Of a stretch of DNA of 34,241 nt, positions 1 to 34,241 are shown piece after piece. Where the stretch lies: assembly GCA_011390885.1 (NCBI GenBank), contig JAABRO010000029.1, positions 1 to 34,241 of the forward strand. The letters run 5' to 3'. How positions within the stretch are numbered: position 1 is the first letter of the stretch; every line of letters begins with the position of its first letter. The translations under genes were made by a program, and so were the position numbers. This stretch comes from Gemmatimonas sp. (GTDB lineage Bacteria > Gemmatimonadota > Gemmatimonadetes > Gemmatimonadales > Gemmatimonadaceae). The notes under the pieces are model-generated. The model was not told the origin of the DNA. It worked only from the letters and a program-made list of their open reading frames with translations, and made no database searches.

Positions 1-372
1 CTGCCCGCGTTCACCGGACCGGGGCCAGCCGACGGGTGCGCGACATGGGTTGCCACGAGCGGCGACCTCGGGGTGACGGCCGCGCTGTGGTCGATGGCGG
101 CGCGTGTCCCGGTGATCGTCGCGGCGGACTCCGTTGCGTCACGCCTCGTGGCGGACACCGGTGCGGGCATGGTGCTGCACCAGCAGTCGCCGGCCGACGA
201 TGCCGTGGCCGCCGCCGCACTGGCACGGCTGCTCGGTCATGCGCGTGAACGTTGGCTCATGGGTGACGCCGCGCGTGACACCGCGCTCTCGCACGCCGCC
301 GCGCCGCTCGCCGATGCCGTGCTGCTCGCGATTGCCCGGGCCACCGGCGCGCAGCCCCCCGCCGCTCGGTAG
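1..372 (+). CDS. Glycosyltransferase, C-terminal fragment (5' end outside window)
   Basis: An open frame runs in from the left edge and stops at TAG 370-372, giving about 123 residues of a C-terminus. The visible part has the alternating hydrophobic strand and helix pattern of the C-terminal Rossmann half of a GT-B (family 4-like) glycosyltransferase. The stretch TSGDLGVTAALWSMAARVP, then VIVAADSVASRLVADTGAGMVL, then an alanine-rich helix, resembles the donor-nucleotide-sugar-binding region, where a target is chosen from those that can be displaced and a Gly-rich turn precedes the last helices. No catalytic Glu motif can be confirmed because the N-terminal part is missing. Substrate is unknown. 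It could instead be another GT-B-like protein; the family call is tentative. Confidence 0.55.
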   Translation: MPAFTGPGPADGCATWVATSGDLGVTAALWSMAARVPVIVAADSVASRLVADTGAGMVLHQQSPADDAVAAAALARLLGHARERWLMGDAARDTALSHAAAPLADAVLLAIARATGAQPPAAR

Positions 373-418
373 CGCGCATCACCCGCAGCGCGCATCACCC
401 GCAGCGCGCATCGCCGCA
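372..418. repeat. 16-bp tandem repeat, about three copies
   Basis: The unit GCGCGCATCACCCGCA occurs twice perfectly (372-387 and 388-403). It is followed by a 15-bp degenerate copy (404-418) and the start of a fourth (GCGCACTTCACCC from 419). It begins at the last base of the glycosyltransferase stop codon and fills most of the gap before the aminotransferase start. Confidence 0.85.
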
Positions 419-463
419 GCGCACTTCACCCTGATCTTCACTCCCCCGCTCACGAGGCCCGAC

Positions 464-1600
464 GTGTCGCTCCTTCGAGACCAGTATCCGTGGATGACTG
501 CAGGTGACACGACGTACCTCAACGCCGCCTCCACCGGCCCGCATCCGGCGCGTGCCGTGGCGCGTGGCGAGCAGTGGCTCGCGCTGCGCGCCGAGCCGCA
601 CCGCATCTCGATTCCGCACATGGTGGACGCGGCGCAGCACGCGCGAGAGCACTTCGCGGCCATGATCGGCGCCGACAGCACCGAGATCGCGCTGATGCCG
701 AACACGACCTACGGACTCAACCTCGCCGCGCGCGGCTTGCCGCTGCGTCCGGGCACGATCCTCACGTTCGACGGCGAGTTCCCGAGCTGCGTGTATCCGT
801 TCATGGCGCTCGCCTCGCGCGGCGTGGGGCTCGAGCGGGTGCCTGCGAACGAGGCCGGCCTCCCCGACGAGGACGAGCTCGTGCGCCGCATCGGACGCGG
901 TGATGTCGTGGCGGTCGTCGTGTCGTGGGTGCAGTACGCGAGCGGCTTCGTGGTGGACCTCGCGCGCATCGGCGCGGCGTGCCGGGCGGCGGGTGCGTTC
1001 TTCGTGGTGGACGGCATCCAGGGGTGCGGCGTGCGCCCCATCGACGTGCACGCGCTCGGCGTCGATGTCTTCGCCAGCGGCGCCCAGAAGTGGATGCTCA
1101 GCCCGTGGGGCACGGGGTTCGTGTACGTGCGCGAGGAGTTGCATGACGTCGTGCAGGCGCCCGACGTCGGCTGGGCGTGCATGACGGCCTCGGCCGACTA
1201 CGCCTGGCTCACCAACTACGAGTACGAGTTCCTCCCCGACGCGCGCCGCTTCGAGGTGGTGACGCTCGCGTATCACGACTTCGGCGTGGCGGTGGAGGCG
1301 CTCGCCTGCATGCGCGACGCCGGCGGGCCGGCCGCGATCGGCGAGCACATGGCGACGCTCGGCGACCGCATCGTGGAATGGGCGCAGGGGCGCGATGATG
1401 TGCGGCTGTGGACGCCGGCCGAACGCGAGCGCCGCGCCGGTGTGATCGCGCTCGTGCCGCAGGACCTCGACGGAGCCATGCGTCGGCTCAAGGCCGCCGG
1501 CGTGGTGTGCGTGCCGCGCGAAGGCGCCGTGCGGCTCGCGCCGCACGCGTACAACACGATGGAGGATGTCGAGCGGGCGCTCGACGCGCTGGGCGGGTGA
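464..1600 (+). CDS. Class V aminotransferase (PLP-dependent, NifS/isopenicillin-N-epimerase-like)
   Basis: This is a 378-aa PLP fold-type I enzyme of the aminotransferase class V family. The GTG start at 464 is preferred over upstream codons in the frame because GAGG at 454-457 sits 6 nt before it and homology-like sequence begins there (SLLRDQYPWM then TTYLNAASTGPHP, the usual N-terminal substrate/PLP loop). The cofactor region is clear: PNTTYGLNLAARGLPL is the phosphate-binding helix, FFVVDGIQGCGVRPID holds the Asp that contacts the pyridine nitrogen, and GAQKWMLSPWGTGF places the Schiff-base lysine at about K209. No desulfurase active-site Cys loop is evident, so a cysteine desulfurase role is unlikely. 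The true substrate is unknown; family members include epimerases, lyases and aminotransferases. It follows the glycosyltransferase by about 90 bp, so co-transcription is possible. Confidence 0.88.
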   Translation: MSLLRDQYPWMTAGDTTYLNAASTGPHPARAVARGEQWLALRAEPHRISIPHMVDAAQHAREHFAAMIGADSTEIALMPNTTYGLNLAARGLPLRPGTILTFDGEFPSCVYPFMALASRGVGLERVPANEAGLPDEDELVRRIGRGDVVAVVVSWVQYASGFVVDLARIGAACRAAGAFFVVDGIQGCGVRPIDVHALGVDVFASGAQKWMLSPWGTGFVYVREELHDVVQAPDVGWACMTASADYAWLTNYEYEFLPDARRFEVVTLAYHDFGVAVEALACMRDAGGPAAIGEHMATLGDRIVEWAQGRDDVRLWTPAERERRAGVIALVPQDLDGAMRRLKAAGVVCVPREGAVRLAPHAYNTMEDVERALDALGG

Positions 1601-1810
1601 GCGCGGTGGTGCGCATACCCCGTGTACCGATGACCGACTGACCGCTGCCGACAACCGCGAAGAGCCGAAGCCCGCAACGAGCCGGACCGCCGCCGTCCGT
1701 CAGACCGACCAACCGACGACCGACGACCGATGCCGACCAACCAACTGGTCGCTCGGCACCGGTCGTCGGTCATCGGTATTCGGAGAGCAATGCTGATCGC
1801 GCGGTAACGC
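1601..1810. repeat. Intergenic region between convergent genes with a long imperfect palindrome
   Basis: The arms TACCGATGACCGAC (1625-1638) and GTCGGTCATCGGTA (1765-1778) are perfect 14-bp inverted repeats. Pairing continues inward imperfectly, GACCGCTGCCGAC against GTCGGCACCGGTC-like sequence, to about 1652 and 1749. The roughly 95-bp centre is itself rich in CGACCGACGACCGA-type short repeats. No reading frame in the gap looks coding. It may act as a bidirectional terminator for the aminotransferase and tyrS, or be a REP/MITE-like repeat. Only the sequence symmetry is seen directly. Confidence 0.6.
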
Positions 1811-3085
1811 CTACCGCACCCGCACCAGCCCCCAATCCCGGCTCCCCTTCTTCACCAGCAGGTGCCGGCCCGCGAGCCACTGCTCGCTCGTGAGCACACG
1901 ATCTGCCATGCTCACCTTCCGTCCGTTCACGGCCACGCCGCCCTGCTCCACGAGTCGCTTCGCATCGCCACGGCTCTTCGCCAGTCCGGTGGCCACCACG
2001 AGATCGAGCGCGTCCACGCCGGCGCCGTCGGCCGGTGCGTCGAGCTCCGCGAACGGCACTTCGCTGGCCATGGCCGCGAGCGTCGTCACGGCGAGATCAC
2101 GCGGATCGCCCTTGCCGAACAGCACCTGCGAGATCGCCTCGACAGTGCGCAGCAGGTCGGGGCCGTGCACGCGCGTGGTCATGTCGGCGGCGAGCGCGCG
2201 CTGCGCCTCGCGCGCCTCGGGGCGCGCCTCGGTGGCCTCGTCGAGCGCCGTGATCTCGTCGCGCGAGAAGAAGGTGAAGAACCGCAGCCAGCGTCCCACG
2301 TCGCGGTCGTCGGCGCCGAGCCAGAACTGGTAGAACTTGTACGGTGACGTGCGGGCTGCGTCGAGGTACACCGCGCCTGCCTCCGACTTGCCGAACTTCT
2401 GGCCGCTCGCGGTGGTCACGAGCGGGAAGGTGAGCACGTGCGACTCGGCGCCCGCCGTGCGGCGAATGAGCTCGAGGCCGGCCGTCATGTTGCCCCACTG
2501 GTCGCTGCCGCCGACCTGCAGCGTCACGCCGTGGCGGCGGTGCAGCTCGGCGAAGTCGTGCGCCTGCAGCAACATGTACGTGAACTCGGTGTACGAGATG
2601 CCGGCCTCGAGACGCGACTTCACCGAGTCCTTGGCCAGCATGTAGTTCACCGTGAAGTGCTTGCCCGTGGTGCGCAGGAAATCCAGCAGGCTCACCGGGC
2701 CGAGCCAGTCCACGTTGTTGGCCATGCGGGCGGCAGCCGGTCCCGAGAAGTCGAAGAACCGCGCGAGCTGGGCGCCGATGCTGCGGGCGTTCTCCTCGAT
2801 CACCTCGAGCGACTGGAGCGCGCGTTCGGCGCTCTTGCCGCTCGGGTCGCCGATCATGCCGGTGAAGCCGCCCACGAGCGCGATCGGGCGGTGACCGGCG
2901 CGCTGCAGGTGCACGAGCCCCATCACGGGCACGAGGTTGCCCACGTGCAGGCTGGGTGCGGTGGGGTCGAAGCCGCAGTAGGCCGTCACCGATCCCGCGG
3001 CGAGGTGCGCCGCGAGGCCGTCGGTGTGCTGCGCGAGCAGGCCGCGCCACTGGAGTTCGTCGAGGAGAGGATGCGATTGGGACAT
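1811..3085 (-). CDS. tyrS: Tyrosyl-tRNA synthetase
   Basis: This class I synthetase charges tRNA-Tyr with tyrosine in the cytoplasm. The ATG at 3085 gives 424 aa, the usual length of bacterial TyrS; the frame stays open upstream but that extension is low-complexity Arg-rich sequence. The tyrosine-binding entry YCGFDPTAPSLHVGN contains the HIGH-equivalent HVGN at residues 47-50. The KMSKS-equivalent is KFGKS at 230-234, followed by the characteristic E-A-G. QVGGSDQWGN is the TyrS tyrosine/AMP pocket signature. The C-terminal 70 residues (ALDLVVATGLAKSRGDAKRL, then VAVNGRKV) form the S4-type tRNA-binding domain. No T-box or other leader exists because the probable promoter abuts the start codon. 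Confidence 0.97.
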   Translation of the reverse strand: MSQSHPLLDELQWRGLLAQHTDGLAAHLAAGSVTAYCGFDPTAPSLHVGNLVPVMGLVHLQRAGHRPIALVGGFTGMIGDPSGKSAERALQSLEVIEENARSIGAQLARFFDFSGPAAARMANNVDWLGPVSLLDFLRTTGKHFTVNYMLAKDSVKSRLEAGISYTEFTYMLLQAHDFAELHRRHGVTLQVGGSDQWGNMTAGLELIRRTAGAESHVLTFPLVTTASGQKFGKSEAGAVYLDAARTSPYKFYQFWLGADDRDVGRWLRFFTFFSRDEITALDEATEARPEAREAQRALAADMTTRVHGPDLLRTVEAISQVLFGKGDPRDLAVTTLAAMASEVPFAELDAPADGAGVDALDLVVATGLAKSRGDAKRLVEQGGVAVNGRKVSMADRVLTSEQWLAGRHLLVKKGSRDWGLVRVR

Positions 3086-3091
3086 GGCCCA

Positions 3092-3097
3092 ATTATA
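3092..3097 (-). promoter_or_regulatory. Perfect -10 box (TATAAT) for tyrS, implying a leaderless mRNA
   Basis: Read on the minus strand the sequence is TATAATTGGGCC followed directly by the tyrS ATG. The hexamer occupies -12 to -7 relative to the A of ATG, exactly where a -10 box lies if transcription begins at the A itself. No convincing -35 is seen at 16-18 bp; a GGACA sequence lies about 21 bp upstream. There is no Shine-Dalgarno site between the box and the ATG. Confidence 0.6.
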
Positions 3098-3147
3098 GGC
3101 GACCGCCGGCTCTTGGCGTGTCCGCACCGGGAGGGTAGCGTTCGGAC

Positions 3148-3186
3148 ATGATGCCTTGCGGACCCCTCGCCACCGCTCGCCGATGA
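3148..3186 (+). CDS. Possible 12-codon leader ORF coupled to the class A PBP start
   Basis: ATGATG at 3148-3153 opens a 12-codon frame (MMPCGPLATARR) that stops at TGA 3184-3186. The stop overlaps the PBP start ATG (3183-3185) as ATGA. A strong GGAGG lies at 3130-3134, about 13 nt upstream of the first ATG, which is longer than ideal. The PBP start itself has no Shine-Dalgarno site, so ribosomes re-initiating from this leader could be how the PBP is translated. It may equally be chance. Confidence 0.25.
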   Translation: MMPCGPLATARR

Positions 3187-5393
3187 CGGCAGCCCGATCC
3201 TCCCTCGCCCGCCTCGTGCGTCGCCCGTGGGTGGGCTGGCTCGGCATCGGCCTGCTGTTCTGCGGGGTGACCGGCGCCGCTGGTGCGGCCACGGCGTGGT
3301 CGCTCGTGTGCCGCGACAACGCTTGCCCCTCCGCCGCGTCGCTCACCTCGTACACGCCCAACCAGACGTCCAAGCTCTACGCGGCCGACGGACGGTTCAT
3401 CGCCGAACTCGGCCTCGAGCGGCGCACGCTCGTGAGCCTCGACGAGATTCCGCAGCACGTGAAGGATGCGTTCCTCGTGGTCGAGGACAAGCGCTTCTAC
3501 AGCCACGGCGGCATCGACTTCTATCGCGTGTTCGGCGCGGCCGCGCGCAACATCAAGGCGGGCGGTTTCGCGCAGGGGTTCAGCACCATCACGATGCAGC
3601 TGGCGCGCAACATCTTCCCCGAGTCGCTGTCACGCGAGAAGACGCTGCTGCGCAAGATGAAGGAAGCCGTCGTCTCGGTGGACATCGAGCGGTCGTACTC
3701 CAAGGACCGCATCCTCGAGCTGTACCTGAACCAGATCTACCTCGGCGCTGGCGCGTACGGGGTGGAGACGGCAGCGCAGCGCTACTTCGGCAAGTCGGTG
3801 CGTGATGTGAGCGTGGCCGAGGCCGCCATGCTCGCCGCGCTCCCCAAGGCGCCCGAACGCTACAACCCGCGGCGCTTCCCGGATCGCGCCATCCAGCGGC
3901 GCAATACGGTCATCGAGCTGATGCGGCGTGCCGAAGTCGTGAACACGGCCGACGCGAGCCTGGCCAAGGCGTTCCCGCTCGAACTCGCGCAGCGCGTCGA
4001 GTCGGGAGAGACGGCGCCGTATTTCGTGGAATGGGTGCGGCAGCAGCTCGACACGCAGTTCGGGCAGAAGCTCTACGAGCAGGGGCTCAAGGTCTACACC
4101 ACGCTCGACCTCGACATGCAGGCCGCCGCCGAGCGCGCGCTCGAGGAGCAGCTGCGCACGATCGAGTCCGGCAAGTTCGGTCCGTTCTCGCACCTGACGT
4201 ACGAGCAGTACCTCGCGCGCACCGCGGAGGGGGCCGAGCTCGGTGGCGGTGCCGACTCCCCGTACCTGCAGGGCGCCTTCGTCGCCGTCGACCCGCGCCT
4301 CGGTGCCGTGCGCGCGCTCGTGGGCGGGCGCGACTTCGGCGACTCCAAGTTCAACCGCGCCGTGCAGGCGCTGCGTCAGCCCGGCTCCACCTTCAAGCCG
4401 GTCGTGTACGCCACGGCCGTGCGCGCCGGACTCGGTCCCGCGCACGTGATCAGCGATGCGCCCATGAGCATGGATCAGGTGAGCGGCGAGGTGTGGACGC
4501 CGCAGAACTTCGACCTCAAGTTCGAAGGCAGCATGCCGATGCGCCGCGCGCTGTACATGTCGCGCAACATTCCGGCCATCCAGGTGGGGCTCGAGGTCGG
4601 CATCGACCAGGTGGTGTCGATGGCGCGACGCTTCGGGCTCAGCACGCCGGTGCCGCCGTACCCGTCGTCGTTCATCGGTGCGGGCGATGTGTATCCGATC
4701 GAGATGATCTCGTCGTACTCCGTGTTCGCCAATCTCGGGCTGCGCACCACGCCGTACGCCATCCTGCGCGTGGAGACGGCCGACGGCGAGGTGCTGTGGC
4801 AGCCGCGACCGGAGCGCGAGGCGGTGCTCACGCCGGAAGAGGCGTGGCTCATGGTGAGCATGATGAAGGACGTGGTCGGCCGCGGCACGGCGTACAACTC
4901 CACGACGGGCGCGGGCTTCCGCGTGCCGGCCGGCGGCAAGACGGGCACGACGAACGACGGGGCCGACGTGTGGTTCATCGGCTACACGGCCGATCTCGTG
5001 GCCGGCGTCTGGATGGGCTTCGACCGGCCGAAGAAGATCAAGTCCAATGCGCAGGGCGGCACGCTGGCCGCGCCTGCGTGGACGGCCTTCATGCTCGACG
5101 TGTACAAGCGCAAGCCGGCGCCGCCGGATTGGCCGCGCCCCGACGGCGTCATCGTGCGCGAGATCGACGCCGGCACCGGGCTGCTGGCGAGTTCGGCGTG
5201 CGCCGGCCCGATCGTGTCGGAGTACTTCGTGGTGGGCACCGAACCGCGCCTCAGCTGCGCCGACTTCACGCCGGCCATGCCGCGCGTCGAGGGGGACAGC
5301 CTCGTAGGCGGTGCGCTGCCGCGCGCGTACCGCGACACCACGAACCCGTTCCGCATTCCGCCTCGGCGCCCCACGCCCGACACGATCCAGTGA
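3183..5393 (+). CDS. mrcA: Class A penicillin-binding protein (PBP1A type; glycosyltransferase/transpeptidase)
   Basis: This bifunctional peptidoglycan synthase polymerises lipid II and cross-links the stem peptides in the periplasm. The ATG at 3183 gives 736 aa; an in-frame TTG at 3156 would add nine residues. One membrane anchor lies at about residues 15-40 (WLGIGLLFCGVTGAAGAA). The GT51 motifs appear in order: EDKRFYSHGGID with catalytic Glu at 101, GFSTITMQLARN, RKMKEAV, RILELYLNQIYLG, and AAMLAALPKAPERYNP. The transpeptidase motifs are SxxK as STFK (S402-K405), SxN as SRN (460-462) and KTG (586-588). All are intact, so both activities are expected. Its stop overlaps the amidohydrolase start (GTGA), so the two are probably co-translated, though no functional link is obvious. 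It is divergent from tyrS. Confidence 0.95.
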   Translation: MTAARSSLARLVRRPWVGWLGIGLLFCGVTGAAGAATAWSLVCRDNACPSAASLTSYTPNQTSKLYAADGRFIAELGLERRTLVSLDEIPQHVKDAFLVVEDKRFYSHGGIDFYRVFGAAARNIKAGGFAQGFSTITMQLARNIFPESLSREKTLLRKMKEAVVSVDIERSYSKDRILELYLNQIYLGAGAYGVETAAQRYFGKSVRDVSVAEAAMLAALPKAPERYNPRRFPDRAIQRRNTVIELMRRAEVVNTADASLAKAFPLELAQRVESGETAPYFVEWVRQQLDTQFGQKLYEQGLKVYTTLDLDMQAAAERALEEQLRTIESGKFGPFSHLTYEQYLARTAEGAELGGGADSPYLQGAFVAVDPRLGAVRALVGGRDFGDSKFNRAVQALRQPGSTFKPVVYATAVRAGLGPAHVISDAPMSMDQVSGEVWTPQNFDLKFEGSMPMRRALYMSRNIPAIQVGLEVGIDQVVSMARRFGLSTPVPPYPSSFIGAGDVYPIEMISSYSVFANLGLRTTPYAILRVETADGEVLWQPRPEREAVLTPEEAWLMVSMMKDVVGRGTAYNSTTGAGFRVPAGGKTGTTNDGADVWFIGYTADLVAGVWMGFDRPKKIKSNAQGGTLAAPAWTAFMLDVYKRKPAPPDWPRPDGVIVREIDAGTGLLASSACAGPIVSEYFVVGTEPRLSCADFTPAMPRVEGDSLVGGALPRAYRDTTNPFRIPPRRPTPDTIQ

Positions 5394-6799
5394 CGTACGC
5401 GGGTGACGCGCCCGGCGAGCACGCATCGTCGACGCCGGACGCAGCGACGGACCGGTGGCGCACGGCATGGCACGCGCGCTGGGTGCTGCCGGTGGCGAGC
5501 GCTCCCATCGAACACGGTGCCGTGGTCGTCGAGGGGGATCGCATCGCGTGGGTGGGGCCGTCGTCGTCGGCCGTGGCGGAGCGTCACGAACGGCTGGGCG
5601 ACGCGGTGCTGCTCCCCGGCCTGGTGAACGCGCACACGCACCTCGAACTCACCGGGCTGCGCGGCTTTCTCGAGGGGCTGGATTTCCGCGACTGGCTGCG
5701 CGTGCTCACCATCGTGCGCCGCGACGTACTCAGTGAAGACGACCTGCTCGACGCGGCGCGCTTCGGCGTGGCCGAGGCGCTGTCGGCCGGCATCACCACG
5801 CTGGCCGACTGTTCCGCGTCGGGTGTACCGCTGCGCGCCATGCGCGAGGCGGGGGTGCGTGGCCGGGTGTACCTCGAGACCTTCGGTCCCGACCCGCGAC
5901 AGGTGGACGAGTCCATGCGTGCGCTGCGTACGGGCGTCTCGCGCCTGCGCGACCAGGCAACGGAGCTGGTGCACGTCGGCGTGTCGCCGCACGCGCCGTA
6001 CACCGTGTCGCCTGCGCTCTTCAACGCCGTGGCGGAGTACGCGCGCGCCGAGTCGCTGCCCGTGGCTACGCACGTGGCCGAGAGCGCGGCCGAAACGGCG
6101 TTCGTGCGCGACGGCGCCGGGCCCTTCGCCGATCGGCTGCGCGCGCGTGACATCGCGGTGCAGGGCACTGGAACCTCGCCGGTGTCGCTGCTCGAGCGCA
6201 CCGGCCTGCTCGCCACACAGCCGCTGCTCATTCACGCGATCCAGGTGGATGCCGACGACATCGCCCGTATCGCCGGCAGCGGTGCCACCGTGGTGCACTG
6301 CCCCATCTCCAACGCCAAGCTGGGGCAGGGCATCGCGCCGGTGTGCGCGCTCCGCGACGCCGGCATCGCCGTGGGGCTGGGCAGCGACTCGGTGGCCAGC
6401 AACGACGCCATGGATCTCGTCCAGGAGGCGCGTCAGGCCGTGCTCCTGCAGTCGCTGCGCCTCGGCACACCGGACGCGCTGTCGGCCACGACCGTGCTCG
6501 ACCTGGCCACGCGCGCGGGCGCACGCGCGCTCGGACTGGCCGACGTGGGCGAGCTCGTGGCCGGTGCCCGCGCGGACCTGTGCGCCTTTCGGATCGATGC
6601 GCTCGAAGCCGCGCCGGTGTACGACCCGGCGGTGCTCCTGGTGCACGTACTCGGTGCGGGGCGCCGCGCCGCCCTCACCATGGTCGCGGGGCAGGTGCTG
6701 GTGCGCGATGGCCACGTACTGCACGCGGACGCCGCCGTGCGCGCGCGTGTGGCCGCGGCCGCCGAGCGCGTGCGACGCTGGGCCGAGGCCGGTGGCTGA
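5390..6799 (+). CDS. Amidohydrolase, SAH/MTA/guanine-deaminase-like (cog0402 type)
   Basis: This 469-aa metal-dependent hydrolase starts at GTG 5390, overlapping the PBP stop by four bases. Landmarks of the deaminase branch of the amidohydrolase superfamily are present. HTH at residues 82-84 (NAHTHLELTGLRG) is the first metal pair. HVAE at 228-231 supplies a His and the proton-shuttling Glu, LIHAIQVD supplies H282, and GLGSDSVASND supplies the metal Asp at 333. The N- and C-terminal strands (VVVEGDRIAWVG and MVAGQVLVRDG) form the usual composite beta-sandwich. Relatives deaminate S-adenosylhomocysteine, methylthioadenosine, guanine or, in futalosine-pathway menaquinone synthesis, 6-aminodeoxyfutalosine. 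Sequence reading alone cannot separate these. No mqn gene is in the window, so the substrate remains open. Confidence 0.85.
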   Translation: MTYAGDAPGEHASSTPDAATDRWRTAWHARWVLPVASAPIEHGAVVVEGDRIAWVGPSSSAVAERHERLGDAVLLPGLVNAHTHLELTGLRGFLEGLDFRDWLRVLTIVRRDVLSEDDLLDAARFGVAEALSAGITTLADCSASGVPLRAMREAGVRGRVYLETFGPDPRQVDESMRALRTGVSRLRDQATELVHVGVSPHAPYTVSPALFNAVAEYARAESLPVATHVAESAAETAFVRDGAGPFADRLRARDIAVQGTGTSPVSLLERTGLLATQPLLIHAIQVDADDIARIAGSGATVVHCPISNAKLGQGIAPVCALRDAGIAVGLGSDSVASNDAMDLVQEARQAVLLQSLRLGTPDALSATTVLDLATRAGARALGLADVGELVAGARADLCAFRIDALEAAPVYDPAVLLVHVLGAGRRAALTMVAGQVLVRDGHVLHADAAVRARVAAAAERVRRWAEAGG

Positions 6800-6819
6800 C
6801 GCCCGAGTCCGGACCCGTG

Positions 6820-6849
6820 GTGCTGCGTCACACCCGCGTGACGATGCAC
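6820..6849 (+). terminator. Hairpin downstream of the amidohydrolase
   Basis: GTGC-TG-CGTCAC, loop ACCCGC, GTGACG-AT-GCAC forms a 12-position stem with one two-base internal mismatch. It starts about 20 nt after the amidohydrolase stop. No U-tract follows, so it is a weak intrinsic terminator or an mRNA 3'-end stabiliser. Confidence 0.4.
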
Positions 6850-6885
6850 CCGGCACCGTAGCGCCTCGAGCCCCCCGCGAAGTAG

Positions 6886-6927
6886 CTTGAACGGATACGC
6901 TGGGTTCCGCTGCTGACCTTGAACGGA
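6886..6927 (+). promoter_or_regulatory. Direct repeat CTTGAACGGA upstream of the HNH gene
   Basis: CTTGAACGGA occurs at 6886-6895 and again at 6918-6927, 32 bp apart start to start, or close to three helical turns. The second copy runs into the GGAGGG ribosome-binding site (6925-6930) of the HNH gene. The spacing suits two same-face protein contacts, but regulation is only inferred. Confidence 0.35.
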
Positions 6928-6935
6928 GGGCACGC

Positions 6936-7511
6936 GTGATTGCCGGGTGTCTTGCACTGAACGCGTCGTACGAGCCGCTCACCATGGTGCCCCTTCGCCG
7001 GGCGCTGCGACTCGTGATCGACGGCAAGGCGGAAATCGTCGAAGCCGAACAGGGACGCCCTGTCCGCTCCGAGCGTATGGCCATGCCGCGCCCTGCCGTC
7101 ATCCGGCTCACGAAGTTCATCCACGTGCCGCGCCGCTTTCGCCGGCAGGTCACGAACACCTTCCTGTTCGCGCGCGACCACTACCAGTGCCAGTACTGCG
7201 GGCGCGAGGCCGGCGAGCTCAAGCCGCGCGAGTCCCTCACGCGCGACCACGTGATTCCCATGTCGCGTGGTGGGCTCAACGAGTGGACGAACGTGGTCAC
7301 CGCGTGCAGCAGCTGCAACACGCGCAAGGCGAGCCGGCTGCCGACGGAGATCAACATGCATCCGCTGGTCGTGCCCGCCGAACCGCACTTCGTGCACCTG
7401 AGCTGGGCCGTGCGTCGGCTCACCCCCACGCAGGCCCGCTACATCAAGGTGTTCTACGGCGAGGAGACGCTGCGGCGCGTGCGCGCCATGGACGGCGTGC
7501 CGGCGCTCTGA
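6936..7511 (+). CDS. HNH endonuclease domain protein
   Basis: This 191-aa protein starts at GTG 6936 with an excellent GGAGGG at 6925-6930, 5 nt upstream. The N-terminal 75 residues (LALNASYEPLTMVPLRRALRLVIDG) form a conserved segment typical of a widespread stand-alone HNH family. The nuclease core has a zinc knuckle of C85-x2-C88 and C124-x2-C127. The HNH His lies in the DHVIP motif (D104-H105), and the final Asn follows the last Cys (N128). The core is complete, so metal-dependent DNA nicking or cleavage is plausible. Family members are common as single genes outside restriction operons and their cellular role is not established. No methylase, helicase or phage gene is near. Confidence 0.88.
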   Translation: MIAGCLALNASYEPLTMVPLRRALRLVIDGKAEIVEAEQGRPVRSERMAMPRPAVIRLTKFIHVPRRFRRQVTNTFLFARDHYQCQYCGREAGELKPRESLTRDHVIPMSRGGLNEWTNVVTACSSCNTRKASRLPTEINMHPLVVPAEPHFVHLSWAVRRLTPTQARYIKVFYGEETLRRVRAMDGVPAL

Positions 7512-7524
7512 GTGCCGGAGCCGC

Positions 7525-8232
7525 TCACCGCGGCTCGTCGCTCACCACGAAGCGCGGCGAGCGCGCTTCCAGTCGGCGCACTTCGCCGCCCATCACACGT
7601 GACACCAGCGTGCGCACGCCGCGTGTGAGCGCCGTGCCCGGGCTCTTGCGCCCCTGCACCGCCGGCGCCAGCTCGCCGCGCAGCCAGCGCGTGAGTTCGT
7701 CGAGGTCCTTGAGGTCGAGCGTCTCGATGTCGGCGCGCACGCTGTAGTAGTGCCGCTGGCCGGTTCGTGGCCGCGCGATCGGCGGGGCGTACGGCAACGC
7801 GAGTGCCGCCTTCGCGTCGATGAGCCGACGGTAGGTGCCCAGCGGCGTCACGTTCCCCTGAGCATCGAGCCGCGCCACGTCGAACACCTGGTCGAACTGG
7901 TCGAAGTGCACGAGCAGGTCCCACTCCTCGCGCGTGACGACGTCGTTGAAGATGCGGCCGATCTTCCACAGCTCCACCTGCAGGTGCACGCGCACGTCGA
8001 AACCGTTGCGCAGGAGTTCCTCGAACCGGCCACCGTCGATCGCATTGCGCAGGCGCACCGTCATGGATGACGTCGCGCTCGGCAGCGCGATCTCGACGCG
8101 CGGACCGGCGGCCGGCTGCGCGCCTGCGGGCGACGCCACCGCACCGGCCAGCCAGAGCGCGATGCTGCCATGCAGCAGCGCACGACCGATTCCCCGCAGG
8201 GCACGGCGACGGGACAGATCAGGCGCGCGCAC
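7525..8232 (-). CDS. DUF4390-like secreted protein, last gene of the sensor-kinase operon
   Basis: The GTG at 8232 lies 2 nt after the stop of the upstream barrel gene and gives 235 aa. Residues 1-40 look like a signal peptide (RRR, then SIALWLAGAVASPAGAQ), so the protein should be periplasmic. The body has the pattern I associate with DUF4390: a strand-rich region FDVRVHLQVELWKIGRIFND, then REEWDLLVHFDQF, then a Tyr-Tyr strand (HYYSVRADIETLDLKDLDE) and WLRGELAP. Function is unknown. It is the fifth and last gene of a tightly packed operon with a kinase and NtrC-like regulator, so it is likely to work with or respond to that system. The DUF assignment is from pattern memory. Its end faces the HNH gene with a 13-bp gap. 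Confidence 0.68.
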   Translation of the reverse strand: MRAPDLSRRRALRGIGRALLHGSIALWLAGAVASPAGAQPAAGPRVEIALPSATSSMTVRLRNAIDGGRFEELLRNGFDVRVHLQVELWKIGRIFNDVVTREEWDLLVHFDQFDQVFDVARLDAQGNVTPLGTYRRLIDAKAALALPYAPPIARPRTGQRHYYSVRADIETLDLKDLDELTRWLRGELAPAVQGRKSPGTALTRGVRTLVSRVMGGEVRRLEARSPRFVVSDEPR

Positions 8233-8234
8233 GA

Positions 8235-10058
8235 TCAGAAGCGGCGCCCCAGGCGCATGAACGTGTGGGGCACGCGCGCAGGGCCGTTGAGCGGCTGCGC
8301 CACGTACACGCCGAAGTACCCGAAGTCGAGGCCGACGCCCACGTCGGAGCGGAAGTCCCGGAACAGCGGCACGACGCCGCGCGGGTACGTGAGCCCGCCG
8401 TCGCGCTCGCCCACACGCCAGCCACGCCCGCTGTTCACGAACACCACCCACCGCCCATCGGCGCGCAGCCCATCGGCATACCAGCGGCGATCGTCCGTGC
8501 GCTGCTCACGCCCGAACAGCGCGATCCGGAAGTCGCCCGCCCACTCCGCCTGCAGCAGCAGGATGCGATCGCACGCGACGGGGCGCCCCAGCGTCGCGTA
8601 CTCCGACTGCGGCGTGGTGTTGCACGTGCCCACGTCGGGCGCGCCCAGCGGGGCGCGGAAGCCGTAGCCCGGGAGCGCGTCCACGCCCGACACCGAGAGG
8701 CGACGCTGCGCCGGCAGCCCGTCGCCGTGCAGCAGGCCGCCGGCCACGAGTCGCAGGTTCACGGACGTGTTGGGTGCCACGCGATTGAAGCGCCGCACGT
8801 CCATGAAGACGCGGCCGTAATCGAGCGACGGCGCCGAGAGGTCGAGGCGCGTGGTGTCGGCAGCCCGCGTGACGTCCACCCGCCCGTGTTCGTACTCGGC
8901 GTGCACCAGCCAGCCGTCGAGCGGACGGTCGGGGTCGTTGCGCGTGTCCACGCGTGCGGTGAGGCGCACGAGCCGAGCGGTGCCTTCGAGCGCGCCCGGG
9001 TTGGCCCGCCAGTCGCGTCCCTCGCGGAACATGGCATAGGGGTTCTGCGCCGCGCGCGACTCCCAACGCTCGCGTCCCACACTGAGCGTGAGTGCGTTCG
9101 CGCGCTCGCTGCCCACGCGCACGAAGCCGTGTCCGCCGAACCGGTTGAAGTAGTCCCGGTAGTCGCGCGCGAAGAGCAGCGACGTGAGCCCCGATTCCGC
9201 GTCGGTGAGCGCCCAGCGCTCCACCGCGTCCACCTCATCGATGTGTCGCGCGCCCACCGCCACGTGCCGCTCGTCGCTGCCTCGGCGTGCCTCGATCAGC
9301 AGCCGATGGCCGAGATTCTCGCGCTCCCACGCGATCCGGTCGCCGGTGCGGAAGATGCCGAGCGCTTCGAGCGTGATACGACTGGTGCCGCGGTTGAGCC
9401 GCAGGCGCGGGCCGCCGAGAATCGAGAGCCCCTCCACCCGGTTGTAGGCGTTCGCCGAGGCCACGAGCACATCGCTCCAGTCGGCGGCGCGCCGCTCGTC
9501 GCGCCAGCGTGTGAACCGCGTGCCGAGCCGGGCCTCGTCGGCCACGAGTCGCCCGTCCTCCTCGCGGTACGACAACGCCGAGCGCCACACCTCGAACTCG
9601 CCATCCACGCGACCGCGCGTGCGGCCGCTCGCGACGCCCCCCACCACGATGAGCGAGCCGTGCACCCACGCGGTGGAGTCGATGCGCACGTCGGCATTGA
9701 TGGCGATCACGTCCCCGCGCACCACGCCACCGAGCACGAGCGGCCCGTCGAGCACCACGAGGGTGCGTGGCACGGTGTCGCTCGGCCCGAGTTCGAGCCG
9801 GCCGCGCACGGTGCGCGCGGTGGAGTCGTTCCAGGCGGTCACCACGCGCGTCGTCACCTCGGGCGAGAGGCGACCGTAGCGCGGCTCGCCGCGCTCCTGC
9901 GCCGCCAGCGGTGCCGCCAGGCACAGCGCGGCCACGTGTGCGGCAACGGCGACGCGCGCCGCGGCAGCAAGCGCGCTGCACAGCATGGTGCGGAGCGTCG
10001 TGCGCGACGCGGTGCGCATCGCGGTGCGCTTCGCGTGCGGTCGGCGCGGATCAGTCAT
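8235..10058 (-). CDS. Outer-membrane beta-barrel protein with polymer-forming-like N-terminal strand repeat
   Basis: ATG at 10058 gives 607 aa and overlaps the response-regulator stop by 8 nt (ATGACTGA). Later Met codons at residues 14 or 25 are possible starts. Residues to about 53 form a long signal peptide ending APLAAQ. Residues about 80-155 alternate short hydrophobic strands (TLVVLDGPLVLGGVVRGDV, then VHGSLIVVGG) like the right-handed beta-helix of bactofilin/DUF583 proteins. The remainder is rich in amphipathic strands with aromatic girdles (SLLFARDYRDYFNRFGGHGF, then DFGYFGVYVAQPL) and ends in LGRRF with a C-terminal Phe, the classic BAM recognition signature. The C-terminal half resembles the D15/BamA surface-antigen type. 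Probably an outer-membrane protein of unknown substrate, controlled by the two-component genes transcribed ahead of it. Confidence 0.7.
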   Translation of the reverse strand: MTDPRRPHAKRTAMRTASRTTLRTMLCSALAAAARVAVAAHVAALCLAAPLAAQERGEPRYGRLSPEVTTRVVTAWNDSTARTVRGRLELGPSDTVPRTLVVLDGPLVLGGVVRGDVIAINADVRIDSTAWVHGSLIVVGGVASGRTRGRVDGEFEVWRSALSYREEDGRLVADEARLGTRFTRWRDERRAADWSDVLVASANAYNRVEGLSILGGPRLRLNRGTSRITLEALGIFRTGDRIAWERENLGHRLLIEARRGSDERHVAVGARHIDEVDAVERWALTDAESGLTSLLFARDYRDYFNRFGGHGFVRVGSERANALTLSVGRERWESRAAQNPYAMFREGRDWRANPGALEGTARLVRLTARVDTRNDPDRPLDGWLVHAEYEHGRVDVTRAADTTRLDLSAPSLDYGRVFMDVRRFNRVAPNTSVNLRLVAGGLLHGDGLPAQRRLSVSGVDALPGYGFRAPLGAPDVGTCNTTPQSEYATLGRPVACDRILLLQAEWAGDFRIALFGREQRTDDRRWYADGLRADGRWVVFVNSGRGWRVGERDGGLTYPRGVVPLFRDFRSDVGVGLDFGYFGVYVAQPLNGPARVPHTFMRLGRRF

Positions 10059-11439
10059 CCTGCGCACCGGCGATTCCGAGACGTCGCATGCGGCGATACA
10101 GGTTGGGGCGATCGGTCTGCAGGCGGCGCGCCGCTTCCGCGATGTTGCCACCGGCGGCGGAGAGCGCGCCCGTGATCAGGCGGCGTTCGTAGGCCTCGAG
10201 CGCGTCGCTGAGGGACACCGGCACCCCGGTGTCGACCTCATCGTGCACGACCGACACGGAGGCGGGCGTGGTGCCGTTGTCCGGGAGCAGACGGCGCACC
10301 TCGTCGGCGGTGACCACGCCACCGGGGTGCAGGATCGACAGCCGCTCGATGATGTTCGCGAGCTCGCGCACGTTGCCGGGCCACGGGTAGCGCCCGAAGG
10401 CGTCGAACACGCTGTCCGACCAGCCGCAGCAGGCCTGCCCCGTGCGACCGCGATGCCGCTCGGCGAAGTGCCGCACGAGCAGCGGGATGTCTCCTGGCCG
10501 CTCACGCAGGGGCGGCAGCTCGATCGGAATCACGTTGAGCCGGAAGAGCAGGTCTTCGCGAAACGCGCCCTCGCGCACGGCGCGCGCGAGGTCCTTGTTG
10601 GTGGCCGAGATGATGCGCACGTCCACCTTGATCGGCTTGCCGCCCCCCACGCGCTCGATCTCACGCGCTTCGATCGCACGCAGCAGCTTGGCCTGCGCCT
10701 CGAGGCCGAGGTCGCCGACTTCATCGAGGAAGAGCGTGCCGGTGTGCGCCAGCTCGAAGCGGCCGATGCGACGCTCCGTCGCGCCGGTGAACGCGCCCTT
10801 CTCGTGCCCGAACATCTCGCTCTCCACGAGGTCGCGCGGAATGGCCGCACAGTTCACGCGCACGAACGGATGATCGCGCCGCGGACTGGAGGCGTGCAGC
10901 GCGGCGGCGACGAGCTCCTTGCCCGTGCCCGATTCGCCGGTCACCAGCACGCGCGCGTCTGTGGGGCCCACCTGTTCGATGAGCCGACGCACGGCGCGCA
11001 TCGGTGGCGAGTCGCCCACGAGCTGCGCCGTGAGGCCCAGGTCTTCGCGCAGGGCGCGCGCGGTGCGCCGCGCCTGGCGCAACTCGAGCGCGGAGGCGAT
11101 GGCGAGCAGCACGCTCTCGGGGGTGAGCGGCTTCTCGAGGAAGGTGAAGGCACCGAGCCGCGTGGCCCGCACGGCGTCGGCCAGCGCGGCGCGGCCGCTC
11201 ATCATGATGACCGGCATGTCCGGCGATCGGCTGCGCAGCTGCTCGAGCACGGCCAGTCCGTCGAACTCGCCGGGCATCATGAGGTCCACCAGCGCGAGAT
11301 CCGGGTCCTGCGCCTCGGCGAGTGCAAGGCCGGCACGTCCGTCTGGCGCGTCGAGCACGTCGTAGCCTTCGGCAGCGAGCAGCGCGCCGACCATGCGCCG
11401 GATGTTGGCCTCGTCGTCGACGATCAGGAGACTCGGCAT
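10051..11439 (-). CDS. Sigma-54-dependent response regulator (NtrC/NtrX family)
   Basis: This 462-aa three-domain activator has a receiver domain at residues 1-120 with acidic pair D8-D9, phospho-acceptor D52 (LALVDLMMPG) and the conserved Lys in FLEKPLT. The AAA+ domain follows, with Walker A GESGTGKE (168-175), the sigma-54-contacting loop GAFTGA (215-220), Walker B TLFLDEVGD, and arginine-finger region LFRLNVIPIELPPLRERPGDIPLL. A Fis-type helix-turn-helix sits at about 418-458 (GNIAEAARRLQTDRPNLYRRMRRLGI). All key motifs are intact, so ATP-driven activation of sigma-54 promoters after phosphorylation by the kinase two genes upstream is expected. No convincing -24/-12 promoter was found in this window. 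Downstream barrel-gene translation is coupled by overlap. Confidence 0.93.
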   Translation of the reverse strand: MPSLLIVDDEANIRRMVGALLAAEGYDVLDAPDGRAGLALAEAQDPDLALVDLMMPGEFDGLAVLEQLRSRSPDMPVIMMSGRAALADAVRATRLGAFTFLEKPLTPESVLLAIASALELRQARRTARALREDLGLTAQLVGDSPPMRAVRRLIEQVGPTDARVLVTGESGTGKELVAAALHASSPRRDHPFVRVNCAAIPRDLVESEMFGHEKGAFTGATERRIGRFELAHTGTLFLDEVGDLGLEAQAKLLRAIEAREIERVGGGKPIKVDVRIISATNKDLARAVREGAFREDLLFRLNVIPIELPPLRERPGDIPLLVRHFAERHRGRTGQACCGWSDSVFDAFGRYPWPGNVRELANIIERLSILHPGGVVTADEVRRLLPDNGTTPASVSVVHDEVDTGVPVSLSDALEAYERRLITGALSAAGGNIAEAARRLQTDRPNLYRRMRRLGIAGAQDD

Positions 11440-11471
11440 CTATTGCACGCTCACGAGAAGACGGGGCACGG

Positions 11472-12017
11472 TCAGCTGCGCCGGTCGCTGGGCGGACGCG
11501 AGAGCGGATCGTGTGCGGCCGGCGCGCGCACCGGCTCGGGCACGCGCGACGCGGCGGCGAAGTCGGGAGCGGCGACGCGCTCGGTGAGCAGCTTCGTGGT
11601 CAAGCGGTTCGCCTCGCTCATGCGCTCGACCTCGATGGCGACGGCATCGACCGCCTGCTCGATGGCCGCGAGTCGCCGGCCCACGTCCTCGGACGCCGGT
11701 GCGGCGACATTGCGCCGGTCGATCCAGCGCGCGATCGCGCGGCCGATCGGGAACGCCATGATCAGCCCGATCAATCCAGCGAAGCTGAGGAAGATGATCT
11801 CCGGCACCTGCGGCGGAATCATGTTGGCCGGGTCGAACGGAACGCCGGTCAGCTCGCCCGTCGGACCGACCTGATTGACGGTGAACCCGCCGTCTTCGCT
11901 GACGTTCACCTCGAACCTGGCACCGCCTGGTTGGGGTGCGGGCGTGCCCAGTGGCTGGGGGGCGGGCGGTGCGTCGGGCGCGGGCGGTTGAGGCGATCCC
12001 TGCAGTGCAACGGTCAT
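11472..12017 (-). CDS. Small single-pass membrane protein between kinase and regulator genes
   Basis: This 181-aa protein begins ATG 12017, overlapping the kinase stop as ATGA, and ends 32 bp before the regulator start. I do not recognise a family. The N-terminal 35 residues are Pro/Ala/Gln-rich (PQPPAPDAPPAPQPLGTPAP). A short strand-like part follows (ARFEVNVSEDGGFTVNQV), then one membrane helix at about residues 70-92 (IIFLSFAGLIGLIMAFPIG). A heptad-like stretch (VGRRLAAIEQAVDAVAIEVERMSEANRL, about 110-140) predicts a short coiled coil. Its fixed place between sensor and regulator suggests an accessory role in signalling, such as scaffolding or damping the kinase, but this is inference. Confidence 0.8.
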   Translation of the reverse strand: MTVALQGSPQPPAPDAPPAPQPLGTPAPQPGGARFEVNVSEDGGFTVNQVGPTGELTGVPFDPANMIPPQVPEIIFLSFAGLIGLIMAFPIGRAIARWIDRRNVAAPASEDVGRRLAAIEQAVDAVAIEVERMSEANRLTTKLLTERVAAPDFAAASRVPEPVRAPAAHDPLSRPPSDRRS

Positions 12018-13381
12018 GCGAACGCTCCGGAGGAGGACGGCGAGGCGAGTGGCATCGCGGTTTGCACGGGGAGGTGGAACCGGATTTCGGTGCCCGCACC
12101 GGGCGTGCTGTCGGCTTCGACCAGGCCACCGTGCGCGGTGATCGTCTGCCGCGCGATGGCGAGGCCAAGTCCGGTGCCGCCAGGCTTGGTGGTCACGTAC
12201 GGATCGAAGATGCGGGCGAGCGCCGTCGGCGCGATGCCGGGCCCGGTGTCACGGATGGCGATGGAGACGCACGGGCCGATGGCGCGCTCGTCGGCCCCGA
12301 CGCGTACCGAGATGGTGCCCGCCGCACCGCACGCCTCCACGGCGTTGATGAGCACGTTCGTCACCGCACGCACCAGCGGGTCATGGAAGCCGCGCACGAA
12401 GGGCAGGGCCTCTGCGACCTGCAGGTCGAGCGTGCAGGAATCAGGCACCGTGGCCTGCGCCGCGCGCGTGACGAGGTCACCCACGTCCACATCGGCAGCC
12501 GGCCCGTCGGGGAGGCGACCGAACTGCGCGAACGCGCGCGCCATGGTCTCGAGGCGTGAGGCTTCCTCGGCCAGCACCTCCACGGTGTCGTGCAACTCAG
12601 GTGGCGCGCCGCGCCGGAGCCGGTCCACCGCGAAGCGGATCGGCGTGAGCGGGTTCTTGAGCTCGTGCGCGAACCGGCGGGCCGACTCGCGAAAGGCCTC
12701 GGCGCGCTCGGCTTCGAGCGCCTGCCGCCGACCGGCCTCGAGTTCGTCGGCCATGGTGCGCATGCCGGTGCGCAGCACCTCGAACTCCGGGGCACCGCGG
12801 CGACGCGTGGCGGCCGGGAGGGCCGTGCCGGCGCGAATGAGTCCCGTCCAGCCCACGAGTTCGTCGAGCGGACGGCTGAGCTGGCGCGCGAGGTGGCCGG
12901 CCACCCGCGAGGCGCCGAGCGCGACGCCCACGAGCAGCACGAAGGCGCCGAGGGCGATGAGGCGCACCGTGCGGGGCACCACGAACCCGAAGCGCTTGGC
13001 CATCTCGATCGAGCGTCGCAGTTCCGCTTCATGCGCCGTGAGCGCCTCGCGCTGAGGATCGGTGAGCGGGGCGTCGGCCAGCGCCGAGATGGCGCGCTCG
13101 CCCGAGGCGCCGACGCGGTCCCAGGCCGACGTGGCGCCCACCAGCGGCAGGGTACGGCTCGTGGTGACCACCCACGCGACCGTGACGATGAGGGAGGGGA
13201 CCACCGCGAAGAGCAGCAGCACCGCGAAGAGCCGGGAGCGGAAGGGCGTGCGGGAGCGCCGTGGGGGACGCGCGGTGCCCTCCGGTTCGACGTTCGCCTC
13301 CGTACGGAGGGGCGCGAAGGCGGGTTTCGGCGGCTCGGCGTCGGGGGCCGACCGGGGGGTCGGCTTCCGCATCTCGTTCAT
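12014..13381 (-). CDS. Membrane sensor histidine kinase (NtrY-like)
   Basis: This first gene of the operon encodes 455 aa from ATG 13381; a second ATG lies three codons later. After a Pro/Arg-rich cytoplasmic N-terminus come two membrane helices (LFAVLLLFAVVPSLIVTVAW and IALGAFVLLVGVALGASRV) enclosing a small periplasmic domain of about 75 residues, then a HAMP-like linker. The H-box is FAHELKNPLTPIRF with phospho-accepting H239. The catalytic domain shows an N-box (NVLINAVEA), G1 (DTGPGIAP), F region (IFDPYVTTK) and G2 (GGTGLGLAIA). The HELKNPLTPI form is the one found in NtrY-type kinases paired with NtrX/NtrC regulators. That matches the sigma-54 activator downstream, its likely partner. 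The signal sensed is unknown; the small periplasmic loop and the downstream envelope proteins hint at an envelope cue. Confidence 0.92.
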   Translation of the reverse strand: MNEMRKPTPRSAPDAEPPKPAFAPLRTEANVEPEGTARPPRRSRTPFRSRLFAVLLLFAVVPSLIVTVAWVVTTSRTLPLVGATSAWDRVGASGERAISALADAPLTDPQREALTAHEAELRRSIEMAKRFGFVVPRTVRLIALGAFVLLVGVALGASRVAGHLARQLSRPLDELVGWTGLIRAGTALPAATRRRGAPEFEVLRTGMRTMADELEAGRRQALEAERAEAFRESARRFAHELKNPLTPIRFAVDRLRRGAPPELHDTVEVLAEEASRLETMARAFAQFGRLPDGPAADVDVGDLVTRAAQATVPDSCTLDLQVAEALPFVRGFHDPLVRAVTNVLINAVEACGAAGTISVRVGADERAIGPCVSIAIRDTGPGIAPTALARIFDPYVTTKPGGTGLGLAIARQTITAHGGLVEADSTPGAGTEIRFHLPVQTAMPLASPSSSGAFA

Positions 13382-13425
13382 GGCTGGTAATTTACACGAT
13401 TGTTCGTCCTTTCGATCGGAGCGGA
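13382..13425. promoter_or_regulatory. 44-bp divergent spacer between kinase operon and AMP-ligase gene
   Basis: This is the most AT-rich short stretch nearby (GGTAATTTACACGATTGT). On the minus strand it contains TAAATT (plus positions 13389-13394), a 4/6 match to a -10 box at about -13 to -8 from the kinase ATG, again close enough for a leaderless or near-leaderless start. On the plus strand, GGAG at 13418-13421 is a plausible ribosome-binding site for the ligase ATG at 13426. Any -35 for either gene would lie inside the opposite gene. Confidence 0.35.
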
Positions 13426-15003
13426 ATGCCAAGTCAGTGGACCCTCACCACCCAGTTCGCGTCGCACGTCCGGGATCACCCGGACCGCCTCGTCGTCCAG
13501 GGAAGTGACCGCTCGTACACGTTTCGACAGGTGGACACGCAGTCCGCGGCGCTCGCCGCCGCGTTTGCCGAACTCGGCATCGAGCAGGGAGATCGCGTCG
13601 CGGTCAACCTTCCCAACGGAGTGGAGTGGCTCGTCACCGTGCTCGCCTGCGCGCGACTCGGGGTGACGGTGGTGCCGGTGAGTCCGCAGCTGAACGTGCA
13701 CGAGCTGCGCTACCAGTTGCGGCACGCCGAGGCCAGCCTCGTCGTCACGATCGAACGTCTGGGCGCCGTGGACTTCCTGCAGCGCTTCGAGGACCTGCTC
13801 GTCGACCTGCCCGAACTGCAGTACGTGGTCACGGTGGGTGACGAGGATCTCTGGTACGACGACCGCATCTTCCAGTACGAAGACCTGCTGTCGAGTGGCC
13901 AGGGGCGTGCGATCCCCGTGGTCGAGGTCGACGACGCCGATGATTTCGCGGTGATCTACACCTCGGGCTCGTCGGGCAAGCCGAAGGGCGTGCGGCTGAG
14001 TCATCGCGCGCTGCTGGAGAACGCGACGCGCGCCGGCCAGGTGCTGGAACTCTCGCCGGACGACCGCGTGCTCACGCCGGTGCCGTACTTCACGGTGTTC
14101 GGCTTCTCGGGGCTGCTCGGTACGATCACCGCTGGTGCGACGCTGGTCGTCGTGCCGGAGTTCGAGGCTGGTGACGTGCTGCGGCTGATCGAAGCGCAGC
14201 GGGTCACCGTGCTGCACGGGGTGCCCACGATGTGGCACCTGCTCATGCGCGAGCCGGCATTCTCGCCGGCCCGCGTGGCGTCGTTGCGCACCGGCATCAT
14301 TGCCGGCACCGACGTGGCCGAGGAGCTGGTGCAGCGGGTGCGCGGGTGGTGTGACGTGCTCGTCGCGTACGGGCTCACGGAAACGGGGCCCACGGTGACG
14401 ATCACGCGCTTCAGCGACACCGATGAACGGCGCGCCGGCAGTGTGGGGCGCGCGCTCGAGGGGGTCGAGGTGATGGCGGTGGACGTCGTCACCGGCCTCC
14501 TGCACGGTCCGGAGGCGGTCGGCGAGATCGCCGTGCGCGGGCCGTATCTCATGCGCGGCTACCTGCGCATGCCGGCCGAGACCGCCAAGGTCCACACGCC
14601 GGAAGGGTTCTTTCTCACGGGTGATCTCGGCATCATCGATGAGGAAGGCTATGTCCGCATCGTCGGGCGCCGACGGGAGACCATCGCGCGTGGCGGGTAC
14701 CAGGTGTACCCGCGCGAGGTGGAGGACCGGTTGCGTGCGCACCCGGCAGTCGACGATGTCTGCGTCATCGGTATTCCCCACGATGTGCTGGGGGAGCAGG
14801 TGTGCGCATGCATCGTGCCCATGGAGGGCGCGGTCATCACCGGACGGGACATCATCCTGTTCGCGAAGGATGTGATGGCCGAATACAAGGTTCCCGATCT
14901 CGTGCGCTTCTACGATGCGTTCCCCATGTCGGGGAGCGGCAAGATTCGGCGGCGCGAGCTGGCGCGATCGATCGCGCTCGACCTCTCTGCATCGTACACC
15001 TGA
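13426..15003 (+). CDS. AMP-dependent acyl-CoA synthetase/ligase (ANL superfamily)
   Basis: This 525-aa adenylate-forming enzyme starts at ATG 13426 with GGAG 4 nt upstream. Signature motifs in order: P-loop IYTSGSSGKPKGVRLSH (A3), the aromatic region VPYFTVFGFSGLLG (A4), YGLTETGP (A5), FFLTGDLGIIDEEGYVRIVGR (A7/A8) with RGGYQVYPREVED after the hinge, and SGSGKIRRREL (A10) containing the catalytic Lys. The enzyme therefore should activate a carboxylate to an acyl-AMP and probably transfer it to CoA. The carboxylate is unknown; fatty or aryl acids are typical for this size. No beta-oxidation, carrier protein or thioesterase gene is beside it. The next gene (NYN protein) begins 4 bp after its stop, so the two are almost certainly co-transcribed. 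Confidence 0.92.
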   Translation: MPSQWTLTTQFASHVRDHPDRLVVQGSDRSYTFRQVDTQSAALAAAFAELGIEQGDRVAVNLPNGVEWLVTVLACARLGVTVVPVSPQLNVHELRYQLRHAEASLVVTIERLGAVDFLQRFEDLLVDLPELQYVVTVGDEDLWYDDRIFQYEDLLSSGQGRAIPVVEVDDADDFAVIYTSGSSGKPKGVRLSHRALLENATRAGQVLELSPDDRVLTPVPYFTVFGFSGLLGTITAGATLVVVPEFEAGDVLRLIEAQRVTVLHGVPTMWHLLMREPAFSPARVASLRTGIIAGTDVAEELVQRVRGWCDVLVAYGLTETGPTVTITRFSDTDERRAGSVGRALEGVEVMAVDVVTGLLHGPEAVGEIAVRGPYLMRGYLRMPAETAKVHTPEGFFLTGDLGIIDEEGYVRIVGRRRETIARGGYQVYPREVEDRLRAHPAVDDVCVIGIPHDVLGEQVCACIVPMEGAVITGRDIILFAKDVMAEYKVPDLVRFYDAFPMSGSGKIRRRELARSIALDLSASYT

Positions 15004-15007
15004 GTCC

Positions 15008-17332
15008 ATGTCCCCACGTCATCTTCGCCCGTCCGCGCCTCCCCGTCGTCCGGTGGCGCCGCTGCATCGCGGCCCGCAGGCCACGCCCCTGCCGTCGTCC
15101 ACCGCCGTCGTCGGCGGCACCCCGCCGGCCCACGCGCCGAACGCGGCCATGCTCATCGACTTCGACAACGTCACGATGGGCATCCGCTCCGACCTGCAGG
15201 AGGAGCTGAAGAACCTCCTCTCGTCGGACATCATCAAGGGCAAGGTCGCGGTGCGCCGCGCCTACGCCGACTGGCGCCGCTATCCGCAGTACATCGTGCC
15301 GCTCACCGAGGCCTCGATCGACCTCATCTTCGCGCCGGCCTACGGCTCCGCGAAGAAGAACGCGACCGACATCCGCCTGGCGATCGACGCGCTCGAACTC
15401 GTGTTCACGCGCCCCGAGATCGGCACCTTCGTGCTGCTCTCCGGCGACTCCGACTTCTCGAGCATGGTCATCAAGCTCAAGGAGTACGGCAAGTACGTCA
15501 TCGGCGTGGGCATCCGCGAGTCGTCGAGCGACCTGCTGGTCATGAACTGCGACGAGTACTACTCGTACAACGCGCTCGCCGGCCTGGTGCGCACGAGTGA
15601 CGAGGAAGTCACCCGCTGGGATCCGTGGGAGCTGGTGACCGAAGCGCTGCAGCGCATGAAGCGCAACGGCGACGTCATGCGCTCCGATCGCCTCAAGCAG
15701 GTCATGCAGGAGATCGACGCGCAGTTCGACGAGAAGAACCTCGGCATGTCGAAGTTCTCGCGCTTCGTGCAGGAAGCGCAGACGCGCGGCCTGATCGCCG
15801 TCACCAAGCTCGACAACGGTCAGCTCGAGATCGGCGTGCCCACGGGCGTGGCCACCACCATCGACGTGTCGAGCGATGCGGCCGAGGGTGAGGCCGCGGC
15901 GGCGTCGGGCGAGGAGGGCGAGCGTCGGGAGTCGCGTGAGGATCGCGAGGAGCGTCGCGGCCGTCGCGGCCGTCGCGGCCGCGGTCGTGATCGCGAGCGT
16001 GACGATCGGCCGCGGGCGGCCAGTGACGAGGCGCCCGTCGGTGCCGTGGCACCGGTGGGTGCGGTCGCTCCCGTTGCTGCCGCCGCGCCAGTGGGTGCAG
16101 TGGCTCCCGTTGGTGCCGTGGCGCCGGTGGGTGCGGTTGCTCCCGTTGGCGCCGTCGCGCCGGTTGGGGCGGTCGCTCCCGTTGGTGCGGTGGCGCCGGT
16201 GCGGGCCGCCGCGCCCGTCGGTGCCGTTGCGCCGGTCGGTGCGGTGGCGCCCGTCGGTGCCGTCGCCCCGGTCGGTGCGGTGGCGCCCGTCGGTGGTCGT
16301 GATCGCGATCGGGACCGCGATCGCGGCCGGGATCGGGATCGTGGGCGTGGTGCGGAGCGGGCGCCCGTGGCGGCGCCGGTGGCCGAAGCGACCAACGAGG
16401 AGATCGGGCAGAGCGGCGAGAAGCTCACGCGCGCCGAGGCGTTCGACCTCGTGCAGCGCGCCGTGACGTCGCTCGTGACCGGCGAGGCCGCGACGTCGGC
16501 CGAAGCGGTTCGGGTGAAGGCGTTCGAGCTCCTCGGCCGCGACTCCGAGACGCTGGCCGCGCGCATGTTCGAGCGCATCCTGCGCGACGCGCATGACGCG
16601 GACGTGATCGACCTGCGTCGTCGCGGTGACGGCTACGAGGTGGGCCGCGTGGCCGAGGCGGCCACGATCGCCGAGCAGCTCGCCAAGAAGGAAGAGCAGC
16701 TCGTGAAGGAGCAGAAGGCTGCCGCGATCGCGTCGGGGCAGGTCGCGCCGCGCGGACTCGGCATGCGTGGCCGCGCGCCGGCGCGCGGCGGAGCGCGCGG
16801 TGGCGCCACGCCGCCGCCCGAGCTGCTCATGGTCGGTGTGGTGAGCGCCAGCTCGAGCAAGCCGGCGGCCACGCCGGTCGCCGCGCCGGTGTCTGCGCCG
16901 GCCGCTGCAAGCACGCCTGCTGCGAGCACGCCCGCTGCGGCACCGGCGGCTGCGCCGGCACCGGCCGCGTCCGGCGCCGCGAAGGTGGAGACGGCGCCCA
17001 AGGGACGCAGCCGCGGCCGTGGTGGCCGTGGTGGTGCCGCGAAGGCGGCGGCTCCCAAGGCCGAACCCGTGAAGGCCGACGCGCCGAAGGCGGCGGCCCC
17101 CAAGGCCGCGCCCGCCAAGACCGACTCGGCCAAGGCCGACACGGGCAAGGCGCCCGCGAAGACCACGGCCAAGGCGCCGGCCAAGAAGGCGGCTGCGTCG
17201 GGCCGGAAGCCGGCGGCGAAGGCGGAGCCCGCTCCGGCCAAGGCCGCCGCGCCCGCGGCCGCGAAGCCGGCGAAGAAGTCGGCCAAGAAGGCGCCGGCGA
17301 AGAAGGCCCCCGCGAAGTCGGCCAAGAAGTAA
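15008..17332 (+). CDS. NYN-domain ribonuclease-like protein with LOTUS/OST-HTH domains and low-complexity tails
   Basis: This 774-aa modular protein starts at ATG 15008. Residues about 47-190 form a NYN (LabA/DUF88, PIN-like) domain with acidic positions D51 and D53 (MLIDFDN), D121 ([13 protein letters not shown]) and D147/D149 ([12 protein letters not shown]), enough for a metal-dependent RNA nuclease site. Residues about 205-280 ([13 protein letters not shown] through QLEIGVPTG) match an OST-HTH/LOTUS RNA-binding domain. A second, more divergent one lies at about 470-550. Between them are an Arg/Glu-rich run, 14 APVGAV hexapeptides (342-430) and an Arg-Asp-Arg-Gly stretch. The last about 95 residues are a Lys-Ala-Pro tail like histone H1 ending [10 protein letters not shown]. 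Likely roles are RNA binding, turnover or granule-type assembly; these are inferred from domains. Co-transcribed with the ligase upstream. Confidence 0.85.
16031..16297 (+). repeat. In-frame 18-bp repeats encoding 14 APVGAV hexapeptides
   Basis: Within the NYN gene the protein sequence is 14 successive hexapeptides APVGAV. Only two are degenerate (APVAAA as the third and APVRAA as the tenth), followed by a partial APVGG. Synonymous codons vary between units (GTC/GTT/GTG, GCG/GCC), so the array is not a fresh DNA duplication throughout. Val-Pro-Gly-Ala composition is elastin-like and predicts disorder. Flanking segments are Arg/Asp-rich. Confidence 0.9.
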
Positions 17333-17340
17333 GGACAGCC

Positions 17341-17372
17341 TCCCGCACCGCGCCCTGGCGCGCGGTGCGGGA
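17341..17372 (+). terminator. Strong GC hairpin after the NYN gene
   Basis: TCCCGCACCGCGC (17341-17353), loop CCTGGC, GCGCGGTGCGGGA (17360-17372) is a perfect 13-bp stem 8 nt after the NYN stop. No T-run follows, so termination may depend on Rho or on the hairpin alone. It also separates the NYN gene from the glycosylase start at 17397. Confidence 0.6.
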
Positions 17373-17396
17373 CGTGGTCCGGCTCCGCGCTCCATC

Positions 17397-17969
17397 GTGT
17401 CGTACGGCACCCCGCTCGAGTCCGCGTTCTACGATCGTGATCCTGCGATCGTGGCGCGCGCCCTGCTGGGTGCCGTGCTGCGTTCGGAGGTGGACGGCGT
17501 CGTGACCAGTGGCGTGATCATCGAGACCGAGGCGTACCTGGGGCCGCACGATCCGGCCTGTCACGCCGTTGCGGGTCGCACCGCACGCACCTGGCATCTC
17601 TTCGGGCCGCCGGGCACGGCCTATGTGTACTTCATCTACGGCATGCACTGGTGCGTGAATGCCGTCACGCGCGAGGACGGCTACGGCAGCGCCGTGCTGA
17701 TCCGCGCCCTCGAGCCGCTCGAAGGGGTGGAGGTCATGCGTATGCGTCGACCAAAGGCGCGCCGCGACCGGGAGCTGTGCAACGGCCCCGGCAAGCTGTG
17801 CGCCGCACTCGGGATCACGCGCGCGCAGGACGGCGCGAGGCTGCAGCAGGGCGTGCTTACCATCCACGCCGGCGCCGAGGTGCCCGATGCCGAGGTGGAG
17901 GTGACGCCGCGCATCGGGATCAGCAAGGCCGCTGATTGGCCGCTGCGCTGGGTGCGTGTGCGGCGGTAG
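17397..17969 (+). CDS. mpg: DNA-3-methyladenine glycosylase (AAG/MPG family)
   Basis: This 190-aa base-excision-repair enzyme releases alkylated and deaminated purines from DNA. The GTG start at 17397 is the only reasonable one after the upstream hairpin. Family motifs are clear: GVIIETEAYLGPHDPACHA carries the catalytic Glu that activates water, RTWHLFGPPGTAYVYFIYGMHWCVN contains the DNA-intercalating Tyr region, and LCNGPGKLCAALGI is the C-terminal signature. The length fits bacterial members. No operon partner follows; it is convergent with the M14 peptidase gene across a palindromic gap. Confidence 0.95.
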   Translation: MSYGTPLESAFYDRDPAIVARALLGAVLRSEVDGVVTSGVIIETEAYLGPHDPACHAVAGRTARTWHLFGPPGTAYVYFIYGMHWCVNAVTREDGYGSAVLIRALEPLEGVEVMRMRRPKARRDRELCNGPGKLCAALGITRAQDGARLQQGVLTIHAGAEVPDAEVEVTPRIGISKAADWPLRWVRVRR

Positions 17970-18008
17970 CGATCCGCTCTTTGCTGTACCAGCCGCAGTT
18001 CTGCACGG

Positions 18009-18202
18009 CTCGTCCCTCGCGCCTCGCCGCTTCCCGCTTGCCGCCGTTCCGCGCGATGGGGGCACGAGGTCGCGATGGCAGCCCAACAGTGCCGCGAGAA
18101 ACTGCCCAACATCTCACTCTCGTGCGCCCGTCGCCCTGAACGGCGGCAAGCGGGAAGCGGCGAGCCACGAGGCGCGAGCATCCAAGGACTGCGCGCCTCG
18201 TG
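18009..18202. repeat. Long imperfect palindromic element in a convergent intergenic gap
   Basis: Arms at 18023-18049 and 18138-18164 are perfect 27-bp inverted repeats (CTCGCCGCTTCCCGCTTGCC... against its complement). Pairing continues inward for about 19 bp with four mismatches (CGATGGGGGCACGAG against CTCGTGCGCCCGTCG). Outward, the right arm has an extra CCACGAG before GCGCGAG pairs again. A second hairpin, CACGAGGCGCG (18166-18176) with CGCGCCTCGTG (18192-18202), sits at the right end. The element fills nearly the whole 17970-18216 gap and contains no plausible gene. It may be a bidirectional terminator or a REP/MITE-like mobile repeat. Symmetry is seen; mobility is inference. Confidence 0.7.
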
Positions 18203-18216
18203 CTCGTTACCGTGCC

Positions 18217-20847
18217 TTACTGCACTCCACCAAAGTACAGCGCATTGAACAGCAGCCGGAACGTCCCGTACGCCTGCGCGCGATGCTGCGGCCGGAAGCC
18301 GAACAGCACGGCGTGTCCGTCGCCCGCCGACACCCGGACCATCGCAGCGCGCCGCGCGATGGTCTCGGCGCCGTCGAGATAGCCGCTCATCAGGATGTCA
18401 TCGGCCTGCTCGGGGTAGCGCGCCACCACTTCGACCGGCGCGTCCTGCGGCACCTCGAAGGTGAGGCTGTTCGTGAAGTACACCGCGGTTGTGTCGCTCG
18501 CGCTCGTGCCGAGCACATGGCGCGTGTTCACGAGCGTGCGCAGGATCGAGCCGGGCGCGTACGGTGTGGTGCGCGCGCGCGCGACGGCGGGCTGATCGCC
18601 GCCGGGATTGGCCTCTCCGGTGCGATTGCCGCCGGCGATCAGGCGCACCGGCGCACCGAGCCGCTCCACCGCGAACTCGCTCGCGTGGTCGAGCAGCACG
18701 AGCGTGCCACCGGCGCGCGTGAAGTCGGCGAGCGCCGCGAGTCCCTGCTCCCCGAGCCCGCCCGCATACGGGGCCGGCGCCTCGCGCGATGAGAGGCCGT
18801 TCTGCATCTGCACGAGCGGCATGTCGGGCACCACGATCACGTCGAAGCGACGCGCGAGGTTGCCGGCGCGGGCCATGGAATCGGTGAGCGTGGTGAAGGG
18901 CACGCCGTGCTGCTCGAACACCCACCGCGTCCACCCTTCATCCATGTTCGCGGTCCACGGCTTGTAGAGCGCGATGCGCGGCGCGCGCACCGTCTCGCCG
19001 GCGGGCATGCGCGAGACGGCGTGCACCTGGTGCGCGCACAGCGGTTCGTCGCCGAGCGCGCGCGCCGAGGGAAGCCGGTCGAGCACCACGGTGCCGGCGG
19101 GCAGTGTCTGCCCCTCGCGCGTGGTGACCGGGGCGCTCGCGCGACGGGCGCGCCCGCCCGCGCCGAGCGCGCGCGCGAGCACCGCGTAGGCGCGCGTGTC
19201 CCGCAGGTCGAGCGCGACCGGACCTCGCACCGTGCTCGCGGGGCAGCTGGCGGCGCGATCGTGCAGCGCCGCGATGGGTGCGGCCGAAACCGCGCGCAGC
19301 GGCGCATCGGTGACCGGTTCCGCGATCACGCCGAGCTGCATGGGAAGCGTCCACCCTGCCACGTCGTACGGCGGCTCGACCGGCCCGCCGGCGTAGGCCC
19401 GGATGCTCGGGAAGCGCTGCACCTCGAGCAGGTCCTTGGCGTGCGCGCGGAACGGCTGCGCGAGGTCCACCACGTACGCACCGGCGGCGTACTCACGACC
19501 GTTCGCGCGGAACGGCGCCGTCGCGCGGCTCACTTCCACGCCGCCGAGCCGCAGCACCTCGACCAGCCGCTGCACGGCGCTCGGGTCGCGCTGGCCGGCG
19601 GGAATCACGTACGCGTACGGTGCCTCGGAGGCGCCGAGCGCGAGCTGCTTGCGGCCGACCTGCACATGATTGCGCACGAACGACTCGCGCTGCGTGGACG
19701 CCAGCTCGAGCAGCGCCTCGGCGGCGATGCGCTCGTAGTCCATGATGTCCCGAAGGCGCCACGTGCCGCCCTGCCACGGATTCGGGAAGTTCACCTTGCG
19801 CTCGTACGTGGGGAGGCCGCGCGGGTGCCCGGTGAGCTCCTCCACGCGCTGCGTGACCGGGGTGGCAATGTTCGCGCTCGCCGCCTCGGTGAGCAGCCCC
19901 ACCATGTTGTGGCGCGTGGGGGTGGAGCGCGCGCCGCCGTGCCACCACAGGTCGTACGTGACGCCGTCGCCCACGCCGGTCTTCCCCTCGGCTTCGAGCG
20001 CGTACTGCATCTGCATGCCGATCAGGTTGATGCCGCGCACGAGCAGCGGATCGACGTTCGGATTGATCGGGTCCACGTGCGGCGGCACCGTCATGCGCAT
20101 GCCGCGATTGCCCTGCTGGTGCACATCATAGAACACCTGCGGGAACCAGCGCCGGTACAGCACGTCGGTCACCAGCTTCGTTTCCTGCTGCGTGACCATG
20201 AACCAGTCGCGATTGTTGTCGTGCCCGGTGTACACGTGGTACAGCCAGGGCAGGGTGCCCCCCTCGAACGGGGTGCCCACGTTCCGCCGGTACCAGTCGG
20301 TGATCATCTGCTGGCCGTCCGGATTCATGGACGGCACGAGCATGATCACCACGTTCTCGAGGCGCTGCTGCAGCGTGTCCACCGTGGTGAGGCGGTACGC
20401 CAGCTCCATCGCCATCTGCGAGGCGCCGATCTCGTTCGAGTGCAGGTTGCACGAGACGAACACGACGACCGGCTGCTCGGCCACCAGTCGCGCCTCGTCG
20501 GCGGCGCTCAGCCCGCGCGGATCGGCGAGCCGCGCCTGCGCGGCGCGAATCGATTCGAGGCGCGCGATGTTGCGGGGCGACGAGATGGCCGCGACCACGA
20601 ACGGCTTGCCCTGCGTGGACAGCCCCAGCGTGTCGAGCTTCATCTGCTGTGGCCGCGCCTTGGCGAGCGCGTCGAAGTAGGCCGTGATCTGCGGCCAGTC
20701 GGCGAGCACGCGGTCGGCGCCGATGTCGAGCCCGGTGTGCGCGGCCGGCGTGGGCACGCCGGCCACGGGGCGGATCGGCTGTGCCTCGACCGTCACGGCC
20801 GTGGTGAGCGCGAAGCCCGCCGCGAACGCGCGTGCGGCGCGGCTCAT
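18217..20847 (-). CDS. Secreted M14-family zinc carboxypeptidase-like protein
   Basis: ATG 20847 overlaps the kbl stop as ATGA and gives 876 aa. Residues 1-22 are a signal peptide (RAFAAGFALTTAVTVEA), so it is exported. The peptidase domain occupies about residues 50-400. Zinc ligands are H136 and E139 in NLHSNEIG and H243 in YDVHQQGNRG. The substrate-binding stretch SMNPDGQQMITDWYRRN and GHDNNRDW are typical of M14 enzymes, and MVGLLTEAAS is a plausible position for the general-base Glu. The C-terminal half (about 450-876) is a beta-rich and GATase1-like accessory region (IALYKPWTANMDEGWTRWVF, then GGTLVLLDHASEF). Large M14 proteins of this layout are common in Gemmatimonadota and Bacteroidota. 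The operon with tdh-kbl suggests peptide and threonine scavenging. Confidence 0.88.
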   Translation of the reverse strand: MSRAARAFAAGFALTTAVTVEAQPIRPVAGVPTPAAHTGLDIGADRVLADWPQITAYFDALAKARPQQMKLDTLGLSTQGKPFVVAAISSPRNIARLESIRAAQARLADPRGLSAADEARLVAEQPVVVFVSCNLHSNEIGASQMAMELAYRLTTVDTLQQRLENVVIMLVPSMNPDGQQMITDWYRRNVGTPFEGGTLPWLYHVYTGHDNNRDWFMVTQQETKLVTDVLYRRWFPQVFYDVHQQGNRGMRMTVPPHVDPINPNVDPLLVRGINLIGMQMQYALEAEGKTGVGDGVTYDLWWHGGARSTPTRHNMVGLLTEAASANIATPVTQRVEELTGHPRGLPTYERKVNFPNPWQGGTWRLRDIMDYERIAAEALLELASTQRESFVRNHVQVGRKQLALGASEAPYAYVIPAGQRDPSAVQRLVEVLRLGGVEVSRATAPFRANGREYAAGAYVVDLAQPFRAHAKDLLEVQRFPSIRAYAGGPVEPPYDVAGWTLPMQLGVIAEPVTDAPLRAVSAAPIAALHDRAASCPASTVRGPVALDLRDTRAYAVLARALGAGGRARRASAPVTTREGQTLPAGTVVLDRLPSARALGDEPLCAHQVHAVSRMPAGETVRAPRIALYKPWTANMDEGWTRWVFEQHGVPFTTLTDSMARAGNLARRFDVIVVPDMPLVQMQNGLSSREAPAPYAGGLGEQGLAALADFTRAGGTLVLLDHASEFAVERLGAPVRLIAGGNRTGEANPGGDQPAVARARTTPYAPGSILRTLVNTRHVLGTSASDTTAVYFTNSLTFEVPQDAPVEVVARYPEQADDILMSGYLDGAETIARRAAMVRVSAGDGHAVLFGFRPQHRAQAYGTFRLLFNALYFGGVQ

Positions 20848-22049
20848 GTCAGCAGCCCCGCCTTGCGGCCCGCCACCTGGAAGGCACGCACCACCTGCTC
20901 CAGGTCGTCGCGCGTGTGATCCGCGCTCACCTGGCAACGCACGCGCGCCTGTCCCTTCGGCACGACCGGGAAGCCGAAGCCGGTGACGAACACGCCTTCG
21001 TCGAGCAGCAGTTCACTCATGCGGATGGCCAGCGCCGTCTCGCCCACGATGATCGGCACGATGGGCGTGTCGCCGTCGAGCGGCGCGAAGCCGGCTTCAC
21101 GGATGGCCGCGCGAAACCAGGCGGCGTTCTCGCGCAGGCGCGCCACGCGCTCCGGCTCGGCGCGCAGCACGCGCACGGCCGCGAGCGACGAGGCCGCCAC
21201 CGTCGGCGGCAGCGCGTTGGAGAACAGCTGCGGACGCGAACGCTGCGTGAGCAGGTCCACCACCGATTCCTGGCCGGCCACGAACCCGCCGGCCGCGCCG
21301 CCGAGCGCCTTGCCGAGCGTGGACGTGATCACGTCCACCTCGCCCACCACGCCGAAGTGTTCCGCGGTGCCGCGGCCGGTGGCGCCGAGCACGCCGGTGG
21401 CGTGCGAGTCGTCCATGATCACGACGGCGTCGTACTGGCGCGCGAGCTCGAGGATGTCGGGGAGCCTGGCGATGCTCCCTTCCATGGAGAAGACGCCGTC
21501 GGTCCAGATGAAGCGGCGGCGCGCGCCCTTGGCGGTCTCGAGCTTCGCCTTGAGGTCATCCATGTCGCCGTGCTTGTACACGCCGCCCTGGCACTTCGTG
21601 ATCGATTTGGCGAGGCGGATCGAGTCGATGATCGAGGCGTGGTTGAGTTCGTCGGAGATGACGAAGTCGTCGGGGCCGGCGTGCGTGGGGGTGAACGCCT
21701 CGTTCGCGTTCCAGGCGGACACGTACGAGAGCGACGCGGGCGTGCCGACGAGCTCGGCGAGCTCGGTTTCGAGCGTGCGGTGCAGGGCGAAGGTGCCGCA
21801 GATGAAGCGTACGCTGGCCGTGCCGGCGCCGAACTGGTGCAGGGCGTCGATGCCCGCCTCCACCACGGTCGGGTGGTTGGCGAGCCCGAGGTAGTTGTTG
21901 GACGAGAGCACGATGACCTCGCCGCGTCCCTCCATGCGCACGCGCGCGCCCTGCGGTGACTCGAGGTGGTTGAGGCGCTTGTAGACGCGGTCGGCCTTGA
22001 GCTGGGCGATCTCGGCGTCGGCGGCGGCGGTGAAGGCGGCGTTGATCAT
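20844..22049 (-). CDS. kbl: Glycine C-acetyltransferase (2-amino-3-ketobutyrate CoA ligase)
   Basis: This 401-aa PLP enzyme of the alpha-oxoamine synthase family cleaves 2-amino-3-ketobutyrate with CoA to glycine and acetyl-CoA. Recognisable segments are NNYLGLANHPTV near the N-terminus, ISDELNHASIIDSIRL, MDDSHATGVLGATGRG carrying the pyridine-contacting Asp and adjacent His, and STLGKALGGAAGG with Schiff-base K247. RPQLFSNALPP and the C-terminal GFPVVPKGQARVRCQVSA complete the fold. Length matches E. coli Kbl (398 aa). The start at 22049 lies 31 bp after the tdh stop, and the stop overlaps the peptidase start. The gene pair tdh-kbl fixes the function as threonine degradation rather than haem or biotin synthesis. 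Confidence 0.96.
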   Translation of the reverse strand: MINAAFTAAADAEIAQLKADRVYKRLNHLESPQGARVRMEGRGEVIVLSSNNYLGLANHPTVVEAGIDALHQFGAGTASVRFICGTFALHRTLETELAELVGTPASLSYVSAWNANEAFTPTHAGPDDFVISDELNHASIIDSIRLAKSITKCQGGVYKHGDMDDLKAKLETAKGARRRFIWTDGVFSMEGSIARLPDILELARQYDAVVIMDDSHATGVLGATGRGTAEHFGVVGEVDVITSTLGKALGGAAGGFVAGQESVVDLLTQRSRPQLFSNALPPTVAASSLAAVRVLRAEPERVARLRENAAWFRAAIREAGFAPLDGDTPIVPIIVGETALAIRMSELLLDEGVFVTGFGFPVVPKGQARVRCQVSADHTRDDLEQVVRAFQVAGRKAGLLT

Positions 22050-22080
22050 CGGGACACGGGCGGAGGAAAGGGTGAGGCGG

Positions 22081-23106
22081 TCAGGCGATCTCGAAGATCA
22101 CCTTGCCGGCCTCGCCGGACTTGATGAGGTGCATGGCCTCGTCGACGGCCTCGAGGGGAAGGCGGTGCGTGATGACGGGCGTGGGATCGAAGCTGCCGGC
22201 GCGCAGGAAGCGCGTCATCTGGTGCCAGGTGTCGTACATGCGGCGGCCGACGACGCCGTAGATGGTGAGCCCCTTGAAGATGATCTCGCTGGCGAAGTCG
22301 ACGTCGATGGCACGGGTGGGAATGCCGAGCATGTTGACGCGGCCGGCGGGGCGGGCGAGCGCGAAGGCCTGGTGGATCGCGCTGGGGACGCCGGACATCT
22401 CGAGCACGACGTCGGCGCCGTGTCCGTCGGTGGCCGCGTGCACGAGGGCGGCGGCGTCGTCGGGGTGCACTGCGTCGTGCGCGCCCATGGTGCGGGCAAG
22501 CTCGAGGCGTCGCGGGTTCACGTCGGTGGCGATGATGCGGGCGGCGCCGGCGGCGCGGCAGATGCCGACGGCAAAGGCGCCGATCGGGCCGCAGCCGGTG
22601 ACGAGCACGACGGCACCGGGAATCTCGGCGGTCAGGGCGGTGTGGAACGCATTGCCCATCGGGTCGTGGATGCCGCCGATGTCGTAGCTGATCGCGTCAT
22701 CGAGGTGCCAGATGTTGGTGGCCGGCATGGCGATGAACTCGGCGAAGCAGCCGTCGCGGTCCACGCCGATGATGCGGGTGGAGGGGTCGACGTGGGCGTT
22801 GCCGGTGCGCGAGAAGAGCGAGCGCTCGTCGACGATGTGCCCTTCGGCGGTGACGCGGTCGCCGACCTTGACCGACTCGACGAGCTTGCCGACCTCGACG
22901 ACGTCGCCGGCGAACTCGTGGCCGACGACGAAGGGGGCGCGGCAGCGCGACTGCGCCCAGGCGTCCCACTCGTAGATGTGCACGTCGGTGCCGCAGACGC
23001 CGGCGCGCCGGACGCGGATCAGGACTTCGTCATCGCGGATCTGCGGGACGGGAACGTCGGACAGAACGAGACCGGGCGCGGCCGACGGTTTGACGAGCGC
23101 TTTCAC
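22081..23106 (-). CDS. tdh: L-threonine 3-dehydrogenase, lacking the structural zinc cysteines
   Basis: This 341-aa medium-chain alcohol dehydrogenase oxidises threonine to 2-amino-3-ketobutyrate with NAD+. GTG 23106 gives exactly the E. coli Tdh length. Catalytic-zinc residues are in register: C38 in AGVCGTDVHIY, and H63 and E64 in VVGHEFAG. The Rossmann motif is VLVTGCGPIGAFAVG with acceptor D at TDVNPRR. GVVGRRMYDTWHQM and VITHRLPLEAVDEAM are Tdh-like. The structural-zinc lobe, normally Cys at 93, 96, 99 and 107, instead has D93, S96, S99 and D107 (GHIVDERSLFSRTGNAHVD) with no length change, so that metal site is absent. No clear Shine-Dalgarno precedes the GTG. It is the first gene of tdh-kbl-peptidase. 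Confidence 0.93.
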   Translation of the reverse strand: MKALVKPSAAPGLVLSDVPVPQIRDDEVLIRVRRAGVCGTDVHIYEWDAWAQSRCRAPFVVGHEFAGDVVEVGKLVESVKVGDRVTAEGHIVDERSLFSRTGNAHVDPSTRIIGVDRDGCFAEFIAMPATNIWHLDDAISYDIGGIHDPMGNAFHTALTAEIPGAVVLVTGCGPIGAFAVGICRAAGAARIIATDVNPRRLELARTMGAHDAVHPDDAAALVHAATDGHGADVVLEMSGVPSAIHQAFALARPAGRVNMLGIPTRAIDVDFASEIIFKGLTIYGVVGRRMYDTWHQMTRFLRAGSFDPTPVITHRLPLEAVDEAMHLIKSGEAGKVIFEIA

Positions 23107-23391
23107 GGGAGAGTGCGAGGGAGTCGGGAGTGCGCGATCGGCGGAAGCGCGGCGATCACGTGGCGCGCACCAAGGCGCTGCACCGGTCAAAGCTCGCATG
23201 GCGTCCGGACAGGTGGAAGGGCGCGAATCGTCGCGCACATCGATGCGCGCGCGGCGCGACCGTTATTTCGCGCGCGTACCTTATACGCACTATTGCGCGC
23301 ATGAAATGTCCACACGTATATTCGCGGCAATAGCAACGACTTGCGCGCGCTGTCCACATCGGCGGCCGCGCTCACTGAACCCGGGAACTGC
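23107..23391. promoter_or_regulatory. Divergent tdh/tldD promoter region
   Basis: This 285-bp gap has no convincing gene. For tldD, TTGCGC (23293-23298), an 18-bp spacer and TATATT (23317-23322, five of six to consensus) predict a start near 23329 and a leader of about 60 nt. On the minus strand GCGTATAAGG (complement near 23280-23290) offers a possible -10 (TATAAG) for tdh, but no well-placed -35 is visible. The two candidates lie within 40 bp, so the promoters probably overlap back to back. The rest is GC-rich without a clear operator. Confidence 0.45.
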
Positions 23392-25044
23392 GTGGCGCTC
23401 TCACGACGCGAGTTTCTTCAAGGCACGACGGCCGCTGCGGCGGCCCTCGGACTGTCGGCCGGCACGCCGTCGCTGCTCACCGCGGCGCCGCGCGACTCGC
23501 GTCTCGGTGGCGCGCCCCGCACGGCGGGCGACGCGGCGTCTCGCGACCTGGCCCTGCTGGCGCTCGACGCCGCGAAGTCGGCCGGCGCGACCTACGCCGA
23601 CGCCCGCGTGAGCCGCAACAACGTGCGCAACGTGAGCACGCGCGAGCAGCGCGTGCTGGGACTCGTGGACAACGAGACGTTCGGCATCGGGGTGCGCGTG
23701 CTGGTGGACGGGGCGTGGGGATTCGCCGCCACCAACGACCTCACGCGCGACGAGGTGATCCGTGTGGCGCAGCAGGCCGTGGCGCAGGCGCGCGCGAACC
23801 GGTCGGCGCTGCGTCGGCCGGTCACGCTGGCACCGGTCACGCCCACCGCCGAGGGCACGTGGCGCTCGCCGGCCCGCATCGATCCGTTCGACGTGGCGAT
23901 CGAGGAGCAGGTGGGACTGCTGCTCCAGGCCAACGAGGCGGCGCTCAAGGTGCTCAAGCCGGGCGGGCGCGGCATGGGCTTCGTGAACTCGTCCATGTTC
24001 TTCCTGCGCGAAGAGAAGACGCTCGCCACCACCGACGGCACGTTCGTGGTGCAGACGATCTATCGCGCGCAGCCGAACATGACCTGCCAGGCGGTGAACG
24101 TCACGGCGGGCGACTTCCAGTCGCGGCAGAGCACGGACATCCAGCCGATGGGGCGCGGCTACGAGCATGTGCTCGACGCGAACCTGGTGGTGAACGCGGA
24201 GCGGTGGGCCACCGAGGCCATGCAGAAGCTCGGGGCCAAGTCGGTGGACGTGGGGCGCTACGACCTCATCCTGCACCCCACGCACCTCTGGCTCACGATC
24301 CACGAGTCCATCGCGCACCCCACGGAACTCGACCGCGCGCTCGGCTTCGAGGCCAACTACGCCGGCACCAGTTTCGTCGCGCCGCCGGAGTCGGTGCTCG
24401 GCAAGCTCAAGTACGGCCCCGAGTTCATGAACGTGCAGGCCGACCGGTCGCAGGAAGGCTCGCTGGGCGCGGTGGGGTGGGACGACGAGGGCGTGCAGCC
24501 CGACGAGTACCTCATCATCAAGAACGGCATCTTCAACGACTACCAGACCACGCGCGAGCAGGCGCCGTACCTGGCCGACTGGTATGCGTCGCAGGGCAAG
24601 CCGGTGCGTTCGCACGGCAACTCGTACGCGCAGACGTGGGCCGACGTGCAGTTCCAGCGGATGCCCAACGTGTCGTTGCTGCCGGGTGAGCAGGACCTCG
24701 TCTGGGACGACCTCATCGCCGCCACCGATCGCGGCATCGCGATCGTGGGCGACGGATCGTTCTCCATCGACCAGCAGCGGTACAACGCGCAGTTCGGCGG
24801 GCAGCTGTTCTATGAGATCCGCGGCGGCAAGATCGTGGGCATGCTCAAGGACGTGGCCTACCAGATCCGCACGCCGGAGTTCTGGAACAGCATGGACATG
24901 CTCGGCGGCAAGCGCAGCTACGAACTCGGCGGCGCCTTCGGCGATGGCAAGGGACAGCCGGCGCAGTCGAACGCGGTCAGCCACGGCTGCCCGCCCACGC
25001 GCCATAAGCAGGTGAACGTGATCAACACCGGACGGCAGGGATGA
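23392..25044 (+). CDS. tldD: TldD-family metallopeptidase with twin-arginine signal
   Basis: This TldD subunit should be the zinc-bearing, proteolytic half of the TldD/TldE heterodimer. The GTG at 23392 is chosen over a TTG at 23341 because it puts a textbook Tat signal at the N-terminus: SRREFLQG (residues 4-11), then TAAAAALGLSAG, and cleavage likely near TAAP. The mature protein therefore should be exported folded. The metal motif HExxxH is HESIAH at 304-309. The third ligand is probably C533 in VSHGCPPTRHKQ, as in other TldD proteins. The GSLGAVGWDDEG and IFNDYQTTREQ segments are family hallmarks. At 550 aa it is longer than E. coli TldD (481), mostly from the signal and insertions. Its stop overlaps the tldE start (ATGA). 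Confidence 0.93.
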   Translation: MALSRREFLQGTTAAAAALGLSAGTPSLLTAAPRDSRLGGAPRTAGDAASRDLALLALDAAKSAGATYADARVSRNNVRNVSTREQRVLGLVDNETFGIGVRVLVDGAWGFAATNDLTRDEVIRVAQQAVAQARANRSALRRPVTLAPVTPTAEGTWRSPARIDPFDVAIEEQVGLLLQANEAALKVLKPGGRGMGFVNSSMFFLREEKTLATTDGTFVVQTIYRAQPNMTCQAVNVTAGDFQSRQSTDIQPMGRGYEHVLDANLVVNAERWATEAMQKLGAKSVDVGRYDLILHPTHLWLTIHESIAHPTELDRALGFEANYAGTSFVAPPESVLGKLKYGPEFMNVQADRSQEGSLGAVGWDDEGVQPDEYLIIKNGIFNDYQTTREQAPYLADWYASQGKPVRSHGNSYAQTWADVQFQRMPNVSLLPGEQDLVWDDLIAATDRGIAIVGDGSFSIDQQRYNAQFGGQLFYEIRGGKIVGMLKDVAYQIRTPEFWNSMDMLGGKRSYELGGAFGDGKGQPAQSNAVSHGCPPTRHKQVNVINTGRQG

Positions 25045-26417
25045 GCGGGCCGCGTTCCCTCTTCGGCGCCATGGCGCCGCACCTGGGCCGGTTGCAGGCC
25101 GAAGCGCTGTGCAAGCGCGTGCTCGGCTTCTCCACCGCCGACGAAATGCGCGTCAACGTGAACTCGGGCGCCACGGCCAACACGCGCTTCGCCGTCAACC
25201 AGATCTCCACGGCCGGTGACAACACCAACGTGTCGATCACCGTGCGCGCGATCTTCGGCAAGAAGGCGGGCAGCGCCACCACCAACCGCACCGACGACGA
25301 GTCGCTGCGCGCGGTGGTGCAGCGTGCCGAGGCGCTCGCGCGCCTCGCGCCCGAAGATCCGGAAATGCTCCCCGAGCTCGGTCCGCAGACGTACGTGGGT
25401 GCCGGCGGCTTCGCGCAGGCCACGGCGTCGCTCGATCCGGCGGGCCGCGCGGCGGCGGTGCGCAGCATCACCGATCCGGCGGCCGACGCGGGGCTCGTGT
25501 CCACGGGCTACCTCGAAGCGAACACGGGGTCGGTGGCGGTGGCCACGTCGCGTGGCCTGTTCGCGTGGCGCGAGAGCACGGCGGTGGCACTCACCACCAC
25601 GGTGCGCACGCCCGATGGCACCGGCTCCGGCTGGGCGGGCGCGACGTCGCACGACTGGTCGCGCATCGATGCCGCCGCGCTCGGCGCGCGTGCGATCGAG
25701 AAGGCGCGCCGGTCGGTGAATCCCGTGGCCATCGAACCGGGTCGCTACACCGTGGTGCTCGAACCCACGGCGGTCGGCAACCTGGTGCAGCTCATCGCCG
25801 GCGCCGCGCAGGCGCGATCGGCCGACGAAGGGCGCTCGTTCTTTTCCAAGCCGGGCGGCGGCACCAAGATCGGCATGAAGGTCGTCGACGAGCGCGTCAC
25901 GCTGCTCTCCGATCCGCTCGATCCCGATGCCTACGGCACGACCTTCGGCGGCGATGGCCTGCCGTCGCGCAAGATGACCTGGATCGAGAACGGCGTGGTG
26001 AAGAACCTCGCCTACGACCGCTGGTGGGCGCAGCAGAAGGGCGCCGAAGCGTCGTCGTTCCCCGGGTCGCTGCGCATGCTCGGCGGCACCACGAGCATCG
26101 AAGACATGATCGCGTCCACCGAGCGCGGCCTGCTCGTCACGCGCTTCTGGTACATCCGTCCCGTCGACCCCCGCACCATCCTGTATACGGGGCTCACGCG
26201 CGACGGCACCTTCCTGATCGAGAACGGACGCGTGACGCGCGCGGTGAAGAACCTGCGCTGGAACGAGTCCCCGATCTTCATGCTGAACAACGTCGAGGCG
26301 ATGGGCGTGCCGGTGCGTGTGAGCGCCAGCGAAAGCGGCGGGCCTGGACAGGCCGTCGTCGTTCCGCCTCTCAAGGTTCGCGATTTCACCTTCACCAGTC
26401 TCAGCGACGCCGTCTGA
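25041..26417 (+). CDS. tldE: TldE/PmbA-family partner protein
   Basis: This 458-aa second subunit of the TldD/TldE metalloprotease family begins at ATG 25041, overlapping the tldD stop by four bases, which points to equimolar synthesis. It has the TldE fold features seen in sequence: RVNVNSGATANTRFAVNQIST near the N-terminus, GSVAVATSRGLFAWRE in the middle, and GTTFGGDGLPSRKMTWIENGVVKNL, the strand analogous to the TldD IENG loop. It lacks HExxxH, as expected for the non-catalytic partner. No signal peptide or twin-arginine motif is visible in the first 40 residues (MSGPRSLFGAMAPHLGRLQA), although its partner has one. Known relatives mature peptide antibiotics or degrade antitoxins; the natural substrate here is unknown. 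Confidence 0.9.
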   Translation: MSGPRSLFGAMAPHLGRLQAEALCKRVLGFSTADEMRVNVNSGATANTRFAVNQISTAGDNTNVSITVRAIFGKKAGSATTNRTDDESLRAVVQRAEALARLAPEDPEMLPELGPQTYVGAGGFAQATASLDPAGRAAAVRSITDPAADAGLVSTGYLEANTGSVAVATSRGLFAWRESTAVALTTTVRTPDGTGSGWAGATSHDWSRIDAAALGARAIEKARRSVNPVAIEPGRYTVVLEPTAVGNLVQLIAGAAQARSADEGRSFFSKPGGGTKIGMKVVDERVTLLSDPLDPDAYGTTFGGDGLPSRKMTWIENGVVKNLAYDRWWAQQKGAEASSFPGSLRMLGGTTSIEDMIASTERGLLVTRFWYIRPVDPRTILYTGLTRDGTFLIENGRVTRAVKNLRWNESPIFMLNNVEAMGVPVRVSASESGGPGQAVVVPPLKVRDFTFTSLSDAV

Positions 26418-26423
26418 TCGCGT

Positions 26424-26447
26424 GACGTCGTGATGCGTCACGACGTC
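26424..26447 (+). terminator. Hairpin after tldE
   Basis: GACGTCGTGA, loop TGCG, TCACGACGTC is a perfect 10-bp stem 6 nt after the tldE stop. No T-run follows. The rest of the gap up to 26613 contains a weaker GCGCGCCATCG/CGATGCGCGC hairpin near 26475-26502 and no plausible gene. Confidence 0.6.
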
Positions 26448-26613
26448 CAACCGACAACCGATCGCTTCAGCTGTGCGCGCCATCGTTCGCGATGCGCGCG
26501 CCAGCGTGTCGAAGGCCGCGGAGTTCGCTCCGAGGTGCGGCTGCCGACACGTCACTCGCGTCTCCACCGGGGGAGACCGGGTACCCCACCCTCCCTAGTG
26601 AGGATCGTTCGCA

Positions 26614-26982
26614 ATGGCTCCTGCCAAGAAGACCGCGCGCAAGAAGACGGCCAAGAAGGCCGTGCGCAAGACGGCGAAGAAGGCGACGCGCAAGACCGCC
26701 AAGAAGGCTGTTCGCAAGACGGCCAAGAAGGCGACGCGCAAGACCGCCAAGAAGGCCGTCCGCAAGACCGCCAAGAAGGCCGCGAAGAAGACGGCGAAGA
26801 AGGCGACCAAGAAGACCGCCAAGAAGGCCACGCGCAAGACGGCCAAGAAGGCGGCCAAGAAGACCGCCAAGAAGGCGACGCGCAAGACCGCCAAGAAGGC
26901 CACCAAGAAGACGGCCAAGAAGGCGACGCGCCGCAAGAAGGCTGCGCCCGCTGCTCCGGCTGCGCCTGCGCCGACGATGTAA
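26614..26982 (+). CDS. Histone H1-like lysine/alanine octapeptide-repeat protein
   Basis: This 122-aa, strongly basic protein starts at ATG 26614 with GAGGA at 26600-26604. After MAPAKKTAR come exactly 12 consecutive octapeptides of the form (K/R)KTAKKA(V/T/A), filling residues 10-105. The tail RRKKAAP then AAPAAPAPTM is Ala-Pro-rich and uncharged. This is the composition of bacterial H1-like nucleoid proteins (Hc1/Hc2, AlgP-like), which bind DNA through the Lys-rich repeats and compact or buffer the chromosome; RNA binding is also possible. It has its own terminator and stands alone. The tail of the NYN protein in this window has similar KKAPAKK composition. Repeats make the copy number prone to change between strains. 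Confidence 0.88.
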   Translation: MAPAKKTARKKTAKKAVRKTAKKATRKTAKKAVRKTAKKATRKTAKKAVRKTAKKAAKKTAKKATKKTAKKATRKTAKKAAKKTAKKATRKTAKKATKKTAKKATRRKKAAPAAPAAPAPTM

Positions 26983-27022
26983 GCTGGACCTCTTCGCGGT
27001 CCCTCAGGGGGCCGTCGAACGC

Positions 27023-27052
27023 AAAGACGCCGGCATGTCTGCCGGCGTCTTT
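27023..27052 (+). terminator. Intrinsic terminator after the H1-like gene
   Basis: AAAGACGCCGGCA, loop TGTC, TGCCGGCGTCTTT is a perfect 13-bp stem-loop 40 nt after the stop. It begins with A's and ends in TCTTT, so it can work in both directions, also ending the convergent small gene at 27098. It is the clearest Rho-independent terminator in the window. Confidence 0.9.
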
Positions 27053-27097
27053 GGCGTTTCAGGACCTGCCATCGCGCGATCCGTTCGCGCGCGTCGA

Positions 27098-27268
27098 CTA
27101 CACGGCGGCGGCCACGAGCGCTTCGTCGTGCGCGGGCTGCTCGTCGAGGTCGGGCACCGGACCCCAGACGAACGCCGAGAAACGTGTTTCCGTGGACGGC
27201 GCTCCGCCGTCGGCGATCACGATGCCGATGGGGTCCGTGGTATGCTGCTGCTTGCGCGTCAGTCGCAT
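27098..27268 (-). CDS. Small uncharacterised protein, 56 aa
   Basis: ATG 27268 is preceded by GGAGGG (plus 27276-27281) with 7 nt between, one of the best ribosome-binding sites in the window. The product is a 56-residue acidic protein with a basic start (MRLTRKQQ), a middle hydrophobic strand with glycines (DPIGIVIADGGAP), an aromatic strand (RFSAFVWGPVPD) and an acidic Ala-rich end. No membrane segment or metal motif is seen and I do not recognise the family. The frame stays open upstream, but the sequence there is Arg-rich and unlike coding sequence, so the short form is preferred. It ends against the bidirectional terminator of the H1-like gene. Confidence 0.55.
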   Translation of the reverse strand: MRLTRKQQHTTDPIGIVIADGGAPSTETRFSAFVWGPVPDLDEQPAHDEALVAAAV

Positions 27269-27488
27269 GAGGCGACCCTCCACCCGAGTTCGAGACCTGC
27301 GGTGGCGTCCCGTCGTGGGGCGCCGAACACAGTCGAACAGAGCAGGTTCCGTGCCGTTCGGCAGGAAAGGCGCAAGCTGTTGCTGCGCATAAGCTTGCGC
27401 AACTGCAGGAAGGGCTGAGTCCGCGCGCTGTGTCGATCGGCCACGCCCCGCGAGCACAAGACGTGTCGAAGCGACACGCCTGCGGCGG
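27269..27488 (-). other. Structured leader region of the small gene, no further gene
   Basis: About 220 bp between the methyltransferase stop and the small gene start. It contains an inverted repeat GCGCAAGCT (27370-27378) and AGCTTGCGC (27392-27400) around a 13-nt loop. Part of it can pair alternatively, since the GTTGC in the loop region complements GCAAC just beyond the right arm. Mutually exclusive hairpins in a leader can act as an attenuator, but no ligand or peptide is evident. Confidence 0.35.
27462..27478 (-). terminator. Short hairpin after the methyltransferase gene
   Basis: On the minus strand CGTGTCG, a 3-nt loop and CGACACG form a 7-bp stem, followed by TCTTGT, starting about 10 nt after the methyltransferase stop. 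Stem and partial T-run suggest a modest intrinsic terminator. Confidence 0.45.
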
Positions 27489-28307
27489 CTAGGCGACCGC
27501 TTCCTTCCGGGCGAGGAAGGTGCGCGAGCCGTTCTCGCGCGTGCGTTCGAGCGACACCTGCCAGCCGCGATAGCGCGACTCCAGCTCCTCGATCGCAAGC
27601 ACGATCGTGCCGTCGTTCGCCGCGCCGTCGCTGCTCGTGCTCCCCGCGCCCGTGGCGATCGTCTCCACCAGATGCACGCCGCCATCCGCCGTGGCGCTCT
27701 GCAGGATGCCGATCACCCGCTCGCGATCGGCCGGCGAGAGCCCCGCCAGCGCCGACGCGCTGCACACGACGGCGTGCAGCTCCACGTCGGGGCTCCAGGC
27801 GGCGAGGTCGCCGCAGTAGGCACGCACGCGGTCGTGCAGGCCGGCCTGCTGCGCGGCGGCCATCACGCGCTGCATGGCGTCGAATGCGGGGTCGAGCGCC
27901 GTCACGGCGCAGCCGTGCGCCGCGAGGTAGAGCGCCTCCCCCTCGCGCGGGGTGCCGGCGACGAGCACGTGACGATCCGGGGCGTGCTGCAACTCGCGCA
28001 CGAACGCGGCGTTCGGGTCGAGCCCCCAGTGTTCGGGCTGCCGATACCGCTCGAGCTCGCGCAAACGCCGCCGACGCCAGGTCTGGTACGTGGGCAGTCG
28101 CAGGCGGCGCGAGATGATGCGATCGACCTCCTGCCAGATCAGGAGCTCCGTCAGCGCGACCTGCGGCTGACTGGCGAGCGACGCCACCGCCTCATCCCCG
28201 ATCTTGAGGATGGCGCTCCGCGGGATCGAGTCCTTGTAGTCCTCGATCTCGCGTTCGACGTACAGCTCGTACTCGTACTTGAGCGACCGCGGATTCTGGA
28301 AGGGCAT
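27489..28307 (-). CDS. Class I SAM-dependent methyltransferase, unknown substrate
   Basis: ATG 28307 gives 272 aa; the upstream frame is not used because the promoter-like AT-rich sequence lies there. The first about 110 residues are helical and charged (KYEYELYVEREIEDYKDSIP, then ELLIWQEVDRIIS), an N-terminal extension I cannot assign. A Rossmann-like methyltransferase core follows: motif I is HVLVAGTPREGEALYLAAHG, where the usual GxGxG is GTPREG; the acidic ribose-binding position is in AVTALDPAFDAM; then YCGDLAAWSPDVELHAVVCS; and a late strand (GGVHLVETIATG). The core resembles small-molecule methyltransferases of the TehB/UbiE kind. Motif I is unusual, so binding of SAM should be treated as likely, not certain. 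Divergent from mutM. Confidence 0.72.
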   Translation of the reverse strand: MPFQNPRSLKYEYELYVEREIEDYKDSIPRSAILKIGDEAVASLASQPQVALTELLIWQEVDRIISRRLRLPTYQTWRRRRLRELERYRQPEHWGLDPNAAFVRELQHAPDRHVLVAGTPREGEALYLAAHGCAVTALDPAFDAMQRVMAAAQQAGLHDRVRAYCGDLAAWSPDVELHAVVCSASALAGLSPADRERVIGILQSATADGGVHLVETIATGAGSTSSDGAANDGTIVLAIEELESRYRGWQVSLERTRENGSRTFLARKEAVA

Positions 28308-28333
28308 GCCCCGATGTGGAAAGGTGTGGACAA

Positions 28334-28361
28334 ATAGTAGGTCGCAATCAAGAATGCGCAA
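28334..28361 (-). promoter_or_regulatory. Candidate promoter for the methyltransferase gene
   Basis: On the minus strand TTGCGC (plus 28356-28361), a 16-bp spacer and TACTAT (plus 28334-28339) lie about 27 nt upstream of the ATG at 28307. The surrounding 28320-28380 stretch is markedly AT-rich for this genome. Match to consensus is partial (TACTAT 4/6). No clear promoter for the divergent mutM was found in the same 125-bp gap. Confidence 0.4.
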
Positions 28362-28432
28362 GGGCACACAAAACATTGCCGCCTCATTGTGCCCGCAGTC
28401 CTCCTCCACTCCGTCCTCCAGCCGGCTGTCCC

Positions 28433-29251
28433 GTGCCCGAGTTGCCCGAAGTCGAACGTGCCACGCGGCTGCTGCGCACCGCCCTCGAGGGCCGACGCAT
28501 CGTGGACGCGCGCACGCTGCATCCGTCGGCGGCGCGCGCCCTCCCGCCGCAGGCGGCGCGTTCGCTCGAGGGGCGCACCGTGGTGCGCATCGAGCGTCGC
28601 GCGAAGTACCAGCTCCTGCACCTCGATGACGCGCGCACCATCGAGGTGCACTTCAAGATGACCGGTGACTGGGCCATCGGGCCGAGCACGCTCCCGCCGC
28701 CCGCGCTCGAGCGGGTGCGCTTCGTGACGCACGAGGGCACGCGCATCTCCCTCGTGGACGGCCGCGCCTTCGCCGTGGTGCGCGTACACGAGCCCGGCGC
28801 GATGTTCCTCCCGCCGCTGGGCCTCGAGCCCCTCGACGCGGCCTGGAGCGCCGACGCGCTGAAGGCCGCACTCGCGCGCAAGACGGGCCCCATCAAGCCC
28901 GCCCTGCTCGACCAGCGCGTCGTGGCCGGCCTCGGCAACATCTACTCGGCCGAGGCGCTGTGGGAGGCTGCGATCCATCCGCGCGCCCGCGCGAACCGGT
29001 TGTCGATGGCGCGCGTGCAGCGCCTCGCCGATGCGGCGCGCCTCGTGCTCGAGCGCGCGCCGGCCGCGCGCTACTACGGCCAGCGCACCGTGGACGACGG
29101 CCACACCTATGCGCTGGGCGATGGCAGCGACGAGACGTGGCACGTGTACGACCGCGAAGGGGAGCCGTGCGAGCGCTGCGGCGCCCCCGTCCGCCGCATG
29201 GAGCAGGCGGGGCGCAGCACGTACTACTGCGGGCGCTGCCAGCGGGTGTGA
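28433..29251 (+). CDS. mutM: Formamidopyrimidine-DNA glycosylase (Fpg)
   Basis: This 272-aa enzyme excises 8-oxoguanine and other oxidised purines and nicks the DNA by beta,delta-elimination. GTG 28433 is the start because it places PELPEVE directly after the initiator: P2 becomes the N-terminal catalytic proline once Met is removed, and E3 follows. K58 in RRAKYQLL is the conserved Lys. HFKMTGDW matches the Fpg HLxMTG stretch, and the H2TH domain contains DQRVVAGLGNIYSAEALW. The C-terminal zinc finger CERCG with CGRC (CxxC-x16-CxxC) ends the protein as in all Fpg. No Shine-Dalgarno precedes the start. Convergent with the rlmI-like gene (43-bp gap). Confidence 0.96.
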   Translation: MPELPEVERATRLLRTALEGRRIVDARTLHPSAARALPPQAARSLEGRTVVRIERRAKYQLLHLDDARTIEVHFKMTGDWAIGPSTLPPPALERVRFVTHEGTRISLVDGRAFAVVRVHEPGAMFLPPLGLEPLDAAWSADALKAALARKTGPIKPALLDQRVVAGLGNIYSAEALWEAAIHPRARANRLSMARVQRLADAARLVLERAPAARYYGQRTVDDGHTYALGDGSDETWHVYDREGEPCERCGAPVRRMEQAGRSTYYCGRCQRV

Positions 29252-29294
29252 GCGCGTCCTGCGGCGTCGCGCAATCCGCGCGCCCCGCACCGCA

Positions 29295-30473
29295 TCATCC
29301 CACGTCCTCGAGCAGCACGCCCTTGAGGTAGCCGGTCTCGGGAATGGTCAGGATCTCGGGGTGATCGAGTCCCTGGCCGGTGATGGCGCGAATGGCGAAC
29401 CGCCGCCGGCTGTCGGCTGCTGCCTCGGTGATCACCTCGAGGAAGGTGCCCCGATCGAGATGGTGCGAGCAGCTCGCACTGAAGAGCTGGCCGCCGGGCG
29501 CGAGCAGCTTCATCGCCTGGAGGTTCACGTCCTTGTAGCCGCGCAGCGCGCCGCTCAGCGAGGCCCGCGACTTCGCGAACGCCGGCGGGTCCACCACGAT
29601 CGTGTCGAAGCGCCGCCCCTCGCGATGCCACGCGCGCATCGTGTCGAACGCGTCGCCCACATGCGTGGTCAGGTTCGTGTAGCCGTTCAGCGCCGCGTTC
29701 TCCGTGGCGCGTTCGAGCGCCGGCGCGGAAATGTCGAGCGCCACCACCGACTCGGCGTGTCGCGCGAGGTGGAGCGCGAACGAGCCGTGGTAGGCGAAGC
29801 AGTCGAGCGCCGTGCCACGCGCGCGGTCGCCCACCAGCACGCGATTGTCGCGCTGGTCGAGGAAGGCCCCGGTCTTCTGGCCGTCCCACGGCGCGGCCAG
29901 GAACCGCACGCCGTGCTCGACCACTTCGATCGTGCGTGGCACGTCGCCATGCAGCAGCGTGACCTCGCGCTCGAGCCCCTCGCGCGATCGCACCGCCGGG
30001 TCGTTGCGCGCGAGCACGCCCTCGCACCCGGTGTGCGCGAGCAGCGCGTCGATGATCGCGTCCCGGCAGGCCTCCAGTCCGGCCGACAGGAGCTGCACCA
30101 CGAGCCAGCGGTCGTAGCGGTCCACGACGAGCGACGGGAGGCCGTCCCCTTCGCCGTGTACGAGGCGCATCGCGTTCGTGTGCGCCGCAACGGGTCCGCG
30201 TCGCGCGATCGCGGCACCGAGACGGGCGTGCCACCACGCGGCATCGACGACCGCGTCGGGCGCGCTGTCGAGCAGGCGCAGTGAGATCTCCGAGGCCGGG
30301 CTCCAGAGCGCCACGCCAAGCGGTCGGCCGTTCTGCGCCTGCACGGGCACCACGCCGGCGGGCACACCAGGCGGCGCCGTGACATCGCTGCGGAAGATCC
30401 ACGGGTGCCCGCGACCGAGTCGTTGTTCGGCACGGCGGTTGACCGTGGCGGTGGCAGAAGAGGCGCGTGTCAT
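29295..30473 (-). CDS. rlmI: RlmI-like 23S rRNA cytosine methyltransferase
   Basis: This 392-aa SAM-dependent RNA methyltransferase is close in length to E. coli RlmI (396 aa), which methylates 23S rRNA C1962. ATG 30473 overlaps the stop of the glycosyltransferase gene upstream (ATGA). Residues about 10-80 are a PUA RNA-binding domain (RRAEQRLGRGHPWIFRSDV). A central RRM-like part contains LPSLVVDRYDRWLVVQLLS. The catalytic domain shows PWDGQKTGAFLDQRDNR, typical of this family, motif I as ALDCFAYHGSFALHLARHA, and motif IV as VVDPPAFAKSR. Catalytic Cys is probably in FSASCSHHL. The exact RNA target is inferred from family; other RlmI/RlmK-like proteins modify different positions. Last gene of the rho-side operon. 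Confidence 0.85.
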   Translation of the reverse strand: MTRASSATATVNRRAEQRLGRGHPWIFRSDVTAPPGVPAGVVPVQAQNGRPLGVALWSPASEISLRLLDSAPDAVVDAAWWHARLGAAIARRGPVAAHTNAMRLVHGEGDGLPSLVVDRYDRWLVVQLLSAGLEACRDAIIDALLAHTGCEGVLARNDPAVRSREGLEREVTLLHGDVPRTIEVVEHGVRFLAAPWDGQKTGAFLDQRDNRVLVGDRARGTALDCFAYHGSFALHLARHAESVVALDISAPALERATENAALNGYTNLTTHVGDAFDTMRAWHREGRRFDTIVVDPPAFAKSRASLSGALRGYKDVNLQAMKLLAPGGQLFSASCSHHLDRGTFLEVITEAAADSRRRFAIRAITGQGLDHPEILTIPETGYLKGVLLEDVG

Positions 30474-31336
30474 GCGAGGGGCGGCGGCGCGCCGGCATCC
30501 GGCGCGACAGGGGAGGGTGACACCGGGGGTGGCGCCACCTCGGTGGTCGGCGAGCTGATGCCGAGCGCGCACCAGGTGGCGCGCGTGGCGATGGTCTCGT
30601 CGTAGATGGCGCGGTTGACCGGCACGGCCTCGCGGGAGCGCTCGTCGTGCCACAGGTGCCATGCGACCGCGGCAAACTTGAGGGTGCGACGGCGCACGCC
30701 CGCGTGCTGCAGCCGGGCCACGAACTCGCTGTCCTCGAGTCCCCAGCCGGTCATCGCTTCGTTGTAGCCGTTCACGCGCAGCGCGTCGGCGCGCCAGAAG
30801 GCCACATGACAGCCGCGCACGCGCACGAGCGGATCGCGGCTCGCGCGGGTGCCGAGGGCCGCCAGCGGGGGCAGGTACCAGCTGTTATGGCGATGCCCCA
30901 CACCACGCTCGAAAGGGCGCGTGCGCAGCCGCCCCGTGCGCAGCAGCTCCTCGGAAAGTCGCCGGTCGAGCAGCGCGCGGCTCCCCTGCACGAACGTGCC
31001 CGACTTCGCGAAGGCGAGGTGCCGTCGCACGGCGGCCGGATGCAGCAGGATGTCGCCATCGAGCTGCAGGATGTACGCGCCGCGCGCGACGGCGATGGCG
31101 CGGTTGCGGATCGCGCCGGCGCGGAACCCCTCGTCGGTGTGCCACACGTGCCGGAGCGGCACGGGATACGACGCGGCGACGGACGCGACGAGCGCCGCGG
31201 TCTCGGGACCCGAGCCGTCGTCGGCCACGATCACTTCGAGCGGTGCCACGTCCTGCAGGCGAAGCGCCTCGAGCACGAGCGCGAGTGCGTCCGGCCGATT
31301 GTACGTGGAGACGATGACCGAGCAGTTCACGCTCAC
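30470..31336 (-). CDS. Family 2 glycosyltransferase (galactosyltransferase-like)
   Basis: This 288-aa GT-A enzyme starts at GTG 31336, overlapping the thiE stop (GTGA). Its N-terminus CSVIVSTYNRPDALALVLEAL is the canonical family 2 opening. VIVADDGSGPET contains the UDP-sugar-contacting Asp pair, LQLDGDILLHP is the DxD-type metal motif, and GWGLEDSEFVARL is the catalytic base region seen in the galactosyltransferase/chondroitin-synthase-like (Glyco_transf_7C) group. The last 30 residues are a Pro/Ala-rich tail. No membrane segment is present, so it should be cytoplasmic or peripheral. The sugar and acceptor are unknown. Neighbouring mltG points loosely to envelope work, but thiE and rlmI in the same operon do not. 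Confidence 0.88.
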   Translation of the reverse strand: MSVNCSVIVSTYNRPDALALVLEALRLQDVAPLEVIVADDGSGPETAALVASVAASYPVPLRHVWHTDEGFRAGAIRNRAIAVARGAYILQLDGDILLHPAAVRRHLAFAKSGTFVQGSRALLDRRLSEELLRTGRLRTRPFERGVGHRHNSWYLPPLAALGTRASRDPLVRVRGCHVAFWRADALRVNGYNEAMTGWGLEDSEFVARLQHAGVRRRTLKFAAVAWHLWHDERSREAVPVNRAIYDETIATRATWCALGISSPTTEVAPPPVSPSPVAPDAGAPPPLA

Positions 31337-32001
31337 CGGCCCGAGGCGCGCCGGCCGGCCTCGACTTCTGCGCGGAGCTTGCGGGCGGCGTGTTCCGGAT
31401 CGGGCTGCGACAGCACGGCCCGGATCACCGACACGCCGTCGAACCCGGCGGCGATCACGTCGCGCGCGTTGCCGGCATCCACGCCGCCGATTGCGACGGC
31501 GGGGCGCGCACCGAGCCGCGCGAGCCGCGCGCCGCCGTCGATGCCGAGCGGCGGTGCGGCGTCGGTCTTGCTCGGCGTGCCGAAGAGCGGTCCCACGCCG
31601 GTGTAGTCCGCATCGTCGAGCTCCGGCAGTTCGCCCGCATGCGTGAGCGACGCGCCGAGCAGGAAGCCGACGGGCACGAGGCGTCGCGCGAGCACGATCG
31701 GCAGGTCGGACATGCCAAGGTGTGCGCCCGCGGCGCCGCCCACCACCGCAATGTCGACGCGATCGTTCACGACGACCGGCACGCTGAGCGCGCCCACGAG
31801 TGCGCGCGTGACTCGCAGCAGCTCGCGCGAGCTGGCGTCCTTGAGCCGCACCTGCAGCATGGTCACGCCGCCACGCTCGGCGGCGATCGCGCGCGCCACC
31901 AGTCCGTCCACCCCGTCGCGCAGGTCGTCCGTGATGGCAACCACGGCGAGCGCGGCGCGCACGCGATCGGGTGTCCAGCTGGGCGAGGCCGGGTCAGGCA
32001 T
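31333..32001 (-). CDS. thiE: Thiamine-phosphate synthase
   Basis: This 222-aa TIM-barrel enzyme joins HMP-pyrophosphate and thiazole-phosphate to thiamine phosphate. ATG 32001 lies 8 nt inside the mltG stop region, so translation is coupled. Conserved points are LQVRLKD (diphosphate-binding Arg and Lys), VVNDRVDIAVVGGAAGAHLG (the VNDR and HLG motifs), GVGPLFGTPSKTDA, equivalent to the GPVFPTxTK loop, and AIGGVDAGNA in the phosphate-binding turn. All key motifs are intact. No other thi gene is in the window, so its partners must lie elsewhere. A regulatory or TenI-like homologue without synthase activity is possible but less likely because the GTPSKTDA loop is complete. Confidence 0.88.
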   Translation of the reverse strand: MPDPASPSWTPDRVRAALAVVAITDDLRDGVDGLVARAIAAERGGVTMLQVRLKDASSRELLRVTRALVGALSVPVVVNDRVDIAVVGGAAGAHLGMSDLPIVLARRLVPVGFLLGASLTHAGELPELDDADYTGVGPLFGTPSKTDAAPPLGIDGGARLARLGARPAVAIGGVDAGNARDVIAAGFDGVSVIRAVLSQPDPEHAARKLRAEVEAGRRASGR

Positions 32002-33085
32002 CGGGGCTGCTCGCGGGGGTCGCGCTGGATTCCGCGCGTGCCGCCTCGCGTGCCGCCTCGCGCCGCCGACGCGCTTCGCGGCGCACCATGGCGATGGCCT
32101 GCTGGTGCTCCTGGAAGGTGCGGCGAAACTCGTGGTGGCCGTCGGGGTGCGCCACGAAGAACAGGTACGGCACATCGGCCGGCGTGAGCGCAGCCTCGAG
32201 GCTCGATGCGCCCGGCGAGGCGATCGGACCCGGCGGCAGTCCGTCGTAGCGGTACGTGTTGTACGGCGAGTCGACCTCGAGGTGCACGAACAGCAGCCGG
32301 TCCACGTGTTCGGGCAGCGCGTACTGCACGGTGGGGTCGGCCTGCAGGCGCATGCCGATCTTCACACGATTCCAGTACACGGCCGCGATGGTGGGGCGTT
32401 CCTCGGCGACGCGCGCTTCCTTCTCCACGAGCGAGGCCATGGTCACCGCCTCGTGTCGCGTGATGCCGAGCGCGGTGAGCCGCGCGTCCCACTCGGGGCG
32501 CCACACGGCGTCGAAGCGCTCGAGCATGGTGCGCACGGCCGCGCGGGCCGACGTGCCGGCCGAAAACGTGTACGTGTCGGGGAACAGGTAGCCTTCGAGC
32601 GTGGCCGCGGGCACGTTGCGCTCGGCGCGCCATGCGGAATCGCGCACGGCGGCGCGCACGGAGTCTTCCGGCACGTCGAGCAGGCGCGCGAGGCGAGGCG
32701 TGATCTGCCGCAGGTCGAAGCCTTCGGGGATCGTGACGGTGAGCACGAGTCCGCGCCCTTCGATGAGCGCGTCGAGCAGGACTCGCCACGACTGGCCGGG
32801 CTGCAGGGCGTACGTGCCGGCCTTGATGGCGCGATCGCGCCCGCCAAGCGTGGCATACCACCGGAAGAAGCGCGCCGACGACACCACGCCGGCCGACTCC
32901 AGCGAATCGGCCACGGCGCGAAACGACGCGCCCTGCGGCACACTGACCTGCACCGGGTCACCCGACGCGTCACCGCAGGCGGTGAGCGTCGCGAAGGCCA
33001 GCGTGGCGGCAGAGCGTGTCGCGACGGTGGCGGCCAGGGACCGCGCCGCGCGAGGGGCTCGCGGCAAGGCTGGCGACGTGCTCAT
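31994..33085 (-). CDS. mltG: Endolytic murein transglycosylase MltG, predicted lipoprotein
   Basis: This 363-aa YceG-like enzyme cleaves nascent glycan strands, setting chain length. The ATG at 33085 is 7 nt after the ruvX stop. After a Lys/Arg-poor hydrophobic stretch, the N-terminus has a lipobox L34-T-A-C37 followed by Gly-Asp, so it is probably lipidated rather than anchored by the usual single helix. A LysM-like segment (VSVPQGASFRAVADSLESAG) precedes the catalytic domain. The active-site motif SLVEKEA has catalytic Glu at 221. LQADPTVQYAL and YNTYRYDGLPPGPIASPG are the hallmarks of the family. The C-terminal 30 residues are Arg/Glu/Ala-rich (RREARRRREAAREAARAE). In many bacteria mltG is next to ruvX, as here. 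Confidence 0.93.
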   Translation of the reverse strand: MSTSPALPRAPRAARSLAATVATRSAATLAFATLTACGDASGDPVQVSVPQGASFRAVADSLESAGVVSSARFFRWYATLGGRDRAIKAGTYALQPGQSWRVLLDALIEGRGLVLTVTIPEGFDLRQITPRLARLLDVPEDSVRAAVRDSAWRAERNVPAATLEGYLFPDTYTFSAGTSARAAVRTMLERFDAVWRPEWDARLTALGITRHEAVTMASLVEKEARVAEERPTIAAVYWNRVKIGMRLQADPTVQYALPEHVDRLLFVHLEVDSPYNTYRYDGLPPGPIASPGASSLEAALTPADVPYLFFVAHPDGHHEFRRTFQEHQQAIAMVRREARRRREAAREAARAESSATPASSPDA

Positions 33086-33092
33086 GGGCGCG

Positions 33093-33584
33093 TCACTCCG
33101 CGGCTGTCGCGGCGTCCGACTCCGGCGCCGCCGCGGGGATCACGGCCTCGCCGAGTTCGATGCCGCCACGCGCGGCCTGCAGCACCTGCTCGAGCAGGAT
33201 CGCGGCGGCGAGCGCGTCCACGTCCCCCTTGCGACCGCGCGTGCTGCCGCCCTGCTCGCGCACGGTGCGCAGTGCGGCCGATGTGGTGAAGCGTTCGTCG
33301 ACGAGTCGCACGGGGCGTGTGGTGCGCGCCGCGAGTCGCGCGGCCACCTCGCGCACTTCGCGCGAGCGATCGGTCTCGTTGCCGGCCGGATCGATGGGCA
33401 GCCCGAAGACGATCGCCTCGACCTGGAGCGCATCGGCCTGCCGCAGGAGCTCGGCGATGGGCGGGCGCTTGCCGGCGCGGCGCGTGACGACGCCGGCGGG
33501 CGACGCGAGCAGCCCGAGCTCGTCGCTGACGGCGAGGCCGATGCGACGGTCTCCCCAGTCGATGGCGAGGGTTCGGCGAGGCAT
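33093..33584 (-). CDS. ruvX: Putative Holliday junction resolvase RuvX/YqgF
   Basis: This 163-aa RNase H-like protein has the YqgF signature intact: AIDWGDRRIGLAVSD holds the first catalytic Asp, IVFGLPIDPAGNE is the central strand, VDERFTT carries the conserved Asp-Glu pair, and GDVDALAAAILLEQVL contains the C-terminal Asp. Family members resolve recombination intermediates or, by other evidence, process the 3' end of pre-16S rRNA; the sequence cannot tell which. A C-terminal tail of about 20 Ala/Glu-rich residues is extra. It lies between rho (28-bp gap) and mltG (7-bp gap) in one direction, consistent with an operon. Confidence 0.92.
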   Translation of the reverse strand: MPRRTLAIDWGDRRIGLAVSDELGLLASPAGVVTRRAGKRPPIAELLRQADALQVEAIVFGLPIDPAGNETDRSREVREVAARLAARTTRPVRLVDERFTTSAALRTVREQGGSTRGRKGDVDALAAAILLEQVLQAARGGIELGEAVIPAAAPESDAATAAE

Positions 33585-33612
33585 GAGGAACGCGTCGTGC
33601 GCGGCGGAGCCG

Positions 33613-34241
<629 letters not shown>

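Follow-up and report, generated by a model that had tools for sequence, protein, structure and literature searches.

A near-universal NYN–LOTUS protein of a Gemmatimonadota class, a likely RNA-cutting enzyme with disordered charged tethers

The window analysed here, 34,241 nucleotides of contig JAABRO010000029.1 from a soil-dwelling Gemmatimonas sp., encodes a 774-residue protein that, judging from its sequence, is likely to be an RNA-cutting enzyme with two predicted RNA-binding domains on long, flexible, charged tethers. The gene is chromosomal, single-copy and near-universal in its bacterial class. By analogy with better-known proteins, we read its product as a stand-alone, metal-dependent endoribonuclease with multivalent RNA tethering, possibly also an RNA-concentrating scaffold, and put the probability of this reading at roughly 0.6.

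The ORF is confirmed as real (Table 1), and its ATG lies 4 bases past the stop of the upstream acyl-CoA synthetase gene. Comparison with relatives supports this ATG over an internal one at the NYN domain, because the motif that it takes in, APLHRGPQA, is conserved in them. The protein runs from an NYN nuclease through a first LOTUS domain (LOTUS1), an Arg/Gly linker and a second LOTUS domain (LOTUS2) to a Lys/Ala/Pro tail; more than 400 of the 774 residues, all outside the domains, are predicted to be disordered or are unmodelled by AF2, with most of the linker and tail below pLDDT 50 in the full-length model. A preliminary description of this DNA had proposed just such a layout, with one clear and one divergent LOTUS domain and charged low-complexity spacers, and Pfam, profile searches and AF2 now bear it out. 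This is the only NYN gene that we found in the genome.

Table 1. Features of the NYN–LOTUS gene, in window coordinates.
Feature	Residues	Coordinates	Strand	Basis
Whole coding sequence (774 aa + stop)		15008..17332	+	ORF; orthologues in relatives
N-terminal motif APLHRGPQA, in disordered proline-rich leader	17-25	15056..15082	+	44-row alignment
NYN/PIN-like nuclease domain, with D51, D121, D147	45-193	15140..15586	+	Pfam NYN; profile match to VPA0982/2qip
LOTUS1 (OST-HTH)	205-277	15620..15838	+	sub-cut-off Pfam OST-HTH; AF2 winged-helix topology
Acidic block, then Arg/Gly patch	293-336	15884..16015	+	patch kept in Gemmatimonadaceae orthologues
APVGAV hexapeptide array, 15 units, 12 exact	342-431	16031..16300	+	18/36-bp tandem repeat
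Second Arg/Asp/Gly patch	430-448	16295..16351	+	sequence
LOTUS2, diverged winged-helix domain	469-546	16412..16645	+	iterated LOTUS1 profile; AF2 wHTH
C-terminal linear motif RGMGxRG...PPxLLxxGVV, after LOTUS2	581-612	16748..16843	+	conserved residues
Lys/Ala/Pro tail, net charge ~+21	677-774	17036..17329	+	composition; basic tails in orthologues

Pfam matches NYN at residues 46-186 (E=2.2e-24) and finds the N-terminal NYN/DUF88 domain in 46/46 relatives, while the NCBIfam search returned a distant NYN model as its sole match. A profile built from the 46 relatives and run against PDB sequences gave VPA0982 (2qip) at 6.6e-5, the single match below 0.1. In that profile alignment D51, D121 and D147, which are invariant across the 46 relatives' sequences, fall on VPA0982 D14, D92 and D115, residues that, according to a published comparison, correspond to MARF1 D358, D426 and D452 and, in the Bacteroides NYN protein, to the essential D13 and its partners. 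All three catalytic aspartates of an active MARF1-like NYN endoribonuclease are thereby present by alignment, and the PIN-like NYN domain of the preliminary description stands, including the D51 and D147 that it had singled out. The AF2 model from the full alignment is poor here (pLDDT ~30-45), probably owing to a shallow alignment of 83% mean identity, so this assignment rests on sequence. Since the catalytic residues are strictly conserved, cleavage itself appears to be under selection. Characterised NYN domains, those of MARF1 and of the Bacteroides CRISPR NYN protein, cut ssRNA (PMC6294520, PMC11346440); ours would likewise cut single-stranded RNA, in a metal-dependent manner, through its D51/D121/D147 centre.

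The two LOTUS domains differ greatly in how readily they are recognised. For LOTUS1, Pfam OST-HTH matches residues 213-256 (E=0.0022, 18.3 bits), a score (18.3/21.4 bits) under the 23.8-bit cut-off, and it matches the same domain in 41 of 46 relatives, at best with 6e-6. For the second domain (~469-546), Pfam OST-HTH matched none of 66 family members. In deep orthologues, from other families at class or order level, Pfam reports two OST-HTH stretches in 6 of the 9 proteins scanned, with scores above the cut-off (36-51 bits). Profiles close the gap: one made from NYN–LOTUS1 matches the second domain of the same ORF again in several genomes (~1e-11 to 3e-13), the LOTUS1 profile has domain 2 of 11 deep orthologues among its matches (5e-16 to 1.5e-9), and, when iterated with these orthologues, it reaches domain 2 of the window's protein at 2.3e-4 and later at 3e-28, with 0 matches in 1760 shuffled controls. 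By these profile matches LOTUS2 is a diverged copy of LOTUS1. Of the OST-HTH domains that had been placed at residues 205-280 and 470-550, the first is thus found by Pfam, if weakly, and the second is missed by direct Pfam search and recovered through the deep orthologues and the iterated profile. AF2 models LOTUS2 alone as helix-strand-helix-helix-strand-strand, with pLDDT blocks of 84-93, and gives both LOTUS regions winged-helix folds at pLDDT ~88-96 in the full-length model. In one single-contig genome (G179), the NYN ORF and a two-LOTUS ORF are separate, at C1:1765839 and C1:1126829, with ~640 kb between them; a rearrangement may have split the gene.

Structure comparison is less specific. 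LOTUS2 had no match among PDB sequences, and its structure searches (Foldseek, VIA-align) returned generic winged helices alone; the search with the full-length model put the LOTUS structures 3rco, 2lh9 and 2kzv in a list with other winged helices and is not decisive. LOTUS2 aligns with linker-histone globular domains (Z ~7.5-9.1), likewise with many other winged helices, and with numerous DNA-binding ones, all ordinary wHTH. Such alignments feed the main rival to our reading, a PIN-superfamily nuclease that would act on DNA or RNA-DNA hybrids in genome maintenance, with a DNA-binding winged helix, a helix-hairpin-helix and an H1-like tail. We consider it unlikely, but it is raised by three further features. 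In its composition the Lys/Ala/Pro tail is similar to the tails of linker histones. The earlier label "H1-like" holds for composition alone; by sequence, LOTUS2 is tied to LOTUS1. In several deeper families an HHH_5-like helix-hairpin-helix lies near the C-terminus, in place of the Lys-rich tail (Pfam sub-threshold, E 1e-4 to 1e-2); it is found in 0 of 69 Gemmatimonadaceae orthologues. This is a module common in DNA-repair proteins, although helix-hairpin-helix domains are known in RNA-binding proteins too. Five of the deep orthologues (L124, L118, L120, L127, L130) carry it with the sequence Y+GVGKKTAE..., and three others (L113, L115, L129) have at their end a helix that looks amphipathic, e.g. 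GGGLLKRVTSAIQKAVLG.

The third feature is the neighbourhood. A 3-methyladenine DNA glycosylase gene follows downstream, in the same orientation, in 86 loci that take in nearly every deep family sampled, and an acyl-CoA synthetase gene lies upstream in 56; both counts include some duplicates. In the window, 12014-17969 holds a divergent sensor histidine kinase, the acyl-CoA synthetase, the NYN–LOTUS gene and the glycosylase, an order conserved across much of the class. The glycosylase would suit a DNA-directed role, but conserved neighbours may reflect mere vertical synteny, and the nearest characterised NYN plus LOTUS relatives, MARF1 and DNE1, act on mRNA (PMC6294520, PMC10226599). We keep the endoribonuclease reading, noting that neither of these two neighbours gives an RNA link and that RNase Y, whose gene is present in the same genome, could be the main decay enzyme, points that count against us.

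The gene's distribution is broad. Orthologues were found in 112 of 119 relatives and, across the phylum, in 186 of 200 genomes sampled; among those without one are all six genomes sampled from the deep family f10 and the two from f8. Within Gemmatimonadaceae the NYN–LOTUS1 region is 78-94% identical. Outside the domains the sequence drifts, while the disordered stretches keep their charge and the short linear motifs are retained across the class. The Arg/Gly patch (at least 9 of 12 residues R or G) is present in 69/69 Gemmatimonadaceae orthologues tested, and a basic tail (K+R making up at least 20% of the final 60 residues) in 68/69. In the relatives the disordered linker between the LOTUS domains is 79-208 residues long. 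The tail here has 25 Lys, and no other such Lys/Ala/Pro tail occurs among 256 putative genes scanned (~10% of the genome); the idea that such tails are generic in this genome was rejected on that count. In the endoribonuclease reading, RNA would be held through many weak contacts, made by the two LOTUS domains on their flexible, Arg/Gly-rich tethers and by the Lys-rich tail.

These tethers also invite a different emphasis, in which the protein is primarily an RNA condensate scaffold, a bacterial RNP-body organiser, and a nuclease only secondarily, its low-complexity regions and tandem RNA-binding domains driving phase separation. The extent of predicted disorder fits this, as does the conservation of the acidic/Arg blocks and the Lys tail: the blocks at 293-336, with pLDDT <50, fit the Arg-rich charge blocks of an RNase E-type scaffold, through which RNase E forms condensates in Caulobacter (PMC10412687), and DNE1 is found in P-bodies (PMC10226599). 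Yet the most striking low-complexity part, the APVGAV array, is genus-specific, and the selection on cleavage noted above argues against a secondary role for the nuclease; we judge this reordering of functions distinctly unlikely. Condensate formation as such, an analogy with these proteins, is plausible, and what speaks for it is the class-wide persistence of charged disorder and short motifs amid sequence drift.

The APVGAV array is a minisatellite confined to the genus and, being so confined, not part of the functional core. The DNA at 16030-16295 shows it as a tandem repeat of 18/36 bp. The array had been described as 14 hexapeptides with an elastin-like character; the array is there, with 15 hexamers, 12 of them exact, and the resemblance to elastin fails, as inspection of its sequence found no VPGXG-type repeats with Pro-Gly turns. 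A genus-level minisatellite whose unit lacks Pro-Gly cannot define the protein's function. Comparison of copy number among relatives, which had been suggested as a check, gave 12, 8, 7 and 0 exact copies within the genus (0 in L033) and 0 in every non-genus relative examined. In one relative of the same genus (L032) the reading frame is lost directly past the array, and another contig (L035) stops shortly before its expected start; both breaks are likely to be assembly trouble at the repeat, which makes the copy numbers uncertain. The expectation that close homologues would keep the low-complexity regions thus holds for the charged disordered regions and, beyond the genus, fails for the array. 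One could go further and regard all the low-complexity regions as replication-slippage by-products of a GC-rich genome, with spacing as their sole function, and the genus-only 18/36-bp repeat speaks for this. This accounts for the APVGAV array alone, however: the Arg/Gly patches, the Lys tail and two linear motifs are kept across families while spacing varies, and the tail has no counterpart among the 256 genes scanned. As an explanation for the low-complexity regions at large we find it very improbable.

The two linear motifs lie in the disordered ends. In the N-terminal one, APxHRGPQA, residues R21, G22 and P23 are invariant in a 44-row alignment and A17, H20, Q24 and A25 nearly so, and many deep orthologues have a reduced form, (R/K)APH(R/Q)G. 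It is tandemly duplicated at the N-termini of two relatives (L096, L086) and of a third with the second copy altered (L052). In the C-terminal one, R587, G610 and V612 are invariant in the same alignment and R582, G583, R597, P603, L606, L607 and V611 nearly invariant; 41 of 69 proteins have it in a strict form, whereas shuffled sequences give a rate of 0.0003, and it is present twice in one orthologue (L022). Two relatives (L107, L105) have lost LOTUS2 and retained NYN–LOTUS1 and PPxLLxxGVV; this natural deletion indicates that the motif is independent of LOTUS2. We propose that both motifs may be docking sites, either for a partner protein or for the enzyme itself. That PPxLLxxGVV might be a docking motif common to other proteins was unsupported by a DNA pattern search of six genomes, since it matched only the NYN–LOTUS gene in its own genome and gave one further match outside that gene across the six.

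Much of this plan has precedent. Anantharaman, Zhang and Aravind (2010) described bacterial DUF88/LK-nucleases with a single or duplicated OST-HTH, a family widespread in bacteria and predicted to be a stand-alone RNA-degrading enzyme, reported no linkage to known RNA-processing systems and proposed these proteins as the source of eukaryotic LOTUS nucleases (PMC2848206). Our protein shares the N-terminal NYN/DUF88 domain, the OST-HTH C-terminal to it and the second OST-HTH, and differs in the long disordered linker between the LOTUS domains, the conserved linear motifs at both ends, the helix-hairpin-helix added in deep orthologues and a neighbourhood conserved within the class. NYN domain-containing proteins of Burkholderiales (e.g. 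WP_301260509.1, Eleftheria terrae), which are plasmid-borne, are ~34-36% identical over NYN–LOTUS and have a basic Ala/Pro/Lys/Arg-rich disordered C-terminus, but three sequences inspected by eye lack the second LOTUS, APxHRGPQA and PPxLLxxGVV; their similar plan implies that the plan is broader than this class. Among the open-access papers that we searched there was no experimental study of a bacterial NYN–LOTUS protein, and we found no paper on one from Gemmatimonadota. The NYN domain with one or two LOTUS domains and its predicted role in RNA degradation were thus known already (PMC2848206); new here are the long disordered spacing, the two conserved linear motifs, the swapped C-terminal module and the near-universality in the class.

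For the RNA substrate, its cleavage and binding, the docking and any scaffolding in condensates, we infer from MARF1, DNE1 and RNase E (PMC6294520, PMC10226599, PMC10412687). Arabidopsis DNE1, with an NYN and two LOTUS domains, localises to P-bodies, which makes the earlier parallel with eukaryotic NYN–LOTUS granule proteins apt, and the same paper mentions a G-quadruplex property of LOTUS domains (PMC10226599). Our protein has the same NYN-LOTUS-LOTUS plan, with charged disordered tails in addition. Metazoan MARF1 has an NYN with the same Asp triad plus LOTUS domains; it differs in its RRMs, in a LOTUS count of up to eight and in binding decapping factors that bacteria lack. Like the RNase E C-terminal scaffold of BR-bodies, our protein would join an endoribonuclease (here predicted) to a disordered, Arg-rich charge-block tail with a short motif (PMC10412687); the motif in the RNase E tail binds a partner, and ours is by analogy a candidate docking site. 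Unlike RNase E, it has an unrelated catalytic domain and folded LOTUS domains within the tail. The genome's own RNase E/G is short (536 aa) and lacks a disordered scaffold tail at its end, so such a tail function, if present, must be elsewhere. The protein would thus be a stand-alone RNA-turnover enzyme and possibly a multivalent RNA-concentrating scaffold comparable to proteobacterial RNase E with its disordered tail, a scaffolding role drawn by analogy only.

A bolder version, which we offer tentatively as having a small but real chance of being right, is a class-wide RNP-granule organiser, a nuclease-scaffold whose LOTUS domains, charged disordered tails and unique PPxLLxxGVV docking motif would bring RNA and partners into condensates; in using LOTUS domains it would resemble DNE1 and MARF1 in P-bodies rather than RNase E. 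As a near-universal, single-copy example, the protein provides a way to test whether LOTUS domains were already tied to RNA granules before eukaryotes, and whether nucleases other than RNase E can carry scaffold tails.

Follow-up and report, generated by a model that had tools for sequence, protein, structure and literature searches.

The long imperfect palindrome between two convergent genes of the analysed stretch of DNA (34,241 nt, called here the window) is probably one copy of a lineage-specific, non-autonomous and dispersed palindromic element, which we call family A. The window makes up contig C29 of a Gemmatimonadaceae MAG (4.07 Mb, 62 contigs, 95% complete), and about 25 places of this host genome, the window's included, carry family A, so the window palindrome is not a local one-off. 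Relatives of ~76-86% identity at many genome places are in accordance with the original prediction, which saw here a copy of a dispersed element rather than a mere terminator. The closest named contigs for the peptidase protein beside the palindrome are Gemmatimonadaceae / Gemmatimonas sp. MAGs. The features of the locus are the following:

17397 to 17969, plus strand: mpg, methylpurine-DNA glycosylase, flanking gene (Pfam PF02245, E 4.9e-69)
18217 to 20937, minus strand: M14 zinc carboxypeptidase, flanking gene, start uncertain (Pfam PF00246, E 1.4e-18)
about 17994 to 18193, no strand: whole family A hairpin copy (arm complementarity, fold, relatives elsewhere in the genome)
17995 to 18006, plus strand: left terminal repeat, variant end GCAGTTCTGCAC; nearly identical in the C24 copy (GCCGTTCTGCAC)
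18023 to 18049, plus strand: left perfect arm, 27 nt
18050 to 18137, no strand: inner stem and apical part (CGCGCGATGG...), centre paired less well
18138 to 18164, minus strand: right perfect arm, 27 nt
18140 to 18188, plus strand: right arm as 7-nt words, ACGGCGG CAAGCGG GAAGCGG CGAGCCA CGAGGCG CGAGCAT CCAAGGA (lag-7 periodicity; frame read from the sequence)
18166 to 18202, plus strand: second hairpin, 11-nt perfect arms at 18166-18176 and 18192-18202, which overlaps the main element's right arm

The genes mpg (plus strand) and M14 peptidase (minus strand) converge on a gap of 247 bp, from the mpg stop at 17969 to the peptidase 3' end at 18217, and the element does fill most of it, as had been claimed, with 23-24 bp remaining at either side. 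The perfect 27-bp arms were found at 18023-18049 and 18138-18164, and the imperfect extension described for them is part of 84-nt arms (17994-18077 and 18110-18193), 79% complementary overall, around a centre of 32 nt. The CCACGAG insertion is also present and, when read in the 7-nt frame, corresponds to an additional heptad of the right arm, CGAGCCA, while the second hairpin on the right is real, with 11 nt of perfect pairing, but uses the right arm of the main hairpin. A chance palindrome was rejected: when the whole window was dinucleotide-shuffled 50 times, perfect inverted repeats within 200 bp reached at most 18 nt (mean of the longest, 12.9), compared with the 27-nt arms. RNA folding, proposed as a check, gave a strong structure: the minimum free energy of 17970-18230 on the plus strand is -154.2 kcal/mol (z -11.0), and none of 200 shuffles was as good. 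Positions 17400-18900 had no Rfam match at the gathering score; a known RNA family was rejected, the sole match, mir-2290, being sub-threshold (29.4 vs 50 bits, E 0.013). Coding overlap was likewise rejected for the window element, whose three ORFs have no Pfam match.

The 25 places of family A are distributed over contigs C3 (three), C14 (four), C23 (two), C27 (four) and C33 (four), with one each on C8, C9, C24, C25, C28, C29, C42 and C60. Blastn with the window element gave at least 66 matching pieces at E <= 10 among the best 40 of 81 candidates, many of them weak or fragments of the same places, and with a second copy at least 65 pieces at E <= 0.1 among the best 40 of 50 candidates. The match at C33:182146 was rejected as a copy, as it consists of short hairpins of the ordinary terminator-like sort, and the matches at C60:114398 and C60:133687 were rejected because no such hairpin was seen there. 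In the search with the whole element, no second full-identity match of the 27-nt arm was present among the matches listed. An arm both unique in the genome and conserved in place had been named as an argument for a local terminator; what we found are dispersed relatives and a site that is not conserved in congeners. Clustering of 37 palindromes (29 at >=75 bits in the fetched stretches, and eight already-known copies that were added) gave 22 members of family A, the window's included, nine of a family B and six single ones. At >=40 bits a 400-kb sample contained 65 palindromes vs 19 in one block-of-3 shuffle, and seven at the clustering threshold of 75 bits. The C23 copy at 29.3 kb appears by eye to be nested inside another copy. 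Twenty-four places were folded; C33b (partial), C60a (compound) and C23a and C23b (nested) were excluded from the alignment, which holds 20 copies, C33b from the gene-context count (23 copies), and C33b and C23a from the T-tract count (22 copies).

A usual family A copy has the form GCAGTTGAACCC-nCGnG-nCTCGnnnCTCGnnGCTTnnnCTCGGGTCCGTTC-nGCGCGATG-loop-mirror. Its ends are conserved (GCAGTTGAACCC.../...GGGTTCAACTGC) or are of a variant type as in the window copy, the variant end GTTCTGCAC being common to this copy and the one on C24. The arms are composed of words CGAGnnn or GAAGnnn, a fixed part followed by a variable triplet, and in the 20 copies they have a 7-nt period with z from 9.7 to 12.0 at lags 7 and 14 (at lag 7, 9.9 for right and 12.0 for left arms) vs 0 to 0.1 in the loops, z-values which are inflated because the copies are related. 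Two minimal forms of 35-36 bp, fully or almost fully palindromic, were found at C27:3135-3170 and in the congener G004 (C45, near 192505-192533).

Among the 35 consensus pairs, 14 have both bases altered in one or more of the 20 aligned copies. Pairing was observed in 90.9% of cells vs 84.3% in shuffles, slid structures pairing in 29-41%, and the covariation score was 0.193 vs 0.087 when shuffled; 0 of 500 shuffles did as well in any of the five measures, in a test whose structure derives from the same alignment and whose shuffles ignore the relatedness of copies. The covariation term of RNAalifold is slightly unfavourable (+0.19 of -40.57 kcal/mol). Triplet words were identical between a copy's own arms in 38 of 90 slots vs 23.3 when shuffled (0/2000), as counted in 18 of the 20 copies, C14a2 and C3c being excluded with an unreadable frame. 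When arms were ranked as partners, an arm's own partner scored 34.3 on average vs 28.7 for others and came first for 9 of 40 arms, which speaks against the simple model that arms are always copied; in C25 and C33e both arms, and in C3c one arm, ranked their partner close to last. The left arm of the C24 copy resembles the window's left and its right arm resembles that of C9, and C25 and C33e are likewise mixed. This together with the partner ranks indicates that both homogenised and mosaic copies exist.

Other long hairpins are present in the host genome as well. Those of family B are even longer (243-409 bp as cut) and are situated at C3:11.5-12.5 kb, C3:33.4-34.4 kb, C14:39.2 kb, C18:41.6-46.1 kb and C27:26.3 kb and on C34, C43 and C56, with 52 matching blast pieces in the host at E <= 1e-4 and a match in none of 24 relatives among the best <=33 candidates per genome. 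Single very long hairpins outside both families lie at C9:29507-29673, which has purine-rich/pyrimidine-rich arms, C60:14119-14279, C3:4260-4463 and C3:37977-38289.

Sites of family A copies were also compared in close genomes, the search for empty sites having been proposed originally. At the window site of G003 mpg and the peptidase overlap, with the same sequence in a Gemmatimonas sp. S08.Bin118 contig, and in G001 the gap holds a different palindrome which is repeated in that genome (14 matching pieces). The G001 palindrome is AT-richer (AACAGCAACAGATTTTG...) and is located at C48:2218-2302 and C37:30-31.5 kb of that assembly, one of them in the mpg/peptidase gap. No peptidase gene was found in the 1.5 kb that follow mpg in G004; mpg of G002 is fragmented, and this genome stands outside the window-site comparison. 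At the site of the C3 copy at 8.5 kb, the gap in G004 measures 76 bp and contains a short hairpin whose end sequence is the same, therefore a related short form. Behind the upstream gene's orthologue, G001 carries a terminator-like hairpin and G003 no family hairpin. These last two are not clean empty sites because the downstream gene was not found. The C33 site at 23 kb is practically gapless in G003 and G001, and in G004 arms of the same word type flank a Bor-lipoprotein gene. G002 had no match for either gene used at the C3 and C33 sites. In the G004 insert (C25:71.2-72.5 kb), arms of the family A type enclose the Bor-family lipoprotein gene, which partly adjoins a scaffold N run; as an autonomous element the insert was rejected, its sole Pfam match being Lambda_Bor, and part of it being an N run, something may be hidden there.

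Outside the host, blastn with a typical copy gave weak matches in 4 of 40 relatives, one or two pieces in each (E 1.8e-4 to 6.4e-4), among the best <=20 candidates per genome. An arm pattern derived from the host genome's own copies and allowing three mismatches matched the host 51 times vs 2 for reversed-pattern controls, 50 of the 51 at hairpin places, and G004, the closest congener by two of three proteins compared, 31 times vs 1, with inner sequences that differ from the host's. Counts were slightly raised in G009 (10 vs 3 in the control), G020 (9 vs 1) and G047 (8 vs 1); the other congeners gave 2 vs 0 (G001), 0 vs 0 (G002, 64% complete) and 0 vs 1 (G003, 88% complete). At least one match was present in 40 of 60 genomes, mostly at control level. 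The family is therefore concentrated in two congeners, the host and G004, and its inner part has diverged between them.

Family A copies are found mostly close behind genes. By a hand count, a gene 3' end is at most 50 nt away from 16 of the 23 copies vs 23% of random placements (binomial p 3e-6), these being 180-bp blocks in called gaps of >=180 bp (67 gaps), with gene calls from a crude ORF caller. Nine of the 23 are in convergent, eleven in tandem and two in divergent gaps, and one is unassigned, while sampled gaps of >=50 bp are 20 convergent, 72 tandem and 30 divergent; the convergent excess has p 0.017, and the divergent deficit is not significant (p 0.16). Four copies (C14b, C14c, C27a, C23a) partly or wholly overlap a crudely called ORF. 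This placement behind stop codons, the compensatory changes in the arms, and a terminator-like hairpin (AAAAAAACGCGGCACCG...CGGTGCCGCGTTTTTTG) in G001 where the host has the C3 copy at 8.5 kb all agree with 3'-end structures made by the host, i.e. long terminators or mRNA-end hairpins under selection whose sequence turns over with structure conserved. We consider this explanation unlikely. The copies share the placement between convergent genes with intrinsic bidirectional terminators, but they are a repeated family, far exceed terminator length and do not have a T-tract after a short GC hairpin, TTTT being absent near all 44 ends of 22 copies. Moreover, G003 is without the structure at two sites, its genes overlapping or abutting, therefore no such structure is required there, and a burst concentrated in the host genome and G004 would be unexpected for terminators.

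It is quite unlikely that family A represents REP/REPIN/BIME members moved by a RAYT (a Y1 HUH transposase) that was lost or missed. RAYT transposases are the explanation given for REP-type bacterial palindromes in the available parts of PMC2817692 and PMC3116915. The conserved ends of the hairpin, its variable middle with compensating changes, its extragenic placement and the lack of a visible target duplication are in accordance with the plan of REPINs, invariant at their ends and compensating in between, as presented in the available text of PMC3116915. RAYT/Y1 was nevertheless rejected as the mover because its profile, PF01797, had no match in the host genome, four congeners and G009 (0/6 genomes), the host at 95% completeness included, while it matched in 5 of 14 known genomes used as control; as the host MAG is 95% complete, a missed RAYT gene is possible. 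Further, neither GTAG nor CGTC is present in the consensus or the invariant columns of the 20 copies, and the stem is tens of bp long. Sites resembling attC, scattered by the host's own integron integrase, are a very improbable source. A full-length intI is encoded in the host at C18:22193-23131 (= L250:2193-3131; TIGR02249, 382 bits, over the NCBIfam cut-off), and a partial one, below the cut-off, at the end of contig C46. Small ORFs and, by eye, attC-like stretches follow 3' of the C18 gene to about L250:6950, which suggests that the integrase reads in the direction of its cassettes. Like family A, attC sites are species-specific folded palindromes in which structure is kept more than sequence, with RYYYAAC at the 5' and GTTRRRY at the 3' end. 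The usual ends of family A, GTTGAAC...GTTCAAC, have by eye the inverse box order, and the copies are far longer and lie outside any array. A strict RYYYAAC...GTTRRRY two-box search found no site behind intI, so the comparison rests on reading by eye, in which the stretches there end in GTTAGGC or similar and look unlike family A; attC identity was rejected on box order, likewise by eye.

From these results family A most likely comprises non-autonomous, REPIN/ERIC-like mobile hairpins, of which we infer the movement itself as well as its direction, i.e. gain in the host or loss in congeners. A copy would become a single-stranded hairpin, on the lagging strand or as a transcript, and a recombinase acting in trans could carry it to new sites. 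Copies would land or survive mostly behind stop codons, where they would do the least harm and form a 3' hairpin; their arms may be re-matched through hairpin-templated copying or conversion, and mosaics would arise by recombination between copies. A secondary role as terminator or mRNA end is possible. A bolder and rather doubtful proposal is that such DNA hairpins spread without any HUH transposase, that their arms, as arrays of 7-nt words (fixed CGAG/GAAG and a free triplet), lengthen and shorten by single words, starting from a minimal palindrome of 35 bp, one arm being re-copied from the other via the hairpin, and that the same process gives related species unrelated families of their own (A, B, another in G001). 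Unless this word growth and transposase-free spread are real, family A is new as a variant and not as a kind. Its significance lies in large hairpin families in one species, one of them also in a congener, with no RAYT found, and in 7-nt words and arm matching as a signature by which the growth of hairpin elements and the upkeep of their symmetry could be tested. We found no work on repeats of this type in Gemmatimonadota in titles and abstracts of the open-licence literature, and 'Gemmatimon' does not occur in the available parts of PMC3733652 and PMC2817692.

Compared with known systems, the original suggestion of a decayed MITE or compound REP element is correct in kind, while strict REP membership fails. 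Of the MITE reading, the terminal inverted repeats stood, together with many copies and window-copy ORFs without a Pfam match. Flanks of 22 copies, the ends of several being uncertain, had no consistent target duplication by eye, nor did a cognate transposon turn up: the 51 host matches of the one pattern used (<=3 mismatches, incomplete MAG) included no longer element with family A ends. ERIC and Correia (NEMIS) MITEs are imperfect palindromes of 100-200 bp in intergenic space, and Correia elements produce TA duplications. By description, family A shares with them the size class of imperfect palindrome and the intergenic placement and differs in strong sequence variation among copies and in that no TA duplication was seen. 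Of the compound REP reading, the REPIN-like organisation held, family A being an extragenic inverted doublet that forms a hairpin with compensatory changes. The tag, the short unit stem and a RAYT did not: REPs are defined in the available text of PMC3733652 by a GTAG or CGTC tag next to a short stem (5-13 bp in GTAG, 8-9 bp in CGTC families), whereas family A arms of ~60-80 nt are built of 7-nt words. Dispersed extragenic copies, some of them mosaic, conserved hairpin ends and a variable compensating middle are common to REPIN/BIME and family A, as is the placement mainly between unidirectional and convergent genes reported for REPs in the same source, and the REPIN plan would thus seem to be the nearest model for family A.
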